The notes under the pieces were generated by a model. It saw only the letters and a list, made by a program, of their open reading frames with translations. It did not search any database and had not been told where the DNA came from. Positions 1 through 64,000 of a stretch of DNA of 64,000 nucleotides are shown piece after piece. The translations under genes were made by a program, and so were the position numbers. Origin of the DNA: Nitrospirota bacterium (GTDB lineage Bacteria; Nitrospirota; Nitrospiria; Nitrospirales; Nitrospiraceae); NCBI GenBank assembly GCA_030645475.1, contig JAUSMA010000014.1:1-64000 (forward strand), in the 5' to 3' direction. The stretch's first letter is position 1, and every line of letters begins with the position of its first letter.

Positions 1-316
1 CGCGGGCTCCAGAGCACGCAGCATCGAAGGCGCGAGAAATTCGCAATGGGTCCTGATGGACTACGGCGACGTCATTGCCCATATCTTCCGACAGGACGTC
101 CGGGGACATTACGCCCTCGAACGGCTATGGGCCGACGCAAAACGCATCCCCGTATCGGACGAACCGCCGGTTGCACAACCGGTTGCCGCCCCGGAGCCCG
201 TGAAGAAGCCGAAAAAAGCACCGGCTAAAAAGGTATCGGCAAAGAAAGCATCGACGAAGAAACCACCAGCGAAAAAAGCACCGGCAAAAAAGGCTCCTGC
301 GAAAAAAAAGGCCTAG
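1..316 (+). CDS. rsfS: Ribosomal silencing factor RsfS, 3' part only
   Basis: RsfS (YbeB/Iojap family) binds ribosomal protein L14 and keeps the ribosomal subunits apart when nutrients are short. The frame is open from the window edge, so the N-terminus is missing. The visible part holds the family's C-terminal strand region [14 protein letters not shown], followed by a leucine and tryptophan segment ([10 protein letters not shown]). After about residue 55 of the visible part comes an unusual tail rich in lysine, alanine and proline (repeats of the type KKAPAKK), about 40 residues long. The core family lacks such a tail; it resembles nucleic-acid-binding tails of histone H1-like proteins. The LapA/LapB-like gene starts 4 bases after the stop, so the two are probably cotranscribed. 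Confidence 0.85.
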
Positions 317-320
317 ATCG

Positions 321-1721
321 ATGCTCCGACTGCTCACCACTATCTTCCTCATCTGCGTCGGAATCTTCCTCTACAGCTATTTTCGCGAGTTGAATCCAGG
401 CACGGTCGCGGTCCGCACCAGCCCCTCCATCCAATTTGAACTCAGTCCGGTCACGCTCGTCGTCTTTTCCATGGCCGTCGGCGCCGTACTCGTCGCCTTG
501 GCCGTCGGCATGCGGCAAACCGCCCATGCCATCGGCAACTGGCGCAGCACGCGACTGTTGCGCCGCAAGGAAAAGATCGATGCACTCCATCGTGAAGGCA
601 CCCATGCCTTCATGTCCAAACGCATCGTTGAAGCCGTCGGCCTATTTGAAAAAGCCCTGGCCATGGATCCGAATCGTGTCGATTCGCTGCTCTGGCTTGG
701 CAACATTTATCGCGCAGAGAGCAACTACGCAGAAGCCATCCGTCTTCATCAACGGGCGAATCGCGTCGACGATCGCAACATCGAAATCCTGCTGGAGCTG
801 GCGAAAGACCTGGAAGGCGCCAAGCGCTACGAAGACGCCTTGCAGGCCTTGCACAAAATGCTCAGGATCGAACCGGATAACCTCACCGCGCTCATTCGCG
901 AGCGCGACCTCTTAATCCGGCTTGAAAAATGGAGCGAAGCCCTTGAAATCCAACATCGCCTGCTGAAAGCCAACCTGCCTGAGCCGGAACGCAAAGCAGA
1001 AGCCCATCTCCTCACCGGCTGCACCTACGAAGTTGGGCGCCAACTACTAGAACGTGGCCACCCCGATAAGGCACGGCGCTATTTCCGTGGCGCGATCAAG
1101 AAAGACAGGACCTTCCTGCCTGCCTACATCGGCATTGGAGAAATCCTGATTCGGGAAGGCAAAACGAAAGACGCGGTGGAGATCCTCAAGAAGGTCTATG
1201 CCAGGACCCGCAACATCATCATCCTGCACCGCCTCGAAGAGCTGTTTCTCGAACAAGGCGAACCCAGCGAAATTATCCGGGTCTATCAGGAAGCCCTCCA
1301 GCAGGACCCGAGCAACGCAGCCCTCCAGTTTTATTTGGGCAAGCTCTATTACCGGCTCGAAATGGCCGACGAGGCCTTCGACATCCTCTCAACCGTCGAA
1401 GGGATACAGGACCAGTTAGTCGATTACCATAAGATCATGGCCAATCTCTTTCTACGCAAGCAACATATGGAACAGGCCGTCGTCGAGCTCAAAAAAGCGC
1501 TGCATTTCAAGAAGCGTGTGGTCGTGCCCTACGTCTGTACCGCCTGCCAACAAGAATCGACCGAATGGTCGGGACGCTGCCACCGCTGCGGAACGTGGAA
1601 TACGTTCGTGGCACTGCCCTGGCCGAATGCCGGCCAAACGGTCCAAGGCCAAAGCAACAGCCCCTCTCCAGCCTCCCTTGTTCCCTACCAGGGCATTGCT
1701 TCTCCCTTCGAAACCGTGTAG
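321..1721 (+). CDS. LapA-LapB-like fusion: two TM helices, TPR array, rubredoxin-type zinc ribbon
   Basis: The 466-residue protein starts with two hydrophobic segments (about residues 3-20 and 42-62), an arrangement like LapA (DUF1049). About a dozen TPR helices follow from about residue 90 to 390. A C-terminal metal-binding knuckle, YVCTACQQ...GRCHRCGTWN, closes it, as in LapB/YciM. In E. coli LapA and LapB are separate inner-membrane proteins that control LpxC degradation and so lipopolysaccharide synthesis. Here both architectures seem to sit in one chain. A role in LPS homeostasis is inferred from this architecture alone. The ATG lies 4 bases after rsfS. An alternative is a generic TPR protein with a zinc ribbon. 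Confidence 0.75.
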   Translation: MLRLLTTIFLICVGIFLYSYFRELNPGTVAVRTSPSIQFELSPVTLVVFSMAVGAVLVALAVGMRQTAHAIGNWRSTRLLRRKEKIDALHREGTHAFMSKRIVEAVGLFEKALAMDPNRVDSLLWLGNIYRAESNYAEAIRLHQRANRVDDRNIEILLELAKDLEGAKRYEDALQALHKMLRIEPDNLTALIRERDLLIRLEKWSEALEIQHRLLKANLPEPERKAEAHLLTGCTYEVGRQLLERGHPDKARRYFRGAIKKDRTFLPAYIGIGEILIREGKTKDAVEILKKVYARTRNIIILHRLEELFLEQGEPSEIIRVYQEALQQDPSNAALQFYLGKLYYRLEMADEAFDILSTVEGIQDQLVDYHKIMANLFLRKQHMEQAVVELKKALHFKKRVVVPYVCTACQQESTEWSGRCHRCGTWNTFVALPWPNAGQTVQGQSNSPSPASLVPYQGIASPFETV

Positions 1722-1806
1722 GTTTTCGGCCTGGCTGGCTGCGTGATGCAGGCCCAGACCATCCGCATCGCAATCAATTCAACCTCATCAGATAACGGAG
1801 TGTCCC

Positions 1807-2802
1807 ATGGTCGACTATCAGGATTTCGCAGCTAAAGCCTTGCGCAACGAGACGCTGACCAGAAGTGAATGTCAGGCCGTGCTCGATAGTCCCGATGAGC
1901 GATTATTAGAACTCCTCCAAGCCGCCTTTACCGTCCGATCCCGCTATTTCGGCAAGACCGTTCGCCTCCAGATGCTGCAGAACGCCAAGAGCGGGGCCTG
2001 CATGGAAGACTGTCACTACTGTTCTCAATCGGCGATTTCCACCGCCCCGATCGAGCGCTATAACCTCTTGCCGCAAAAAGAGATGATCGACGGTGCCAGG
2101 CAGGCTGCCGCCTCGAAAGCCCAACGTTATTGCATCGTCATCAGCGGTCGGAGTCCCTTGGACCGGGAGATCGATGAAATCGCGGGAGCCGTCCGCGCGA
2201 TCAAGCAGGAGATTCCAATTCAAATTTGCTGTTCACTCGGCCTTATGAGCGAACCACAGGCCAAGCGGCTGAAGGCGGCAGGCGTCGATCGAGTGAACCA
2301 TAATTTGAATACGGGCGAAGCCTTTCATGCGTCCATCTGCACCACGCATACATTCCAAGACCGGCTCAACACCATCCAAAACGCGCGGGCAGCAGGACTG
2401 GAAATCTGTTCAGGCGGGATCGTCGGAATGGGAGAAAAGGACGAAGACCTCATCGACCTGGCAATGGCCCTGATCGACGTGAAGCCGGACTCGATTCCGC
2501 TCAACACGCTCCATCCGGCGACAGGCACACCGCTGGAGAACTGTGACAACCTGACCCCTCAACGCTGCTTAAAAGTGCTCTGCCTCTTCCGGTTTCTGCA
2601 CCCACGAACCGAACTCCGCGTGGCAGGCGGCCGCGAACATAACCTCCGTAGCCTCCAGCCCTTGGCCCTCTATCCAGCCGACTCCATCTTCGTGAACAAC
2701 TATCTCACGACACCAGGCTCTCCAGCCCCAGAAGTCTGGGGCATGATCGAAGACCTAGGCTTCAAGATCGAAGTGGACCATCAGCAGCCGGTCGGTAACT
2801 AG
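1807..2802 (+). CDS. bioB: Biotin synthase
   Basis: BioB is a radical SAM enzyme that inserts sulfur into dethiobiotin, the last step of biotin synthesis. The signature CX3CX2C cluster motif is present as C65, C69 and C72 (ACMEDCHYCSQS). Later family motifs are also visible: NHNLNT, CSGGIVGMGE, and the arginine of LRVAGGRE near the C-terminus. The length of 331 residues is normal. A GGAG Shine-Dalgarno sequence lies about 7 bases before the ATG. No other biotin genes are nearby, so the gene is separated from bioADF. It converges on the permease gene that ends 20 bases downstream. Confidence 0.95.
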   Translation: MVDYQDFAAKALRNETLTRSECQAVLDSPDERLLELLQAAFTVRSRYFGKTVRLQMLQNAKSGACMEDCHYCSQSAISTAPIERYNLLPQKEMIDGARQAAASKAQRYCIVISGRSPLDREIDEIAGAVRAIKQEIPIQICCSLGLMSEPQAKRLKAAGVDRVNHNLNTGEAFHASICTTHTFQDRLNTIQNARAAGLEICSGGIVGMGEKDEDLIDLAMALIDVKPDSIPLNTLHPATGTPLENCDNLTPQRCLKVLCLFRFLHPRTELRVAGGREHNLRSLQPLALYPADSIFVNNYLTTPGSPAPEVWGMIEDLGFKIEVDHQQPVGN

Positions 2803-2821
2803 CTCACGCTCTAACTTTTTC

Positions 2822-5425
2822 CTATTCCTCCCGCAGCCCGTCCACGAGAGGTTGCCTTGCGGCCCAACGCGCAGGCCAATAGCCTGCTACCAGGGCCGCC
2901 GTAAGAGCGAGTGCGACTGCTTGCAGAATCAGTCCGCCTGGAACCGTCATCTGAATCGTCCAGCCAAAGGACTGCTTATTGATCACGTGGATGAGCAGCA
3001 GCGCGAGCAGCAGGCCTCCCACCACGCCCAGCGCCGCCCCGATCAATCCGAGATAGGCCGCCTCCCACAAAACCAATCGCTCCACCTGCCTCGCGCTGGC
3101 GCCGAGAGCTCGCAAGGTAGCGAACTCACGCCGCCGTTCCAACACGGCTGTCACCAGAGTATTGATGATGCCGAGCACAGCCACTAGCACAGCAATGGCT
3201 TCGAGAACATAGGTGAGCACGAAGGTACGGTCGAAGATATCGAGAATCTCCTTCCTCAACTCGTGGTTCCGGATCACAGACGGTGGAACCGTCACCCCCT
3301 CCATCCCCGAAATCTGCGTGAGAATCGACTGCCTTACTTGATCGACATCGGCCCCGGAAGCCAAATAGATGGGGAATACCGTCACTCGGTCGTCCGGCCA
3401 TTGCTTCTGATACCAGTCTCGATCCATCACCATCTTTCCACCGTCGGTCGCGTAATCGTAGAAGATCCCCTCGATGGGCACATTCACTGGTCCAGCCTGT
3501 GTCGTAACTGAAATCCTGTTCCCCTCGCGAAGACCTAATCGATTGGCCAAGACTTCCGACATGAGCACGCCACCGGTCTCGGCGGCTCGCTGCAAGGCCA
3601 CTGTTGGTTCCCCACGAACCATCAGATATCGGCTGCGCTGTGCATGGAGCCTGAGATCTCGTGAGACCAGCGCAACAGGCCGGCCTTCTACCTCCACATG
3701 CACCTCCCGATAGGTATCGACAGCGGCGATGCCGTCAATCGCCGACAGGGTTGCACGCCAGGCTCCTGGGAGGGCGCGTGACGACTGGCCAGACTGCTTC
3801 CCATGGGGCCAGGATTGCGGGGCGACGATGAGATCGGCCATGACGGTCTCGTTCACCCAGACCTCGACCGTGTCACGAAAGCTGCGCACCATCACGGCCA
3901 CACCGATCATGATCGACAATCCCACCATCAACGCCGACACGGTCACAGCATTCCTTCCAGGGTGGCGAGCAGCCTGGTCTGCCGCAATATGCCGGAGGCT
4001 CCCCCCGAGCGCCATGGGCTTACTCTCTTGGCGAGAGCGCCTCAGGCCCAAGGCCTTGATGCAGAGTGGCGCAAGACAGGAGAGGGCCCCCAAGAGACAG
4101 ACCGTCGAGACATACCCAAAGAGAGGCAGACCTCCGATCGGGCCCATCAGTGAGCAGAGGCCTCCCAGCAACAACAATACGAGGCTCGCCCACCCAAACA
4201 GGCCTGCCCTCAGTTGGTGTGCAGATTCATAGTCTCCTGGCGCCAAGGCACGGACCGTCACAGTTCTACCTGCTTCCACACTGGGACCCAAAGCCCCTAT
4301 CATCGAGACCACGGTTCCAAGCAGCACCCCCTTCGCCACAGCCACGAACGTCAACATGTCCATCGACACAATCGACCCATCGGATGCGACCGGCGCATAG
4401 AGGTCTGAGATGGTCCGGCTCACGAGCGACACCAACCCCCTGGCTAGCCAAACCCCGCCAAGACCTCCCACGAACCCGCCAAGGAGGCCGAGTAACCCTG
4501 CCTCCACGAGGAAGAGGCCTGCGACCCGCCGCTCCGTCATACCGAGCGCCCGATAGATGCCAATCTCGCGCCGCCGTTGCGCCACAGCAAAGGCCATCGT
4601 GTTGTAGATCAAGAACATCCCGACGAGCAGCCCAACCCAGCTCAAGACCGTCAAGTTCAGTTGGAAGGCCTGCACCATATTTTCGAGCTGCTTCGTCCGT
4701 TGAGCCGGCCGTTGCACAACCATATGTGGAGGAAGCACCGTTCGGACAAAGGCCATGACATCGTCGAGCGACTGGCCGGACTGCGTCACCAATTCGATCC
4801 GGTCCAATCGTCCGATCGCTTGGAACAACTGCTGCGCCGCAGCAATATCCATGATGGCTAACCGATCCCAGAGGGAGGAACGCCCCGCCTTGTCGTGAAT
4901 AAGCCCTACGACCCGCAGCCGCACAAGACGCCCCCCCGCCATCACCTCGAGAGTACTGCCGACTCTCAGGTTCCAGTCGGCGGCGATCTGACGGCCAAGA
5001 TACAACACGTCCGGAGCCAGGAGCGTATCCAGCGCCACTTCAGTGTCAGCCTGAGTCAGCTGAAATCCGCGCGTCCCGACCTCCGCAAGAAGATCAAGAC
5101 CCAAGACCTTCAACACATGCCCACGCTGTGCTCCATGGGCAACCACGACCGCTTCGTCAATGACTGGAGCAGCGCTTGCCACCCCCTCGGCCATGCGAAC
5201 TGCCGAGATGACGGATTCATCCAGACCAAGATCACTGCCCACAATTTCCAATGTAGAAGTTCCGGCCACCGTCGTGACGGCCTGTTCAAATGACCGCAGG
5301 ACTTGAACGTTCGCCGTCCCGATGGCCACAGAAGCCAGCACGCCCAGGGCGACTCCAGCGATGCTGAGCAAGGTGCGAAATGGCTGCTGGAGGCCATGGG
5401 AGCGGATCAGAGCGATATTGAACAT
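2822..5425 (-). CDS. FtsX-like ABC transporter permease, two-domain
   Basis: The 867-residue membrane protein carries two FtsX-type permease units. Each has one N-terminal TM helix, a large periplasmic domain and three further TM helices: the first unit covers about residues 1-390 and the second about 470-867. There is a hydrophobic linker pair near 410-455. This is the layout of permeases in lipoprotein or lipid export systems of the LolE/MacB superfamily. No ATPase is adjacent; the LolD-like ATPase at 6808-7524 on the same strand is the natural partner, although pyrD and a divergent regulator lie between. No Shine-Dalgarno is visible before the ATG, and a TTATAC box ends only about five bases upstream, so the mRNA may be leaderless. 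The substrate is unknown. Confidence 0.85.
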   Translation of the reverse strand: MFNIALIRSHGLQQPFRTLLSIAGVALGVLASVAIGTANVQVLRSFEQAVTTVAGTSTLEIVGSDLGLDESVISAVRMAEGVASAAPVIDEAVVVAHGAQRGHVLKVLGLDLLAEVGTRGFQLTQADTEVALDTLLAPDVLYLGRQIAADWNLRVGSTLEVMAGGRLVRLRVVGLIHDKAGRSSLWDRLAIMDIAAAQQLFQAIGRLDRIELVTQSGQSLDDVMAFVRTVLPPHMVVQRPAQRTKQLENMVQAFQLNLTVLSWVGLLVGMFLIYNTMAFAVAQRRREIGIYRALGMTERRVAGLFLVEAGLLGLLGGFVGGLGGVWLARGLVSLVSRTISDLYAPVASDGSIVSMDMLTFVAVAKGVLLGTVVSMIGALGPSVEAGRTVTVRALAPGDYESAHQLRAGLFGWASLVLLLLGGLCSLMGPIGGLPLFGYVSTVCLLGALSCLAPLCIKALGLRRSRQESKPMALGGSLRHIAADQAARHPGRNAVTVSALMVGLSIMIGVAVMVRSFRDTVEVWVNETVMADLIVAPQSWPHGKQSGQSSRALPGAWRATLSAIDGIAAVDTYREVHVEVEGRPVALVSRDLRLHAQRSRYLMVRGEPTVALQRAAETGGVLMSEVLANRLGLREGNRISVTTQAGPVNVPIEGIFYDYATDGGKMVMDRDWYQKQWPDDRVTVFPIYLASGADVDQVRQSILTQISGMEGVTVPPSVIRNHELRKEILDIFDRTFVLTYVLEAIAVLVAVLGIINTLVTAVLERRREFATLRALGASARQVERLVLWEAAYLGLIGAALGVVGGLLLALLLIHVINKQSFGWTIQMTVPGGLILQAVALALTAALVAGYWPARWAARQPLVDGLREE

Positions 5426-5549
5426 AAATGGTATAATTCTCTAAGGCCCTGGCTCAGGGGACAGCGAATGAATCATAACCGACGAGGGAATGGAGAAGAA
5501 TTGAATCCTTCGAACCAAGACGGAAGTCCTGCACAAATGAGTGGTTTCG

Positions 5550-5578
5550 TTTACAGAAATATAGACCTTTGCTAGACT
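5550..5578 (+). promoter_or_regulatory. Sigma70-type promoter for the LuxR-type gene
   Basis: TTTACA (-35) and TAGACT (-10) are separated by exactly 17 bases. The predicted start near 5585 leaves a short leader that includes the AGAGG ribosome binding site before the ATG at 5607. Called by eye only. Confidence 0.5.
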
Positions 5579-5606
5579 TGCGCGAGTTGACGATGAGAGG
5601 TTCTTG

Positions 5607-5879
5607 ATGGGCGCGAAAACTGCTTTGAGCCGAAAAATCCAGCCGATAGAAGAAGCGATCGATGCCGATCTCCTCACGCCCCGGCAACGTGACATCCTTC
5701 GTCTGGTGTCGATCGGGCATACGAACCGTGAAATTGCGGAAATGCTGGAGATCAGCGTACGCACCGTGGAAGTGCACCGATTCAACTTGATGCGGCGGTT
5801 GAACGTCAGAAATGTGGCCCAGCTACTCCGGCGGGCTCTGCAGCTCGGACTCCTAGCCAGAACGTTCGGAGCGAAGTAG
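5607..5879 (+). CDS. Stand-alone LuxR-type HTH transcriptional regulator
   Basis: This 90-residue protein is almost only a GerE/LuxR helix-turn-helix domain. LTPRQRDILRLVSIGHTNRE leads into IAEMLEISVRTVEVHR, the recognition helix region, and a C-terminal dimerisation helix. It has no receiver or ligand-binding domain, like GerE or the small orphan LuxR proteins. The ATG at 5607 is preferred over a TTG three bases earlier because AGAGG lies six bases before it. The gene is divergent from the FtsX permease and convergent with pyrD. Its targets cannot be told from the sequence. Confidence 0.85.
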   Translation: MGAKTALSRKIQPIEEAIDADLLTPRQRDILRLVSIGHTNREIAEMLEISVRTVEVHRFNLMRRLNVRNVAQLLRRALQLGLLARTFGAK

Positions 5880-5881
5880 TC

Positions 5882-6808
5882 CTACAATTCCTTCAGTTTT
5901 CCTCTGCAATCCTCCAACTTCGTATAGCCCTTCTTGCCACACTGTGCTACCAGCTCCCGTTCCAATCGGCCAAACACCTCGACCCCTTCCTCAACCAAGA
6001 CCGTCCCGATCTGCACCGCTGACGCGCCGCAGAGTATATGCTCGAAGGCATCCACGCCATTGACCACGCCGCCGGTCCCGATGATCGAGATGCGGCCTTC
6101 GAAGATCTTCCAAAACGCCCGCACGTTGGCCAGCGCAACCGGCTTGATGATCGTTCCACCCAGTCCGCCAAAGCCGCCCTTCGGCTTGATGACGACCTCC
6201 TCGCGGTCCGGATCGACGACCAGCCCGTTGCCGACCGAATTAATCAGGTTGAGGAAATCGACCCCGCAACGGCCGATCACCTCGCCCATTACTTTGTGAT
6301 GGGCCGGATCGAAGTAGGGCGGCAGTTTCACCCCCATCGGAACCGTAATAACTTTGCGAACGCGCTTCAGCAATCGCTCGGAAGCTTCGGCGTCATAACC
6401 GATCTGCGGTTTGCCCGGGATGTTGGGGCAGGAGAGATTGACCTCGATCAAGTCCGGCTTGGCCGCATTGATGACAGCTGCGATCGTCGGAAAATCGTCT
6501 TCGCAAAGACCTGCCACACTGGCAATCACCGGCTTGCCAAGTGTCTTCAACTCTGGAATGAGCGCGGCATAGGCCTTGTACCCGAGATTCGGCAAACCCA
6601 TGGAGTTGATGGACCCGCCGGGAAATCCATAGTACCGGGGCGACGGATTTCCGTCACGAGGCTCAACCGTCATCGACTTGGTGACGATGGCGCCGGCACG
6701 AGATCGGCCAAGGGCCAACAGTTCTTCACGCGTCACACAGAGCGCCCCCGAGGCGTTCATGAAACAACTGGGAAATCGTACGCCGGCAATCGTAGTCGAA
6801 AGATCCAT
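5882..6808 (-). CDS. pyrD: Dihydroorotate dehydrogenase, class 1
   Basis: PyrD oxidises dihydroorotate to orotate in pyrimidine synthesis, using FMN. The 308-residue length without an N-terminal membrane anchor fits class 1 (cytosolic). The active-site loop EVNLSCPNIPGKPQ carries the catalytic cysteine expected in class 1A, the fumarate-linked type; class 1 enzymes of other kinds cannot be excluded. FMN-binding glycine-rich segments (IIGTGGVVNG and GASAVQIGT) are near the C-terminus. No PyrK-like electron-transfer subunit is adjacent. The start codon overlaps the stop of the upstream ATPase gene by one base (TAATG), so the two are translationally coupled. Confidence 0.9.
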   Translation of the reverse strand: MDLSTTIAGVRFPSCFMNASGALCVTREELLALGRSRAGAIVTKSMTVEPRDGNPSPRYYGFPGGSINSMGLPNLGYKAYAALIPELKTLGKPVIASVAGLCEDDFPTIAAVINAAKPDLIEVNLSCPNIPGKPQIGYDAEASERLLKRVRKVITVPMGVKLPPYFDPAHHKVMGEVIGRCGVDFLNLINSVGNGLVVDPDREEVVIKPKGGFGGLGGTIIKPVALANVRAFWKIFEGRISIIGTGGVVNGVDAFEHILCGASAVQIGTVLVEEGVEVFGRLERELVAQCGKKGYTKLEDCRGKLKEL

Positions 6809-7524
6809 TAGGCTCCTACCCGGACAGGCTCGCGCGACGTTCTCGTCACGAGCTGCCCATCCTTCATGGCCCAGACATAATCAGCGGCCTCCGCAGCCGC
6901 GTGGCTGTGGGTGACCAACAAAATGGTTTGACGGACATGCCCAACGAGCGAGCGAAGGAGTGCGATGATCTCGGCCCCATGCTGGGAATCCAGATTCCCG
7001 GTCGGCTCGTCGGCGAGGATGATCTGAGGCCGATGTACGATCGCTCGCGCAATCGCCACACGCTGCTGCTCCCCACCGGAGAGTTCGCTAGGGCGATGGT
7101 GCCGCCGTGCGGTCATCGAGACCAACTCAAGCACTTCCTCGACCCGCGATTGAACCGATGCCCCTCGCTCTCCTCTGAGCAACAAAGGAAACGCGACATT
7201 CTCCATTGCCGTAAGCCCGGGAATCAAATGGAACGCTTGAAAGATAATCCCGACGGTTTCCCGCCTGACTCTCGTCCAATCGTCGCTGGTAAATCGACTG
7301 GCCGACCTCCCTCCAAGGAGAATTTCCCCCGAGGTCGGCACATCTAACCCTGCTACTAGATTGAGCAACGTACTCTTCCCACAGCCGCTGGGACCGATAA
7401 ATGCGCAGAAATCACCCGTTGCCACCTCGACCGTGACCCGATCGAGCCCGGTGATGGTATCCCCGCCGCGTTCATAAATTTTCGATACCTGCTCGAGCCT
7501 CACCACAGCGATCGACACCTCCAT
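6808..7524 (-). CDS. LolD-like ABC transporter ATP-binding protein
   Basis: The protein has the full set of ABC ATPase motifs: Walker A GPSGCGKST near residue 42, Q-loop, signature LSGGEQQR, Walker B IILADEPTG and the H-loop histidine in LLVTHS. Sequence style and length (about 239 residues) match the LolD/MacB/FtsE branch, which works with FtsX-type permeases. The 867-residue permease on the same strand 1.4 kb away is the likely partner. An ATG at 7524 after a GAGGGTGGGG stretch is preferred; a GTG 12 bases earlier is possible. The stop overlaps the pyrD start by one base, which links an exporter ATPase to pyrimidine synthesis transcriptionally but probably not functionally. Confidence 0.88.
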   Translation of the reverse strand: MEVSIAVVRLEQVSKIYERGGDTITGLDRVTVEVATGDFCAFIGPSGCGKSTLLNLVAGLDVPTSGEILLGGRSASRFTSDDWTRVRRETVGIIFQAFHLIPGLTAMENVAFPLLLRGERGASVQSRVEEVLELVSMTARRHHRPSELSGGEQQRVAIARAIVHRPQIILADEPTGNLDSQHGAEIIALLRSLVGHVRQTILLVTHSHAAAEAADYVWAMKDGQLVTRTSREPVRVGA

Positions 7525-7581
7525 CCCCACCCTCACTGCCTACTGCCTTCGTATATCACAACCATTTACAGAGCAACAACC

Positions 7582-7610
7582 TTGACAGGCCTCGCACATT
7601 CTCCTAGAAG
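7582..7610 (+). promoter_or_regulatory. Possible promoter before comF
   Basis: TTGACA and TAGAAG are 17 bases apart in the 88-base gap between divergent genes. The predicted start falls a few bases past the ATG at 7613. If the promoter is real, translation may begin at the in-frame ATG at 7649 instead. Weak, by-eye call. Confidence 0.3.
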
Positions 7611-7612
7611 AG

Positions 7613-8470
7613 ATGCCTATACCGGTTGATTGGAGCGCTTCCCCTGCGATGTTACGTGGAGACATACAGGATCGGCTCTTCGGATGGTGCCGTCAGGCTC
7701 TCCGGTTTGTGCTGCCGGTAGAATGCCTTGCCTGTGGCCATCCACTCAGCATCGATCCGGTGCCCTTTTTCTGTACATCCTGCTGGCAGAATATCCACCC
7801 GCTCCGACAACCAGCTTGTGCCCGCTGCGATCAGCCGTTTGTCTCAGAAGCGGCCACGACCTATACACCCAACCATCAATGCCAAAACTGCCAAAAACGG
7901 CCGCCAGACTTTCAACGGGCCTGGACCCTCTTCCCCTATCTCCCGCCACTACGGGAGGCCATCTGTTCGTTCAAATATCGAGGTAAACATACCCTGGCCA
8001 AGCCACTCGCACGCCTCATGATCAGCGCCCTGCCTCGTGAGCTCGACATCGACATGATCATCCCTGTGCCCTTGCACCCAGCCCGCTTACGAGGGCGCGA
8101 GTTTAACCAGTCCCTGCTGTTGGCCGATCAGCTTGCCCGGCACATGGACCGCCCGGTATCGGCCACCAACCTCATCAGGATTACCGCCACCGATCCGCAA
8201 ACCACACTAACGCGACAGGCACGGTTGAACAATCTCCGGAAAGCCTTTGACGTCCGCCGGCCACAAGACCTCAGGGAGAAGCGCATCCTCCTCGTGGATG
8301 ACGTCTTTACCACCGGGACCACGCTGAACGAATGTGCGAAAGCGCTGCGGCAAGCCGGCAGCGGACCAGTATTCGCACTGACCCTGGCCAGAACGGTCGA
8401 TGCGGCTCTGGTGCCGGATCGCCTCTGGGCCGAGCAGGGGCCCCCAGCTCTTACACACATAGGAATATGA
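7613..8470 (+). CDS. comF: ComF family phosphoribosyltransferase-like protein
   Basis: The N-terminal third has a zinc-ribbon pattern (CLACGH, FCTSCW, CARCDQ, CQNCQK). The C-terminal half is a type I phosphoribosyltransferase fold with the PRPP-binding loop ILLVDDVFTTGTT. This is the arrangement of ComF/GntX proteins, which help natural DNA uptake or use of extracellular DNA in some bacteria; the biochemical role is not settled. The length of 285 residues is slightly above the usual 230-250 because of an N-terminal extension, so a start at 7649 is possible. The FmdB-like gene begins 3 bases after the stop. Confidence 0.85.
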   Translation: MPIPVDWSASPAMLRGDIQDRLFGWCRQALRFVLPVECLACGHPLSIDPVPFFCTSCWQNIHPLRQPACARCDQPFVSEAATTYTPNHQCQNCQKRPPDFQRAWTLFPYLPPLREAICSFKYRGKHTLAKPLARLMISALPRELDIDMIIPVPLHPARLRGREFNQSLLLADQLARHMDRPVSATNLIRITATDPQTTLTRQARLNNLRKAFDVRRPQDLREKRILLVDDVFTTGTTLNECAKALRQAGSGPVFALTLARTVDAALVPDRLWAEQGPPALTHIGI

Positions 8471-8473
8471 TCC

Positions 8474-8818
8474 ATGCCGCTGTATGAATATCGATGTCTC
8501 GATTGTCACAAGCGCAGCACGGTCCTTGTCTTGAGCCTGACTAATCACGCCCCGCCAACCTGCTCCCATTGCCTAAGCCCTCGAGTGGAACGAATGCTGT
8601 CTCGGTTTGCCTCCCCAAAATCAGAAGCGGCGCGCCTGGAAGCCCTGGCTGAGCCAGACAATCTTGCCGGGCTCGATGAAAACGACCCCCAGAGCATGGC
8701 TCGATTCATGAAAAAAGTGGGAGACGAAATGGGTGAGGACCTCGGAAGCGACCTCTCGGAGACCATAGAGCCGGAAGAAGCCGGTCCTCTTGAATTGGAA
8801 GGCACTGACAGTCTGTGA
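8474..8818 (+). CDS. FmdB-family zinc ribbon protein
   Basis: The N-terminus MPLYEYRCLDC and the second pair CSHC form the four-cysteine ribbon of the FmdB/CxxC regulatory family. The C-terminal half is acidic and low in complexity, with a run of aspartate and glutamate near the end. The family was first noted near formamidase genes and its biochemical role remains unclear. The gene follows comF by 3 bases and is likely cotranscribed. The 114-residue length is typical. Confidence 0.82.
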   Translation: MPLYEYRCLDCHKRSTVLVLSLTNHAPPTCSHCLSPRVERMLSRFASPKSEAARLEALAEPDNLAGLDENDPQSMARFMKKVGDEMGEDLGSDLSETIEPEEAGPLELEGTDSL

Positions 8819-8841
8819 CATACACTGTCATGTATTTTCGC

Positions 8842-8870
8842 TTGACAGATGGCCCTATATTTCCTACCCT
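8842..8870 (+). promoter_or_regulatory. Possible promoter for the HTH-mraZ-rusA group
   Basis: TTGACA and TACCCT are 17 bases apart, within the 110-base gap before the HTH gene. The -35 box is perfect and the -10 box is poor. An imperfect palindrome around ACATACACTGTCATGT lies just upstream and could be an operator. Confidence 0.35.
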
Positions 8871-8928
8871 GGCAACAGTATTCAAAGCCTCGTGAGGCAT
8901 ATGCATCTCTATCGAACCAGGTTCTCCA

Positions 8929-9126
8929 ATGGCCAAAGAGCCCAAGAGCGAGCTGATGACGGCGGAGGAGACCTGCCAATACCTCAAGATCACCACCCGG
9001 ACGCTCTATCGATATCTACGGAGTCGCCAGATACCCGCCTTCAAGCTTGGGAAAGAATGGCGATTCGTACGTTCGGATCTGGAGCAATGGATTCGCGATC
9101 GAACCAGAACGCCGCAAGCCTCGTAA
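8929..9126 (+). CDS. Excisionase/BldC-like helix-turn-helix protein
   Basis: This 65-residue protein is a single MerR-like winged HTH of the excisionase family. LMTAEETCQYLKITTRTLYR is the HTH and KLGKEWRFVRSDLEQWI is the wing plus final helix. Such proteins include Xis factors and developmental regulators such as BldC. No integrase is nearby, so a regulator is more likely than an excisionase. It sits 16 bases ahead of mraZ on the same strand, which makes it a candidate regulator or cofactor of that unit. Confidence 0.82.
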   Translation: MAKEPKSELMTAEETCQYLKITTRTLYRYLRSRQIPAFKLGKEWRFVRSDLEQWIRDRTRTPQAS

Positions 9127-9142
9127 GGGATAGGACTCATTG

Positions 9143-9583
9143 ATGTTTGCCGGTTCATATTCATGCAAAGTCGATGAGAAAGGACGGTTTATCGTCCCCT
9201 CGCCGATCCGTGAACAGGTCGAGTCCGAGGGACAGGCCGTCGTCTTCATCAAGGGCCCTGAAGAGTCGACGTTCCTCTACTCCATGAAGGAATGGGAAAA
9301 GGTCCTTGAACGGACAAAGGCCTCGCTGGACGAAGAGCAGAGCCGATTGTTTATGCACCACATCGTATCGGAATCCGGCACATCGGAACTCGACAAAGCC
9401 GGACGTATTTTGATTCCAGGCCGCCTCAGGAAGCTTATTCCCTTGGATGAGGACCAGGAAATCGTGCTGGTCGGCATGTACCATCGTATGGAAATCTGGA
9501 ATCCGAGCGACTGGCGTCGTTTTATCTCACGATCGGAAGAGCGATACGAGCAGAACATGTCCAAGATCGTCAATCTCCTGTAA
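9143..9583 (+). CDS. mraZ: Transcriptional regulator MraZ
   Basis: MraZ is a ring-forming DNA-binding protein with two AbrB/SpoVT-like swapped-hairpin domains, usually the first gene of the division and cell wall cluster. Both DXXXR motifs are visible: VDEKGRFIVP in the N-terminal half and LDKAGRILIP in the second. The ATG at 9143 gives MFAGSYSCKVDEKGR, which matches family starts better than the TTG three bases earlier. The length of 146 residues is normal. No rsmH, ftsL or mur genes follow here; the next gene is rusA-like. The regulator is thus detached from its usual cluster, and its own target site was not identified. Confidence 0.9.
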   Translation: MFAGSYSCKVDEKGRFIVPSPIREQVESEGQAVVFIKGPEESTFLYSMKEWEKVLERTKASLDEEQSRLFMHHIVSESGTSELDKAGRILIPGRLRKLIPLDEDQEIVLVGMYHRMEIWNPSDWRRFISRSEERYEQNMSKIVNLL

Positions 9584-9591
9584 ACTGGGCC

Positions 9592-10143
9592 ATGCCCACA
9601 TTCCACCGCCAGGCCCAACGCCCATCCGCTCCTCGTACCGTTCGCACCACGTCCTACCGGAACTCTGACAAGAAGATCGCGGTACCACGGACTTCAGTAA
9701 AGACGGCTCCCAACGCTCCCATGCCTGCGCCCCCGTCACCGCAACCAGCGATGAGCCATGATGCGATTCTGTTCACACTCCCTGTCCCTCCAAGCATCAA
9801 TCATCAATATGCCACAGTAAACGGCAGACGATTGCTCTCCTCAGTCGGTCGCGCCTATAAGGCCCATGTCGGACAACTCGTCTGGCTGAAGTTGGCGCAG
9901 TCTACCGATCGAGCCTCCTTGCTTTCACGATTCCAGTCAGAGTGGCTCGCCCTGTCTATCCGATTCTATTTCACCTCAGCCTTACGGCGAGACGTCGATG
10001 GCGGGCTCAAGATTGCGCAGGATGCTCTCTGTGAGGGACTCGGGATCAACGACAACCGCATCGTTGAAACGCACTTGTATAAACACATCGATAAGGACAA
10101 CCCTCGCATCGAAGTATCCCTGGCCCCTGCCTGCAGCTCCTAA
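9592..10143 (+). CDS. RusA-like crossover junction endodeoxyribonuclease
   Basis: RusA enzymes resolve Holliday junctions. The family core is clear from about residue 60: LPVPPSINHQYATVNGRR, then the acidic site RRDVDGGLKIAQDAL and GINDNRIVE, which supply the conserved aspartates and lysine. The first 55 residues are basic and proline-rich and are not typical; translation could start at ATG 9721 or 9751 instead. The gene begins 8 bases after mraZ and is probably cotranscribed. RusA genes are often of phage origin, but no phage genes are near. Confidence 0.82.
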   Translation: MPTFHRQAQRPSAPRTVRTTSYRNSDKKIAVPRTSVKTAPNAPMPAPPSPQPAMSHDAILFTLPVPPSINHQYATVNGRRLLSSVGRAYKAHVGQLVWLKLAQSTDRASLLSRFQSEWLALSIRFYFTSALRRDVDGGLKIAQDALCEGLGINDNRIVETHLYKHIDKDNPRIEVSLAPACSS

Positions 10144-10284
10144 CGCCCTTCGATCCTTCCAGATCCACAGAGCCGCACGTTTTCACAAGAAAATACGACA
10201 CAGGACCCTACCTCCATGCATTCAAGATTCGCGCATGGCGAGCCGATAAGGTTCTGTTGGATTTTGTCCAATACCTCCTTCGTC

Positions 10285-11517
10285 ATGGATAGATACGGCA
10301 TGCGCAAGCAGATCCCTCTGCGTCAACTTCGGGTTGGAATGTATGTGGCCGGTATCGAATGTTCCTGGTTCAGGAGCCCCTTCCTGACACACCGGTTTCT
10401 GGTTCAAAGGGTCGAGCAGATCGAGCACTTGCGGCGATCCAACATCCAAACCGTAGACATCGACACCTCCAAAGGGCTCGACGTCACGTCTTTACCGATT
10501 GAGGAAGAAACCCTTCACACAATTGGCCTGCTGACCTCCACCCAAGCGCCCCCAAGCCACGACACACCCCGCTCAGTGAGTTCACTGAACCAGGAACTGA
10601 CGATGGCTCGAGAAGCGCGAGACAAACTGGCTCAATCGGTCAAAACCGTCTTTGACGACATCAGTAAAACAGGCACCGCAAATCCCGGACTGATCAACGA
10701 CGCGATACAGGAAATCACCATCGTCGCACGAACCCTCAGCACCCACGCTGCATTTATGGCGATGAGCCAGGGGCGACAGTTCGATGCCTCCTTCAACAAC
10801 CATAGTCTTGCCGTCTGCACCCTGTCGATGATACTCGGCCAATCACTCGGCTATGACCTGATGCAACTCCACGAGTTGGCGACCGGCGCGCTCCTCCATG
10901 ACATCGGTCTGTTACAACTTCCCCGTCACCTATACCAAACCTCGGCGCCCCTCTCCGGTGAAGACCTCGAAACCTTTCGTCATCACCCAAGACTCGGCGC
11001 CATTGCCATCGAAGCACAACGCGGGTTTTCCCAGACCGTCCGCCAAATAGCGGCAGAACACCATGTCGCCCCGGATGGGCACGGCTATCCCTCCGAAGCA
11101 TCGGCTGGCTCAACGGCAGAAGCGAGTCGCATTGTGATGATTGCAGATCGATACGATGAGCTGCTGACCGGATTCGGAGGTCTCCGACCGCTGCCGTCCC
11201 ACGCAGCAATTCAACACCTATTCCAAGAAGGAGAATTCGGACGTCTCGACCTGAGTCTTGTGTCCGTCTTCATCAAGTTGGTTGGCATCTACCCCGTCTA
11301 CAGTTTTGTGGAGCTCAATACGAAAGAGCAGGGGATGATCACCACCATTAATCCCGCCAGGCTCCATCAACCGATCGTCGCGTTAACCTACGACCAGACG
11401 GGCAGCCCCTACCGAAATCCGATTACGGTTGACCTCTCCAATCAGGAACAGTCTCCTCCACGCTCTATTGCACGTGTGGTGACATCAGAATCGGACGAGG
11501 CAAGTCACGCAGCATAA
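10285..11517 (+). CDS. HD-GYP domain protein with DUF3391-like N-terminus, degenerate motif
   Basis: HD-GYP proteins hydrolyse cyclic di-GMP. The N-terminus (RKQIPLRQLRVGMYVAGIE) is like the DUF3391 region that precedes many HD-GYP domains. The catalytic domain keeps LLHDIG (H205, D206) and HHVAPDGHGYP (H259, H260). The family lysine after HDIG is replaced by leucine (HDIGLLQLP), and the usual HHE has become HHV. Activity is therefore uncertain, and the protein might be a c-di-GMP sensor or adaptor. The ATG at 10285 is chosen because it begins directly before the DUF3391-like part; an in-frame ATG at 10216 adds 23 unlike residues. The gene stands alone. Confidence 0.82.
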   Translation: MDRYGMRKQIPLRQLRVGMYVAGIECSWFRSPFLTHRFLVQRVEQIEHLRRSNIQTVDIDTSKGLDVTSLPIEEETLHTIGLLTSTQAPPSHDTPRSVSSLNQELTMAREARDKLAQSVKTVFDDISKTGTANPGLINDAIQEITIVARTLSTHAAFMAMSQGRQFDASFNNHSLAVCTLSMILGQSLGYDLMQLHELATGALLHDIGLLQLPRHLYQTSAPLSGEDLETFRHHPRLGAIAIEAQRGFSQTVRQIAAEHHVAPDGHGYPSEASAGSTAEASRIVMIADRYDELLTGFGGLRPLPSHAAIQHLFQEGEFGRLDLSLVSVFIKLVGIYPVYSFVELNTKEQGMITTINPARLHQPIVALTYDQTGSPYRNPITVDLSNQEQSPPRSIARVVTSESDEASHAA

Positions 11518-11560
11518 GTACGGCAAGACAGGAGTTACCGGACTCCAAACCCTTGCATGA

Positions 11561-12796
11561 CTATTCGTACCGAAGCGCTTCGATGGGGTTAAGACGAGCA
11601 GCCTTATTCGCAGGGTACAGGCCGAAGAAGAGACCGACCACGAGTGAAAAGAAAAACGAAATCACGATGACGTTACCGGAGATGATCGTTGGCCAGCCGG
11701 CGATCAACGTCGTCAACTTCGCCCCGGCAACTCCGAGTACAATACCCAACACCCCGCCGACCAGGCTCAACGTCATGGCCTCGATCAGGAACTGCATCAC
11801 AATGTGATAACGTTTGGCACCGACCGCCATACGGACCCCGATCTCTCTCGTCCGTTCCGTCACGGATACGAGCAAGATGTTCATGATACCGATCCCCCCG
11901 ACCAAGAGGGACACGGAGGCAATCGCAAAGAGCATCATCGTCAAGGTCTCACTGGTCCCTTCCTGCACCTTTCCGATATCGACCTGCGTCCTGATCGTGA
12001 AATCATCGTTTTGCTCTGCCTGAAGTCGGTGCCGCGCGCGCAAGACCTCTCGAATTTGCTCAGCTGCCATCGGCAAATCATCGACTTGATCGGTCGAGCC
12101 GAACATCGCCGCGACGGACCCGATAAACGACGTTCCGAACACCTTTCGCTCCGCCGTGCTGAAGGGGATAAAGATCACATCGTCTTGGTCGGAACCTTGC
12201 GATGACTGGCCTTTGGGCGCAAGCACGCCGATGACACGAAACGGCACGTTCTTGATGCGAATCACCGCACCCACCGGCTCTTCGCCTGGGTCAAACAGAT
12301 TCTCCACAATCGTTTGGCCGACGAGCGCGACGCGGGCGGCGCTATCCAAATCCGTCTGGGTGAAGGGGCCGCCACTCGTAAAGGACCAGTCTCGAATGGT
12401 GAGATAACTCGGTGAGACGCCGTTAATCGTTCCGTTCCAGTTTCGGTTCCCGTACACGATTTGCATGACATCCCGCCTAGACCATCCGGTATCGACCAGC
12501 AACGGGATGCGTTTTTTCAGCTCCAGGGCGTCGGACACGGTGAGCGTGATGGCGCTCCCCTGGCCTCCCCGGACTCCACTCGCAGAGGTGACCCCGGGAA
12601 AGATGATAATCACATTCGTCCCCATCGTCGCAATCTGTGCCTGCACGGCCCGCTTGGCTCCCTCACCGATACTCACCATCGCAATGACCGCAGCAACGCC
12701 GATGACAATCCCCAGCATCGTGAGACCGGCACGCATCCGATTGCGGCCCAGGATGCGCAAGGCCGTCATGATCGTGAGCCAGACAAACGCCGCCAT
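11561..12796 (-). CDS. MacB-type ABC transporter permease
   Basis: The 411-residue permease has the MacB layout: one N-terminal TM helix (LTMLGIVIGVAAVIAMVSIG), a periplasmic domain of about 220 residues, and three C-terminal TM helices with the motif TREIGVRMAVGAK. In E. coli MacB the ATPase and permease are one chain; here they are separate genes. Its start is directly next to the stop of the ATPase gene with no gap. With the MacA-like adaptor upstream it forms an exporter that would need an outer-membrane TolC-type channel encoded elsewhere. The substrate is unknown (macrolides, peptides or lipids are known for the family). Confidence 0.9.
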   Translation of the reverse strand: MAAFVWLTIMTALRILGRNRMRAGLTMLGIVIGVAAVIAMVSIGEGAKRAVQAQIATMGTNVIIIFPGVTSASGVRGGQGSAITLTVSDALELKKRIPLLVDTGWSRRDVMQIVYGNRNWNGTINGVSPSYLTIRDWSFTSGGPFTQTDLDSAARVALVGQTIVENLFDPGEEPVGAVIRIKNVPFRVIGVLAPKGQSSQGSDQDDVIFIPFSTAERKVFGTSFIGSVAAMFGSTDQVDDLPMAAEQIREVLRARHRLQAEQNDDFTIRTQVDIGKVQEGTSETLTMMLFAIASVSLLVGGIGIMNILLVSVTERTREIGVRMAVGAKRYHIVMQFLIEAMTLSLVGGVLGIVLGVAGAKLTTLIAGWPTIISGNVIVISFFFSLVVGLFFGLYPANKAARLNPIEALRYE

Positions 12797-13516
12797 CTAG
12801 ACCCCCACCGGGCTGGATATTGGCCCTGCCTTCGTTTTGCGATCGCTCAAGATTTGCCCGTCTTTGATCACGATCTCGCGCGCAGCATAGGCTGCGACAT
12901 CCACTTCATGCGTCACCAGAATGATCGTGATCCCCTCATCCCGGTTGAGCGTTTCCAGGATTCGCATGATCTCCTGGCTCGACTGGGTATCGAGGTTACC
13001 GGTCGGCTCATCGGCCAGAAGCAGCGAAGGCGACGTGACCAATGCCCGGGCAATGGCCACACGCTGCTGCTGTCCTCCCGACAACTGCGTCGGGTAATGG
13101 TCTTCTCTGCCATGCAGCCCCACCCGTGCCAATGCCTCCGCAGCCTTCGCCCGTTGCTCCTTGAGCGAGAGCCCTCGATAGAACAACGGAAGCTGCGCAT
13201 TTTCGAGCGCGCTGGTTCGGGGAATGAGATTGAAGCTCTGAAAGACGAACCCGATCTGCTGATTGCGAATCTCGGCCAGCTGATCGGGCGTGAGCTGGCC
13301 CACCTCGATCCCGTCCAACCGATAGTGCCCTTTCGTGGGTTGGTCGAGACAGCCCAGCATGTTCATTAAGGTTGACTTACCGGAGCCGGACGATCCCATG
13401 ATGGCCACGAACTCACCCTGCTCAATCGTGAGGCTCAGACCGCGCAAGGCTTGGACGTCCACGTCGCCGACCCGATAGATCTTCCACACATCGTCGCATT
13501 CGATCAGCGAAGCCAT
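12797..13516 (-). CDS. MacB-type ABC transporter ATP-binding protein
   Basis: All ABC ATPase motifs are present: Walker A GSSGSGKST, signature LSGGQQQR, Walker B LLLADEPTG and the switch histidine in ILVTHE. The 239-residue length is that of stand-alone MacB/LolD ATPases. It is the middle gene of an adaptor-ATPase-permease operon on the minus strand and is followed directly by the permease gene. The ATPase drives conformational changes of the permease rather than direct translocation in this family. Confidence 0.92.
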   Translation of the reverse strand: MASLIECDDVWKIYRVGDVDVQALRGLSLTIEQGEFVAIMGSSGSGKSTLMNMLGCLDQPTKGHYRLDGIEVGQLTPDQLAEIRNQQIGFVFQSFNLIPRTSALENAQLPLFYRGLSLKEQRAKAAEALARVGLHGREDHYPTQLSGGQQQRVAIARALVTSPSLLLADEPTGNLDTQSSQEIMRILETLNRDEGITIILVTHEVDVAAYAAREIVIKDGQILSDRKTKAGPISSPVGV

Positions 13517-13642
13517 CGGCGTTTCCCGTGAAGCGTGAAACGTGAAATGGGTGAGAAGAACAACATATTCATCACGATGGATGTGGCTGGAAATGCGAGG
13601 CCCTGTAACGAGCGACGCTTCGCGAGATACACGTCACGCATC

Positions 13643-14920
13643 TTACATTCCTCTGGTACGCGAGGAACCCTTCTGTCCGCCGCTCCCGAATCCAGGCGGC
13701 AGATCGCTACCACCCTTTTCGCCTTTAGGCCGTTCGATCCCGACAATGACCTGCGTACTTTCAGCCAACGCCTCAGACATGATCTCCGTGGACACTCCAT
13801 CAGAAATGCCCGTTTGCACAACAATGGATTCGAGCTCCCCTGCAGGCCCCTGCTTCCACACCTTGCGAGTCGGCGGCATACCCCCTCTGCCGGCTCCGCC
13901 TGAAGACTCTGCTCCTTTCGCCTTCGCCGGCTTACCCCCTTGCCCTGGACGATCTGCCTGGCCCACAGTCGGAGGGGTGAATCGCAACGCGGCATTGGGC
14001 ACTTTGAGCACGGACTCTCTCTGGGCAACGACGATGGAGACATTCGCGGTCATCCCCGGCTTCAGACGGAGATCTTGATTGTCCACAGCCACGACCACGT
14101 TGTAGGTCACGACATTCTGCACATTGATCGGGGCAAGACGGACCTGACGGATCGTGCCGGAAAATTGATACCCTGGATAGGCATCGACCGTGAAAGTCGC
14201 CTCTTTCCCTTCGGCAATCCCACCGATATCCGACTCGCTGACGTTGGTATCGACTTGCATCTTCGTCAGATCGAGTGCGATTAAGAACAGATTCGGTGTG
14301 GCAAAACTCGCTGCAATCGTTTGACCGACTTCCACATTTCTGGCGACCACGATCCCATTCACCGGCGACCGGATCACGGTATATTTCAATTCCAACTCGG
14401 CTGAATTCAGCGCCGCCTCGGCCTGTTTCACTTGCGCCCCTGCCACATTCACCTGCGCCTCAGCCCCCTGGAAATTCGTCGCCGCAACGTCGACGTCGTT
14501 CTCGGAGACGAACTGTTGTGCCACCAACGATTTCACCCGATCGAGTTCTCGCTTGCGTTGCGCCAAATCGGTCTTGGCTCTTGCAACATTCGCTTTCGAC
14601 ATTTCAAGATTGCTGGCGGCTTGATCGCGGCGGGCTCTGAAGGGCTCCGGATCGATCAGGGCAACAATATCTCCGGCTTTGACCACTGAATTAAAATCGG
14701 CATGCAGGCTCTTGATCATGCCGGACACCTGCGTCCCGACCTGGACCGAAACGACCGGATTAATCGTTCCCGTTGCGGTTACCAGGGAAATCACCGGTCC
14801 ACGCTCAACCGTGGCGGTCCTATAGCGAACCGGGGCTTTGCGCTCCCCGTTAAAGAAGACATAACCTCCGATGGCTAAGCCGATAGCCAGAACCCCAACG
14901 ATCAGTACGGCACGACGCAT
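13643..14920 (-). CDS. MacA-like periplasmic adaptor (HlyD/RND family)
   Basis: An N-terminal TM anchor (about residues 4-20) precedes the lipoyl and barrel-sandwich domain (TGTINPVVSVQVGTQVSG), a long alpha-hairpin of heptads (about residues 85-165), and beta-barrel domains. A C-terminal stretch rich in glycine and proline (about 330-360 and 405-425) is longer than in E. coli MacA. It links the inner-membrane permease to an outer-membrane channel. The ATG at 14920 follows GGAG by eight bases and is preferred over a GTG at 14944. First gene of the operon; the gap to the ATPase gene is 126 bases. Confidence 0.88.
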   Translation of the reverse strand: MRRAVLIVGVLAIGLAIGGYVFFNGERKAPVRYRTATVERGPVISLVTATGTINPVVSVQVGTQVSGMIKSLHADFNSVVKAGDIVALIDPEPFRARRDQAASNLEMSKANVARAKTDLAQRKRELDRVKSLVAQQFVSENDVDVAATNFQGAEAQVNVAGAQVKQAEAALNSAELELKYTVIRSPVNGIVVARNVEVGQTIAASFATPNLFLIALDLTKMQVDTNVSESDIGGIAEGKEATFTVDAYPGYQFSGTIRQVRLAPINVQNVVTYNVVVAVDNQDLRLKPGMTANVSIVVAQRESVLKVPNAALRFTPPTVGQADRPGQGGKPAKAKGAESSGGAGRGGMPPTRKVWKQGPAGELESIVVQTGISDGVSTEIMSEALAESTQVIVGIERPKGEKGGSDLPPGFGSGGQKGSSRTRGM

Positions 14921-15011
14921 GGACTCGTTCTCCAATTCCCTCACCTATGTAGATGGCATTGTATCAACAAGACGAGGGGGGAATCACCTGCCGGAAAGGC
15001 CCCTCTATGTG

Positions 15012-15054
15012 CAAAAAAAGAAACAGGCCGTCCACCAATGAGGCGGACGGCCTG
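15012..15054 (-). terminator. Intrinsic terminator after the helix-hairpin-helix lipoprotein gene
   Basis: Read on the minus strand, a perfect 10-bp stem (CAGGCCGTCC with GGACGGCCTG, 11-base loop) is followed by a run of seven T. It lies 26 bases after the stop of the gene at 15081. Confidence 0.85.
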
Positions 15055-15080
15055 GCAATTCGAGTCACGAGGGCTCCGAT

Positions 15081-15785
15081 TTAAGGGCTGACGCTGATGC
15101 GATCCTTGATCATATCGAACGTTTCCTTGGGCACCACGTTTTTGGCGACCAACTCGCCCTTTACCCGGTACGGACGATTCGTCACAATACGGTCCGCCAC
15201 ATCTTTGGAGAGACCGAGCACAAGCACCATGTCGCCGACAGACGCCTTATTGACGTTCATGGAAGAAGCCATGGCCTGCGGCGCGTTCACTGCCGGGGGA
15301 ACAGGGGCGGCCACGGAAGGGGCGCTCGGGGACGGGACTGCATGCGAGAGGCCCCCCGTCACAGAACGGGACTGATCCTTAAGCTCTTTCTGATAGCGGG
15401 CGACCAGCGCCTTGAGCGTATCGTTGTGCCGCTTCACATCCTCGTATTCATGACGCACAGCCTTGTTCTGCAAGGCGAGTTGCTTCGCGCGATCTTCAAG
15501 TTCCTTGGTCCGGCCCTCGACACTTCCTCGCTCCTTGTCACGGCCATGCTGAATCCGCTCAAGCTCATCATGCGCAACCTGCGCTTCGTTCCCGAACTTC
15601 ACATTGAGATCCTTGAGCGTCCTGACTTGTTGTTCCAACGCATTCTTCTGCGCCCTGGTCCGCTCCAACTCGGACTTCGCCGTATCGACATCGACCATCG
15701 CTTCTTCATATTTCTTTTGACTGACACAGCCGACCATTGCGACTGCGCCGACCATCACAACCACCGCCATCCATCCTGACTTCAT
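15081..15785 (-). CDS. Putative lipoprotein with coiled coil and C-terminal helix-hairpin-helix domain
   Basis: The ATG at 15785 follows a strong GGGGAGG and gives a lipoprotein signal (VMVGAVAMVGC, cysteine near residue 20). Residues about 25-130 form a long coiled coil rich in glutamate, lysine and leucine. A proline-alanine linker follows. The last 65 residues resemble a ComEA-type HhH domain (MNVNKASVGDMVLVLGLSKD). In this family such domains often bind DNA, but they also occur in periplasmic proteins of unknown role. The protein is probably held in an envelope membrane. The gene is monocistronic and ends in a clear terminator. Confidence 0.75.
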   Translation of the reverse strand: MKSGWMAVVVMVGAVAMVGCVSQKKYEEAMVDVDTAKSELERTRAQKNALEQQVRTLKDLNVKFGNEAQVAHDELERIQHGRDKERGSVEGRTKELEDRAKQLALQNKAVRHEYEDVKRHNDTLKALVARYQKELKDQSRSVTGGLSHAVPSPSAPSVAAPVPPAVNAPQAMASSMNVNKASVGDMVLVLGLSKDVADRIVTNRPYRVKGELVAKNVVPKETFDMIKDRISVSP

Positions 15786-15992
15786 ACGAACCTCCCCTTC
15801 CACTGAGCATGGTATCGATAACAGATGCCGGCCAGCGCGCCTCATCCCTCAGACCTGTGGCATATGCAGCGCGTGAGGCCTCAACTACGTACAATGTCTG
15901 TGTATGCCAAGCCTCTCACTTTGTCAACTGATTAACGGATCCACCGTCACCGCACCTCATCGAAAATGATCTGCGATGATTCATCGACCTGC

Positions 15993-16021
15993 TTGACGGA
16001 CTGTCGCCACTTTGTGATTAT
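15993..16021 (+). promoter_or_regulatory. Possible promoter for uppP
   Basis: TTGACG and GATTAT, preceded by TG one base upstream, are 17 bases apart, about 50 bases before the uppP ATG. The rest of the 284-base gap between the divergent genes (15786-16069) shows nothing else I can name. Confidence 0.4.
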
Positions 16022-16069
16022 GCCTAAGGCTCACCGTCAATCCCGTAACCTGTCTCAGAAAGACGATGC

Positions 16070-16948
16070 ATGAACGAATGGGGTCCTGGGCTCGCGACGA
16101 TTTTGGGTATCGTGGAGGGGCTGACAGAGTTTCTCCCCGTCTCTTCGACCGGCCACTTAATTCTTGTCGGCCATGTCCTAGGCTTTGAGGGAGATCTCGC
16201 GGCCAGCGCCGAGATCTCGATTCAGCTTGGCGCCATTCTGGCCGTCATCGCCTATGAACGGCACAAACTCGCCTCCATGGTCGGACAAGCCGGCCGGGAG
16301 CAACAAGATGTCACCGCCATGATCCGGACACGTGGCACAACTCCTTGGACAACCGTACTGAAAAAATCCTGGGCGGCTCACCGGAATCTCTGGTTTCTGC
16401 TTGGACTCGGCCTCGCCTTCTTACCGGCCGCTGCCATCGGCTTCCTGACCCATAGCTGGATCAAGAGCCATCTCTTTACCCCTCAAACCGTGGCGGCCTC
16501 CTCCATCGTTGGAGGGCTGATCATTCTCGCCGTCGAAGCGCGCCGCAGCCAAGTGCGGGTTCAGCAGCTCGAACAGGTGGATCTGCCGTCGGCGTTCTGG
16601 ATCGGCGTGGCTCAGTGCGCCTCATTGCTCCCTGGCATGTCCCGATCGGGGTCCACGATCATTGGAGGACTCTTGGTGGGACTGGACCGGAAAGTCGCGA
16701 CAGAGTACTCCTTCTTTCTCGCGCTTCCGACCCTGATCGCCGCAACCTGCTATCAAATGTGGAAATCGCGAGACATCTTCCGGCAGGAAGACTATCTGGC
16801 GCTCGGAGTCGGGATGCTCGTGTCGTTCATCGTCGCTTGGATTGTAATCGCAGCCTTCCTCACCTTCGTAAAACGCCACACCCTCCGCCCCTTCGCCTAC
16901 TACCGCATTTTGATGGGCATTGCCGTCTTCTACATCTTCGGATTTTAG
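16070..16948 (+). CDS. uppP: Undecaprenyl-diphosphatase
   Basis: UppP (BacA) recycles the lipid carrier of peptidoglycan and other polymers by dephosphorylating undecaprenyl diphosphate. The two family motifs are clear: EGLTEFLPVSSTGHL at residues 16-30 and PGMSRSGSTI in the second half. The 292-residue chain has about eight hydrophobic segments. A charged loop of about 35 residues between the first and second thirds fits the family. The gene is monocistronic and followed 12 bases after its stop by a dispersed palindromic repeat. Confidence 0.93.
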   Translation: MNEWGPGLATILGIVEGLTEFLPVSSTGHLILVGHVLGFEGDLAASAEISIQLGAILAVIAYERHKLASMVGQAGREQQDVTAMIRTRGTTPWTTVLKKSWAAHRNLWFLLGLGLAFLPAAAIGFLTHSWIKSHLFTPQTVAASSIVGGLIILAVEARRSQVRVQQLEQVDLPSAFWIGVAQCASLLPGMSRSGSTIIGGLLVGLDRKVATEYSFFLALPTLIAATCYQMWKSRDIFRQEDYLALGVGMLVSFIVAWIVIAAFLTFVKRHTLRPFAYYRILMGIAVFYIFGF

Positions 16949-16960
16949 GAGCGCCCTCCA

Positions 16961-17080
16961 GGCTGCTCAAAAAGCCCGACAGCAAGGCCGCAGGCGAATC
17001 GAAACCGGAAGCGTACCCTCAGGGGTACGTTGAGGATTTCGGTGAGCCGAGAACGAAGCTGACGGGATTTTTCAGCAGCC
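16961..17080 (+). repeat. Dispersed palindromic repeat, copy R1
   Basis: A 120-bp imperfect palindrome with terminal arms GGCTGC...GCAGCC, a central hairpin GTACCCTCAGGGGTAC and the conserved blocks CAAGGCCGC and GAGAACGAAGC. Its right end is 2 bases from the lspA stop codon, in a convergent uppP-lspA gap. It could form a long hairpin in either transcript and so act as a bidirectional terminator. It groups with copy R3 by its inner sequence. Confidence 0.9.
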
Positions 17081-17082
17081 AG

Positions 17083-17604
17083 CTAAGAAGCGGGCGGGAG
17101 CTCTTGCGGCAATAGAGCCTCGTCTTTTTTCTCAAATGCGAAGTGAATGATCAAGAAGACCACTCCCACGCTGATCGCCGAGTCGGCGACGTTGAATGCC
17201 GGCCAATGGTAGGAATTCACATAGACATCGAGAAAGTCGATCACTTCCCCATAGCGTAATCGATCGATCAGGTTCCCGATCGCCCCGCCAAGAATCCCGG
17301 CAATACTAAGCTGCCCCATCCAATCCCTCTCCGGCAACCGGTAGAGGATCGTTCCCAGGAGGCCCAGCGCGAAGAGCGACGTGACCCCGAAAAAGACCAT
17401 ACGAAACGCATTGCTGCTGCCGGCCAGCAACCCGAACGCCGCACCGGGGTTGCGAATATAGGTCAGGCTGAAGAAGTCGGGAACAATCGGAATGGATTCA
17501 TGCAGCCGCATCGACTCGACGATGGAGAGTTTCGTCGCCTGATCGGTCACCACGATCGTGCACGCAAGCAAGGCCAGGAGCAGGTAGCGAAGGGGCCGTT
17601 GCAT
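17083..17604 (-). CDS. lspA: Lipoprotein signal peptidase (signal peptidase II)
   Basis: LspA is the inner-membrane aspartic protease that cleaves signal peptides from prolipoproteins. The two catalytic aspartates are in GNLIDRLRYGEVIDF and FNVADSAI, and RNPGAAFG is also present. Four TM helices are visible in 173 residues. The ATG at 17604 overlaps the ileS stop by one base (TAATG); a start 21 bases earlier would lie inside ileS and is not needed. The ileS-lspA order is common in bacteria and points to coupled translation. The stop is 2 bases from repeat R1. Confidence 0.94.
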   Translation of the reverse strand: MQRPLRYLLLALLACTIVVTDQATKLSIVESMRLHESIPIVPDFFSLTYIRNPGAAFGLLAGSSNAFRMVFFGVTSLFALGLLGTILYRLPERDWMGQLSIAGILGGAIGNLIDRLRYGEVIDFLDVYVNSYHWPAFNVADSAISVGVVFLIIHFAFEKKDEALLPQELPPAS

Positions 17605-20417
17605 TACTGTACCGCCTCCACACAACGCTCGCAGAGGGTGGGATGACTCACATCCTTCCCCACTGCGTCACGATAGTTCCAGCACCGTTCGCATTTTCCG
17701 AAAGAAGACTTCGTCGCCACAATCGCCAATGGGCCTTTGGCCTCGCCACTGGCAATCAATTTGACCTGCGAGACGATGAAGAGCGTGGTCAAATCCTTGT
17801 GATAGGACTGAAGAAACTCGTAGACGTCAGCATCGGCTCGAAGTTCCACCGCCGCCTCCAGCGATGAACCGATCACTTTATCCCGACGACTCCCCTCCAA
17901 CACGCCCTGCACCTGTGTACGATAGCCCAACAGCCGCTCCCACCGCTGGGCCATCTCAGCATCCTGCCACTGGGGCTGAACCTCCGGGAATGTGCTCAGA
18001 TGGACACTACTCACTCCAACACGACTTCCCTGCTGCGTGGCCAAAGTTCGCCAGATCTCTTCTGCCGTAAAACTCAACACCGGCGCCATCAGCTTCGTCA
18101 TGGCCATGAGAATCTCGAACAGCACCGTCTGCGACCCGCGACGTAAAGGCGAATCGGCCCGGAAGGTATAGAGACGATCTTTCAGAATATCGAGATAGAC
18201 GGAACTCAGATCCACCGAGCAGAAATTATTGAGCGCATGGAAGATCGTGTGAAACTCAAAATCGTCATAGGATTTCTTGACCCGCGGGATCAGCTCACTC
18301 AGCCGATGCAGGGCCCAACGATCCAGCTCTGGCAACTGCTCATAGGGGATGCGGTCCTTCTCCGGATCGAAGTCGTACAGATTGCTCAGCAGGAAACGGC
18401 AGGTATTCCGGATCTTCCGATAGGCCTCGACCATATGGGTCAGGATTTCAGGAGAAATCCGGAGATCGTCGCGATAGTCCTGCGCCGACACCCACAGGCG
18501 CAGAATTTCTGCGCCGGACTGTTTGATTACATCCTGCGGCGCGACGACGTTCCCCGCCGACTTGGACATCTTCTTGCCCTGCCCATCCAGGACAAATCCG
18601 TGGGTCAGGACAGCCTTGTAGGGCGCACGACGATCAGTGACGACACCGGCCAGCAAGGCACTGTGGAACCAGCCCCGATGCTGATCCGACCCTTCGAGAT
18701 AGAGATCCGCCGGCCACCACTTGCGTGGTTTCAAGACCGCGGCGTAACTGACGCCCGACTCGAACCAGACGTCGAGAATATCCCGTTCCTTCTCGAAATC
18801 CGGCCCGCCGCACTTCGGACAGGCTGTGCCCTTCGGCAACAAATCGGCAGCTGACTGCTCGAACCAGACGTCGGCCCCTTTGGATTCCATCAAGGTTGCA
18901 AGGTGCTCGATCACGGTCGGATCGGCCAACACAGACCGGCACCCGATACAGGTAAAACCTGGAATCGGCACGCCCCACACACGTTGTCGAGACAGACACC
19001 AATCGGGACGGTTCTCGATCATCCCGTTGATCCGGTCACGGCCGTAGGCTGGAATCCAACGGACCCGTTCGATCTCAGCTAAGGCTTCTTTCCGCAGATC
19101 GTTCGTCTCCATCGACACGAACCACTGTTCGGTGGCGCGGAAAATGACGGGATTCTTGCAACGCCAACAATGGGGATAGGAATGGTTCAACGTCCCATGG
19201 CCCAGCAACCGCCCGTTGGCCTGGAGAAACTCCACAATCTTCGGATTCGCCTTCAACACATGCTGGCCGGCAAATTCTTTCACAATGTCGGTAAAGCGCC
19301 CGCCGTTGTCGACCGGCGCCAGAATCTCCAACTTTTCTCCAGCTGACGCCTTCGCATTATGCTCCAGGACGAGGATGTAGTCCTCCATGCCGTGACCCGG
19401 CGCGATATGAACACAGCCGGTTCCCTGATCGAGCGTCACGAAGTCGCCGAGCAGAATCGGCGAGAGACCGGTCGTCAAGGGCCGTTGCGTCTCCAACCCT
19501 TCGAATCCTTCTTTCCCCTTCTTCACCCCGAACACCCGAGCCCCTTCGAGCTTGCAACCCTTCGCCATGTTCTCAACAAGCTTCTCCGCCACGATCAGCA
19601 CCTCGTCGCCGACCTGGACAAAGGCATAGTCGATATCCCCATGGAGACAGACCGCTTGATTGGCCGGGAGGGTCCAGGGAGTGGTCGTCCAGATGACGAC
19701 GGAGACGAGCTTGATACCGGCGGGGAAGGAGATATCGGGGAACGTCTTGCTGAGCACCGTGGGCGACGTGACCACCGGGAACTTCACATAGATCGAGGGA
19801 GAGGTATGGTCCTCGTATTCCACTTCCGCCTCGGCCAGGGCAGTTTGGTCCGCCGTGCACCAAAGCACCGGCTTCAGGCCCTTATAGACGCCGCCCCGCT
19901 CCACGAATTTCCCGAACTCGCGAATGATCGTGGCCTCATAGCCCGGATTCATCGTGAGATAGGGACGTTGCCAATCGCCCAAGATACCGAGCCGCTGAAA
20001 CTCCTCACGCTGAATCGTATAAAACTTCTCCGCATATTCCCGACAAAGCTTACGAATGGCCGGAGTATCCAGCGTCTTCTTCTTGTCGCCGAGCTCTTTG
20101 AGGACTTGATGTTCGATCGGCAAACCATGGCAGTCCCAGCCCGGCACATAAGGTACTTGATAGCCCGCCATCGTCTTGGATTTGATGATGATGTCTTTGA
20201 GGATCTTGTTCAGCGCGTGACCGATATGAATCCGGCCATTGGCATAGGGAGGCCCATCGTGCAAAACATAGAGCGGCCGGCCCTTCCCCGCCTCCTGGAT
20301 CTGTTCATACAGACGTTCCTGCTCCCACGAGGCCAGCAGCTCAGGCTCCCGCTGCGGCAGGTTCGCCTTCATGGGGAAATCGGTCTTCGGGAGATTGAGC
20401 GTTGCCTTGTAATCCAT
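17604..20417 (-). CDS. ileS: Isoleucyl-tRNA synthetase
   Basis: This class I synthetase charges tRNA-Ile. The HIGH motif is literal at residues 64-67 ([11 protein letters not shown]) and KMSKS is present ([12 protein letters not shown]). The editing domain lies between them. The C-terminus has the zinc-binding cysteines CERCW and LCERC, typical of bacterial-type enzymes of about 930-940 residues. The chain is full length at 937 residues. It overlaps lspA by one base. Confidence 0.97.
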
Positions 20418-20516
20418 AACCTATCTGGTCTCTCTAGAGATCTTTAGAACGTGAGGGGAATCAGGGGTAGGAATATACCGGAATGTCAGCCGAGGCACCA
20501 GCCCATAGCGTTGATG

Positions 20517-20639
20517 CGGGATCGTCAAAAACGTCTTCCAGCAAGGCCGCAGCGAGCGAAGAGGCGAGGCGTACCCTTGCGGTACGTTGAGTCTGTGAGC
20601 GATACGAGAACGACGCTGAAGGCGTTTTTCACGGTCCCG
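20517..20639 (+). repeat. Dispersed palindromic repeat, copy R2 (divergent)
   Basis: A 123-bp imperfect palindrome with arms CGGGATCG...CGGTCCCG, different from other copies yet still able to pair. The blocks CAAGGCCGCAGCGAGCGAAG and CGAGAACGACGCTG are kept, with the centre GTACCCTTGCGGTAC. It fills most of the gap between nadA and ileS (both minus) and touches the nadA stop. Confidence 0.88.
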
Positions 20640-21743
20640 TTAACTGACGGCCATCATGCGGTCTAACGCAATCTTCGCCCAATGTTTCTCATCGTCCGGC
20701 ACCACGATATGGTTCACCACATGGCCGTCGGCGAGATTCTCCATCGCCCAGCAGAGATGGGCTCCATCAATCCGGAACATCGTCGCGCATTGGCATACGG
20801 TAGAGGAGAGAAAGAACACCTTCTTATCGGTCAAATCCCGCTTCAATCGATTGACCAGGTTCAATTCCGTTCCCACAGCCCAGACAGACCCGGCTGGCGA
20901 CGCCGTGACAGTCTTGATGATGAACTCGGTTGATCCTGAGAGGTCCGCCTTATTGACGACATCCTCGTGACATTCCGGATGGACGATGACCTTCCCGTCC
21001 GGGTACTGCTTGCGGAAATTGTCGATGTGCACGGGCTGGAACATCTGATGCACGCTACAGTGGCCTTTCCAGAGAATGAGCCTCGCGCGCTTGATCGCCT
21101 CACGGGTGTTGCCCCCGTTAGGTTGAAAGGGGTCCCAGACGATCATCTCTTCTCGCGGCAGCCCCATTTTGTTGGCCGTGTTGCGGCCTAGATGCTCGTC
21201 CGGGAAAAAGAGAATCTTTTCCCGCCTGGCCCAGGACCATTCGATGACCGCCCTCGCGTTGGAAGAAGTACAGGTAATCCCGCCATGTTCGCCGCAAAAA
21301 GCTTTCAGGACGGCAGCAGAGTTCACATAAACCGCGGGCATGACGGTTTCTTCTACGGGAAGGATGCGTCCCAGCGTCTCCCAACATTGATCGACCTGTT
21401 CGATGGCCGCCATGTCCGCCATCGAGCAGCCTGCGGCCATATCCGGGAGGATGACCGTTTGCTTGGAACGGCTCAGGATGTCGGCAGTCTCAGCCATGAA
21501 GTGCACGCCGCAGAAGACGATATAGGGCCTCTCGGACCGCTCGGCTGCCAACTTCGACAGCAAAAGCGAATCCCCGCGAAAGTCGGCATGCTCGATGACT
21601 TCGTCCCGTTGATAATTATGGCCCAGGATCATGACACGGTCACCGAGCACACGTTTCGCCTCAACCGTCCGGCGGAACAGTTCCTCCGCAGACAATTGCT
21701 GATACTCTGTGATCGGCCTGGGAATCGTTGATAATGTTGGCAT
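20640..21743 (-). CDS. nadA: Quinolinate synthase
   Basis: NadA condenses iminoaspartate with dihydroxyacetone phosphate to quinolinate in NAD synthesis, using a 4Fe-4S cluster. Family segments include GHNYQRDEVIEHADFRGDS, VFCGVHFMAETA, CTSSNA and VHPECHEDV, which provide the cluster cysteines and substrate contacts. The length of 367 residues matches the longer NadA class. nadB and nadC are not nearby. The gene is divergent from the thiamine locus, with a 418-base gap that holds the TPP riboswitch for the other strand. Confidence 0.95.
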   Translation of the reverse strand: MPTLSTIPRPITEYQQLSAEELFRRTVEAKRVLGDRVMILGHNYQRDEVIEHADFRGDSLLLSKLAAERSERPYIVFCGVHFMAETADILSRSKQTVILPDMAAGCSMADMAAIEQVDQCWETLGRILPVEETVMPAVYVNSAAVLKAFCGEHGGITCTSSNARAVIEWSWARREKILFFPDEHLGRNTANKMGLPREEMIVWDPFQPNGGNTREAIKRARLILWKGHCSVHQMFQPVHIDNFRKQYPDGKVIVHPECHEDVVNKADLSGSTEFIIKTVTASPAGSVWAVGTELNLVNRLKRDLTDKKVFFLSSTVCQCATMFRIDGAHLCWAMENLADGHVVNHIVVPDDEKHWAKIALDRMMAVS

Positions 21744-21877
21744 GGTTTCCTCGGCTCAAGAACGTGGAGGATGATTCTACGTTAGGGCTCCCCCACAATC
21801 AATGAACCGGCCACCGCAAGGAAGTCCTAGGCTGGCGATGGTCCACTCGGTTCGATCATGGTAGGCCTAATACCCCG

Positions 21878-21906
21878 TTGACAACGAGGGGGGCCGGCGA
21901 TACGAT
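21878..21906 (+). promoter_or_regulatory. Sigma70-type promoter of the thiamine operon
   Basis: A perfect TTGACA and the -10 TACGAT are separated by 17 bases. The predicted start near 21913 lies just before the riboswitch aptamer, as expected. Confidence 0.7.
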
Positions 21907-21916
21907 TCCCAGTCGA

Positions 21917-22001
21917 AGCTAGGGGAGCCATACGGCTGAGAGTCCGCCCAAACGGACGACCCTCAAAACCTGAACTGGGTAATACCAGCGTAGGGAAGCG
22001 A
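21917..22001 (+). promoter_or_regulatory. TPP riboswitch (THI element) upstream of thiC
   Basis: The conserved aptamer blocks are in the right order: GGGGAGCC, GGCTGAGAG, a short variable hairpin (GTCCG...CGGAC), GACCCTC, AACCTGAACTGGGTAATACC and GCGTAGGGAAGC. The aptamer binds thiamine pyrophosphate. It is followed within 30 bases by an intrinsic terminator, which suggests control by transcription attenuation: high TPP stops transcription before thiC. Confidence 0.96.
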
Positions 22002-22026
22002 GAACAACCGAATGCCGTTGGTCTCT

Positions 22027-22059
22027 GCCGCACCCTCTAGCCTCAGGTGCGGCTTTTTT
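22027..22059 (+). terminator. Riboswitch-controlled intrinsic terminator
   Basis: A perfect 8-bp stem (GCCGCACC with GGTGCGGC, 11-base loop) is followed by six T. It sits between the TPP aptamer and thiC and is the likely expression platform. Confidence 0.88.
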
Positions 22060-22146
22060 ATTGGACGAACCAGCAATCAGCACATACGCATTCAGCCGTC
22101 AGCGTCCGGATTGCAGACTAAGAGCTGGGGGCTGATAGCATCCTGA

Positions 22147-24075
<1,929 letters not shown>

Positions 24076-24196
24076 GACTGCTCAAAATGGCTTTCCGGCA
24101 AGGCCGCAGGCGAGACCAAACCGGAGGCGTACCCTCAGGGGTACGTTGAGGATTTGGTAGAGCCGAGAACGAAGCCGGAAGCCATTTTCAGCAGTC
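24076..24196 (+). repeat. Dispersed palindromic repeat, copy R3
   Basis: A 121-bp imperfect palindrome lying between thiC and thi4 on the coding strand, starting directly after the thiC stop. The outer arms (GACTGCTCAAAATGGCTT with its near-perfect reverse complement) form the best stem of all copies. Inside, ACCAAACC pairs with GGATTTGGT. In the mRNA it would be a strong hairpin that could partly terminate or protect the thiC message. Confidence 0.9.
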
Positions 24197-24214
24197 GATG
24201 AAGGAGAAGATTCG

Positions 24215-25018
24215 ATGGCAAAGCCACCAACACCAGCCCCATTACGCGAACGAGACATTACCCGCCAGATCGCGCGGGAGTACTACAAAGAGTTCGATCA
24301 GCTCATCGAGAGCGATGTGATCATCGTCGGCGCCGGCCCTTCCGGCTTGATCTGCGCCCATGACCTGGCTGCGATGGGATTCAAGACCGTCATCGTCGAA
24401 CAGAGCCTCGCCCTGGGCGGCGGTTTTTGGTCCGGTGGTTATCTGATGAACAAGGCCACCATCTGCGAACCGGCCAATGAAATCCTCGAAGAAATCGGCG
24501 TGCCCTGCAAAAAGATCACGGAATGCGAAGGCATGTATATGGTCGATCCCCCGCATGCCACCGGCGCACTAATCGCCGCGGCTTACAGAGGCGGAGCCAA
24601 GATCATGAACCTCACGCGAGTGGTCGACCTGATTATTCGGCGCGATGCGGTCCTGGAAGGGGTGGTGGTCAATAGCACGACGGCAGAAATGGCCGGCCAT
24701 GACATCATCCACGTAGACCCCATTGCCCTTGAAAGCAAGATTGTCGTGGATGCCACAGGCCACGATGCCATCGTCGTAGAGCTCCTGCACAAGCGGAATC
24801 TTCACAAGGCCGTCCCCGGCAACGGAGCCATGTGGGTCGCACAGTCTGAGCAGGAAATCATGGACCGCACCGGCGAAGTCTATCCCAACTGTTTCGTGAT
24901 CGGATTGGCCGTGGCAGCCGTATACGGCACGCCCCGCATGGGCCCGGCCTTCGGCTCGATGTTGCTCTCAGGTCGCTACGGCGCAGAGTTGATCAAGAAG
25001 AAGCTGAAACAAGAATAG
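24215..25018 (+). CDS. thi4: Thi4-family thiazole synthase, histidine (sulfide-dependent) type
   Basis: Thi4 makes the thiazole half of thiamine from NAD and glycine. The Rossmann motif IIVGAGPSGL is at residues 36-45, and the family segments GGGFWSGGY, DATGHDA and GMYMVDPPHATGAL are present. In yeast Thi4 a cysteine in the SCMDP segment donates its own sulfur, so the enzyme works once. Here the matching position is histidine (H166 in IIHVDP), as in archaeal Thi4, which uses free sulfide and turns over. That points to an anaerobic or sulfide-using, catalytic enzyme. AAGGAGA lies before the ATG. It is the second gene downstream of the TPP riboswitch. Confidence 0.93.
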   Translation: MAKPPTPAPLRERDITRQIAREYYKEFDQLIESDVIIVGAGPSGLICAHDLAAMGFKTVIVEQSLALGGGFWSGGYLMNKATICEPANEILEEIGVPCKKITECEGMYMVDPPHATGALIAAAYRGGAKIMNLTRVVDLIIRRDAVLEGVVVNSTTAEMAGHDIIHVDPIALESKIVVDATGHDAIVVELLHKRNLHKAVPGNGAMWVAQSEQEIMDRTGEVYPNCFVIGLAVAAVYGTPRMGPAFGSMLLSGRYGAELIKKKLKQE

Positions 25019-25107
25019 CAGGGGGAGCATATGGCATATAGCTTATGGCACAAGGCGATTCCGGAATTCTTTGTCCCTGCTATAAGCCATTAGCTCTTTG
25101 TGTTTTT

Positions 25108-25623
25108 ATGGATGTACAAGATTTTCTAATCCAAGGCGAAGGCCACGAAGAAGATAAACGCGAAGCCTGGCAGCTGTTTCAGCAGGCCTATGAACGCCAG
25201 ATGAAGGGCGAACTGGAAGAGGCCGTGACGCTCTATAAGAAATCGATTCAGACCCATCCCACGGCTGAAGCCTATACCTTTCTCGGCTGGACCTACAGCT
25301 TCATGGGGCGGCTCGATGATGCGATCGAGGAATGTCACAACGCGATCGCGCAGGACCCGGAATTCGGCAACCCCTACAATGACATCGGGGCATACCTGAT
25401 CGAAAAGGGTGAATTGAACGAAGCGATCGCCTGGTTCCAGAAAGCCCTGCAGGCCAGACGGTATGAGAGCCCCGCCTTCCCCCATCTCAACCTGGGTCGC
25501 GTCTACGAGAAGAAGGGCCAATGGACCGAGGCTATCGACTCCTACAAGAAAGCCATGGCCCTCAATCCCAATTACGCGTTAGCCAAGAAAGCGCTGGGGC
25601 GGTTGATCAGTTCACTCAACTGA
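25108..25623 (+). CDS. TPR repeat protein
   Basis: The protein has about four TPR units (for example AYTFLGWTYSFMGRLDDAIE and HLNLGRVYEKKGQWTEAIDS) in 171 residues and no signal peptide. The ATG at 25108 starts MDVQDFLIQGEG; the frame is open upstream to a possible start at 25045, but that extension is not TPR-like. It is likely a cytoplasmic scaffold protein of unknown partner. It lies 89 bases after thi4 and may be in the same transcript. Confidence 0.7.
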   Translation: MDVQDFLIQGEGHEEDKREAWQLFQQAYERQMKGELEEAVTLYKKSIQTHPTAEAYTFLGWTYSFMGRLDDAIEECHNAIAQDPEFGNPYNDIGAYLIEKGELNEAIAWFQKALQARRYESPAFPHLNLGRVYEKKGQWTEAIDSYKKAMALNPNYALAKKALGRLISSLN

Positions 25624-25709
25624 ACTGGTTTGTTTCGACTCGGACTAAGCAGTTGACCTGTACGACTCCCCTCTTAAACCTAAGAAACTAGAAAAATCAA
25701 ATAAACCAA

Positions 25710-26135
25710 ATGGACCAGACAAACCCAAAAGCCATCCTCGTCGGTGTCACCGACATCTTCTTTTACACCAAAGTCCGTGACGCCTTGATGGCGAAGGGCT
25801 ACAAGATCGAGCGGGCCAGGACGCAGCAGGATATCGCCGACAAGGCTTCGGCCATGACCCCGTCCGCATTCATTTTGAACATGAATGACGAGACCTTGAA
25901 CGCCTTTCAAGCCTTGGAGACGCTCAAATCCGACGTGAATTTGAAGTCCATCCCCATCCTGGCCTTCGCCAATCACGAAGAAGTCGATACGTTCAACCGG
26001 GCCAGAACACTGGGCGTGACCAAGATTGTCTCACGCAATGAATTCTCCGCTCGGCTGAAAGACCTGGTTGAGGAAGTAATCAGCGGTCAGCACACAGCCA
26101 TCAGTAGTCAGCTGAATCCGAATACTGAAGGCTGA
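25710..26135 (+). CDS. Pseudo-receiver (CheY-like) domain protein without phosphorylation site
   Basis: The 141-residue chain follows the alternating beta-alpha pattern of a response regulator receiver domain: AILVGVTDIFFYTKVRDAL, then AFILNMND, then IPILAFANHE and KIVSRNEF. The strand 3 aspartate that is normally phosphorylated appears as asparagine (ILNMND), and the acidic pair near the N-terminus is missing. Phosphorylation is therefore unlikely. The serine/threonine and lysine positions of strands 4 and 5 are only partly kept. No output domain is present. The gene stands between a TPR gene and ygfZ. Confidence 0.65.
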   Translation: MDQTNPKAILVGVTDIFFYTKVRDALMAKGYKIERARTQQDIADKASAMTPSAFILNMNDETLNAFQALETLKSDVNLKSIPILAFANHEEVDTFNRARTLGVTKIVSRNEFSARLKDLVEEVISGQHTAISSQLNPNTEG

Positions 26136-26161
26136 AAGCTTCCAAGCTATTAAGAGGAACT

Positions 26162-27253
26162 ATGAAACAGTCACGCATCCACGATCTCCACACAACGCTT
26201 GGCGCCACCTTCGAGGAAGTTGCCGGATGGGACATGCCCGCTCACTATGGTAAATGGGTCGAGGAATATCAGGCGGTCCGCCAAGCCGTCGGACTCTCAG
26301 ATCTCTCCCACCGTGGCAAGATCCGCGTCACCGGCGACGATCGCGTGAAATGGCTGCAGGGACTCATCAGCAACGACATTCTTCCGCTCCAGCCAGGCCA
26401 AGGCCGCTACTCGAGCTTCCTCACACATAAGGGTAAGATGCTCGGCTACTTTCGAGTCTATACAATGGCTGACAGCCTCTGGGTAGAAGATGTCGGAGAG
26501 GTTGGCGAGGCCACCATTCTCGCACTCAAAAAATTTCTGCTCTACGGTATCAAAGCGAAGATGGAGAATTGTGCAGAATCCTGGGGGCTCTTGCTGGTCA
26601 GCGGGCCCAAAGCCTGTGCAACCGTCAGCGCCGCTTTCGGTGTCGAGATGAGCGATCTCAAGCCGGTCAGCGCCGTCGCAGCCCAGATCGGCGGCCATGC
26701 CTCGTTCGTCCTACGAACAGAAGAGACCGGAGAGACGGACCTCGAAGTATTACTGCCCGTTGAAGCCCTCAGCACGGCCTGGGAGCGGCTCATGGAAGCA
26801 GGCGCGACCTATGGCATCAAAGCCGTTGGCGGACAAGCTCGCGAGGCGCTCCGGATCGAAGCGGGCCTGCCCAAAGCGGGACCGGACCTCAATGAAGAAA
26901 TCGTTCCACCGGAAGCGAACCTGGAAGGGAAAGCGTTCAGTTTGAGCAAGGGCTGCTATCCTGGGCAGGAAGTAGTCGCGCGGATGGATACCTATGGAAA
27001 CGTCAGGCGGCACTTAGTCGGGTTGGTCATGAAAGGCTCGATCATCCCGCCAAAGGGAGCCAAGCTCTTCATTGGAGACCGGGAAATCGGTTGGGTCAGC
27101 AGCGCGACACAATCCCCACAGCTCAAGGGCCCGATCGCCCTGGCCTTCCCACTCCGAGACTTTTCAGCCCCCGGAACTACCCTTGCTGTCGAGATCGAGG
27201 GGATTCGCCACGACGCAACAGTGCAGGCGCTCCCCTTCTACCGTCACGCCTAA
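26162..27253 (+). CDS. ygfZ: YgfZ/GcvT-domain folate-binding protein
   Basis: YgfZ (IBA57-like) uses tetrahydrofolate to help maintain or repair certain 4Fe-4S enzymes such as radical SAM proteins. The family signature KGCYPGQE begins at residue 263, with the key cysteine C265. The N-terminus resembles aminomethyltransferase GcvT (LGATFEEVAGWDMPAHYGKW), but other glycine cleavage genes are absent and the KGC motif decides for YgfZ. The length of 363 residues is slightly above E. coli YgfZ. AAGAGGAAC precedes the ATG. It lies downstream of thiC, a radical SAM enzyme that could be a client (inference). Confidence 0.88.
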   Translation: MKQSRIHDLHTTLGATFEEVAGWDMPAHYGKWVEEYQAVRQAVGLSDLSHRGKIRVTGDDRVKWLQGLISNDILPLQPGQGRYSSFLTHKGKMLGYFRVYTMADSLWVEDVGEVGEATILALKKFLLYGIKAKMENCAESWGLLLVSGPKACATVSAAFGVEMSDLKPVSAVAAQIGGHASFVLRTEETGETDLEVLLPVEALSTAWERLMEAGATYGIKAVGGQAREALRIEAGLPKAGPDLNEEIVPPEANLEGKAFSLSKGCYPGQEVVARMDTYGNVRRHLVGLVMKGSIIPPKGAKLFIGDREIGWVSSATQSPQLKGPIALAFPLRDFSAPGTTLAVEIEGIRHDATVQALPFYRHA

Positions 27254-27259
27254 TCCCTC

Positions 27260-27381
27260 AGGCTGCTGAAAAATCACGCCAGCTTCGCTCTCGCTTCGTT
27301 CAGACCCTCAACGTACCCCTAAGGGTACGCCTCGGGCCTTCACTTGCTGCGGCCTTGCTGGACGGGCTTTTTAAGCAGCCT
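27260..27381 (-). repeat. Dispersed palindromic repeat, copy R4 (inverted orientation)
   Basis: A 122-bp copy in the opposite orientation to the other five, between the convergent genes ygfZ and 27388-27870. Arms AGGCTGC...GCAGCCT, centre GTACCCCTAAGGGTAC. It lies 6 bases after one stop codon and 6 bases before the other, fitting a two-way terminator role. Confidence 0.9.
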
Positions 27382-27387
27382 TCTACT

Positions 27388-27870
27388 TTACTTTTCGGGG
27401 TTCCGGACTGCCGACACTGCGCTGGCGAAGGCCAACAAGCTCGTCCGCTCGTCATCTTCCAGCGCCAACAAGAGGTGGGCCTCTTCGGCATGCATCAGGC
27501 GGAGGCTCAGGAACGGCTCTTCCTTGCGCTTTTCCTTGTTGTCCCACATCGCATCGATGACCTGGACCTTGTCCAGCTGCCCGACCGACACGACATCGTA
27601 GCGAAAGTACGAGTCCCCGATGACCATGTCGAAGACGACATTGCCGGCGGTGAGGAGCAGCAAGTTGAATCGCCCCTGATCTTCGTAACCCTCCGGCAAG
27701 AACTTGTTGATATGGCAGCGCGCCACTTTGCGATCGCCTAAGGCCGCACGGATTTTTTCTTTGAGCGCCGGATAATCGATCTGCATGGCCTTTTCATCAG
27801 GATTCGTGGCCGCCGCTGCAGCATTTTGAGCCTTCTCGAAAATTTCATCCGCTGACATCAATCCCGCCAT
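27388..27870 (-). CDS. Conserved-looking hypothetical protein
   Basis: A 160-residue soluble protein that I cannot place in a family. It has no signal peptide or membrane segment. The N-terminus is alanine-rich and helical (SADEIFEKAQNAAAAATNP). The middle, FNLLLLTAGNVVFDMVIGDSYFRYDVVSV, looks like a beta sheet, and the C-terminal part is rich in charged residues and leucine. The codon pattern is like its neighbours. The small membrane protein gene 27898-28149 lies 27 bases upstream on the same strand, so the two probably form an operon. Confidence 0.6.
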   Translation of the reverse strand: MAGLMSADEIFEKAQNAAAAATNPDEKAMQIDYPALKEKIRAALGDRKVARCHINKFLPEGYEDQGRFNLLLLTAGNVVFDMVIGDSYFRYDVVSVGQLDKVQVIDAMWDNKEKRKEEPFLSLRLMHAEEAHLLLALEDDERTSLLAFASAVSAVRNPEK

Positions 27871-27897
27871 CTGTATAGTCCTTTCATTCGAACCCTG

Positions 27898-28149
27898 TTA
27901 ATTCGTAGTACGCCTGGCCTTGACGGCTCTGACGACACCGACCAATCCAAGGCCGGCCCACGCAAACTCTAAGAAAATGAATCCCACCCGCTGATCCGCA
28001 ATCGCAACGATTCCCAGCAACAGCGACCCGACGATGTTCAATGCCAGGTAGCCCGCGTCCAGCTCACGCCAGACGCCACCCTGAATCAGACCATAGGCCG
28101 ACAACACCATCAGCGCACCCAGCACAGAAATCAGCTGCAACAGCACCAA
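27898..28149 (-). CDS. Small membrane protein, CBU_0592-like
   Basis: The 83-residue protein has three hydrophobic segments (about residues 3-23, 32-52 and 55-73) and a short basic tail (VKARRTTN). The pattern LNIVGSLLLGIVAI and the overall length fit the small CBU_0592 family of inner-membrane proteins, whose function is not known. The first gene of a likely two-gene unit with the hypothetical gene downstream. Confidence 0.55.
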   Translation of the reverse strand: MVLLQLISVLGALMVLSAYGLIQGGVWRELDAGYLALNIVGSLLLGIVAIADQRVGFIFLEFAWAGLGLVGVVRAVKARRTTN

Positions 28150-28244
28150 TCACCTCATCAGACCTCAAACTGACACGCAAGAGAACATGTACCGTAACTG
28201 GCAACCTGTCCGGATTTCAAGAGGATTTTCGCAGAAGACGGCGG

Positions 28245-29726
28245 TTACTTGGCCGCTAGATGGTGGGAAAACCTGGTAGTCCCGGCCTCGTCGAGGATCG
28301 TCACGTCGAAGGAGGACTGGGTGACTCGAATGAGGCCGAAATTCATGTACCCGGTTTCGTTGATCAATGTGGTCGGACGTAACTCTTTATTGGGCGGCGT
28401 CTGCCGGCCTGGCGCAGCGGACAAGGGGCCAGCCACAAATTCGTGAAAGTCTGGAATCCCGTCCCCGTTCGGATCGTACGCATTCGCTTGCACATAGTGG
28501 ACATCACCGGCCAGAAATACCACGTTCTTCATCTGTTGTCCGAGAATGGCATCCACGATCACGTGTCGTTCCCGCTCAAACCCTGGACCGCCAGGCCCTC
28601 CGGCCCAGCCATCGTACCCCGAGGCACCTCCGCCTCCGCCTTTCGGAATAGAGAGAGGCACACTGGACACAATCACTTTCCATGTCGCGGTCGACTCGGT
28701 CAGCCCCTTCAGCAACCACTGAAGCTGAGGTGCTCCCAGCATTGTCTTCGCCGGACCGTCCGGGTCAATGTTGCGACTCCGATACTGCCGAGCATCGAGG
28801 ACAAAGAGTTCGAGATCCGCCCCGCCCCGCACCGTGCGATAAAGTCGTTGGGGATCGTCAGGCGCAACAGGGATCGGCCAATACTCGCGCAAGGCCTGAC
28901 GCCCCGGCGGCATCTGGCTATCGAAAGGCCCGGCAAAGTCGTTCCGTACTTCATGATCGTCCCAGATGACAGAGACCGGGACGTTAGCGAGAAACCGCCG
29001 TAACGCCTCTGCACTCCGTTGATCGCGATGACGGGCACGGTACTCGGCCAGGTTCGTCGCTCGAAAATCGGCGCCCGGTTCGTTCGGAGGAGAAGGGCAG
29101 AGATCGTCACCATAAATCGTATCACCGAGAAACAGAAAGAAATCAAGCGGCTGCTTCCGCAACATATCGAAGATCGGATAGCCCGCAACGCCCCGCCGAC
29201 AGAGCCCCTGCCCACCCAAGTCGCCACTCCAGGCAAAGGTCACGGGCGCATGACTCTTCGCATCGGGGAGCGTCGTAAATTCACCTTGTAGCGCCGCATG
29301 CGCCTCCGTCGGCGTCCCCTCGCGCCCCTTGCGGCCGGCAACGACATAGAATCGATACCTGGTGGCCGGCATCAATCCTCCAATGGGAACCGCCAGGGTA
29401 AAATCAGTCTCCTGGCCGGTCGTGAACAGGGGCGAACACGCCACGGGAGCAATAGCAATCGCCATCTTCGACACAAGATCCCAGGCCGCCACCGGCGCCC
29501 ACTCAAATTGCACCGTCATCGGCCCGTCAGTCCGCACCCAGAGCAGGGCCGACCCGCTTGTGACATCCCCCACTGCAATCCCCTGAGGCAAGAGACTCGT
29601 CGCAGCGGTCTCCGCAAAGGGACTCCCAGGAGGAAGCCCCTCACGTGATGCCGACACACAGCTGGGAAGAGAAATAAGCGCGACCAAGAATATGGCGAGG
29701 ATATTCAGCGAGCCAATCATAGCCAT
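28245..29726 (-). CDS. PhoD-like alkaline phosphatase / metallophosphatase
   Basis: The 493-residue protein begins with a hydrophobic signal ending in LPSC (cysteine near residue 23), so it may be a lipoprotein. A fibronectin-like N-terminal domain (about 45-150, with GDVTSGSALLWVRTDGP) is followed by the PhoD catalytic domain. Metal-binding motifs are FLFLGDTIYGDD, IWDDHEVRNDF and VFLAGDVHYVQAN. PhoD enzymes cleave phosphomono- and diesters in the periplasm, with iron and calcium at the site, and help obtain phosphate. No Tat-type twin arginine is visible. The gene seems to be monocistronic. Confidence 0.88.
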   Translation of the reverse strand: MAMIGSLNILAIFLVALISLPSCVSASREGLPPGSPFAETAATSLLPQGIAVGDVTSGSALLWVRTDGPMTVQFEWAPVAAWDLVSKMAIAIAPVACSPLFTTGQETDFTLAVPIGGLMPATRYRFYVVAGRKGREGTPTEAHAALQGEFTTLPDAKSHAPVTFAWSGDLGGQGLCRRGVAGYPIFDMLRKQPLDFFLFLGDTIYGDDLCPSPPNEPGADFRATNLAEYRARHRDQRSAEALRRFLANVPVSVIWDDHEVRNDFAGPFDSQMPPGRQALREYWPIPVAPDDPQRLYRTVRGGADLELFVLDARQYRSRNIDPDGPAKTMLGAPQLQWLLKGLTESTATWKVIVSSVPLSIPKGGGGGASGYDGWAGGPGGPGFERERHVIVDAILGQQMKNVVFLAGDVHYVQANAYDPNGDGIPDFHEFVAGPLSAAPGRQTPPNKELRPTTLINETGYMNFGLIRVTQSSFDVTILDEAGTTRFSHHLAAK

Positions 29727-29885
29727 GGACTTACCGGAACGGAGGTTCAGGCGTCAAGCTGAGCCTGGTTGATAATCAGTCCGTCCGTCCTGCATACTAT
29801 GGTTTCTAACAGACCACGGAACACCCATCTCAGCGCAGTGGAACCTCGGTGACCTGTAGATCTGACAGATACGGGGCTTACCCCC

Positions 29886-30009
29886 GCAGGATGCTCAAAA
29901 AGGCCGTCAGCAAGGCCGCAGCGAGTGAAGGTCCGAGGCGTACCCGTAGGGTACGTTGAGGGTCTGAACGATGCGAGAACGAAGCTGGCGGGCTTTTTCA
30001 GCATCCTGC
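29886..30009 (+). repeat. Dispersed palindromic repeat, copy R5
   Basis: A 124-bp copy with arms GCAGGATGC...GCATCCTGC and centre GTACCCGTAGGGTAC. Unlike the others it lies between divergent starts (phoD-like gene and 30026-30265), only 16 bases before the next start codon, so here it would be in a leader and not at a gene end. The remaining part of the gap, 29727-29885, shows nothing I can name. Confidence 0.9.
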
Positions 30010-30025
30010 TAAACCGGAGGATGGA

Positions 30026-30265
30026 ATGCACGACCTGACCTGTCTGATTAAGGGCTGCCAAACGAGAGTCTACGCTCCTGCCGGCACGCACAGCATCTGC
30101 CGTGAGCATTTTCTCGCCTACCTCACCTGGCGCCGCCGTAAAGGCCCCCAGATGTTCATGAAGTATGCCGGAATGTCGATGGAAGAACGAGACCCCATCG
30201 TCGCAGAGTGGGCCAACACCATTCGCGTTGAAGAAGTTTCCACCGCCGCAGCACCAAAATCCTAA
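30026..30265 (+). CDS. Small cysteine/histidine protein of unknown function
   Basis: A 79-residue protein that I do not recognise. It has a possible metal site (CLIKGCQ near residue 6 and SICREHF near residue 24), a basic patch TWRRRKG and an acidic and alanine-rich tail. GGAGG precedes the ATG. Parts of this gene recur downstream: its 3' end at 30856-30937 and 31827-31890, and its middle at 31243-31295. The gene thus belongs to a small region of duplication and decay. Repeat R5 lies directly upstream. Confidence 0.6.
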   Translation: MHDLTCLIKGCQTRVYAPAGTHSICREHFLAYLTWRRRKGPQMFMKYAGMSMEERDPIVAEWANTIRVEEVSTAAAPKS

Positions 30266-30363
30266 CACCCGTCGCCAACCAAGCTGGCTAGCCGACATTC
30301 CTCGGCCATGCTACAATACCAACACGAGAAGCAGCGCCCCTCTTGCGAAAGCTGGAGCCGACC

Positions 30364-30594
30364 ATGGCAACAGATACAAGAACGACGGTTTATCTAAAGC
30401 CCAAAGTGTACCGGGCCCTGAAAGCCAAAGCAGCCTCGACGGATCGGACCGTCTCAGATCTGGTCAATGCCGCAGTGCTGGAAGCTATGCGGGAAGACGA
30501 CATCGACCTAGCCGCTGTGACCGCACGACGCAAAGAGCCTTCCCGTCCCTTCGAAAAGGTAATTGAGGACCTGAAACGTGACGGGCTCTTATAG
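30364..30594 (+). CDS. Ribbon-helix-helix antitoxin
   Basis: A 76-residue CopG/RHH-type protein: RTTVYLKPKVYRALKAKAAS is the DNA-binding strand and first helix, and TVSDLVNAAVLEAM is the second helix. The C-terminal 30 residues are charged and would bind the toxin. The ATG at 30364 follows GGAG by eight bases. It overlaps the toxin gene by 17 bases, the usual coupling. A TACAAT box at 30312-30317 may be the -10 of the module. The antitoxin dimer probably represses its own promoter. Confidence 0.85.
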   Translation: MATDTRTTVYLKPKVYRALKAKAASTDRTVSDLVNAAVLEAMREDDIDLAAVTARRKEPSRPFEKVIEDLKRDGLL

Positions 30595-30838
30595 CCTCCT
30601 CTTCAAGAAGTCCGCAGAACGTGATCTGCGGAAAATCCCCAAAGCCGATCTTCAGCGAATCATCCAACGAATCAAGGAACTTGCGGCAACCCCACGGCCT
30701 TCCAACAGCGAGAAACTGGCGGGGCAGGACTCCTATCGTATCCGACAAGGTGATTATCGCGTCGTCTACACCATAGATGATAACCAGAAACTGATCGAGA
30801 TCATCAAGATTGGGCACCGCAGGGAAGTCTATCGCTGA
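30578..30838 (+). CDS. RelE/ParE-family toxin
   Basis: An 86-residue basic protein with the RelE/ParE pattern: LLFKKSAERDLRKIPKADLQ at the start, then KLAGQDSYRIRQGDYRVVYT, and a final strand IIKIGHRREVY. The family cleaves mRNA on the ribosome (RelE) or poisons gyrase (ParE). The arginine-rich core and the ending HRREVYR favour a RelE-type nuclease. Translation starts at GTG inside the antitoxin gene. Right after it comes a copy of the 3' end of the gene at 30026-30265, so the pair sits between two such copies. Confidence 0.88.
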   Translation: MTGSYSLLFKKSAERDLRKIPKADLQRIIQRIKELAATPRPSNSEKLAGQDSYRIRQGDYRVVYTIDDNQKLIEIIKIGHRREVYR

Positions 30839-30855
30839 CACAATCAATACACGTT

Positions 30856-30937
30856 CGTCGCCGAATGGGCCAACACCATCCGTGTCGAAGAAGCCCCCAT
30901 CACCGCCGCAGCACCAAAATTCTAACGCCCGTCGCCG
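30856..30937 (+). repeat. Second copy of the 3' end of gene 30026-30265
   Basis: This stretch encodes VAEWANTIRVEEAPITAAAPKF and a stop, like the end of the gene at 30026-30265, and keeps the bases after the stop (CCCGTCGCC). A 26-base core at 30901-30926 differs by one base from that at 30241-30266. No start codon or upstream gene part is attached. Confidence 0.85.
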
Positions 30938-30986
30938 CCATACCAGAGAACGGTTTCTGCCAACTTATGACTGCATATCCGATGGA

Positions 30987-31223
30987 CTACGCAGCATGGA
31001 GAAGGAATTCAACTTTGATGGCCTCGTAGGGGAACTCGATGTTGCCGGTCTCGGTGCGGTTTAACAGGCCCGCAGACAACAGAGCCGTCACATCACTGTG
31101 AACGGCCTTCACGTCACGTTGAACGCGACGCGCCGACCGTTGGGCCTTCCCGGACCTCCAAGTCTCCACAAACTCACTCATGCCTTCTTCGGGTGAGCGT
31201 ACTTCAAGCGTAACCGTTTTCAT
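30987..31223 (-). pseudogene. HTH regulator (antitoxin-like) with probable internal deletion
   Basis: The 78-residue product begins like a known group of small DNA-binding regulators (MKTVTLEVRSPEEGMSEFVETW) and ends like them (QRDVKAVHSDVTALLSAGLL, then EFPYEAIKVEFLLHAA). Such proteins are normally about 110-130 residues and have a full winged helix between the two parts. Here the middle, including the first helices of the HTH, is missing in frame. It may be inactive or a reduced regulator. The start at 31223 is chosen for the family-like beginning; the frame is open further upstream. Confidence 0.6.
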
Positions 31224-31242
31224 GATTCCACCTCGCAATGTC

Positions 31243-31295
31243 ACGTTGTCTGCCGGGAGCACTTTCTCAACTATCTCACCTGGCGTCGACGACTT
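31243..31295 (+). pseudogene. Fragment of a second copy of gene 30026-30265
   Basis: The frame reads CREHFLNYLTWRRR, nearly the same as CREHFLAYLTWRRR in the intact gene at 30026-30265. DNA identity over about 50 bases is roughly 80 percent by eye. No start or end of a gene is attached; the sequence runs into the leader of the PilZ gene. Confidence 0.75.
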
Positions 31296-31403
31296 CCTAC
31301 AGGCTAGAGTCCGATCTCTGACAGCCGGGACGATCGAAGAATTCGCCAAATACCGTAACCTGCCCCGTTATCCCCTCTTGAATTTGATATACTTTTGCGT
31401 GAC

Positions 31404-31802
31404 ATGCCATCTGATGCACCAATTTCACAGCCATCCCCCAAAGACCGTCGCGCATACTTTCGCATCAACGTCGTCTTGCCCATCAGCATTCAGGCCGAAA
31501 CAGACAGAACAGAGGGTCCGCTCATAGAGAAGACCGTCAACATCAGCGGCGGGGGTATTGGCGTGACCGTGAACGAGGTCTACAAGCCCGGTGAAATTCT
31601 GTCGCTCACGCTGATCCTGCCCGATAAAGTCATCTTCAAAGCCTATGCCGAAGTGCTGCGGCTAGAGCCACTCCCGTATCAGGTCGATACCTACCGCCTA
31701 CATACCCGCTTCGTCAGAATGACCACACAGGACCAGGAATTATTGATCCGACACATCATCCGTTTTCAACGCGACCACCTCGGGAAACACTATTCCGCAT
31801 AA
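31404..31802 (+). CDS. PilZ domain c-di-GMP-binding protein
   Basis: A single PilZ domain of 132 residues. The c-di-GMP-binding motifs are RRAYFR (RxxxR type) near residue 16 and NISGGGIG (D/NxSxxG) near residue 51. PilZ proteins pass a c-di-GMP signal to motility, adhesion or polymer machines through a protein partner. The ATG at 31404 is used; a TTG three codons earlier is possible. The gene lies between two decayed pieces of the gene at 30026-30265, so it seems to have been inserted or kept during rearrangement. Confidence 0.85.
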   Translation: MPSDAPISQPSPKDRRAYFRINVVLPISIQAETDRTEGPLIEKTVNISGGGIGVTVNEVYKPGEILSLTLILPDKVIFKAYAEVLRLEPLPYQVDTYRLHTRFVRMTTQDQELLIRHIIRFQRDHLGKHYSA

Positions 31803-31826
31803 TACGCGCACTGCCCACTTACATTC

Positions 31827-31890
31827 AGACTGGGCCAACCCTATCCGCGGCAAAGAACTCCCCACCGCCGCAGCACCAAAATCCTAACCG
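31827..31890 (+). repeat. Third copy of the 3' end of gene 30026-30265
   Basis: The stretch resembles the end of the gene at 30026-30265, with WANP, then TAAAPKS and the stop. A 26-base core at 31863-31888 is identical to that at 30241-30266. It lies 24 bases after the PilZ gene. Confidence 0.8.
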
Positions 31891-31920
31891 TCAGAGTGCC
31901 TACTACTCCCATCGCCTTTA

Positions 31921-32802
31921 TTATTCTTCGCCGAAATAGTCGGAATCGATCCGCTTTATCTCATACCCAGCGACCTTTGTTACCCCAACATTGTTCTCAA
32001 TCATCAAGCGAGTAAGGTGGTCACCATCAATCAGCACAATTTTGCTCTCGATAGAAGAGGCAAACGAAATGGCTTCCTTGGAAAATGAGGAAGTAGTTAT
32101 AAAAATGCCTTTCCTCGCCCTCTGTCCTTGTAAAGCACCCGCAAATTTCTGAATCTCAGGACGACCAACTACACTCTCCCAACGTTTTGCCTGGATGTAG
32201 ATAATATCGAGACCAAGCCGATCTTCCTTAATCACACCATCTATTCCCTCATCCCCACTTCGCCCAACTACTTGGCCCGCATCGAGCCTAGAGCCCCCGT
32301 ACCCCAGAGACAAGAGAAGCTCCACAACGACCTGTTCAAAGAACGCTGGAGATGCTGACTTGATTCGATCAAGCAACTCTGTGGAAAGCTGTACTGTTAA
32401 TTGGCTATGTCCTTGGGCCATCAATTCTTCAGGCGTGTAGTGGGTTTGAATTTCGAGGCGACTGGCGGAAAGTGCCTGACCAGCAAGCACTTGCGTGTTT
32501 TCTCCACCGAGCTGTCCCACCTCTTCATTCCGACGACTATTTAAGATGAACGCACGAAACTCTGGGAATTGCTTTAGCGTGGAAATATCAATCCGTTCAG
32601 GCACACTGCGTAGAAGCTCTTTCCCGCGATCCGTAATTCTGTATACGCCACGACGCGGAGTCTCTACCACGAGAGCCTTTTTCAGATGGAACTTCGCCCA
32701 CGCGACTCGATTATTAAAAAGAGTTTGTCGACCGCTAGGCAAGAGCTGCCTTCTTTCTTCTTCAGTCAACTTGAATACTTGAGCGAGCACTGAGGAGCAC
32801 AA
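31921..32802 (-). pseudogene. mrr: Mrr-type restriction endonuclease, 5' end damaged
   Basis: Mrr is a type IV enzyme that cuts modified foreign DNA. The product has the Mrr N-terminal winged domain from LTEEERRQLLPSGRQ onward and the C-terminal nuclease core with GRSGDEGIDGVI and YIQAKRW, the PD-(D/E)XK residues. The first 30 or so residues expected of Mrr are absent. Only TTG or GTG starts are available in this frame, close after an in-frame TGA. An ATG at 32818 in another frame gives MTLPSLVLLS, which looks like an Mrr start, so a frameshifting deletion near the 5' end is likely. The catalytic part is intact, so a shortened active protein is possible. Confidence 0.65.
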
Positions 32803-32906
32803 GCGAAGGCAGGGTCATTGCTTGACTTTGCACTTGACTGCCTGGCCACCAATAAAATCCACTCATCTCATCTCAGTTTAGCGACAGGCGTTGCAGTAAT
32901 ACCAAG

Positions 32907-33152
32907 TCAAGCGATGACCCGTTGCTTCAGGCGGGCACGGACATTCTCAAAGACACCTTCGCCGGACATTGACTTCACTTTCCCCTCGCGGACTTCGCGA
33001 TAGCGTCTTTGTGCCTCAACTAACCAAACACGCTCGACATCGGCATCAGCCTGGCCATCGAGCTCTTCGATCAAAACCCGCAGCAACTCGGTTTTATCTT
33101 CGAAACTCAGAGACCGAATCTTCTCTTCAATCTCAACAAAACCAGGTGACAT
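32907..33152 (-). CDS. Addiction module component (TIGR02574-like), no partner visible
   Basis: An 81-residue acidic protein of the putative addiction module component family: IEEKIRSLSFEDKTELLRVL, then VWLVEAQRRYREVREGKV. These are antitoxins, normally followed by a RelE/ParE toxin gene. No toxin lies in the 104 bases between it and mrr, so it is an orphan or remnant. The ATG at 33152 follows GGAGG by seven bases; the longer open frame upstream is not needed. Confidence 0.75.
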   Translation of the reverse strand: MSPGFVEIEEKIRSLSFEDKTELLRVLIEELDGQADADVERVWLVEAQRRYREVREGKVKSMSGEGVFENVRARLKQRVIA

Positions 33153-33249
33153 GACAACCTCCGTACTGCCCGCTACTTGGCCCGTCGAACGATCCCTTCT
33201 CTTCCCCCCACCCTTAAACAATGGGCTGAGGCGGTTCTTGCTCTCGACG

Positions 33250-33390
33250 TGCGCCCGTCCAACGAGGGCCTTCTCATGCCGCGCGTTGCGCAGTCTTTCC
33301 CCTACTCTCCCAAGGTCATGGGCTGATTGGTTCCCCCACTGCGCCCGTCGAACGAGCACATTCTGATCGTGCGCGTTCCGGGAGCACAGG
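33250..33390 (+). repeat. Two diverged direct repeats, 90-bp spacing
   Basis: The block TGCGCCCGTC-x-AACGAG followed by TTCT and then GCGCGTT occurs at 33250 and again at 33340. The segments are similar, not identical. They lie in the 245-base gap between an orphan antitoxin gene and a SnoaL-like gene. Confidence 0.6.
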
Positions 33391-33410
33391 GGAACCATTA
33401 GCCCATGACC
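33314..33410. repeat. Inverted repeat around the second direct repeat
   Basis: The left arm 33314-33336 (GGTCATGGGCTGATTGGTTC...) and right arm 33389-33410 are reverse complements except for one mismatch and one indel. They enclose 52 bases. The right arm overlaps the end of the SnoaL-like gene, so this may be its terminator, or the ends of a small mobile element. Confidence 0.65.
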
Positions 33411-33790
33411 GCACTCCCATGATGATGTATCAGCAACCACTCATCCCCGATCCGTTCGAAGAGATTCGTGGCTAAGACCTGCGCCTGCTGGGGTTCGTCG
33501 GATTGATGGGTGGTGATGTGCTCCACGCAGACGACCCAGGCCATATCGCCCGCCACCTGCACCATCACGTCGGTAAGTTCGAAGGTCATCGAGAAGGTAT
33601 TATTGAAGATCAAGACCCAGGAGTCACGGACTGCCGGCCAGTCCGACCGCAACGACCAACCGGGGTGGACACAGGTGACATATTCCTGATGCGCCCAGAC
33701 CTTGTCCATCTCGGCGATGTCGAGATTGCCGAACGCGGCATAGAAGGCATGGTTCGCTTTGTTCACTTCCTCGATACGTTGCTCCAGCAT
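33398..33790 (-). CDS. SnoaL/NTF2-like protein
   Basis: A 130-residue protein of the NTF2-like cone fold. An N-terminal helix (NKANHAFYAAFGNLDIAEMD) is followed by VWAHQEYVTCVHPGW and strands such as MAWVVCVEHITTH. Similar proteins are annotated as SnoaL-like or nuclear transport factor 2 family. They bind small hydrophobic ligands or act as enzymes; the substrate cannot be told here. The histidine-rich end (LLIHHHGSA) is typical. The gene stands alone. Confidence 0.8.
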   Translation of the reverse strand: MLEQRIEEVNKANHAFYAAFGNLDIAEMDKVWAHQEYVTCVHPGWSLRSDWPAVRDSWVLIFNNTFSMTFELTDVMVQVAGDMAWVVCVEHITTHQSDEPQQAQVLATNLFERIGDEWLLIHHHGSAVMG

Positions 33791-33940
33791 GCAGGGCTCC
33801 TTCGCTGAAAAATGAGCCGTATCATACTGTAATCCTGGAGAGAAGGGCGAGAGGCTAGGGGCCAGAGGCGGATGGAAGCCATGATCCCGTGCCTCTAGAC
33901 TGCAGGGACCAGCGATTGAAGCTGAACAATCGATCTTGCA

Positions 33941-34060
33941 GGCTGCTCAAAAAGGCCGTCCAGCAAGGCCGCAGCGAGCGAAGGCCCGAGGCGTACCCTT
34001 TAGGGTACGTTGAGGGCCTGAACGATGCGAGAACGAAGCTGGCGGGCTTTTTCAGCAGCC
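33941..34060 (+). repeat. Dispersed palindromic repeat, copy R6
   Basis: A 120-bp copy with arms GGCTGC...GCAGCC, an inner pair AGGCCC with GGGCCT and centre GTACCCTTTAGGGTAC. Its right end is 2 bases from the stop of the DMT transporter gene. The left flank 33791-33940 is the upstream region of the SnoaL-like gene and shows nothing else. Confidence 0.9.
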
Positions 34061-34062
34061 GA

Positions 34063-34965
34063 CTAAATGGTGAGACGGGAGGTTTGCCGATCCACGACCC
34101 ACACCCCTGCCAAAATCAGCGCGATGCCGAGGATTTCATTCGTACCCACTGATTCTTTCAACAGCAATGCAGACAGCACGATGGCGGCCACAGGGGTCAG
34201 ATTGCCCAGGACGGAAGCGCGCGAAGGCCCGATGCCCTTCACGCCGAACAGCCAGGCCTGTTGTGCGATGGCCGTGGCGAACAGGACCAGATAGCCCAGC
34301 GCCATCCAATCCGCCTCTGTCACGGACCCAAGTCCTGCCTCCAGCATCTTGCGGTCCGTCCACAAGAGAGGAATTTGGAGAACGGTGGCGACGAGGAGTG
34401 TTGTCCAATTGACGGTAAGGGCCGAGTGGCGCTCCATAAGCTGGCGGCTGCCGATACTATAGAGGGCCCAGCTCACCACACCGAGGAAGACCAGCAGGCT
34501 GCCGAGCAGCGGCTGATCGCCCGCGGCCTGGAACCCTGCCACAGAGACCAACCCCACCCCCGCAAAGGATAAGAGACCGCCAGCCCAGACGGCTCGTAGC
34601 GGAACATCCTGAATCAACAAAGCCGAGAGCAACGATGTCACCACCGGACTCGATCCGATGATCACCCCACCCACAGCCCCGCTCACATAGTTGAGCCCCA
34701 TGAGAATGAAGAGGTGGTTGCCCAACACACCGAGTCCGAGCAATCCCAACAGGCGCAGATCCGCCTTGGTCATCTTGGCCAGGGTCCCTTCCTGCCACCA
34801 CCAAGTGGTCAGGAGAATGGCCAGGCCACCGATGTCGCGCAGGACCGAGGCCTCGACGGCGGAGAACGACCCGAGGGCCATCTTCTGTGCCACAATCGAG
34901 CCGCCCCAGAGGGCCGCAGCGAGCAGAACCGATCCATAGGCGAGACTGGTGGAGGGAGATGCCAT
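34063..34965 (-). CDS. EamA/DMT family transporter
   Basis: A 300-residue inner-membrane protein with ten hydrophobic helices formed by two EamA repeats (about residues 8-140 and 155-292). The second repeat ends with LGIALILAGVWVVDRQ, typical of the drug/metabolite transporter superfamily. Members export amino acids, metabolites or toxic compounds; the substrate is unknown. The gene is monocistronic and ends next to repeat R6. Confidence 0.88.
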   Translation of the reverse strand: MASPSTSLAYGSVLLAAALWGGSIVAQKMALGSFSAVEASVLRDIGGLAILLTTWWWQEGTLAKMTKADLRLLGLLGLGVLGNHLFILMGLNYVSGAVGGVIIGSSPVVTSLLSALLIQDVPLRAVWAGGLLSFAGVGLVSVAGFQAAGDQPLLGSLLVFLGVVSWALYSIGSRQLMERHSALTVNWTTLLVATVLQIPLLWTDRKMLEAGLGSVTEADWMALGYLVLFATAIAQQAWLFGVKGIGPSRASVLGNLTPVAAIVLSALLLKESVGTNEILGIALILAGVWVVDRQTSRLTI

Positions 34966-35191
34966 GCCCTATGGGGATACCGTCGTTTCCGTCCGCCGTC
35001 AAGGAATATTCTTTCACCCCCGTGAACAGAGGCCGTTTCCCCTATATGACAACTGATGTCTGAGGCAGAACAGGCTTCGATGAAGAATTCTTCATCTTCG
35101 CTTCATAGGCCCCTCATGTTGACCGGGTAGTCTGCATACCAGAGCAGCGTCGGTTCATTCTTATTCCACTATTCAATAAGGAGGTCTCATT

Positions 35192-35506
35192 ATGAAGAAG
35201 CTCATCATGGCAGCCTGTGTGGCAGTTTCCCTTACCGCCTTTGCCGGACTGGCACTTGCCGACAAGGATCACAAAAGCATCCCCAAGACGGCAGTCTCGC
35301 TGGAACAGGCAATCAAGGCCGTCACGGACAAGTACCCGGGCCGGGTCATTGAAGCGGAACTGGAAGCTGAAGATGGCAAGACCGAGTATGAGATCACCGT
35401 GGTCAGCAGCAGCGGGGAGAGCCGGGAATATACCGTCGACGCACAATCGGGACTGGTCTCAGAAGACAAGGAAGCAGCCAAGCACGAAGGAAGCCACAAG
35501 AAGTAA
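35192..35506 (+). CDS. Periplasmic PepSY-domain protein
   Basis: A signal peptide (residues 1-23, ending LALA-DKD) precedes a single PepSY domain: AVSLEQAIKAVTDKYPGRVI, then DGKTEYEITVVSSSG and EYTVDAQSGLV. PepSY domains inhibit proteases or sense ligands, and small PepSY proteins are often found near metal or redox stress genes. The C-terminus is charged (HEGSHKK). AAGGAGG lies eight bases before the ATG. The DUF2231 gene lies 86 bases downstream after a strong hairpin. Confidence 0.85.
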   Translation: MKKLIMAACVAVSLTAFAGLALADKDHKSIPKTAVSLEQAIKAVTDKYPGRVIEAELEAEDGKTEYEITVVSSSGESREYTVDAQSGLVSEDKEAAKHEGSHKK

Positions 35507-35524
35507 GCGCGACAGTGATTTCAA

Positions 35525-35558
35525 CGGGATCAGGCCGGAACGGTCCGGCCTGATCCCG
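35525..35558 (+). terminator. Perfect 15-bp hairpin after the PepSY gene
   Basis: A perfect inverted repeat (CGGGATCAGGCCGGA, loop ACGG, TCCGGCCTGATCCCG) lies 18 bases after the stop. No T run follows, so it is either an atypical terminator or an RNA-stabilising hairpin between the PepSY and DUF2231 genes. Confidence 0.6.
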
Positions 35559-35592
35559 CGCAGCCTGCCCTCATGACAAAGGAGACCCGGCG

Positions 35593-36042
35593 ATGACGAT
35601 CCCATTTCATCCGATGCTCGTTCATTTTCCGATCGCACTGCTCTTCGCCAGTGTCCTCTTTGATATAGCCAGTGCAGCCCTCACCCGCGACAGCCTCCGC
35701 GAAGCCGCGCAATGGCTATTGGGCTTAGGGCTCCTGGGAGGCATCGTCGCCGCGATTGCGGGAGGGCAGGCGGAAGGGGCAGCGGAGAAAGCCGGGGTGG
35801 CAGAAGCCCTCATCGAGACCCATGAAACGCTGGCCTACATGACGCTCGGTATTATGACGGTCTTGTTTCTCTCTCGGCTGCTGCTTCGCAATCGCTTCAG
35901 TACAAAGGCCCTTATTGCGTATTTTATGGTGGCGACGATCGGACTGGTCGCCATCAGTGCGACCGGCCATACCGGCGGTAATCTCGTCTATGAGCATGGC
36001 GCCGGCGTGCATACGGCACAGCACATATCTGTAAAAGAATAG
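35593..36042 (+). CDS. DUF2231 membrane protein
   Basis: A 149-residue inner-membrane protein with four TM helices. The start MTIPFHPMLVHFPIALLF is the DUF2231 hallmark, with histidines that may bind heme or metal. Another histidine-bearing part follows (IETHETLAYMTLGIM) and SATGHTGGNLVYEHGAGV near the end. The family's function is not known; it is often annotated as a membrane protein tied to cytochromes or metal handling. It lies just upstream of the metal-efflux locus on the same strand. Confidence 0.85.
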   Translation: MTIPFHPMLVHFPIALLFASVLFDIASAALTRDSLREAAQWLLGLGLLGGIVAAIAGGQAEGAAEKAGVAEALIETHETLAYMTLGIMTVLFLSRLLLRNRFSTKALIAYFMVATIGLVAISATGHTGGNLVYEHGAGVHTAQHISVKE

Positions 36043-36120
36043 TGGACGCGATGCCATTGCGATGAGGACAGTAGTGAGTCAGGGAAGTGGCAAGAGACGC
36101 ATCGCGGGTGACATCAAAAC

Positions 36121-36149
36121 TTGTTCCTGTGCTGCACGTGGTGTAGGCT
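36121..36149 (+). promoter_or_regulatory. Possible promoter of the metal-efflux locus
   Basis: TTGTTC and TAGGCT are 17 bases apart, 38 bases before the ATG of the His-rich gene. It could drive the whole His-rich-czcCBA-RS group. I could not identify a clear operator for the response regulator. Confidence 0.4.
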
Positions 36150-36186
36150 AACCATATAAGTGGCTAGCGAGCGTTCCACTGAGGCG

Positions 36187-36657
36187 ATGAGGTTGAATGT
36201 GCGTCGGCTTCGTATCATTCCTGTCTTCTGGCTGATCCTCTGGATGCTCGCGATCCCGTTGATCCATGTCCACCCCGACGCGGATCAGCATCATGGGATA
36301 GCCGGACATGACCACGGCGGAGTCTTCCACACCGTCTTCTCGCAAGACCTGGATGGCGAATACGGGCATCATGCTCACGCGCATGACGCGCCGGTGATTC
36401 AGCCGTCGATTCTTCCATTCCTCGGCGCAGCCGCAGGCCTCTTGAGCCATCCGGAAATCGGATTCGCGTTTCTCTCCTCCTCTCCAGATCACCAGTCGGT
36501 CAAGCAGCCTCTGTCCCATGCCCTGCTCGCGGAAGTGGATCTCACCCTGCTGACCCGCCCCGGCTTCCTCACACGCCGGGCTATGTTCCCCGCGCCCATC
36601 TTGCTGCTCCTCGCACACGATCTCTCCGGCCGCGCGCCACCTGCAATCTCCGTCTAA
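36187..36657 (+). CDS. Histidine-rich membrane/periplasmic protein at the czcI position
   Basis: One N-terminal TM helix or uncleaved signal (IIPVFWLILWMLAIPL) is followed by a histidine-dense stretch (HVHPDADQHHGIAGHDHGG and GHHAHAHD, about residues 22-70). Such clusters bind Zn, Co, Ni or Cu. In Cupriavidus a small periplasmic protein, CzcI, sits in the same place before czcC and affects regulation of the efflux operon. No clear sequence homology is seen; the link is position and metal-binding character. A GTG at 36160 is an alternative start. Confidence 0.6.
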   Translation: MRLNVRRLRIIPVFWLILWMLAIPLIHVHPDADQHHGIAGHDHGGVFHTVFSQDLDGEYGHHAHAHDAPVIQPSILPFLGAAAGLLSHPEIGFAFLSSSPDHQSVKQPLSHALLAEVDLTLLTRPGFLTRRAMFPAPILLLLAHDLSGRAPPAISV

Positions 36658-36833
36658 ATCGATTCCACCAACATGATTCACAGAACCCGGCCTCCTGAGG
36701 CTGGGAGCATGCGCGGAAGTTCTCTCTCTGGCAGAGACAAGCCAATTCCGGCTAGCCCACGACTCTGACTCGGAAAGACCGGCAAAGCCTGTCTCAGCCA
36801 AGCAGCACGCATGCGAAAAGACGGAGGTGTCAG

Positions 36834-38090
36834 ATGTCGAATCGATGGTACCAGTTCTCTGTCCTGATGGCCTGCGCAGGCACGCTCGCCATCACCGGAA
36901 CCGTTACGAATGCGGACGCCGAGAGCCCGCAACAATATGCCCTGGCGGAGATCATCTCCCTCGCGCTCGAACATAACCCCGCGATGGCAGGAGCCCAGGG
37001 CGTTGTGCGGCAAAGTCTGGGACAACAAGTCACCGCCGGGGCCTATCTCAACCCTTCCATTTCAGGAGTAGCCGGGCGAGGGAGCATTCGTGACCCGAGC
37101 ACGGGGGTCAAGGTGACAGAGCGAACGGTGACGGTCGAACAGCCTCTGGAGTGGCAAGGAAAGCGCCGCGCAAGACAGCAGGCAGCGGATGCAGGAGCGG
37201 CAGGGGCCAACGCCGCGGTGGACGAGACTCGCCTCAACGTGATCGCTGAGACCAAGGTCGCCTTCTATCATGTGCTGTTCGCGCAGCGAGATGTCGAGTT
37301 GTCCAGCCAAAACCTGACGATGGTGGAAGAGGTCCTACGAACCGTGAAGGCCCGTGTGGCTGCGGGCGACGCCACGGTCTTTGAAACGATGAAGGCCACC
37401 GTCGAGGTCCAGAAAGCCACGAAAGAAGTCGCACGATCCCAGAATGCCTTGGTGGTCGTGAGAGCCAAGCTTGATATGGTGACGGCCGGTACCTTGGGCA
37501 AACAGTTCTCGATCCAAGGCGACTTTGAGCCTCTCCAACAGGGGCTTGATCTCGAGATGCTCTCTGCACGCGCGATGGAACAGCATCCGACCCTCCGACG
37601 GCTCACCAAACTCGTCGAACAGGCGGAGTTCAGCACCACGCTCGAAAAGGAGTCCAGGATTCCAAACGTCACGGTGCAAGGCAACTATCATCGTGAGGCC
37701 GGTGATGAGTCGGTCACCGCAGGGCTCAGTGTTCCCCTTCCACTCTGGTACCGGCGTCAAGGAGAGATCGAAACGGCACTCGGGGCCAGACATCGCGCTG
37801 AAGCCGAGCGGCTACGGGCCAAAAATGAAATCTCCCAAGCCATCACACAACATGTGCAGGATGTCCGCACCGCGACCGAACAACTCCAGGTATTCGAGAC
37901 GGGATTGCTGAAGCAAGCGGAGCAGACGCTGCGGGTTGCACGTATCAGTTTCAAGCAGGGAGTTGCCAGCCTCCTGGACCTGCTCGATTCCCAACGCGTA
38001 TACCGGCAAACGTTACTCGAGTACGTCCAGGCTCGCGCGGACCTCTCCATCGCCTTCGCTCGGCTTGAACGTGCCGTCGGTGGGATCTAA
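36834..38090 (+). CDS. czcC: CzcC-like outer-membrane efflux channel (TolC family)
   Basis: A signal peptide (about residues 1-29) precedes two outer-membrane efflux protein repeats. Each has long coiled-coil helices: ALAEIISLALEHNPAMAGAQ starts the first, and VASLLDLLDSQRVYRQTLLE marks the end of the second. The length of 418 residues fits CzcC/CusC relatives. It forms the outer-membrane duct of the tripartite metal pump. GGAGGT lies seven bases before the ATG. The adaptor gene begins 21 bases after the stop, so the three pump genes are cotranscribed. Confidence 0.9.
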   Translation: MSNRWYQFSVLMACAGTLAITGTVTNADAESPQQYALAEIISLALEHNPAMAGAQGVVRQSLGQQVTAGAYLNPSISGVAGRGSIRDPSTGVKVTERTVTVEQPLEWQGKRRARQQAADAGAAGANAAVDETRLNVIAETKVAFYHVLFAQRDVELSSQNLTMVEEVLRTVKARVAAGDATVFETMKATVEVQKATKEVARSQNALVVVRAKLDMVTAGTLGKQFSIQGDFEPLQQGLDLEMLSARAMEQHPTLRRLTKLVEQAEFSTTLEKESRIPNVTVQGNYHREAGDESVTAGLSVPLPLWYRRQGEIETALGARHRAEAERLRAKNEISQAITQHVQDVRTATEQLQVFETGLLKQAEQTLRVARISFKQGVASLLDLLDSQRVYRQTLLEYVQARADLSIAFARLERAVGGI

Positions 38091-38111
38091 CGATCCAGAA
38101 AGAGCCAGACC

Positions 38112-39296
38112 ATGAGCATCAGATGGACCTCACAGACCGGATTGTGTGTGCTCGCGCTGTTCCTGCTTCTCGCCGCCTGCGGCGATCGCGGGAGCGAACA
38201 GCCGACTCAACCGCTGAAAGCGAGCCCGCAGTCAGTCGCTCCTCGCACCGGCACCATTCAAGCCCCGGCAACCGTGCGGGATCGATTACGCACCGAGACG
38301 GCCGCCGCACATGTAGTTCCAGAAGTGGTGACGGCTCCCGGTGAAGTCGCGCTCGACTTGAAGCAAGTCGCCAAAATTTCCTCCCGGATCGAGGGACAAG
38401 TCGAGCACATCCATGTCCAGTTGGGCGATCGCGTCAGACGCGGTCAGCCGTTGGTCGCCATTGAGAGTCTGCGCTTGGATGAATTGGTCCAGGAATATCT
38501 CGTGACGAAGTCCCAGGTGGATGTGGCCGAGAGCGGGTTCCGGCGGACGGAGAAGCTGCGGGCCGATGAAATCGTGACGGAGCGTCGACTGGTCGAAGAA
38601 CGAGGCCATTACCTGGAGGCCCAAGCCCGTCATCAGCATGTTCGCGAAAAGCTGATGACGATGGGCATGACAGTAAAAGAATTACGTGCACTGGAGCATG
38701 GGAGTCACCAGGAGGGGCATCTCTATACCCTCACATCGCCGATCGACGGGACCGTGGTCGCGCAAAATGTGGTGCGGGGGCAGGGCGTCTCTCCTGGCAA
38801 TGAACTGTTCGAGGTCGTCGACACGAGCCGAGTCTGGGTCTTTGCCAATCTGCCGATCGAACAGGCTCGAAAGTTCAAAGAAGGCGATGTGGGAACGATC
38901 CTGCCCAAGGGCGGTGAGCCCGTCACAGCTCCACTCACCTATCTTGCGCCGGTAGCAGACGAGACCACGCGCACCATTCAAGTTCGGTTCGAGGCGGCGA
39001 ACCAGCAACACAACCTGAGGCCACGAGAATATGTCGATGTTCAACTGACCGTCGCGAGTCCGGCGACCTTGGCTGTTCCCCTGTCGGCCATGACGATGGT
39101 GAACAACGTGCATGGCGTCTTTGTTCAGCGGGAGACTGGCTATGCCTTCGTTCCGATCGAAACAGGACGTGAAGGCGGGGGCTGGATCGAGGTGCGAAAA
39201 GGGCTGACCGCGGGCGAGCAGGTGGTGATCGACGGCGTCTTCGACTTGAAGAATGTGCTCCTAAAAGAACATATCGGGTCCGGAGAGGGAGGATAA
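38112..39296 (+). CDS. czcB: CzcB-like periplasmic adaptor lipoprotein
   Basis: A lipoprotein signal (FLLLAACGD, cysteine near residue 23) replaces the usual membrane anchor. The barrel-sandwich halves (GEVALDLKQVAKISSRIEGQ and LTSPIDGTVVAQNVVRGQGV) flank a helical hairpin, and beta-barrel and membrane-proximal domains follow. This is the RND heavy-metal adaptor layout. No histidine-rich extension is visible, unlike some CzcB proteins. The czcA gene starts after a one-base gap, with its ribosome site inside the czcB end. Confidence 0.9.
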   Translation: MSIRWTSQTGLCVLALFLLLAACGDRGSEQPTQPLKASPQSVAPRTGTIQAPATVRDRLRTETAAAHVVPEVVTAPGEVALDLKQVAKISSRIEGQVEHIHVQLGDRVRRGQPLVAIESLRLDELVQEYLVTKSQVDVAESGFRRTEKLRADEIVTERRLVEERGHYLEAQARHQHVREKLMTMGMTVKELRALEHGSHQEGHLYTLTSPIDGTVVAQNVVRGQGVSPGNELFEVVDTSRVWVFANLPIEQARKFKEGDVGTILPKGGEPVTAPLTYLAPVADETTRTIQVRFEAANQQHNLRPREYVDVQLTVASPATLAVPLSAMTMVNNVHGVFVQRETGYAFVPIETGREGGGWIEVRKGLTAGEQVVIDGVFDLKNVLLKEHIGSGEGG

Positions 39297-39297
39297 G

Positions 39298-42200
39298 ATG
39301 GAGCGGTTGTTCATCCTCTCCCTGCGCTACCGCTTCTTCACTCTGGTGGCGGTCATGCTCGTGATCGCTCTCGGCCTCTGGTCTCTGACCCACCTCACCA
39401 TCGACGCCATGCCGGATCTGACGCCGGTCCAGGTCCAGATCCTCACCCGTTCCCCAGCGCTCGGCCCGGTCGAAGTGGAACAGTTCATCACCTTTCCGAT
39501 CGAGGCCTCGCTGAGCGGATTGCCGGCCCTCCGCGAACTCCGCTCGGTGTCTCGCTATGGGCTCTCCGCGGTCACGGCGATCTTCGAGGATCAGACGGAC
39601 ATCTACCGGGCGAGGCAGTTAGTCACTGAGCGGTTGACCCGCGCGATGGAACGTATCCCCGTCGACTATGGCCGTCCGATTGTCGGCCCACTGACGACCG
39701 GTTTGGGCGAAGTCTATCAATTCACGTTGAAAGGGCATGGCTACAGTCCCATGGCCCTCCGAACTCTCCTTGAGTGGGACATCGGAATGCGGCTGCGGGC
39801 GGTGCCGGGCGTCGTCGAAGTGAATATTTGGGGAGGTGAACCGCAACAGTTCCAAGTCGTGGTGGATCCCGCGAAGCTCCTGTCCTTCAAACTCTCGATT
39901 CGGCAGGTATTCGAAGCGCTCGAACGTAACAACGCCATCGCCGGCGGGGGCTACATCGAACGTCAACGGGAACAATTGCTCATTCGTGGCGAAGCCTTGG
40001 CAACACAGGTGACGGACCTTGCGAGGATTGTGGTGGCGCACGGCCCCGGGGGAGTGCCGATCTATATTGGCGATCTCGCCGAGGTGAAGGAGGCATCGGC
40101 CCTCCGCATCGGCGCGGCAACATCCATGGGAGAGGGCGAAACCGTCATCGGCATGGTCCAGATGTTGGCGGGCGAGAATGCCCAGCAAGTGGTTGAACGG
40201 GTCAAATCCAGAGTGAAAGAGATCGAAGCGACTCTCCCTCCTGGTGTGACCATCGAACCTTACTACGACCGGACGTTGCTGGTCTCGAAGGTGATGCGCA
40301 CCGTGCGCAACAATCTGCTCGAAGGTGGACTGCTCGTCATTGCCGTCCTGTTCCTCTTTCTCGGCGATCTCCGCGCCGGTGTGATCGTGGCGTCCGCCAT
40401 TCCCCTGTCGATGCTGATCGCGTTCAGCGGGATGATGCAGGCAGGCCTCTCCGGAAATTTGATGAGCCTGGGCGCCATCGATTTCGGGTTGCTCGTGGAT
40501 GGCTCGGTCGTGATGGTCGATAACATCCTCAGGCGATTGGCCAAGAAGGGCGCCATGAGCCAGGAAGAACGGCTGGGTGAGATCGTAGCGGCCGGCCGCG
40601 AGGTCCTTCGCCCCATGACCCTCGCCGTCGGCATCATCATTCTCGTCTATGTGCCCATCCTGGCACTCACCGGCATCGAAGGAAAAATGTTCCGTCCGAT
40701 GGCGCTGACCGTCATCCTGGCCCTGGCCGGCTCGCTCCTGCTCGCGATCACCGTCACCCCTCTGCTCGCCTATTGGTTCGTGAGGGCGAAGCCGGGACAT
40801 GAGGACACGCCTGTGATCGGCATCCTGCGCCGGGCCTACGAGCCCTGTCTCAGATGGGCAACGACGCGACCGGCCTGGGTCGTGACGCCGGCGGTCGGGC
40901 TGTTTGTCGTGAGTCTCGGACTGAGCGCGTGGCTTGGCATCGAGTTTGTGCCTCGACTCGACGAGGGGGACATGGCAATTCAACTCTGGCGATTGCCCAG
41001 CGTGTCGCTGAGCGAGTCGGTCAAAAACGCCTTAGACGTTGAACGGGTGCTTCGCCGATTCCCGGAAGTCGTGCAGGTGGTCACCAGAACCGGGAGCCCC
41101 GAGGTGGCGACCGACGTGATGGGAGTGGAGATGTCCGATGTGTTCGTCATTCTCAAGCCGCAGGGCGAATGGACGACGGCCGGCACGCGCGAGGACTTGA
41201 TCGCCAAGATGCGGCCCGCCATTCTCGATGCCGTTCCCGGCGTCGGCCTCGGCTTTACGCAGCCGATCGAGATGCGCTTCAACGAGTTGATCGCGGGCAC
41301 GCGCTCCGATCTGGCGGTCAAGATTTTCGGTCCCGATCTGGAGGTCCTCACCAGGCAGGCCGAGGCCGTGGCGCGTGTATTAGAAACCGTGCGGGGCGCG
41401 GCAGACGTCAAAGTCGAGCAGGTCGCGGGCCTTCCACTGCTGCGAGTGATTGTGGATCGAGAACAGATCGCCCGCTACGGGCTTACGGCAGATGAGGTGC
41501 TCACCCTCGTACAAACAACGCGGGTCGGACATGTCGTCGGCACCGTGGTCCAGGGATCGCGGCGGTTTGAGCTCGTCGTCCGCTTGGCCGACAGTGCCTC
41601 GGCCGATCCCGCCGCGTTGGGCAATCTGCTCATCCCAACCGCTCATGGTGAACTCGTCCCCCTCTCGCGCGTCGCAGCGATCCGGGTGGCCACGGGACCG
41701 GCTCAGATCAGCAGGGAGCATGTGCAGCGGCGCATCGTGGTGGAGAACAACATCCGGGGAAGGGACTTGGGAAGCTTCGTGGCAGAGGCTCAGCGCCTGG
41801 TGGCACGTGAGGTGTCACTCCCAATAGGATACGAACTGACCTGGGGCGGACAGTTTCAGCATCTTCAGGAAGCCACCAGCCGACTAGCTGTAGTCGTGCC
41901 CATCACCCTCCTCCTGATTCTGGGGGTGTTATCGGTCATCTTCGGGGCTATGCGTCCCGCACTGTTGATTTTCCTCAATGTTCCCTTGGCGCTCTCCGGT
42001 GGCATCGTGGCGCTCTGGCTCCGCGGCTTGCCGCTCAGCATTTCCGCGGTCATCGGATTCATTGCTCTGTTTGGCATTGCCGTGCTCAATGGGGTGGTGC
42101 TGCTCAGCCACATCCGGCAACTCGAAGAGGAAGGCCTCCCGACGGATCAGGCTGTGATGCAAGGCGCAATGGATCGACTCAGGCCCGTGCTGATGACGGC

Positions 42201-42402
42201 GCTCGTCGCCAGCCTTGGTTTTCTCCCCATGGCGGTAGCCACCAGCATGGGAGCCGAGGTCCAGCGGCCCCTCGCCACCGTCGTGATCGGAGGCCTGCTC
42301 ACCTCCACGATTCTCACCCTGCTGATTATTCCCGCGCTCTACAAACGCGTCTGTACCGCACAACTACCGATCGCGCAGCGTGAAACCTCTGCGACAGGAT
42401 AA
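39298..42402 (+). CDS. czcA: CzcA/CusA-family heavy-metal RND transporter
   Basis: The 1034-residue inner-membrane pump has 12 TM helices and two large periplasmic loops, as in all RND proteins. The start MERLFILSLRYRFFTLVAVM and the segment TIDAMPDLTPVQVQI are those of the heavy-metal efflux (HME) branch. The proton relay of TM4 is DFGLLVDGSVVMVDN; CzcA of Cupriavidus has DFGIIVDGAVVIVEN, so the third acidic residue is aspartate here. The metal (Zn/Co/Cd or Cu/Ag) is not certain. The CusA methionine relay was not checked residue by residue. It works with CzcB and CzcC. Confidence 0.93.
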   Translation: MERLFILSLRYRFFTLVAVMLVIALGLWSLTHLTIDAMPDLTPVQVQILTRSPALGPVEVEQFITFPIEASLSGLPALRELRSVSRYGLSAVTAIFEDQTDIYRARQLVTERLTRAMERIPVDYGRPIVGPLTTGLGEVYQFTLKGHGYSPMALRTLLEWDIGMRLRAVPGVVEVNIWGGEPQQFQVVVDPAKLLSFKLSIRQVFEALERNNAIAGGGYIERQREQLLIRGEALATQVTDLARIVVAHGPGGVPIYIGDLAEVKEASALRIGAATSMGEGETVIGMVQMLAGENAQQVVERVKSRVKEIEATLPPGVTIEPYYDRTLLVSKVMRTVRNNLLEGGLLVIAVLFLFLGDLRAGVIVASAIPLSMLIAFSGMMQAGLSGNLMSLGAIDFGLLVDGSVVMVDNILRRLAKKGAMSQEERLGEIVAAGREVLRPMTLAVGIIILVYVPILALTGIEGKMFRPMALTVILALAGSLLLAITVTPLLAYWFVRAKPGHEDTPVIGILRRAYEPCLRWATTRPAWVVTPAVGLFVVSLGLSAWLGIEFVPRLDEGDMAIQLWRLPSVSLSESVKNALDVERVLRRFPEVVQVVTRTGSPEVATDVMGVEMSDVFVILKPQGEWTTAGTREDLIAKMRPAILDAVPGVGLGFTQPIEMRFNELIAGTRSDLAVKIFGPDLEVLTRQAEAVARVLETVRGAADVKVEQVAGLPLLRVIVDREQIARYGLTADEVLTLVQTTRVGHVVGTVVQGSRRFELVVRLADSASADPAALGNLLIPTAHGELVPLSRVAAIRVATGPAQISREHVQRRIVVENNIRGRDLGSFVAEAQRLVAREVSLPIGYELTWGGQFQHLQEATSRLAVVVPITLLLILGVLSVIFGAMRPALLIFLNVPLALSGGIVALWLRGLPLSISAVIGFIALFGIAVLNGVVLLSHIRQLEEEGLPTDQAVMQGAMDRLRPVLMTALVASLGFLPMAVATSMGAEVQRPLATVVIGGLLTSTILTLLIIPALYKRVCTAQLPIAQRETSATG

Positions 42403-42467
42403 GAGCCTCGCCGACGTCGATTGCCCGGATGAAGCCGGAAGACTAGAATCGAGACAAAAGGATCAGG

Positions 42468-43145
42468 ATGCGCATTTTGATTGTTGAAGACGACCCAAAC
42501 CTTGCGGGGTTCACCCAAAAGGGGCTCCGAGAAGAACGCTATGCGGTGGATCTCGCACAGGACGGTGAGGAGGGACTCCTCATGGCGAGCATCACGCCCT
42601 ATGACCTCGTCATCCTCGACGTGATGCTTCCGAAACTGGATGGGTTCACGGTCTGCCGCCGCCTCCGTGCCGCCGGCAACAGCACGCCGATCCTGCTCCT
42701 GACAGCCAGAGGAACGGTTGACGACCGGGTGACCGGTCTCGACATGGGTGCCGACGACTATCTCACGAAACCCTTCGCGTTTGCCGAACTGCTCGCCCGG
42801 GTGCGGGCATTGATCAGGCGAAAGGGCCATGACCAGGCGCCGCGCCTCATGGTCGCAGACCTCGAAGTCGATCCCCTCGCCCATCGAGTCTGGCGGGCGG
42901 GCAAGGAGATCACGCTGACGAACAAAGAATACGCATTGCTGGAATATCTGCTTCGCAACCCCGATCGCGTGCTGACAAGGACTGCGATCATCGAGCATGT
43001 GTGGGATATCCACTATGACGGCATGACGAATATTGTGGATGTGCACATTCGGGCGCTGCGGGCCAAGGTCGATCGGGAACATTCGGTCCCTCTCATCCAT
43101 ACCGTCCGCGGTGTCGGGTATGTGCTGAAAACACCGGAGGCGTAA
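42468..43145 (+). CDS. OmpR-family response regulator of the metal-efflux locus
   Basis: A receiver domain (residues 1-120) with the acidic pair EDD, the phosphorylated aspartate in DLVILDVMLP and the lysine in DDYLTKPF is followed by a winged-helix DNA-binding domain (EITLTNKEYALLEYLL, VDVHIRALRAKVD). It is a CusR/CzcR-type activator that would switch on the upstream pump genes when its kinase senses metal. An AGGATCAG site precedes the ATG. The kinase gene starts 3 bases after the stop. Confidence 0.93.
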   Translation: MRILIVEDDPNLAGFTQKGLREERYAVDLAQDGEEGLLMASITPYDLVILDVMLPKLDGFTVCRRLRAAGNSTPILLLTARGTVDDRVTGLDMGADDYLTKPFAFAELLARVRALIRRKGHDQAPRLMVADLEVDPLAHRVWRAGKEITLTNKEYALLEYLLRNPDRVLTRTAIIEHVWDIHYDGMTNIVDVHIRALRAKVDREHSVPLIHTVRGVGYVLKTPEA

Positions 43146-43148
43146 GGC

Positions 43149-44561
43149 ATGGTCGCGTTCCGCACTCACATCCGCCGGTCGGCCTTGGTTCTCATGCTCG
43201 TTCTTCTGACTGCCTTTGCCGTCTTCATCCACATCGGGCTCTCGAACCTCCTCTATCGCCACATCGACGGGGAACTGTTCGCTCTCGCCCAGCACGAAGC
43301 CTCCAGAGTCGAAATCAAAACCGGCACCCTCACCACATTGGAAGATGACGAACAGCAGGAGTTACGTGAGGCTGCCCGCTCGACCGTGGTTCTGGATCCA
43401 AACGGAACGATCATATGGAAAGGAGCGGCGGTGATTGTGCGCCCCTCACTGGAAGCCGCTGTCTTGGCCGATCTCCAACAGGGACGCACGGCCTACGACA
43501 CGATCACCACACCGAATCATGAATCTATCCGGCGCATCTCGCTCCCCATCACCCGCGGCGGAACCGTGGAGTACATTCTTCAGACGGAGTCATCGCTCCG
43601 TATTGTGCAGGACGCCCTCCGCCTGTTGCGACTCCTGCTTGGAGGCCTGGCCGCGGCCATGATCGGAGCGGCCTGGCTGGGGAGTCGCTGGCTCGCCCGT
43701 CAGGCGCTGACGCCGGTCGACGTGCTCACCGCCACGGCGGAGCAAATCTCCGTCCCCTCGCTGAAGACCCGCGTGACGCTGGATGCGCCGTACGAAGAGT
43801 TTGCACGATTGGCCCGCGTCTTCAACGCGATGCTGGACCGGCTGCATACAGTCTTTGAAGGACAACGCCAATTCGTGGCCGATGCCTCGCATGAGATGCA
43901 GACTCCCTTGACCGTGATCAAGGGCACGATTGAAGTCGCGTTGATTAAGAGCCGGAGCGCCGACGAATATCGGGAGGCGTTGGTGACCAGCTTGGGGCAG
44001 GTTGAGCGGCTCAGCACCTTGACACGCTCACTCCTGACACTGGCCCAATTCTCCGGGGATCGCCCGCCCGTAAAACTCATTCCTCTGGCGTTGGAGCCCT
44101 TGGTTCAGGAACTGGTGAAGGAACTCACCGTGCTGGCCGAAGATCGCAAGGTTCGACTGACGCTGGAGACTCACCCGGTGCCGCTGGTATTGGGAGATCA
44201 CGGACGACTGACACAACTGCTGATCAATCTGCTCGATAACGCGTTGGCCCATACGCCGCCTGAGGGAGCGGTCACGCTACGGCTTAAACCGGACAACGGA
44301 CAAGTGGTAATGGAAGTAGAGGATACAGGCCCCGGCATCGCGCCGGAACATCTACCCCATCTGTTTGAACGATTCTACCGGGGCGATCACGCACGCGACA
44401 GGGAGTCCGGCGGAACGGGCCTCGGGCTCGCGATTGTGAAAGAAATCGCAGAAGCTCATGGCGGAACCGTGCGCGCAGCCAACACCCTCGGCAAGGGATC
44501 GGTCTTCACCCTCTCGCTTCCGCCGTACAGACCGCCGACCGTCAGCGCTTGCGCCACTTGA
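43149..44561 (+). CDS. Membrane sensor histidine kinase of the metal-efflux locus
   Basis: Two TM helices (about residues 12-33 and 153-175) frame a periplasmic sensor of about 120 residues. HAMP, the dimerisation domain with DASHEMQTPLTVIKGT (phosphorylated histidine) and the ATPase domain with NLLDNALAHTP, DTGPGIAPEH and GGTGLGLAIVKEI follow. This is the CusS/CzcS arrangement. In the H box the usual LRTP is MQTP; QTP variants occur. It pairs with the regulator directly upstream and closes the metal-efflux group. Confidence 0.92.
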   Translation: MVAFRTHIRRSALVLMLVLLTAFAVFIHIGLSNLLYRHIDGELFALAQHEASRVEIKTGTLTTLEDDEQQELREAARSTVVLDPNGTIIWKGAAVIVRPSLEAAVLADLQQGRTAYDTITTPNHESIRRISLPITRGGTVEYILQTESSLRIVQDALRLLRLLLGGLAAAMIGAAWLGSRWLARQALTPVDVLTATAEQISVPSLKTRVTLDAPYEEFARLARVFNAMLDRLHTVFEGQRQFVADASHEMQTPLTVIKGTIEVALIKSRSADEYREALVTSLGQVERLSTLTRSLLTLAQFSGDRPPVKLIPLALEPLVQELVKELTVLAEDRKVRLTLETHPVPLVLGDHGRLTQLLINLLDNALAHTPPEGAVTLRLKPDNGQVVMEVEDTGPGIAPEHLPHLFERFYRGDHARDRESGGTGLGLAIVKEIAEAHGGTVRAANTLGKGSVFTLSLPPYRPPTVSACAT

Positions 44562-44574
44562 CTTCTCCTCGGTG

Positions 44575-44590
44575 TGGGACTAAATTCCCA
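44575..44590. promoter_or_regulatory. Palindrome TGGGA-N6-TCCCA before the DUF6502 gene
   Basis: The 16-base palindrome TGGGACTAAATTCCCA ends five bases before the GTG start of the DUF6502 gene. The same pattern is present three times between the divergent cytochrome genes near 60.2-60.5 kb. It may be an operator for the same regulator. Confidence 0.5.
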
Positions 44591-44595
44591 AGTCT

Positions 44596-45432
44596 GTGAA
44601 ACCAGGCCACACGAAAGCCCTCTCGGCTGCCACGCTCACCTTTCTCCGTCCGCTCGTCCGGCTCTTTCTCCGGAACGGCTTCGCGGCAAAAACCTTCTTC
44701 GACCTCGCCAAGCAGACCTACGTTGAGGTCGCCCGGGACGAATGTGGCGTCAAAGGGAAACAGGCCTCCATCTCCCGAATCGCCATTCTGACCGGACTGA
44801 CTCGCAAAGAGGTCCAACAGCTACTGAGCAGCCCCGAAGCCCGCGACACTGCGCCGGAAGAGCAATACAACCGAGCCGCGAGAGTCATTGGCGGATGGCT
44901 GAAAGATCCGGCCTTCGGTGACGGAAAGGGCCACCCCGCCCCGCTTGAACTGGATGGCAAGCGTGGATCGTTTAGTGCGTTGGTCAAACGCTACAGTGGG
45001 GACATGCCTGTCCGCGCGATCTTCGACGAACTGGTACATGTCGGAGCCATCCAAGAACTCAAGGATGGGCGAATTTGCCTTCGTGCTCGAGGCTATATCC
45101 CGCAAAAAGGCGATGCTGAGAAGCTCGCCATTCTTGGCACTGATACTGCAGATCTTATTGCAACGATCGATCACAACCTATACGAGACTCCAAGCAAGCC
45201 TCGATTCCAGAGAAAAGTGATGTACGACAACGTCCCGCAAGAGGCGGCGAAAGAATTTCAAATTCTTGCGGCGGCACAAGGACAGGAATTCCTGGAAACA
45301 CTGGACCGCTGGCTGGCCCATCGAGACCGCGATGTGAATCCGTCTTCAAAAGGCACGGGGCGGGTCCGCGTGGGACTGGGGATCTATCAATTCGAAGAAG
45401 ACGTGGATTCCAAACCGGGAAGTGCATCGTGA
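44596..45432 (+). CDS. DUF6502 family protein
   Basis: The 278-residue cytoplasmic protein matches the DUF6502 type, with the N-terminal region FLRPLVRLFLRNGFAAKTFF, then FDLAKQTYVEVARDE and a part like an HTH (SISRIAILTGLTRKEVQQLL). The HTH-like part suggests a regulator, but the function is unknown. Translation starts with GTG and has no clear ribosome binding site; a TGGGA-N6-TCCCA palindrome occupies that place. Its stop overlaps the next gene (GTGA), so it forms a coupled pair with the DUF5666 gene. It begins 34 bases after the sensor kinase gene. Confidence 0.8.
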   Translation: MKPGHTKALSAATLTFLRPLVRLFLRNGFAAKTFFDLAKQTYVEVARDECGVKGKQASISRIAILTGLTRKEVQQLLSSPEARDTAPEEQYNRAARVIGGWLKDPAFGDGKGHPAPLELDGKRGSFSALVKRYSGDMPVRAIFDELVHVGAIQELKDGRICLRARGYIPQKGDAEKLAILGTDTADLIATIDHNLYETPSKPRFQRKVMYDNVPQEAAKEFQILAAAQGQEFLETLDRWLAHRDRDVNPSSKGTGRVRVGLGIYQFEEDVDSKPGSAS

Positions 45433-46895
45433 GATGCTTCGGATCGATCTACAGAGTTCTTCTCCTGAGTGTCACCTTCGGGTCGTTCGCGTCCTGTGGC
45501 CCAAGTCCTCAGGCCGGCGGCGGGATCGGTGGAACTGGGTCCGTGGCCACGGTCTCAACGGGACCCGTCACAGGATTCGGCAGCGTCTTCGTATCCGGAA
45601 ACGAGTTCGCCACGAACGGCACCAGCTTCACGGTCGATGGCATTCCGAATGCCAGTGAGCGGCAGCTCAAGAAGGGGATGATCATCCTCGTCAATGGCAC
45701 GATCACCGAGGATTACAAGACGAACCAAGTCGTCCAACGGACAGCCAGGACGATCCTGTACGAGGACACCATCGAGGGCCCAGTCCAATTCGTGGCTCCG
45801 GACGGGCTCAGCCTGATCGTGTTAGGACAAACCGTACTGATTAATCAATCGACTATTATCGACCCCAGCGTCCCAGCCATCAGCAGTTTGAAGCAAAACG
45901 ACCTGGTGGAAGTGAGCGGTTTCGTATCCGGCCCTGGCACGGTAGTCGCCACCCTCATCGACCGCAAGAACTCGGGAGAAGCGACCAACTATCAGGTTAA
46001 AGGATTCATCTCTCAGCATGATGACGGTCGTCAGTCTTTTACCCTCGGCAGCTTGGAGGTGAACTACACGGGAGCGGACATCAGCCAAATGCCAAATCCT
46101 GCCGGGACATCCTGGGACGGGCGGTTGGTCGACGTTCAGGGAAGCCAGGTGAAATCTGGGGGATCGGGACCGTACGGCATCCGACTGACCGCGACCAAGG
46201 TGAAGCCGGAAACATTACGCGCTGAGAATAGTGAGAGCACAGAGATTGAAGGATTCGTATCCCAGATCAGTGCACCTGGCCACTTCTACCTCGGCAACGT
46301 ACCTGTACAAACGAGCGCCGGCACGACCTTCGAAGGAGGAACCATCAACGACATCCTAGTTGGGGCCCATCTGGAGGTGTATGGTTCGCTGGTCGGCGGC
46401 ATTGTGAATGCCACGAACGTCGAATTTGAAGGAGAAACGGAACTGCAGGCGAATGTGGCCGCGATCAATGCGACCGACAGTACATTGACGTTAACAGGCT
46501 TACCCGCGCTTGCTATCCAATTTGATTCGCAGACAGCCCTCCAGGGTCAGGGGAATCCACATAGCCTCACCGACCTTCAGGCTGGCGATCATCTCAAAAT
46601 CCACGGTCAACTTCGTGGTGGGGATATGATCTTGGCAACGGAAGTGGAGCGGAGTGCGCCAGCATCAACCGTTCAGATAAAGGGATTGGTCATGTCCGCC
46701 GCAGATCCATTTCTCGTCCTCTTCGGATCTTCCATTGACACATCGTCGATTCCAGAGAATCGATTTCTTGGGCGCTCTGGAGTGATCGGAAGAAGTGGCT
46801 TCTTTACCGGTCTCTCAAGCGGTGAAAAAATCGTCCTCCGCGGGACCTATCAAGCAAATACTGTGACGTGGTCATCGGTTTCCCGTGGCGATTAG
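45429..46895 (+). CDS. Secreted DUF5666-repeat protein, probable lipoprotein
   Basis: A signal region ends in FASCGPS (cysteine near residue 23), so a lipoprotein is likely. After a glycine-rich linker come about five to six related beta domains of 60-70 residues of DUF5666 type. Recurrent words are GFVSQ, VEVSG, LEVYGSLVGG and LKIHGQLRGG. The domains look like small beta barrels. Their function is not known; pairing with a DUF6502 gene, as here, is common to my knowledge. Translation starts at GTG overlapping the previous stop by four bases. The 216-base gap downstream (46896-47111) shows nothing I can name. Confidence 0.8.
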   Translation: MRCFGSIYRVLLLSVTFGSFASCGPSPQAGGGIGGTGSVATVSTGPVTGFGSVFVSGNEFATNGTSFTVDGIPNASERQLKKGMIILVNGTITEDYKTNQVVQRTARTILYEDTIEGPVQFVAPDGLSLIVLGQTVLINQSTIIDPSVPAISSLKQNDLVEVSGFVSGPGTVVATLIDRKNSGEATNYQVKGFISQHDDGRQSFTLGSLEVNYTGADISQMPNPAGTSWDGRLVDVQGSQVKSGGSGPYGIRLTATKVKPETLRAENSESTEIEGFVSQISAPGHFYLGNVPVQTSAGTTFEGGTINDILVGAHLEVYGSLVGGIVNATNVEFEGETELQANVAAINATDSTLTLTGLPALAIQFDSQTALQGQGNPHSLTDLQAGDHLKIHGQLRGGDMILATEVERSAPASTVQIKGLVMSAADPFLVLFGSSIDTSSIPENRFLGRSGVIGRSGFFTGLSSGEKIVLRGTYQANTVTWSSVSRGD

Positions 46896-47111
46896 CCGTG
46901 GGCAGCATCTCCCCTCCTCACCCAAACTTCCCCTTCTCGCTAGAGCCAGGTAACGCTTCGATCCTGTTCATGCCGGATCGTTGCCATGTCGCGGAGGACA
47001 CAGACCTATTTGAATATGGCCTCGGCCAGAGGAATCCGTCGCCGGCAGGTTAAATCATTACCCTTGCTTGAGTTCGGGTGCAACGGAGATGGCTCGAAAC
47101 TGTCCTTATTG

Positions 47112-47735
47112 CTACGGGATCTTGTTGACCGTCACGCTGGCTCTGGAGGGCTTCCATTGTTTGATGAGTTTCCTTACATTCGCCACCTCGACGGGCGTCA
47201 ATTGTTTGGAGAGGATCTCGCTCTGTCGAGCAGCCTCCTCGTCACCCTGGCCGGCAGACAGCGCAAGCCACATGTACGCTTGAGATTTGTCCGATGCTAC
47301 CCCCTGGCCGCCTCCAGCCAGTAGCTTCCCCAGGCTATGTTGCGCAGGGACAAAACCTTTATCTGCAGCAAGACGCCACCATCGGACGGCTTCTCTATCG
47401 TCCTTCGGCACACCCGTGCCCTCCCAGTAATTGTCACCGAGCGCATTCTGAGCGAAGGCATCCCCTTGCATGGCCGCCAGTCGATACCAACGGAGCGCTT
47501 CGCTCTTATCTTTTGGCACACCCTGGCCGCGGTCGTACAAGAGGCCTAGATTGAACTGGGCTTCCGCATCTCCCTTTTCAGCCTGCTTGTGCAATTGCTG
47601 AATGGGAGCCGCCAATGCGGTGCCTTGCTTGGCAACGAGAGGTGACGTGTCTTGTGTCGCAGGTAGTGACCGTGACCCTCCACAGGCGTTCATCGATAAC
47701 AGAATCGTACTGGCGATAATGATCCGACTCCACAT
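47112..47735 (-). CDS. Sel1-repeat lipoprotein
   Basis: A lipoprotein-like signal (STILLSMNACGG) precedes three to four Sel1 repeats (AQFNLGLLYDRGQGVPKDKS, AQNALGDNYWEGTGVPKDDR, AQHSLGKLLAGGGQGVASDK). Sel1 repeats bind partner proteins in the envelope. The C-terminal 45 residues are helical and basic. ATG 47735 is preferred since a start 18 bases earlier adds no signal feature. It is the last gene of the long minus-strand cytochrome operon, 20 bases after the Fe-S/FAD oxidoreductase, so a role near cytochromes is possible. Confidence 0.82.
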   Translation of the reverse strand: MWSRIIIASTILLSMNACGGSRSLPATQDTSPLVAKQGTALAAPIQQLHKQAEKGDAEAQFNLGLLYDRGQGVPKDKSEALRWYRLAAMQGDAFAQNALGDNYWEGTGVPKDDREAVRWWRLAADKGFVPAQHSLGKLLAGGGQGVASDKSQAYMWLALSAGQGDEEAARQSEILSKQLTPVEVANVRKLIKQWKPSRASVTVNKIP

Positions 47736-47755
47736 GGGGACCTCCTTGAGCAATG

Positions 47756-49069
47756 CTACTTCGCCACAGCCGTGCCGTAGTAGGTATCGACCATCACGCC
47801 GATTTCTTTGAGCATAGGAGTGGGCAGAGTACCGCCGGCACAGACGATCACGGCGTCGTTCTTCACTGAATAACTCTTCCCCTCCTGCTCAAGCGTCACC
47901 GTATCTTGCTCAATCTGTTTCACACTCGCATTCAGGAATATCTTCAGCTTCCCTTGTGCCGCGAATTCTTTTAGCCGCATCCGGTTCTTTTCCTTGGGCC
48001 GCGTGAGAATATCGTCTCCCCTACTGGATACCGACACCGTCGTACCCCGCTCTTCCGCAATCGCCAACGCCGCTTCGGCGGCGCTATCGCCGCCTCCCAC
48101 TACCAGCACATGCTGTCCGCGATACTGTTCCGCATCGATCAGGCTGTACACTACCTTGGATTGTTCTTCCCCCGGCACACCGAGTTTACGCGGCGTGCCG
48201 CGTCGGCCAATAGCTAGGAGCACGTTCTTCGTCCGATAGCTCTGCTTCGAAGTCTTGACCATAAACCCGCCACCGGCTTTCGTGATTGCCTCCATCCGCT
48301 CCTTGAAGTTGATCGTAAGTCCTGTTTTCCGAATGATGCCGTTCCAGAACTCGAGCAGCTCTTCTTTACTGATCTCCCGCCTATTGAACATGCCGATGAT
48401 CGGCAACTTCATGGGAGCCGTCATCGCGAGCTTCCGCCGCGGGAAATGATAAACTGAACCGCCCAGGCCATCCTCCTGTTCAATCGTCACAAATCGTAAC
48501 CCGGCTTCTTTCGCCGCCAGTGAGCCTGAGATCCCGGCCGGTCCCGCCCCGACGATCACCACATCCAATTCATTCGCACTCCCCTTGTGCTTCAGGATGG
48601 ACGCGATAGCCCGGGCCCCCTGGTCCACCCCTTTGCGAATCAATCCCATCCCACCTAACTCGCCGGCGATGTAGATTCCGGAGACGTTCGTTTCAAAGGT
48701 CGGCTTGACTTGCGGGATATCGATGCCGCGCTTCTCCGTCCCGAACACCAACTGAATCGCCTCGACCGGACAGGCCGCTTCGCAGGCTCCGTGGCCGATA
48801 CAGTGATCGGGCTGAACGAGCAGGGCTTTCCCTCTCACGATTCCAAGCGCATGCTCCGGACAGGCTTTCACACAGGCGCTCGACCCGATACACTTATTGA
48901 CATCGATGACGGGATGGAGCGTCAGAGGCTCCGCAACTCCAGACTTGATCGTCTCAGCCAGGCGAGCACCGAATTGAGTTTCCTTTTTGCTGTGCCGCCG
49001 GTAGTAGAGCAGCAGGACAAGAATCAGTGGCAGGAGGTAGAACAGTGTGGTGAGATACGAGTGCGACAT
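47756..49069 (-). CDS. Membrane-anchored 4Fe-4S/FAD oxidoreductase
   Basis: An N-terminal TM helix (YLTTLFYLLPLILVLLLYY) is followed by two ferredoxin-type cluster motifs (CIGSSACVKACP and CIGHGACEAACP). A flavoprotein of the thioredoxin reductase type comes next, with the FAD motif VVIVGAGPAGIS and the NAD(P) motif VLVVGGGDSAAEAAL. No redox-active CxxC of thioredoxin reductase is visible in the FAD part. It may move electrons from NAD(P)H or ferredoxin to the membrane. It is cotranscribed with the ccm genes (15-base gap), so it could supply electrons for heme attachment or feed the cytochromes. Length 437. Confidence 0.85.
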   Translation of the reverse strand: MSHSYLTTLFYLLPLILVLLLYYRRHSKKETQFGARLAETIKSGVAEPLTLHPVIDVNKCIGSSACVKACPEHALGIVRGKALLVQPDHCIGHGACEAACPVEAIQLVFGTEKRGIDIPQVKPTFETNVSGIYIAGELGGMGLIRKGVDQGARAIASILKHKGSANELDVVIVGAGPAGISGSLAAKEAGLRFVTIEQEDGLGGSVYHFPRRKLAMTAPMKLPIIGMFNRREISKEELLEFWNGIIRKTGLTINFKERMEAITKAGGGFMVKTSKQSYRTKNVLLAIGRRGTPRKLGVPGEEQSKVVYSLIDAEQYRGQHVLVVGGGDSAAEAALAIAEERGTTVSVSSRGDDILTRPKEKNRMRLKEFAAQGKLKIFLNASVKQIEQDTVTLEQEGKSYSVKNDAVIVCAGGTLPTPMLKEIGVMVDTYYGTAVAK

Positions 49070-49084
49070 GGGAGCTTCCCCGCG

Positions 49085-50389
49085 CTATGGGATTTCACGA
49101 TCGATCACGACATTGATCCCATTCACCCCGGGCTTGACCGGCTGACTCATGCCCTGCAAATCCCCGCTCTTCGCCATGGCCTCGCCGGACTTCGAGAGAC
49201 GCGCGACGATCACGACGGTCCCTGCATCGGACAACTTCCTGGCCGGCATGGGACTCGTTGAATCGTCGAGCCGGAAGGTGAAGGGCAAATCTTTTTTCAT
49301 CACGCGGACGATCGAGACCGGCATGGGCGGCCCCTCCACAGCCTTCGCAAACACAAACAGGGTATCGGTGGGCGATCCTTTACCGGCCAAATGCGGTGCG
49401 AGGGTGACCGTTCCGGCGATCGCAAGCTCCTGCCCCGTCTGCTTGGCGGGAGTGGCCGGTCCCGCAGGCGTGACCTTCACGGTTGCCGCCATCCCCTTCT
49501 CCCCCGCGAGGCCCTTCTCCCCCGCGAGGCCCTTCGCTTCATCGATGGCAGAGGCTAACTCTTGAAGCACCTCCGGCTCCGCATCGGGCGGCAAATTCGC
49601 GCGCGCCTGGACCCAATACCTCGCCGCATCCGCATACTGCTTTCGATCGAATGCCACGGTGCCGACCATCATCAGCGCTTTCACATTCTGTGGATCGCGC
49701 GTCAGCGCTTGCTGAATCAGCAACTCCGGCTTTCCTTCCAATGTCCGGCCCTGGACGACGCCCAACGCGTCGGCATAGTCGGCCAGTAACTGGGCATCAT
49801 CCGGAATCAGGCTGACGGCTTTCTCGTAAATCGTCACGGCCTCGCCATACCGCCCCATGCTCACATAGGAGCGGGCGAGCAGCGCCCATCCCACTCCGTC
49901 GTTGGGATTTTGCTCGAGTTTTTTCTTGAGACGTTCCAACAGGGACTCGATCCCTTCGGCACTCATGCGGTCGGAATCCGAGTTGCCCTGCGCCGAAAAC
50001 GCCGATGCGGATGGATGCGAAATCGCCAGCGGATTCCCGATCGTCCAGTACAGAACCACACTCGCCAGAGGAACGACGATGGCGACGACGACCGCGACCA
50101 GACGGCTATTGACCTGCCATCCTGCCGCTGCCGGCGCCGTATCGGCGCTCCCGGTTTCATCGAGCAGCCGACGCTCGAGCTCAGACCGCGCCTGCTGGTA
50201 GAGCTCCTCTGTCAACACCCCATTCTTCTGATCCTGTTCGAGTTCGGCAAACTGCTGCCGGTAGACCGCCAATCTGTTATCGCGTTCGCCCATCGCGACC
50301 GCAGTGGTTCGCCTGAGCAACGGCCATAGAAGGAGCGCGATCACAGAGATGGTCATAGCCGATGCGATGAGCCAGAACATGAGTGTCAT
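49085..50389 (-). CDS. ccmI: Cytochrome c maturation protein CcmI (TPR)
   Basis: CcmI holds apocytochrome c for heme attachment together with CcmF and CcmH. Two N-terminal TM helices (FWLIASAMTISVIALLLWPL and about residues 96-114) flank a cytoplasmic coiled coil. A TPR domain (about 160-280) and a C-terminal beta-type domain follow. The linker contains an exact repeat of GLAGEKG. Length 434. The start overlaps the end of ccmH by four bases. Confidence 0.88.
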   Translation of the reverse strand: MTLMFWLIASAMTISVIALLLWPLLRRTTAVAMGERDNRLAVYRQQFAELEQDQKNGVLTEELYQQARSELERRLLDETGSADTAPAAAGWQVNSRLVAVVVAIVVPLASVVLYWTIGNPLAISHPSASAFSAQGNSDSDRMSAEGIESLLERLKKKLEQNPNDGVGWALLARSYVSMGRYGEAVTIYEKAVSLIPDDAQLLADYADALGVVQGRTLEGKPELLIQQALTRDPQNVKALMMVGTVAFDRKQYADAARYWVQARANLPPDAEPEVLQELASAIDEAKGLAGEKGLAGEKGMAATVKVTPAGPATPAKQTGQELAIAGTVTLAPHLAGKGSPTDTLFVFAKAVEGPPMPVSIVRVMKKDLPFTFRLDDSTSPMPARKLSDAGTVVIVARLSKSGEAMAKSGDLQGMSQPVKPGVNGINVVIDREIP

Positions 50390-50847
50390 GAGCGTTTGGT
50401 TCCTTCCGAGAGCAGTTGCGCGACTGCTCGATGGTCCTCATCGGAGAGCGCGGGATCTGGCACTGTCTTCGCTCGGCGCCGCAACGAAACGGCTAACATA
50501 ACCCCTCCCACCACGAGCAAGAGAAACGGGCCCAGCCAGAGAAAAGTCGTCGTGGCCTTGAGCGGAGGCCGGTATAACACGAAGTCGCCATACCGTTGGA
50601 CCAGGAAGTCGAGGATCTCTTGGTCGCTCATATTTTTCGCGATCATTTCGCGGACTTCACGGCGCAAATCTTCGGCCAATGGCGCGGTCGAGTCTGCCAG
50701 CGTCTGGTTCTGACAGACGAGACAGCGCAACTCCAGAGCAAGGGTCTTCAGACGCGCCTCTGCCTGCGGGTTCTCAGCCAGCGGTTTCGCTTCCTCTGCC
50801 GACACGAGGCAGGGAATCAAGAGCAACACAAGTAACCAGCGTCTCAT
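50386..50847 (-). CDS. ccmH: Cytochrome c maturation protein CcmH
   Basis: A signal peptide (residues 1-17) precedes the domain with the conserved LRCLVCQNQTLADS, whose CxxC reduces the heme-binding cysteines of apocytochrome c. One C-terminal TM helix (LGPFLLLVVGGVMLAVSL) anchors it. The length of 153 residues matches the short CcmH (CycL) type, with CcmI as a separate gene. It overlaps both neighbours by four bases. Confidence 0.93.
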   Translation of the reverse strand: MRRWLLVLLLIPCLVSAEEAKPLAENPQAEARLKTLALELRCLVCQNQTLADSTAPLAEDLRREVREMIAKNMSDQEILDFLVQRYGDFVLYRPPLKATTTFLWLGPFLLLVVGGVMLAVSLRRRAKTVPDPALSDEDHRAVAQLLSEGTKRS

Positions 50848-51371
50848 TGTTGTTGTAACTCCCGCACCAGGGGCATGATTTTCTTGTCCAGAATACTCTC
50901 ATCCAGCGGACCGATCTGTTTGTAGCGGATCACCCCCGCTTTATCGATCACGTACGTTTCAGGAACGCCATAGACTCCGTAGTTGATGCCCACACGCCCC
51001 GATTCATCGACCGCGATGACCGAATAGGGATTCCCCCATCGCTGCAGCCAGGCGATCCCCTCGTCCCGCCGGTCCTTGTAGTCCATGCCGTAGATCGGGA
51101 CTTCGCCGGTTTTCGCGAGCTGCATCAGCACAGGATGCTCTTCCTTGCAGCCACCGCACCACGAAGCCCAGAAATTCAGCAGCCAGACTTTGCCGCGCAG
51201 ATCCTGCAGCGACAACATCTGCTGAGGTTCGTGTAATTGCGGCAGGGCAAACTCCGGCGCCGATTTACCCACTAACGGCGATGGCACTTCGCGAGGGTTC
51301 AAGGTGAGCCCAATACCCAGAAACCCGACGACCACCACAAAGATCGCAAGAGGGAGGAGGAACCGTTTCAT
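50844..51371 (-). CDS. ccmG: Thioredoxin-like CcmG/DsbE
   Basis: A membrane-anchored periplasmic thioredoxin with the active site WASWCGGCKEEHP. It keeps CcmH or apocytochrome thiols reduced. The N-terminal TM helix lies in residues 4-23, and the cis-proline segment VYGVPETYVID is present. Length 175. The usual CcmG site is WCxxC with proline in second position in many species; GG is a variant here. It overlaps ccmF and ccmH by four bases each. Confidence 0.92.
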   Translation of the reverse strand: MKRFLLPLAIFVVVVGFLGIGLTLNPREVPSPLVGKSAPEFALPQLHEPQQMLSLQDLRGKVWLLNFWASWCGGCKEEHPVLMQLAKTGEVPIYGMDYKDRRDEGIAWLQRWGNPYSVIAVDESGRVGINYGVYGVPETYVIDKAGVIRYKQIGPLDESILDKKIMPLVRELQQQ

Positions 51372-53359
51372 GAGACCTCTGGCCCCACCGGGTGCGGCAG
51401 GTCTGACACGAGCGATTCTTCACGCCGCCCGGCTAAACGATAGCGGCGATCGGTCATCGCGAGGACCCCGCCCAACGCCATAATCAAACAACCGCCCCAG
51501 ATCCAGTCGATGAAGGGCTTGTGGTACAACCGCACGCTCCAGGCTCCCCCAGGGAGCGGTTCCCCGAGCGACACATAGAGGTCGCGCAGCAATCCTGTAT
51601 CAATCGCGGCTTCGGTCATCGCCTGATTCTGAACCGGATAATGCCGCTTTTCAGGAAACATGTCGGTGACGTCATGCCCCCCCTGGCTCACGTGAAACAT
51701 CCCGCGTGCCGCCGTATAGTTCGGCCCCTTAACGTTTTGCACGCCATCGAACCGGAAGGTATATCCTCCGATGGTGGAGGTCTCGCCGACATTCATGCGT
51801 AGATCTTGTTCGACCTCGAACCCTTTGACCATGGTGACGCCCACGATAAACACAGCGATGCCGCAATGGGCAACCACCATGCCCCAATAGGCCCGCGGAA
51901 GCGTGGCCAGAGCACTCATGACACTGATGCCGACGAGGCGGCTCACTCGCTCCCACACATTCACCGCTGCCGTCGTCACAATCCAAGACGCCAACAACAG
52001 CCCCAGGCTGAGAAGCGGCGTCCACTTGCCCAGCACGAACGGGAGCAGCAGCGCGGTGACGACGCTCGCGCCGAAGGCCCAACGCAGGCGTAGCGCCAAG
52101 TCCGGCAAGCTCGCTTTCTTCCACTGCGCCAATGGGCCGATTCCCATGAGAAAAATGGCCGGGGTCATGAGGGGGACAAACACCGTATCGAAATAGGGCG
52201 GGCCGACTGAAATCTTCCCGAGACCCATCGCGTCGAGAAACAACGGATAGAGCGTACCCAGGAAGACCGATCCCAAGGCCGCGACCAGCAATACATTGTT
52301 TCCCAGCAACATCGCTTCGCGCGAGACCATGTCGAAGCCGCCCCCCAACCCCACACGCGGGGCACGCCAGGCATAGAGGACCAACGACCCGCCGATGACG
52401 ATCGCGAGGAAGACCAGAATAAACAAGCCGCGTTTTGGATCGGTCGCGAAAGCATGGACCGAGGTCAAGACACCGGATCGGACCAAAAATGTTCCGACCA
52501 AACTCAATGAGAAGGCGAGAATCGCGAGCAGCACCGTCCAGACTTTGAAACCGCCCCGTTTATCCGTCACGGCCAGCGAGTGGATCAGCGCGGTCCCTGC
52601 CAGCCAAGGCATGAAGGAAGCGTTTTCCACCGGGTCCCAGAACCACCAGCCGCCCCAGCCGAGTTCGTAATAGGCCCAGCCGCTGCCTAACGCGATACCC
52701 ACGGTGAGAAAACACCAGGCGGCGGTCGTCCAAGGGCGCGACCAGCGGGCCCAGGCTGCGTCCAGATTGCCTCCCAACAGGGCTGCAATCGCAAAGGCGA
52801 ACGCCACGGAAAATCCCACGTACCCCATATAGAGCATCGGCGGATGCATGACCATGCCGGGATCCTGCAGCAAGGGATTGAGATCGCGCCCATCGGCCGC
52901 GGCCGGAATCAACCGTTCGAATGGATTCGACACGGTCAACATGAACAAGAGAAATCCCAGGCTGACCAACCCCATGACGCCGAGAATACGGGCACGCATC
53001 GCCTCCGGTAGATGTGAGGAGAAGAACGTCACGGCGACCATCCAGATGGTGAGGATGAACGTCCAGAGGAGCAACGACCCCTCATGCGCGCCCCAGATGG
53101 CCGCGAGACGATAATGCAGGGGGAGATGGGAATTCGACGTGGACGCGACGTACAGGACCGAGAAGTCTTTGACGGCGAACGCGTATCCCAGGCAACAGAA
53201 GGCCAACAGGACTAGGATGAATTGCCCGCGCGCCGCCGGCTTCGCAACGGACATCAAGGCCGCGTTCCCGACTGCGGCCCCATAAATAGGAAGGCTCCCC
53301 TGCACGACCGCGACGCAGAGCGCAAGAATCAACGCAAAATGACCGATTTCTGGAATCAT
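51368..53359 (-). CDS. ccmF: Heme lyase subunit CcmF
   Basis: CcmF is the core of the System I heme ligation complex. The tryptophan-rich heme-handling motif is clear (WGGWWFWDPVENASFMPWL). Flanking histidines such as HEGSLLLW and MHPPMLYMGY are kept. About 15 TM helices are present in 663 residues, a full-length CcmF. It overlaps ccmG by four bases and follows ccmE after 12 bases. Confidence 0.95.
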   Translation of the reverse strand: MIPEIGHFALILALCVAVVQGSLPIYGAAVGNAALMSVAKPAARGQFILVLLAFCCLGYAFAVKDFSVLYVASTSNSHLPLHYRLAAIWGAHEGSLLLWTFILTIWMVAVTFFSSHLPEAMRARILGVMGLVSLGFLLFMLTVSNPFERLIPAAADGRDLNPLLQDPGMVMHPPMLYMGYVGFSVAFAFAIAALLGGNLDAAWARWSRPWTTAAWCFLTVGIALGSGWAYYELGWGGWWFWDPVENASFMPWLAGTALIHSLAVTDKRGGFKVWTVLLAILAFSLSLVGTFLVRSGVLTSVHAFATDPKRGLFILVFLAIVIGGSLVLYAWRAPRVGLGGGFDMVSREAMLLGNNVLLVAALGSVFLGTLYPLFLDAMGLGKISVGPPYFDTVFVPLMTPAIFLMGIGPLAQWKKASLPDLALRLRWAFGASVVTALLLPFVLGKWTPLLSLGLLLASWIVTTAAVNVWERVSRLVGISVMSALATLPRAYWGMVVAHCGIAVFIVGVTMVKGFEVEQDLRMNVGETSTIGGYTFRFDGVQNVKGPNYTAARGMFHVSQGGHDVTDMFPEKRHYPVQNQAMTEAAIDTGLLRDLYVSLGEPLPGGAWSVRLYHKPFIDWIWGGCLIMALGGVLAMTDRRYRLAGRREESLVSDLPHPVGPEVS

Positions 53360-53371
53360 ACAGGTGGTGTC

Positions 53372-53839
53372 CTACTGCGGTTGTACGACCAATGTGCTGC
53401 TGCTCTGTGCGCCTTTCGCCTTAGCTTTGGCCAGCGCCTCAGCGACTTCCGGCGGCATATAGTTCTCATCGTGCTTGGCCAGCACCTCGCTGGCGATGAA
53501 CGTCCCATCGGCCCCGAGTTGCCCCTGCGCCACTGCGCCCTTCCCCTCCTTGAAGAGGTCGGGAAGAATCCCTTTGAACATCACGGGAACGCGCTTCGCC
53601 ATGTCGGTCACGATGAAATGAACGGTGAGGCCGTCGCCCTCACGCGTCAGACTTCCTTGTTCGACCATCCCGCCGATGCGGAAGCTGCGGCCCTGAGGCA
53701 CCTCGCCATTGGCGACTTGCGTCGGCGTAAAAAAGAACACGAGGTTACTTTGGAACGCATTCAGCACCAACACCGCCGCTACGGCCAACGCCACGAGACC
53801 AAGCCCGATGAGCACAAAACGTTTCTGTCTGGGTTTCAT
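53372..53839 (-). CDS. ccmE: Heme chaperone CcmE
   Basis: CcmE takes heme from the CcmABCD complex through a covalent bond to a histidine and hands it to CcmF. The site is seen in [14 protein letters not shown], with the HxxxY pattern. An N-terminal TM helix ([19 protein letters not shown]) precedes the OB-fold domain ([19 protein letters not shown]). A low-complexity tail follows. ATG 53839 is chosen; a GTG 15 bases earlier overlaps the ccmD stop. Length 155. Confidence 0.94.
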
Positions 53840-53850
53840 CGTCGTTCCAT

Positions 53851-54018
53851 TCACAGGTCCTGAAATGATTGACGGGCACCCTCACGCGCCGCCGCATGTC
53901 GCCGTCGCAAGGCGAACACTTCCCACAGCATACCGAACGCCGTGACGCCAAACGACGTCCAGACATAGAGCCCGTACCCGCCCATGGCCACAAACTCTGA
54001 CACACTCCCCCACTGCAT
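53851..54018 (-). CDS. ccmD: Small membrane protein CcmD
   Basis: A 55-residue protein with one TM helix ([20 protein letters not shown]) and a basic cytoplasmic tail ([15 protein letters not shown]), the CcmD pattern. It helps release holo-CcmE from the CcmABC complex. The ATG overlaps the ccmC stop by one base (TGATG). It lies at the expected place between ccmC and ccmE. Confidence 0.9.
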
Positions 54019-54788
54019 CAGGGAACCTCCAGCGCGTCTTGATGAGTAGCCTGCGTTTCCCATGAGGCTTGCTGCTCACGTTCAAGAATCACGCAACGCA
54101 TGCGCGCCAGCGTGACGGCGAGACTGTACATCCAGAACCCCAGCGTCATGACCAACATCGCCGTGAGCATCGTCGCCGCCATTTTTGGCGCAGCCGTCAT
54201 GCTCACCGAAGCACCCTGGTGGAGCGTATTCCACCAACGCACAGAAAAGTAAATAATGGGCACGTTGACGACTCCGACCAGCGCGAAGACGGCGCTGGCA
54301 CGATCGGCGCGTCGGGAGTCATCGATAGACGTGCGGAGCAACATCACCCCGCCGTACAGAAACAAGAGAATCAGTTCGGATGTCAGCCGGGCATCCCAGA
54401 CCCACCAGGCTCCCCAGGTCGGCTTGCCCCACATGGCGCCGGTCACCAGCGCGAGAAAGGTGAACAGCGCCCCGGTCGGAGCAATCGCTTGGGCCATCAT
54501 AAACGAGGGACGCGCATTGAGGCCTAATCCAATCCCGGCCCAGACGGCCATGACCACATAGAGGAACATCGACATCCAGGCAGCCGGGACATGGACGAAA
54601 ATAATGCGATAGGACTGTCCTTGCTGAAAATCGGTCGGCGCCACGAAAAACCCAAGATAGAGCCCCGCCCCGATCAACAGAATCGCTGCGGCAGCACACC
54701 AGGGCATCAGGCGTCCGGCCAAGGGATAGAAGACCTGCGGCGACGAATACTTGAACCAATTGATACGAGTGAGACCTATCATAGTCAT
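54018..54788 (-). CDS. ccmC: Heme export/handling protein CcmC
   Basis: CcmC brings heme to CcmE. The tryptophan-rich motif is WGAWWVWDARLTSELILLFL. Six TM helices are visible in 256 residues, and conserved histidines lie in IIFVHVPAAWMSM and NTLHQGASV. The starts ATG 54788 and ATG 54782 are both possible; the first is used. It follows ccmB after 2 bases. Confidence 0.94.
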   Translation of the reverse strand: MTMIGLTRINWFKYSSPQVFYPLAGRLMPWCAAAAILLIGAGLYLGFFVAPTDFQQGQSYRIIFVHVPAAWMSMFLYVVMAVWAGIGLGLNARPSFMMAQAIAPTGALFTFLALVTGAMWGKPTWGAWWVWDARLTSELILLFLYGGVMLLRTSIDDSRRADRASAVFALVGVVNVPIIYFSVRWWNTLHQGASVSMTAAPKMAATMLTAMLVMTLGFWMYSLAVTLARMRCVILEREQQASWETQATHQDALEVP

Positions 54789-54790
54789 GA

Positions 54791-55474
54791 TTACTCCAGC
54801 GCGATCCGTAACGATGTGGCCGTGGCCCAGGGCGCCAATGCGAGGGCCAGTAACAGACCCGCGCCCAGGAGCGAGAGATGCGCGCCGGCGCCGATTCCCG
54901 AGGCACTGCTCGACACGGCGCCGGCGCCGAAAATCAAAACTGGAATAAACAACGGCAACACGAGGAGCGCAATCAGCACACTACTGCCACGCACCCCCAG
55001 GGTCAACGCGGCACCGATCGCCCCGATAAAACTCAACGCCGGCGTGCCCAGCAAGAGCGAGAGGGTCAGGATGCCCAACGCCTCCCCGGTCAGACCGAAC
55101 TGCAGGCCAAGAAGCGGCGAGAGGAGCACCACCGGCAACCCGGAGATCAGCCAATGCGCCGTCACCTTCCCGATGACCAACACGGATAATGGTTGCGGGA
55201 TCAGCAGCATCTGTTCCAATACTCCGTCGACATAGTCAGTCGTAAACAGGCGACCCAGCGACAGCAAACACGAAAGCAGCGCAGCGACCCACAAGACACC
55301 CGGTGCGATCGTCCGCAGCACCGCTGGTTCCGGTCCGACGCCCAAGGGGAAGAGGCTCCCGACCAGGATAAAAAACAGCACCGTCGTCAGAACATCCGAA
55401 CGGCGTCTCATCGCCAGCAGGAGATCCCGTCGAATGATTTCACGCAGAGCTGCGAACATGCCAAGCTGATTCAT
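54791..55474 (-). CDS. ccmB: ABC transporter permease CcmB
   Basis: The membrane part of the CcmAB transporter that drives release of holo-CcmE. It has six hydrophobic helices and family segments RRSDVLTTVLFFILVGSLFP and LLLGTPALSFIGAIGAALTLG. The length of 227 residues is normal. It overlaps the end of ccmA by four bases (ATGA). Confidence 0.92.
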   Translation of the reverse strand: MNQLGMFAALREIIRRDLLLAMRRRSDVLTTVLFFILVGSLFPLGVGPEPAVLRTIAPGVLWVAALLSCLLSLGRLFTTDYVDGVLEQMLLIPQPLSVLVIGKVTAHWLISGLPVVLLSPLLGLQFGLTGEALGILTLSLLLGTPALSFIGAIGAALTLGVRGSSVLIALLVLPLFIPVLIFGAGAVSSSASGIGAGAHLSLLGAGLLLALALAPWATATSLRIALE

Positions 55475-56091
55475 CCAACGAGCCTCAGCTGATCAAGGCG
55501 ATCGGCGCCGACATCGATCTCTTGGTGAGTCGCCGCGATGACGATCCCGCCGTTACTGAGATGCGCTCGCAGCTGTTGCATCAGCAGACCGGTCGCCGCC
55601 GCATCCAGTGCTGCGAACGGTTCGTCCAAAATCCAGAGTAACCGCTGTGAGACCCACAAGCGTGCCAGTGAGACCCGGCGCTTCTGTCCTTGCGACAGCA
55701 CCCTCGCCGGCAACCGGTGAATGGTCCGCGCAAGGCCGACCGCCTCCAAGGCCTCACAAGTTTTCCCTTCCGAGATTTCTTCACCGGCCAGACGAGCCGA
55801 GATCGTGACATTCTCGACCGGCGTCAGGTCATCTTTCAAGCTATTCAAATGCCCAATATAGACCAGGCTAGCCAGGTACCGTTCCCTGCAGGCACGGACG
55901 TCTTCCCCGTCCCACAGAATGCGTCCCTGCTCCACCGGCAGCAGACCGCACACCATACGCAAGAGGCTGGTTTTTCCGCTCCCGTTTGCGCCCGTCACCG
56001 CGAGGAGCCTGCCTCGCGGTATCGCGAAGCTCAGCGCGGTAATAAGGCGGCGTTCCCCGCGAACACAACTTACGTTGTCTACCTTCAACAT
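55471..56091 (-). CDS. ccmA: ABC transporter ATP-binding protein CcmA
   Basis: The ATPase of the heme-chaperone release complex. Walker A GANGSGKTS, signature LSQGQKRR and Walker B LWILDEPF are present; the signature LSxGQKRR is typical of CcmA. Length 206 residues with the ATG at 56091, one base after the stop of the outer-membrane protein gene. A GTG 27 bases earlier would overlap that gene. Confidence 0.93.
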   Translation of the reverse strand: MLKVDNVSCVRGERRLITALSFAIPRGRLLAVTGANGSGKTSLLRMVCGLLPVEQGRILWDGEDVRACRERYLASLVYIGHLNSLKDDLTPVENVTISARLAGEEISEGKTCEALEAVGLARTIHRLPARVLSQGQKRRVSLARLWVSQRLLWILDEPFAALDAAATGLLMQQLRAHLSNGGIVIAATHQEIDVGADRLDQLRLVG

Positions 56092-56092
56092 G

Positions 56093-58399
56093 CTAGGAAA
56101 AGTCCCACCGGAGACCAAAGAAAAAGAACTGTCTCGACGTCGAATCCTTTTGTGTCGAGCTATCCGTCAGCGTTTTCTCCACCCCGCCTGAAGCCTCGAA
56201 GGTCCAACTATCGAGGAAACGATAGTCGATACGAACTGTCGGCGTCACGCGATACAGCTCTACGCCAAAACTATCCTTCTGGTGATAGAGGAGCACGAAC
56301 GTGTCGAACTGCAATTGTTGCCCGAGACGAGCCAACGAATTGAGCGTGAGTGATTCCCCACGATACGCTGGACTCGTAATATAACTGGCATTCGCCACAA
56401 AGGTCGTACTTTCAAACGGAAAGTTCGCCCCGATCACTTGGGCCGTATAGGTCAAGATACTGCCAGTCCCGGGCTGCGCTTGCAAGGAGCAAGCAGCATC
56501 GGTCGTGGCGTTCGGATTGAGAAAGAGAGTGCTGGTGCCTGGCAGGATCACCAAACAGTTCGTGGCGCTCGTACCGGAAATACGATTGAGGCGGACATCC
56601 CCTCCGAGCTGCCAATCTTTGCTCACGGAATGAAGCACGCCGGCAAGGAACAGATCACTGGTCGCCGTCACCGCTCTCGCCTGGTCCCGTAAGAGACTTT
56701 CGTTCGATGTGTTGATGGTCTGGAGAGTGGCATTCGGAGTCCCGAAGAGCGAATTCGTGGTTTGCAGATACGGCGTTCTACGATGATCAGCCATCAGGGT
56801 ATAGGTGGTTCCCTCCGTCACCCAGGTCCCGTTGAGCATCGCCACGTTGAGGACGTTGTATGACACGTCGTAGTCGATCAGGCCGAAGGCATTTTTCCCG
56901 TTCGCCGCATACCGGAGTTCTGTCCCCACTGCCCGACGGTCCACCACACCATTGACCATCTGATTGATATAGTAGGCATTGCCGCTCCAGGCCTGCCAGA
57001 CCGGACCAATGTCGACGTTCGCTCCATAAAAATATCGTTTCAAATCAGCCCGGAAGTTTCGGGGATCGTCGGGCACGTAGTTGGAGCTCAAGCTGAATTG
57101 CCGAGGCTGGCCCGCGAGAAGGTTCACATTCAAGAATTGAGGGACGGCCGTGTAACGAACCCAGGCGCCATCGAATCGAAAGTCCAACACGCCGCCGCTG
57201 TTCCCCGGTTGACGGCCAACCCGGACGAGATACGAATCCTGACTCGAGTGCTCATAGTAGAGAGCCCTGAGGCGGCTGACATTTCGCCGTATATCGGAGG
57301 TAGCCAAGAGATCGTACGACTGCGTACCACGCACCACGAGCTTGTTGTCGTATTCATCTTTACGGTACCGCCCTGTGACATCGAAGGCTGACTGCAGCAG
57401 CGATTGGTCCTGATTGTTGATATTCGTCGTACTATTCGTCACCTTGTCTGTAATTTTCGTCTGGGAGTACCCGCCATAATAATACTCGTAGACACTCCCG
57501 TAGACCCGCATTTCATCGATCTTCCTCCGCCCTTTCCCTCCGGCCTTGGCTTGAGCCATCTGGGCATTGGCTTCGGCCAAGACGGCCAGCCGCTGCTGCA
57601 CCCTCACGGCTCCCTCAGCGTCCGGATAGATTCTCAGATAATGCTCGTATTCGGCCTTCGCTTTCGCAGTTTCTCCATTCCGCTCTCGCGCCACCCCAAT
57701 CATCTCCTGAGCCTCCTGGGACTGCTTGTTCGGCGGAAGATTCAGCATGGCGTTGAAAACTTGCACGGCCCTCTCGTTGTCTCCCGACGCCAGCGCGGCG
57801 CGCCCCAGCTTGATGAGATCATCCGCATACTGCTCAGTCGTCATGCCTGGACGGAATGGAGGGATATCGGCCAATTCCTTCTTGCTCGTGATCGCGGGAG
57901 GCGTCGCCGAGGGAGGCGCCTTTACCTCTGATAGAGGCGGGAGAGGAGCCACAGCCTTGTCCAGCTTGACCGAAATCACTATACGGCTGCTGCTTCTGAT
58001 GTCCCGCTGGCTCACCCGAAATCGCACTGGCTTGGCGAATCGGATCGAAAGGCCGTTTGTCGCTTGGTCGGGAAACGTGACGGTAAATTTTGGGATCAAG
58101 TCACTGGGGGGCGACGCAGCCAATTCACGTGCAAATCGGCGAGAGCGATCCTGGTCTGGAAAGTCGAGAAACACCCGAATGAGATCGCCCTTCTCGGAGG
58201 GAGTATGACGGAGATACAGCGCTCGGGTATTGAACACAATATGAATCTCCGCCGCAGTCGGAGTCTCGACGATCTCGATGCGGTCAAGCACTTGCGCGAC
58301 AACCGGAGCCGCTGACCACAAACTCGCAAAGACGAGGAGGCCTCCAAACAAGACCACTCGCACTGCACGACGCAACCTGCTTGTATAGCTCCCCTTCAA
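56093..58399 (-). CDS. Large outer-membrane beta-barrel protein with AMIN-like and TPR domains
   Basis: A basic N-terminus and hydrophobic signal end at VVAQ. A domain of about 120 residues follows that resembles AMIN (IEIVETPTAAEIHIVF, then RIVISVKLD). Then come a proline-rich linker and about two TPR units (DLIKLGRAALASGDNERAVQ, AKAEYEHYLRIYPDAEGAVR). From about residue 310 to the end the sequence is a run of amphipathic strands with many tyrosines, ending in FFFFGLRWDFS, as in outer-membrane barrels with an aromatic C-terminal residue near the end. It sits between a multiheme cytochrome gene and ccmA, so it could be a porin for a cytochrome. The TTG at 58399 has GGGAG at good distance; a TTG at 58429 is possible. 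Confidence 0.7.
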   Translation of the reverse strand: MKGSYTSRLRRAVRVVLFGGLLVFASLWSAAPVVAQVLDRIEIVETPTAAEIHIVFNTRALYLRHTPSEKGDLIRVFLDFPDQDRSRRFARELAASPPSDLIPKFTVTFPDQATNGLSIRFAKPVRFRVSQRDIRSSSRIVISVKLDKAVAPLPPLSEVKAPPSATPPAITSKKELADIPPFRPGMTTEQYADDLIKLGRAALASGDNERAVQVFNAMLNLPPNKQSQEAQEMIGVARERNGETAKAKAEYEHYLRIYPDAEGAVRVQQRLAVLAEANAQMAQAKAGGKGRRKIDEMRVYGSVYEYYYGGYSQTKITDKVTNSTTNINNQDQSLLQSAFDVTGRYRKDEYDNKLVVRGTQSYDLLATSDIRRNVSRLRALYYEHSSQDSYLVRVGRQPGNSGGVLDFRFDGAWVRYTAVPQFLNVNLLAGQPRQFSLSSNYVPDDPRNFRADLKRYFYGANVDIGPVWQAWSGNAYYINQMVNGVVDRRAVGTELRYAANGKNAFGLIDYDVSYNVLNVAMLNGTWVTEGTTYTLMADHRRTPYLQTTNSLFGTPNATLQTINTSNESLLRDQARAVTATSDLFLAGVLHSVSKDWQLGGDVRLNRISGTSATNCLVILPGTSTLFLNPNATTDAACSLQAQPGTGSILTYTAQVIGANFPFESTTFVANASYITSPAYRGESLTLNSLARLGQQLQFDTFVLLYHQKDSFGVELYRVTPTVRIDYRFLDSWTFEASGGVEKTLTDSSTQKDSTSRQFFFFGLRWDFS

Positions 58400-58434
58400 A
58401 ATTCGCTCCCGTCGGTATGGAGAATTCAACGATG

Positions 58435-58464
58435 AAGCGCCCCGCCCTTACGGGCGAGGCGCTT
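58435..58464 (-). promoter_or_regulatory. Strong hairpin between the cytochrome and barrel genes
   Basis: On the minus strand a 13-bp stem (AAGCGCCTCGCCC with GGGCGGGGCGCTT, one G-T pair) closes a GTAA tetraloop. It lies 11 bases after the cytochrome stop. No T run follows, so it is more likely an mRNA-stability or partial-termination element that sets different levels of the genes on each side. Confidence 0.65.
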
Positions 58465-58475
58465 CTGCTGATGAG

Positions 58476-60143
58476 TTAGAAACTGCCGGTGGGTCTATGT
58501 TGACCGGTGCGGCTCGTCCGAATCGTCGTGAATGTGGAGTTGGTGTAGACGTGGCAGCTGCCGGAACAGTCCTTCAGCTCCAAGACATTGTAATAGATCA
58601 CCGGGGAATCCACTTTCTTGTGTGGCCCCTGTTTGAAGTCACCCGCATGGCAGCCGGCGCAGTCTGGCTTGTACGCCGCGAACCTCCAGGCAATGACCTC
58701 GTTGTTGTTCGTATGGCAGGCGTTACAGGTCACGCTCGCCCTGTGTGCCTTATAGAAAGCCGTTCGATGCGTATAGGCAGTGACCGGCGTCCAGGCTACC
58801 CCAGCACGGTGACACGAATCGCACGATTGCGTGGTGATGAAGTGGCCCGCCGATTTGCCTGTCGCCGTCGTTCCATTGTGGCACGACGCGCAGCTCCCCG
58901 GCGTCACCCCTGTATGGCTGAACGTCGCGGGCACCCAAGCCGTCGTCCGGTGACAGCTGTCGCAGGCAGCGGTCGTCGGCACATGATTCACCGTCTTCCC
59001 CCGCGCGGTGCTCCCGTTGTGACAGGTTACGCAGCTCCCCGGTGTCACCCCTGTATGGCTGAACGTCGCCGGAATCCATCCCGTGGTCCGGTGGCAGGTA
59101 TCGCAGGCTTGCGTCGTCGGCACGTGGTTCGTGGTTTTCCCGCGGGCCGTCGTTCCGTTATGGCACGTCCCGCAGCTCCCCGGCGTCACCCCTGTATGGC
59201 TGAACGTCGCGGGCACCCAAGCCGTCGTCCGATGACAGGTATCGCAGGCTTGTGTCGTGGGCACATGCGTCGCCGCTTTGCCCCGGGCTTGCGTCCCGTT
59301 ATGGCACGTCCCGCAGCTCCCCGGTGTCACCCCTGTATGGCTGAACGTCGCGGGCCTCCAGGCCACCGTGCGGTGGCAACTGTCACAGGAAGCTGTCGTG
59401 GGAACGTGTGTGGCCGGTTTGCCGACTGCCTTCGTCCCGTTATGGCAAGACACGCAGGTACCAGGCACTACGCCTGAGTGGTTGAAGCCTGTGCTCACAA
59501 GCATCCAATTGGCAGCACCCATCCGGTGGCAGCTATCGCACGAGGAGGGCGTCGACATGTGCCCGGACGGCTTTCCGCGGGCTTGAATCCCGTTATGGCA
59601 GGTAACGCATGTACCTGATCCGACTCCCTGATGCTTGAACCCTGCGCCTGTCCAGCCCACGGTTCGGTGACAGCTATCACAAGTCATGGCGGTCGGAATA
59701 TGCGTCGCAGGCTTGCCTGCTGCGGTGCTTTGGTTATGGCACCTCGCACAAGTTCCCGGAGCGACGCCGTTGTGCGTGAAGAATGCAGGCTTCCAATTCG
59801 TCGTCCGGTGGCAACTATTACAGTTGACCGAGGTCGGCAGGTGATTCGCCGGCTTAAAGGTGGCTGTGACTCGCCCGCCGGGTGAATGGCATTGCATACA
59901 TTGCGTCGGCGTGCCTCGAAATATGCCCTGCAAATGGCACCGCTCGCACACGACTTGCGCATGGCCGCCGCTGAGCTGGAAGCCGGTACTGCTGTGATCG
60001 AATTCGATGTCGGAACGACTGGTACGATTTTGGGCCGCTGCCTCGCTCGGCCACATGAAGCCCAAGCACAACACGAGCGAGATAAGGAGCACTCCGATCA
60101 GCCACACCATACAAAGCCGGCTGTTCATATTGGTAACGTCCAT
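58476..60143 (-). CDS. Large multiheme c-type cytochrome, 19 CxxCH plus one CxxxCH
   Basis: A signal or anchor segment (about residues 12-37) is followed by 19 CxxCH heme motifs and a final CSGSCH with one extra residue. The middle has seven diheme units of about 47 residues, each with the pattern CDSCHRTTAW, FSHTGVTPGSC, CHNGTTARGK and HVPTT. The histidine after FSH and the H of HVPTT can be distal heme ligands. Four consecutive units are near-identical in DNA with a 141-bp period. Such chains make heme wires for long-range electron transfer in the periplasm or at the cell surface. ATG 60143 is chosen for its distance from GGGGA. It is the first gene of the ccm operon. Confidence 0.9.
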   Translation of the reverse strand: MDVTNMNSRLCMVWLIGVLLISLVLCLGFMWPSEAAAQNRTSRSDIEFDHSSTGFQLSGGHAQVVCERCHLQGIFRGTPTQCMQCHSPGGRVTATFKPANHLPTSVNCNSCHRTTNWKPAFFTHNGVAPGTCARCHNQSTAAGKPATHIPTAMTCDSCHRTVGWTGAGFKHQGVGSGTCVTCHNGIQARGKPSGHMSTPSSCDSCHRMGAANWMLVSTGFNHSGVVPGTCVSCHNGTKAVGKPATHVPTTASCDSCHRTVAWRPATFSHTGVTPGSCGTCHNGTQARGKAATHVPTTQACDTCHRTTAWVPATFSHTGVTPGSCGTCHNGTTARGKTTNHVPTTQACDTCHRTTGWIPATFSHTGVTPGSCVTCHNGSTARGKTVNHVPTTAACDSCHRTTAWVPATFSHTGVTPGSCASCHNGTTATGKSAGHFITTQSCDSCHRAGVAWTPVTAYTHRTAFYKAHRASVTCNACHTNNNEVIAWRFAAYKPDCAGCHAGDFKQGPHKKVDSPVIYYNVLELKDCSGSCHVYTNSTFTTIRTSRTGQHRPTGSF

Positions 60144-60213
60144 GTTCATTCCCCTACACATCCTCATACATCAGCCCGCCCAAGCACCTCGGTTCTTCTT
60201 GCCTGACAATATT

Positions 60214-60233
60214 ATTGGGAATATAATCCCAAT
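60214..60233. promoter_or_regulatory. Palindromic operator-like site 1 between cytochrome genes
   Basis: ATTGGGA-ATATAA-TCCCAAT, a perfect palindrome in both 7-base arms, about 71 bases before the multiheme cytochrome gene on the minus strand. It is the best of four sites with the TGGGA-N6-TCCCA pattern. Confidence 0.65.
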
Positions 60234-60261
60234 TCAAGAAGTGCACCATATCATCTCAAGA

Positions 60262-60277
60262 TGGGAAAGCAATCCCA
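60262..60277. promoter_or_regulatory. Palindromic operator-like site 2
   Basis: TGGGA-AAGCAA-TCCCA; its centre is 46 bases from that of site 1. Two sites next to each other suggest cooperative binding. Confidence 0.6.
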
Positions 60278-60437
60278 AATTATCTGAGTCAGTGCTACGC
60301 AATAGGTGTACCGTTCCGGCTCAATCCCCTAACGCCACGATTTGTCACAGAAGACCAGACAGAACAAACCCACTCATCGCGTACTAATAAGACTGTTTGG
60401 AACGAAGCTGAAGGGAAACGCAGACACCTAATACAAA

Positions 60438-60453
60438 TGGGAATATGATCCCA
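60438..60453. promoter_or_regulatory. Palindromic operator-like site 3
   Basis: TGGGA-ATATGA-TCCCA, about 134 bases before the cytochrome b-like gene on the plus strand. The 443-base gap 60144-60586 holds these three sites and no credible gene. Confidence 0.6.
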
Positions 60454-60586
60454 AATGATAACTACGTGCAAAATCTAGCAGCCCACCGCCACCCCTGCGG
60501 GCGTGGGAATTGCGTTCACATACAGGGTTCGAGAAAGAAGCCTCGCGCTATTTTCGGCGGATTTTCCGCAGGAGGAGTACGATGAC

Positions 60587-61501
60587 ATGCCGTCGGCAGA
60601 GTTAATCCAAGCAGAACAACGCACCGCGCCCCCTCGGCCGTCGCCCGTTCGCACCAGACCTGCGAAGGAACAGCCACCCTCTGCCTCTACGTTAGGCCAG
60701 CTTGGTGGGGCTATTATCTTAAGTGTCTTAGGCTGGGCCTCCTATGAGGCAGCCTATGGGAAGTACTACACGCCCCGCTCGAACTTTGGGTTCTACCTCG
60801 GCGTCGTCGGCACGGTCATGATGCTCTTATTGCTGGCCTATCCGTTCCGCAAACATGTGCCGTGGATGCAGCGGTGGGGGGCACTCAAAAACTGGTTTCG
60901 CATCCACATGATCATGGGCATCGTCGGCCCAACCCTTATCCTGTTCCATTCGACCTTTCATATCCGATCCACCAATGCAGCCGTGGCGCTCTTCAGCATG
61001 CTGGGGGTAGTCATTAGCGGCATCATCGGCCGCTTCGTCTACACCAAAATTCATTATGGCCTCTACGGCAGTCGCGCGACGTTGGGAAAAATTCAGGAGG
61101 AATTTGCAGGCCGCTCGAATGATGCCAAATCCAGACTGCACTTCGCCCCTCGTGTCGAGCAATGGCTCCATTCATTCGAACGCGACTCGACGCAAATCGA
61201 TCGCTCCTTCCTCTCGCATCTCCTCCACTTCCTGACGCTTGGCGTCAGGAGAGGCATCCTGGGATTCCGTTGTGCGAGAGAACTGCGACGAATTCTGAAG
61301 ACCCAACGGTGTGCGGAATTCCCCGGCGGGGTGTCGGAGGCGATTCAGTTGGCGTCATCCTATTTGAGAGAAAGCCAGCGTGTCTCTCAATTTAGCACCT
61401 ACGAACGATTTTTTGCGTTGTGGCACGTGCTTCACATTCCACTGATCTACATCATGGCCGCGAGTACGGTGTTTCATATCATGGCCGTGTACATGTACTG
61501 A
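60587..61501 (+). CDS. Cytochrome b-like membrane protein
   Basis: A 304-residue inner-membrane protein. After a proline-rich N-terminus there are four TM helices (about residues 38-60, 67-90, 106-128 and 132-152), a soluble basic part of about 110 residues and a last TM helix. Histidines in the third helix (FRIHMIMG...LFHSTFH) and in the last (WHVLHIP...STVFHIMAVY) are spaced to bind two b hemes. It may pass electrons between quinone and the multiheme cytochromes. ATG 60587 follows GGAGGAG by nine bases. The 24-heme cytochrome gene starts 15 bases after its stop, so the two are cotranscribed. Confidence 0.78.
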   Translation: MPSAELIQAEQRTAPPRPSPVRTRPAKEQPPSASTLGQLGGAIILSVLGWASYEAAYGKYYTPRSNFGFYLGVVGTVMMLLLLAYPFRKHVPWMQRWGALKNWFRIHMIMGIVGPTLILFHSTFHIRSTNAAVALFSMLGVVISGIIGRFVYTKIHYGLYGSRATLGKIQEEFAGRSNDAKSRLHFAPRVEQWLHSFERDSTQIDRSFLSHLLHFLTLGVRRGILGFRCARELRRILKTQRCAEFPGGVSEAIQLASSYLRESQRVSQFSTYERFFALWHVLHIPLIYIMAASTVFHIMAVYMY

Positions 61502-61516
61502 GGCCTATCAACGATC

Positions 61517-63313
61517 GTGCGCGCCTCATCAAATTACATTTCCCTGTTTCTCCTCAGCACCTTGATGCTCATGGCCATACCGGCCCTGGCAGACAACGTC
61601 GAGACGGCGTTGATGCCAGGACAAGTGATCGAAGGCCATGCCAAATGGGAAGAAGATTGCGCCAAATGTCACAAACGCTTCGACAAGGGGGCGCAGAATG
61701 CGCTCTGCCAAGATTGCCACAAAGACATCCGCAAGGACGTCGAGCAAAAGCAGGGCTCCCACGGACGGTTCAAAGGGCAGCGGGACTGCAAGTCATGCCA
61801 CACGGAGCATAAGGGACGAGCGGAGAATATCGCTCCGATGACGGACCAGACGTTCGATCACGAGCGGACAGACTTCCCGCTGAAGGGCGCCCATGCCAAC
61901 ACCAAGAAGGTCGAGTGCAAGGCCTGCCATAAGTCCAAAGCCAAGTATCGCGACGCGCCGTCCGATTGTTATGCCTGCCACAAGAAAGACGACAAACACA
62001 AAGAAAACTTGGGCCCTGCCTGCTCAGACTGTCACACCGAGAAGAACTGGAAGGAGACGGCTGCGAAGTTCAATCACGACAAGACGCGTTACCCCCTCCG
62101 CGGCAAACACATCGACGCCAAGTGCCAAGACTGCCATGCCAATGAGCGGTACAAGAACACGCCGATGGATTGCTTCTCCTGCCATAAGAAGGACGACAAA
62201 CACAAAGGACAGGAGGGGACGAAGTGTGAGGAATGCCACGACGACCGGTCATGGAAGAAATCGCCGTTCGACCATAATAAATCGCGTTTCCCGTTGATGG
62301 GCAAACATGCCAAGATCGAATGCAAGAAGTGCCACCTGACCCCCGCCTTCAAAGATGCGCCACTAGATTGTTACGCCTGTCACAAGAAAGACGACAAACA
62401 CAAAGGGACCTACGGAGAGAAATGCGAGACCTGCCACGCGGAAAGCGATTGGAAGACCATCACCTTCGATCATGACCTGCACTCCAAGTACCCGCTACGA
62501 GGCCGGCATATCGCGACAAAATGCGAGTCCTGCCATAAGGGGCACCTCTATAAGGACACTACGCCGGTCGCCTGCTTGGCCTGTCACAAAAAAGACGACA
62601 AGCACAAGGGCCAGTTTGCCGAACAATGTGAAACCTGTCACACGGAACGGAATTGGAAACTGCTCCTCTTTGAGCATGACCACGACACAAAATATCCGTT
62701 GAGAGGGAAGCACCGAACGACAAGGTGTGAGTCCTGTCACAAAGGGCATCTCTATAAAGACACCACGCCGGTCGCCTGCTTGGCCTGTCACAAAAAAGAC
62801 GACAAGCACAAGGGCCAGTTTGCCGAACAATGTGAAACCTGTCACACGGAACGGAATTGGAAACTGCTCCTCTTTGAGCACGACCACGACACAACGTATC
62901 CGCTACAAGGCAAACACCGAACCACGACCTGCGAGAGTTGCCATACGGGACGGCTCTATCAAGACAAGACACCCACAGCCTGCTACGCCTGCCATAAGCT
63001 CGACGACGTACACCGGCGCAGGTTGGGCACCGAATGCCAGAGCTGCCATAGCATACGCGACTGGAAGCTCTGGGACTTCGATCACGATACCAGGACCCGA
63101 TTCAAGCTGGAAGGTGGGCACAAAGGAGTCGAATGTGCTGCGTGCCATAAAGATCGGATGGAGGCGAAGGTCAAGACGTCAGCACAATGTGTCAGTTGCC
63201 ATAAGAAAGACGATAAACACGAGGGGAATTACGGCCTGCAATGCGAGCGCTGCCATGACACGTCGATATGGAAGAGCCTCAAGCCCGGAACGGGATCGTT
63301 TCGTTTTCGGTAA
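61517..63313 (+). CDS. 24-heme c-type cytochrome, lysine-rich, modular
   Basis: A signal peptide (residues 1-25, ending PALA-DN) precedes 24 CxxCH motifs in 598 residues. They form eight three-heme modules of about 68 residues with the pattern CxxCH, then CHKKDDKHKG, then CETCH, then FDHD and YPLRGKH. The FDHD and GKH histidines can serve as distal ligands. The protein is very rich in lysine, so its surface is strongly positive. Modules five and six are 204-bp direct repeats. It is likely a periplasmic heme wire that receives electrons from, or gives them to, the cytochrome b-like protein encoded upstream. Translation starts at GTG 61517. Confidence 0.92.
   Translation: MRASSNYISLFLLSTLMLMAIPALADNVETALMPGQVIEGHAKWEEDCAKCHKRFDKGAQNALCQDCHKDIRKDVEQKQGSHGRFKGQRDCKSCHTEHKGRAENIAPMTDQTFDHERTDFPLKGAHANTKKVECKACHKSKAKYRDAPSDCYACHKKDDKHKENLGPACSDCHTEKNWKETAAKFNHDKTRYPLRGKHIDAKCQDCHANERYKNTPMDCFSCHKKDDKHKGQEGTKCEECHDDRSWKKSPFDHNKSRFPLMGKHAKIECKKCHLTPAFKDAPLDCYACHKKDDKHKGTYGEKCETCHAESDWKTITFDHDLHSKYPLRGRHIATKCESCHKGHLYKDTTPVACLACHKKDDKHKGQFAEQCETCHTERNWKLLLFEHDHDTKYPLRGKHRTTRCESCHKGHLYKDTTPVACLACHKKDDKHKGQFAEQCETCHTERNWKLLLFEHDHDTTYPLQGKHRTTTCESCHTGRLYQDKTPTACYACHKLDDVHRRRLGTECQSCHSIRDWKLWDFDHDTRTRFKLEGGHKGVECAACHKDRMEAKVKTSAQCVSCHKKDDKHEGNYGLQCERCHDTSIWKSLKPGTGSFRFR
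62522..62929 (+). repeat. Tandem 204-bp duplication inside the 24-heme cytochrome gene
   Basis: Unit 1 is 62522-62725 and unit 2 is 62726-62929, each 68 codons with three heme motifs. The inner 116 bases, 62561-62676 and 62765-62880, are identical, which points to a recent duplication or gene conversion. Confidence 0.92.
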
Positions 63314-63358
63314 GCTGTATGCTCTCTGTGAACGCACACAATAGAGAATGGTTAATCC

Positions 63359-64000
63359 ATGTATTACAAAGATATTTCACATATTATTCGCTTCTTTGCT
63401 TTTTCCCTCGTTCTGTTCCTGGCCTACCAGATCTGGATGAAACCAACTTATTTCAGTCCAGTGCCATTGCCTCAACCGTCCGAGGGGACTGCGGCATTTC
63501 CCCCTCCCTCAGACCCTGATCAAATCCTCAGGTCAGAGCATGGGCGGTGGAGCGAGCCGCAAACACGACTCCTAGAATTCAATCAGCCCCCGAACTCGAA
63601 ACTTGGTTCGATTCGCGAGGACCTTGAGAAGGGAAACTACGCTGAGACCGAACGTCATCTACTCGCACTCCCTGAAAAAACGCTCACGAATAGACAAATC
63701 CGTAAATATGTTGCCGCGCTCTGGAATAATCTCGGCATTCAACAGGAAAAGTTCGGTGGGATAGAAGTCTCGGTCAAAGCTTTCAAGCGATCCGTGTCGC
63801 TCGATCCATCGAACCCCGTCGCACACCTCAACTTGACCCAGGCCTACTGGGGGCTACGCGATCCAGCCATGACGCCGCAGTTTCTTGAAACAGTGATCCG
63901 CCTCATCCCTCAGGATCCGTTCCCTCATCTCGCCCTCGCGGATCTCCTGCTGGAGAAAGGCCAGGTCACCGCGGCAGCTACCCACCTGAGCCAAGCCCGC
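63359..64000 (+). CDS. Membrane-anchored TPR protein, 5' part
   Basis: The reading frame starts at ATG 63359 and is open to the window end (214 codons). An N-terminal TM helix (IIRFFAFSLVLFLAYQIW) is followed by a proline-rich linker and TPR-like helices (YVAALWNNLGIQQEKFGGIE, AHLNLTQAYWGLRDPAMTPQ, ALADLLLEKGQVTAAATHLS). It probably reaches into the periplasm and could help assemble the cytochromes encoded 45 bases upstream. The C-terminus is not visible, so further domains are possible. Confidence 0.75.
   Translation, partial: MYYKDISHIIRFFAFSLVLFLAYQIWMKPTYFSPVPLPQPSEGTAAFPPPSDPDQILRSEHGRWSEPQTRLLEFNQPPNSKLGSIREDLEKGNYAETERHLLALPEKTLTNRQIRKYVAALWNNLGIQQEKFGGIEVSVKAFKRSVSLDPSNPVAHLNLTQAYWGLRDPAMTPQFLETVIRLIPQDPFPHLALADLLLEKGQVTAAATHLSQAR

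What the first reader, a model, noticed from the sequence alone, without database searches (positions are those of the whole stretch)
30199..31890. Small islet where the 3' end of one gene is repeated three times around cargo genes
The end of gene 30026-30265 recurs at 30856-30937 and 31827-31890 with a 26-base core (30241, 30901 and 31863) that is identical in the first and third copies. Between the copies lie a toxin-antitoxin pair, a truncated HTH regulator, a fragment of the same gene (31243-31295) and a PilZ gene. This looks like repeated insertion at the 3' end of a gene with duplication of the target, or tandem duplication followed by replacement. No integrase is present, so a helper in trans or homologous recombination must be assumed.
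Basis: partly seen in the sequence, partly recalled or inferred. Interest (0 to 1): 0.6.

Follow-up and report, generated by a model that had tools for sequence, protein, structure and literature searches.

The report
Integrase-free gene cassette array in Nitrospira
In Nitrospira bacteria, small genes such as toxin-antitoxin pairs pile up and change places behind one short conserved gene, each separated from the next by a leftover piece of that gene's end, which looks like a cassette system run by ordinary DNA recombination rather than by a dedicated enzyme.

Summary
The 3' end of a 79-aa gene (called Z here, 30026-30265) recurs at about 30855-30936 and 31826-31888, nowhere else in the genome, around a RHH/ParE pair, a truncated HVO_A0114 regulator, a Z fragment and a PilZ gene. 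Relatives show a variable-content hotspot: Z and a downstream SnoaL gene are conserved neighbours across the family, 3 bp to 24 kb apart in 117 genomes. Within the genus, about 15 genomes carry Z remnants between cargo modules. Modules recur in different orders but never inverted; each keeps its own downstream Z remnant with a characteristic 5' edge, and several sit behind different upstream modules through the same Z-end junction. In the best-resolved case the remnant behind the toxin-antitoxin pair matches the intact Z end of a relative lacking the pair. No integrase, attC-like fold or precise core was found. Best model: Z acts as a homology anchor. New DNA arrives with a Z copy, joins illegitimately inside the resident Z and displaces its 3' end; the remnants then allow recombination-driven transfer and shuffling. 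This resembles the Vibrio T6SS immunity-array model and integrase-less hotspots, with different anchor and cargo. The mechanism is inferred, not demonstrated.

The parts
28245..29726 (-). PhoD-like phosphatase; conserved left flank of the hotspot
   Evidence: Pfam PF09423 5e-57; same cluster found in 24 loci
29886..30009 (.). 124-bp palindromic high-copy repeat just upstream of Z
   Evidence: 26-nt arms 88% complementary; at least 40 copies at 87-96% in own genome; same place in L066, L067, L068, L071, L075
30026..30265 (+). Z: intact 79-aa conserved protein with Cys/His residues, no Pfam/NCBIfam hit; anchor gene
   Evidence: found in 152 of 175 family genomes
30364..30594 (+). RHH antitoxin-like gene (module T)
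   Evidence: RHH_5 2.7e-5, below the gathering score
30578..30838 (+). ParE-family toxin (module T)
   Evidence: PF05016 1.5e-15
30855..30978 (+). Z remnant 2: Z 3' end plus about 50 bp downstream segment F
30987..31222 (-). HVO_A0114-family regulator with internal deletion (module H)
   Evidence: PF25212 7.5e-10; matches intact homologue 1-147 and 254-348 of 348 nt
31248..31291 (+). internal Z fragment (q70-113), remnant of a Z copy between modules H and P
31297..31345 (+). segment D, the sequence that precedes PilZ in relatives
   Evidence: junction alignment
31404..31802 (+). PilZ-domain gene (module P), single copy in genome
   Evidence: PF07238 6.7e-14
31826..31888 (+). Z remnant 3 (q179-241), ends just after the stop codon
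31921..32802 (-). Mrr-type (type IV) restriction endonuclease, cargo downstream of last remnant
   Evidence: PF04471 3e-36; PADLOC mREase_IV 6.6e-84
32907..33440 (-). ORF holding an addiction-module antitoxin-like domain (true start probably internal), recurrent cargo next to SnoaL
   Evidence: PF09720 3.8e-10
33398..33790 (-). SnoaL-like protein (c10); conserved right flank of the hotspot
   Evidence: PF13474 2e-30; 149 of 175 family genomes

Best explanation
Shown: this is a variable-content hotspot behind gene Z in Nitrospira, where cargo modules alternate with remnants of Z's 3' end and are re-ordered between species without inversion. Inferred: Z is a homology anchor. Incoming DNA from a related Nitrospira, carrying a complete Z plus a downstream cargo gene, recombines by homology at the Z 5' side (or PhoD-Z), while its other end joins illegitimately inside the resident Z. 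The resident Z loses a variable 5' part and its 3' end with downstream sequence is displaced behind the new cargo. The cell keeps an intact Z in front, and cargo is now flanked on both sides by Z homology, so it can later be excised, shuffled or transferred by ordinary RecA-type recombination at any Z copy. Toxin-antitoxin and defence genes may accumulate because they are selfishly or selectively retained.
For: Asymmetry: by my count over the table (leaving out the MITE-split copies, a local duplicate in L081 and a copy at the contig end of L084), 24 of 26 non-first Z copies retain the stop codon and 20 of 26 the 50 bp after it, while 20 of 26 lack more than 60 nt of the 5' part; 5' edges are module-specific (PilZ q177-189, ParDE q143-165, VCPO q102-106, c87 q203-208, BrnTA q12-17, GFA q6). 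Polarity: the remnant behind the toxin-antitoxin module in L066 matches the intact Z end of L067, a relative without that module (score 166, 90%), better than its own Z (106, 85%); the window's remnant likewise prefers L066's remnant (131) and L067 Z (126) over its own Z (95). Same junction behind different neighbours: H follows the ParDE remnant, Z itself, the PilZ remnant or c87; M follows the BrnTA remnant (L086) or the VCPO remnant (L087, L088) with the same linked variant of F; K follows Z (L086) or a GFA-linked remnant (L097); VCPO follows Z or the PilZ remnant. Order conflicts (H/P, P/GFA, c87/H, M/ABC) with constant orientation. No tyrosine recombinase in the hotspots.
Against: No closely related pair differing by exactly one module was available, so breakpoints are not at base resolution, and a donor has not been seen. 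Shared T-remnant and P-remnant junctions mean few independent founding events. Natural competence in this genus was not tested. In other genera the same hotspot varies without Z remnants, so remnants are not needed for gene turnover. The relatives are mostly MAGs.
Confidence: 0.58

Rival explanations
1. Tandem duplication of Z (or Z plus neighbour), followed by decay and chance insertion of selfish genes between and into the copies.
For: Some copies are nearly complete (q6-17 to about 290); a MITE-like insert in a Z copy of L078/L098 shows ordinary decay; L123 (another genus) has a local partial Z duplication; PilZ has Z-F-D sequence on both sides in L068.
Against: No cargo module is seen twice in one array, 3' ends are kept far more often than 5' ends, and almost all remnants are closest to a Z copy of another genome rather than their own. 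Module order changes while orientation and junctions are kept.
Confidence: 0.2
2. Site-specific integration at the 3' end of Z by an integrase acting in trans; remnants are attachment-site copies, as in accreted cis-mobilizable elements.
For: Right edges of remnants are fairly constant; a shared 26-nt end of Z is present in all three window copies; cargo has constant orientation; the own genome has tyrosine recombinases elsewhere.
Against: Left edges range over q6-208; cargo starts anywhere from the stop codon to about 130 bp beyond; no tyrosine recombinase in the hotspot ORFs surveyed, including 24-kb insertions of other genera; the repeat does not fold better than shuffles; no copies found on plasmids, phages or viral contigs.
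Confidence: 0.1
3. Plain integrase-less hotspot with exchange of whole regions by double crossover in the flanking core genes (PhoD/Z and SnoaL/EamA); Z remnants are incidental scars with no role in mobility.
For: The hotspot exists across the family without Z remnants; such hotspots are common (PMC5635113).
Against: Does not explain why remnants separate successive modules, nor the same cargo-Z junction behind different neighbours and internal re-ordering.
Confidence: 0.12

Closest known systems
Type VI secretion immunity-gene arrays of Vibrio cholerae (Kirchberger et al. 2017, PMC5361080)
   Same: Incoming module displaces the resident gene, whose 3' end is shifted back behind the new module; arrays of heterologous genes form; homologous plus homology-facilitated illegitimate recombination is the proposed mechanism; no specific integration site.
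   Different: There the anchor is an effector gene and the cargo are immunity genes. Here the anchor is a small conserved gene without known function that stays intact in front, and the cargo is unrelated (toxin-antitoxin, PilZ, enzymes).
Integrase-less horizontal-transfer hotspots (Oliveira et al. 2017, PMC5635113)
   Same: Variable genes between conserved flanking genes, without recognisable integrase; recombination at flanking genes proposed.
   Different: Here the flanking gene leaves its 3' end between modules, so modules are individually separated and shuffled.
Integron cassette arrays
   Same: Single-gene modules with a common sequence at their 3' side, constant orientation, re-ordering, toxin-antitoxin cargo.
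   Different: No IntI over cut-off in the genome, repeat is not a folded attC, left edges are not fixed.
Accreted cis-mobilizable elements (CIMEs) at gene 3' ends
   Same: Direct repeats of a gene 3' end flank cargo that lacks its own integrase.
   Different: No precise att core, no related integrase-bearing element found at this site.

Membership tests
Integron | IntI integrase in the genome | tested here: not met
   TIGR02249: 0 matches over cut-off in own genome; only general tyrosine-recombinase signal
Integron | attC sites that fold as hairpins on one strand | tested here: not met
   DNA fold z-scores +1.5 and +1.2 for the two strands, i.e. weaker than shuffles; no covarying stem
Accreted CIME/IME at a gene 3' end | precise common att core shared by all repeats | tested here: not met
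   5' edges q6 to q208, 3' edges about q241 to about q295
Accreted CIME/IME at a gene 3' end | related integrase-bearing element at the same site | tested here: inconclusive
   no tyrosine recombinase in ORFs of 58 fetched loci plus the window, apart from a 147-aa fragment 5 kb upstream of Z in L099; serine recombinases not tested systematically
Integrase-less hotspot | variable content between conserved flanks | tested here: met
   Z-SnoaL distance 3 bp to 24,149 bp in 117 genomes; different cargo
Integrase-less hotspot | raised homologous recombination in flanking core genes | not tested
   no population-level genome set at hand
Displacement arrays of the T6SS type | 3' remnants of the anchor gene between successive modules | tested here: met
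Displacement arrays of the T6SS type | anchor is a toxin/effector gene and cargo its immunity genes | tested here: not met
   Z has no family hit; cargo families are unrelated

The most novel reading that the evidence does not exclude
The Z gene end serves as a dedicated recombination site for an unknown recombinase acting in trans, making this a cassette-capture system unrelated to integrons.
Probability: 0.07. Interest if true: 0.85.

Novelty: new variant of a known kind. Interest (0 to 1): 0.52.

Why it matters
It shows how single genes, including toxin-antitoxin and defence genes, could be stacked, moved and re-ordered like integron cassettes without any integrase, using leftovers of an ordinary conserved gene as homology. 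Many hotspots lack mobility genes and the route of gene entry is open; this locus gives a testable case with visible scars, in a bacterial group central to nitrification.

Tried and rejected
Integron attC: no IntI over cut-off, no hairpin. Mobile vehicle: no Z relative in viral contigs, no match to the Z end in plasmids or phages. Large insertions of other genera were read in part in search of an integrase and a distal Z copy; none found. MITE as mover: the 188-bp inverted-repeat element inserted in Z at q102 explains one split copy in L078/L098 but not the array. Copies of the core next to other genes in the genome: none. PADLOC named only Mrr and the Gabija pair, and NCBIfam gave nothing for Z.

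Full report
OBSERVATION. The 26-mers at 30241 and 31863 are identical and the one at 30901 differs by one base. The ungapped homology is 63 nt and no other place in the 3.7-Mb genome matches at E below 0.1. Between the copies are a RHH/ParE pair, an HVO_A0114-family regulator lacking about 100 bp of its middle, a Z fragment (q70-113) and a PilZ gene; beyond the last copy is an Mrr-type nuclease. Here 'q' is the position in Z, counted from its start codon; remnant edges come from local alignments and are good to roughly 10 nt.

HOST AND CONSERVED FRAME. Close hits are Nitrospira MAGs (N. lenta, CG24, RSF and others). Z (79 aa, no Pfam or NCBIfam family) is present in 152 of 175 genomes of the family. 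The order 160-aa protein, 83-aa protein, PhoD, Z, SnoaL (c10), EamA-like transporter (my reading of c16; not scanned) is widely conserved. In 117 genomes with Z and SnoaL on one contig the gap ranges from 3 bp to 24,149 bp, with 43 genomes below 600 bp (the pairs were transcribed from the tables). So the site is a hotspot with many nearly empty states. The large gaps in other genera hold, for example, what look like type I secretion genes and lipase-like repeats, without Z remnants.

REMNANTS IN THE GENUS. A profile of Z plus its downstream sequence finds extra Z copies in about 15 genus genomes. By my count over that table, leaving out copies split by a MITE, a local duplicate in L081 and one at the contig end of L084, 24 of 26 non-first copies keep the stop codon and 20 of 26 also keep about 50 bp downstream (segment F, consensus GTTCCACGCCATCACACAAGAAAACGGTTCCTGCC...), while 20 of 26 have lost more than 60 nt of the 5' part. 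Fragments of the 5' part alone are rare. These copies are not independent, since several junctions are shared by descent or transfer.

MODULES. Probe mapping gives these arrays downstream of Z. Window: ParDE, HVO_A0114, PilZ. L066: the RHH gene with a ParE stump plus another toxin-antitoxin pair, HVO_A0114, PilZ. L067, L068, L073: PilZ. L069, L077: ParDE. L078: PilZ, GFA-like. L098: HigBA-like, GFA-like, PilZ, HVO_A0114. L080: HVO_A0114, BrnTA. L084: c87, BrnTA. L086: AbiU2-like (K), ABC, BrnTA, M. L087: VCPO-like, M, HVO_A0114. L088: PilZ, VCPO-like, M, ABC, HVO_A0114. L090: PilZ, c87, HVO_A0114. L092: PilZ, HVO_A0114, c87. L097: GFA-like, K. Family names come from Pfam for the proteins scanned: ParE, HVO_A0114, PilZ, BrnT (below cut-off), Gp49/HI1420-type pair, VCPO, HEPN_AbiU2. 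'GFA-like', 'ABC' and 'lipoprotein' (c87) are my reading of the translations and were not scanned. L067 also carries a GajA/GajB (Gabija) pair.

SHUFFLING. Four pairs of modules occur in both orders: H/P, P/GFA, c87/H, M/ABC. No module is inverted relative to Z in any locus. The same cargo with the same left junction occurs behind different upstream modules, joined through the Z end and F: M behind a BrnTA-linked Z copy in L086 but behind a VCPO-linked one in L087 and L088, with a linked F variant (CAGCTCATTAAG, one base different in L087) in all three; K directly behind Z in L086 but behind a GFA-linked remnant in L097; VCPO behind Z in L087 but behind the PilZ remnant in L088; H behind the ParDE remnant, Z, the PilZ remnant or c87. 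Exchange therefore most likely happened within the Z-end repeats.

POLARITY. The window, L066, L067 and L068 are relatives (PhoD 92.4, 91.8 and 87.5% to the window). The window and L066 have the ParD(E) module, L067 and L068 do not. The remnant behind the module in L066 is closest to the intact Z end of L067 (score 166, 90%) and not to L066's own Z (106, 85%); the window's remnant prefers L066's remnant (131), L067 Z (126) and L068 Z (118) over its own Z (95). This is what displacement of the resident Z end by an incoming Z-plus-module predicts. It is one event seen in two genomes, and the scores rest on about 110 nt; part of the difference comes from the segment after the stop codon, which the module has replaced behind the first Z.

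ANCESTRAL FLANK. In other genera (L100-L102) the sequence downstream of Z leads to, or is close to, the gene c87. This flank is retained in L084, L090 and L092, while most genus members have F instead. F is thus probably derived within the genus.

MECHANISM. The proposed path is (i) homology-anchored arrival of a complete Z with cargo, (ii) illegitimate joining inside the resident Z, leaving a 5'-truncated remnant, and (iii) later recombination between Z copies. Steps (i) and (ii) are inferred from remnant asymmetry and polarity, step (iii) from re-ordering with conserved orientation. The same kind of displacement, with homology-facilitated illegitimate recombination, was proposed for V. cholerae T6SS immunity arrays, and that paper notes the likeness to integron cassette addition (PMC5361080). 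Hotspots lacking integrases are common and were linked to recombination at flanking core genes (PMC5635113).

ALTERNATIVES TESTED. Integron: no IntI over cut-off, no attC-like fold. Integrase-driven accretion: variable edges, no tyrosine recombinase among the hotspot ORFs when three recombinases of the own genome are used as queries; the only hit is a 147-aa fragment 5 kb upstream of Z in L099. Serine recombinases were not searched systematically. Vehicles: no Z relative in viral contigs and no Z-end match in plasmids or phages. Tandem duplication: possible as a contributor, because nearly full copies exist, but it predicts duplicated cargo and closest match to the own Z; the clear case of the latter is a 100% copy in L084 that lies at a contig end.

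LIMITS. Most relatives are MAGs; arrays lie on single contigs but some are near contig ends (L084, L087, L092, L098). The counts of remnants and order conflicts are small, and no statistical model of rearrangement was fitted. The literature searches covered open-access text only, so a prior description of this locus could have been missed.

Noticed in passing
window 29886-30009 and 33938-34060 (also 27259-27381, minus): The same 124-bp palindromic repeat, at least 40 copies (87-96%) in the genome, stands just upstream of Z and just downstream of SnoaL in the same orientation (93% identical), bracketing the whole hotspot. L068 also has one just upstream of Z and one about 4 kb downstream.
   Followed up: partly
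window 32812-32920; L078 about 3490-3600; L098 about 4780-4880 (re-oriented): A 109-bp element with 17-nt terminal inverted repeats, single copy in this genome, recurs in L078 and L098 immediately left of the GFA-linked Z copy.
   Followed up: partly
L078 1783-1970, L098 2631-2818 (loci as re-oriented): 188-bp element with imperfect terminal inverted repeats (AGCCCGCATTA / TAATGTGGGCT) inserted in Z at q102; a remnant-like end is visible next to the Z copy in L087.
   Followed up: partly
L089/L090 (G136), also G141, G142, G150: Z with PhoD and the SnoaL side of the array are separated, 276 kb apart on opposite strands of one contig in G136, which suggests an inversion with a breakpoint in the array.
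   Followed up: no
L077 and L078 (G154), L098 (G156): G154 has two Z arrays on different contigs, one beside PhoD-side genes and one beside an unrelated gene (c206) shared with G156; either a second array locus or MAG contamination.
   Followed up: no
window 34514-34594: ARAGORN calls a tRNA-Ala inside and on the same strand as the EamA-like transporter gene (34063-34965); probably a false positive.
   Followed up: no
L067 10858-13540: Gabija-type defence pair (GajA 2.7e-200, GajB 1.3e-123) in the hotspot of a close relative, beyond the PilZ remnant.
   Followed up: partly
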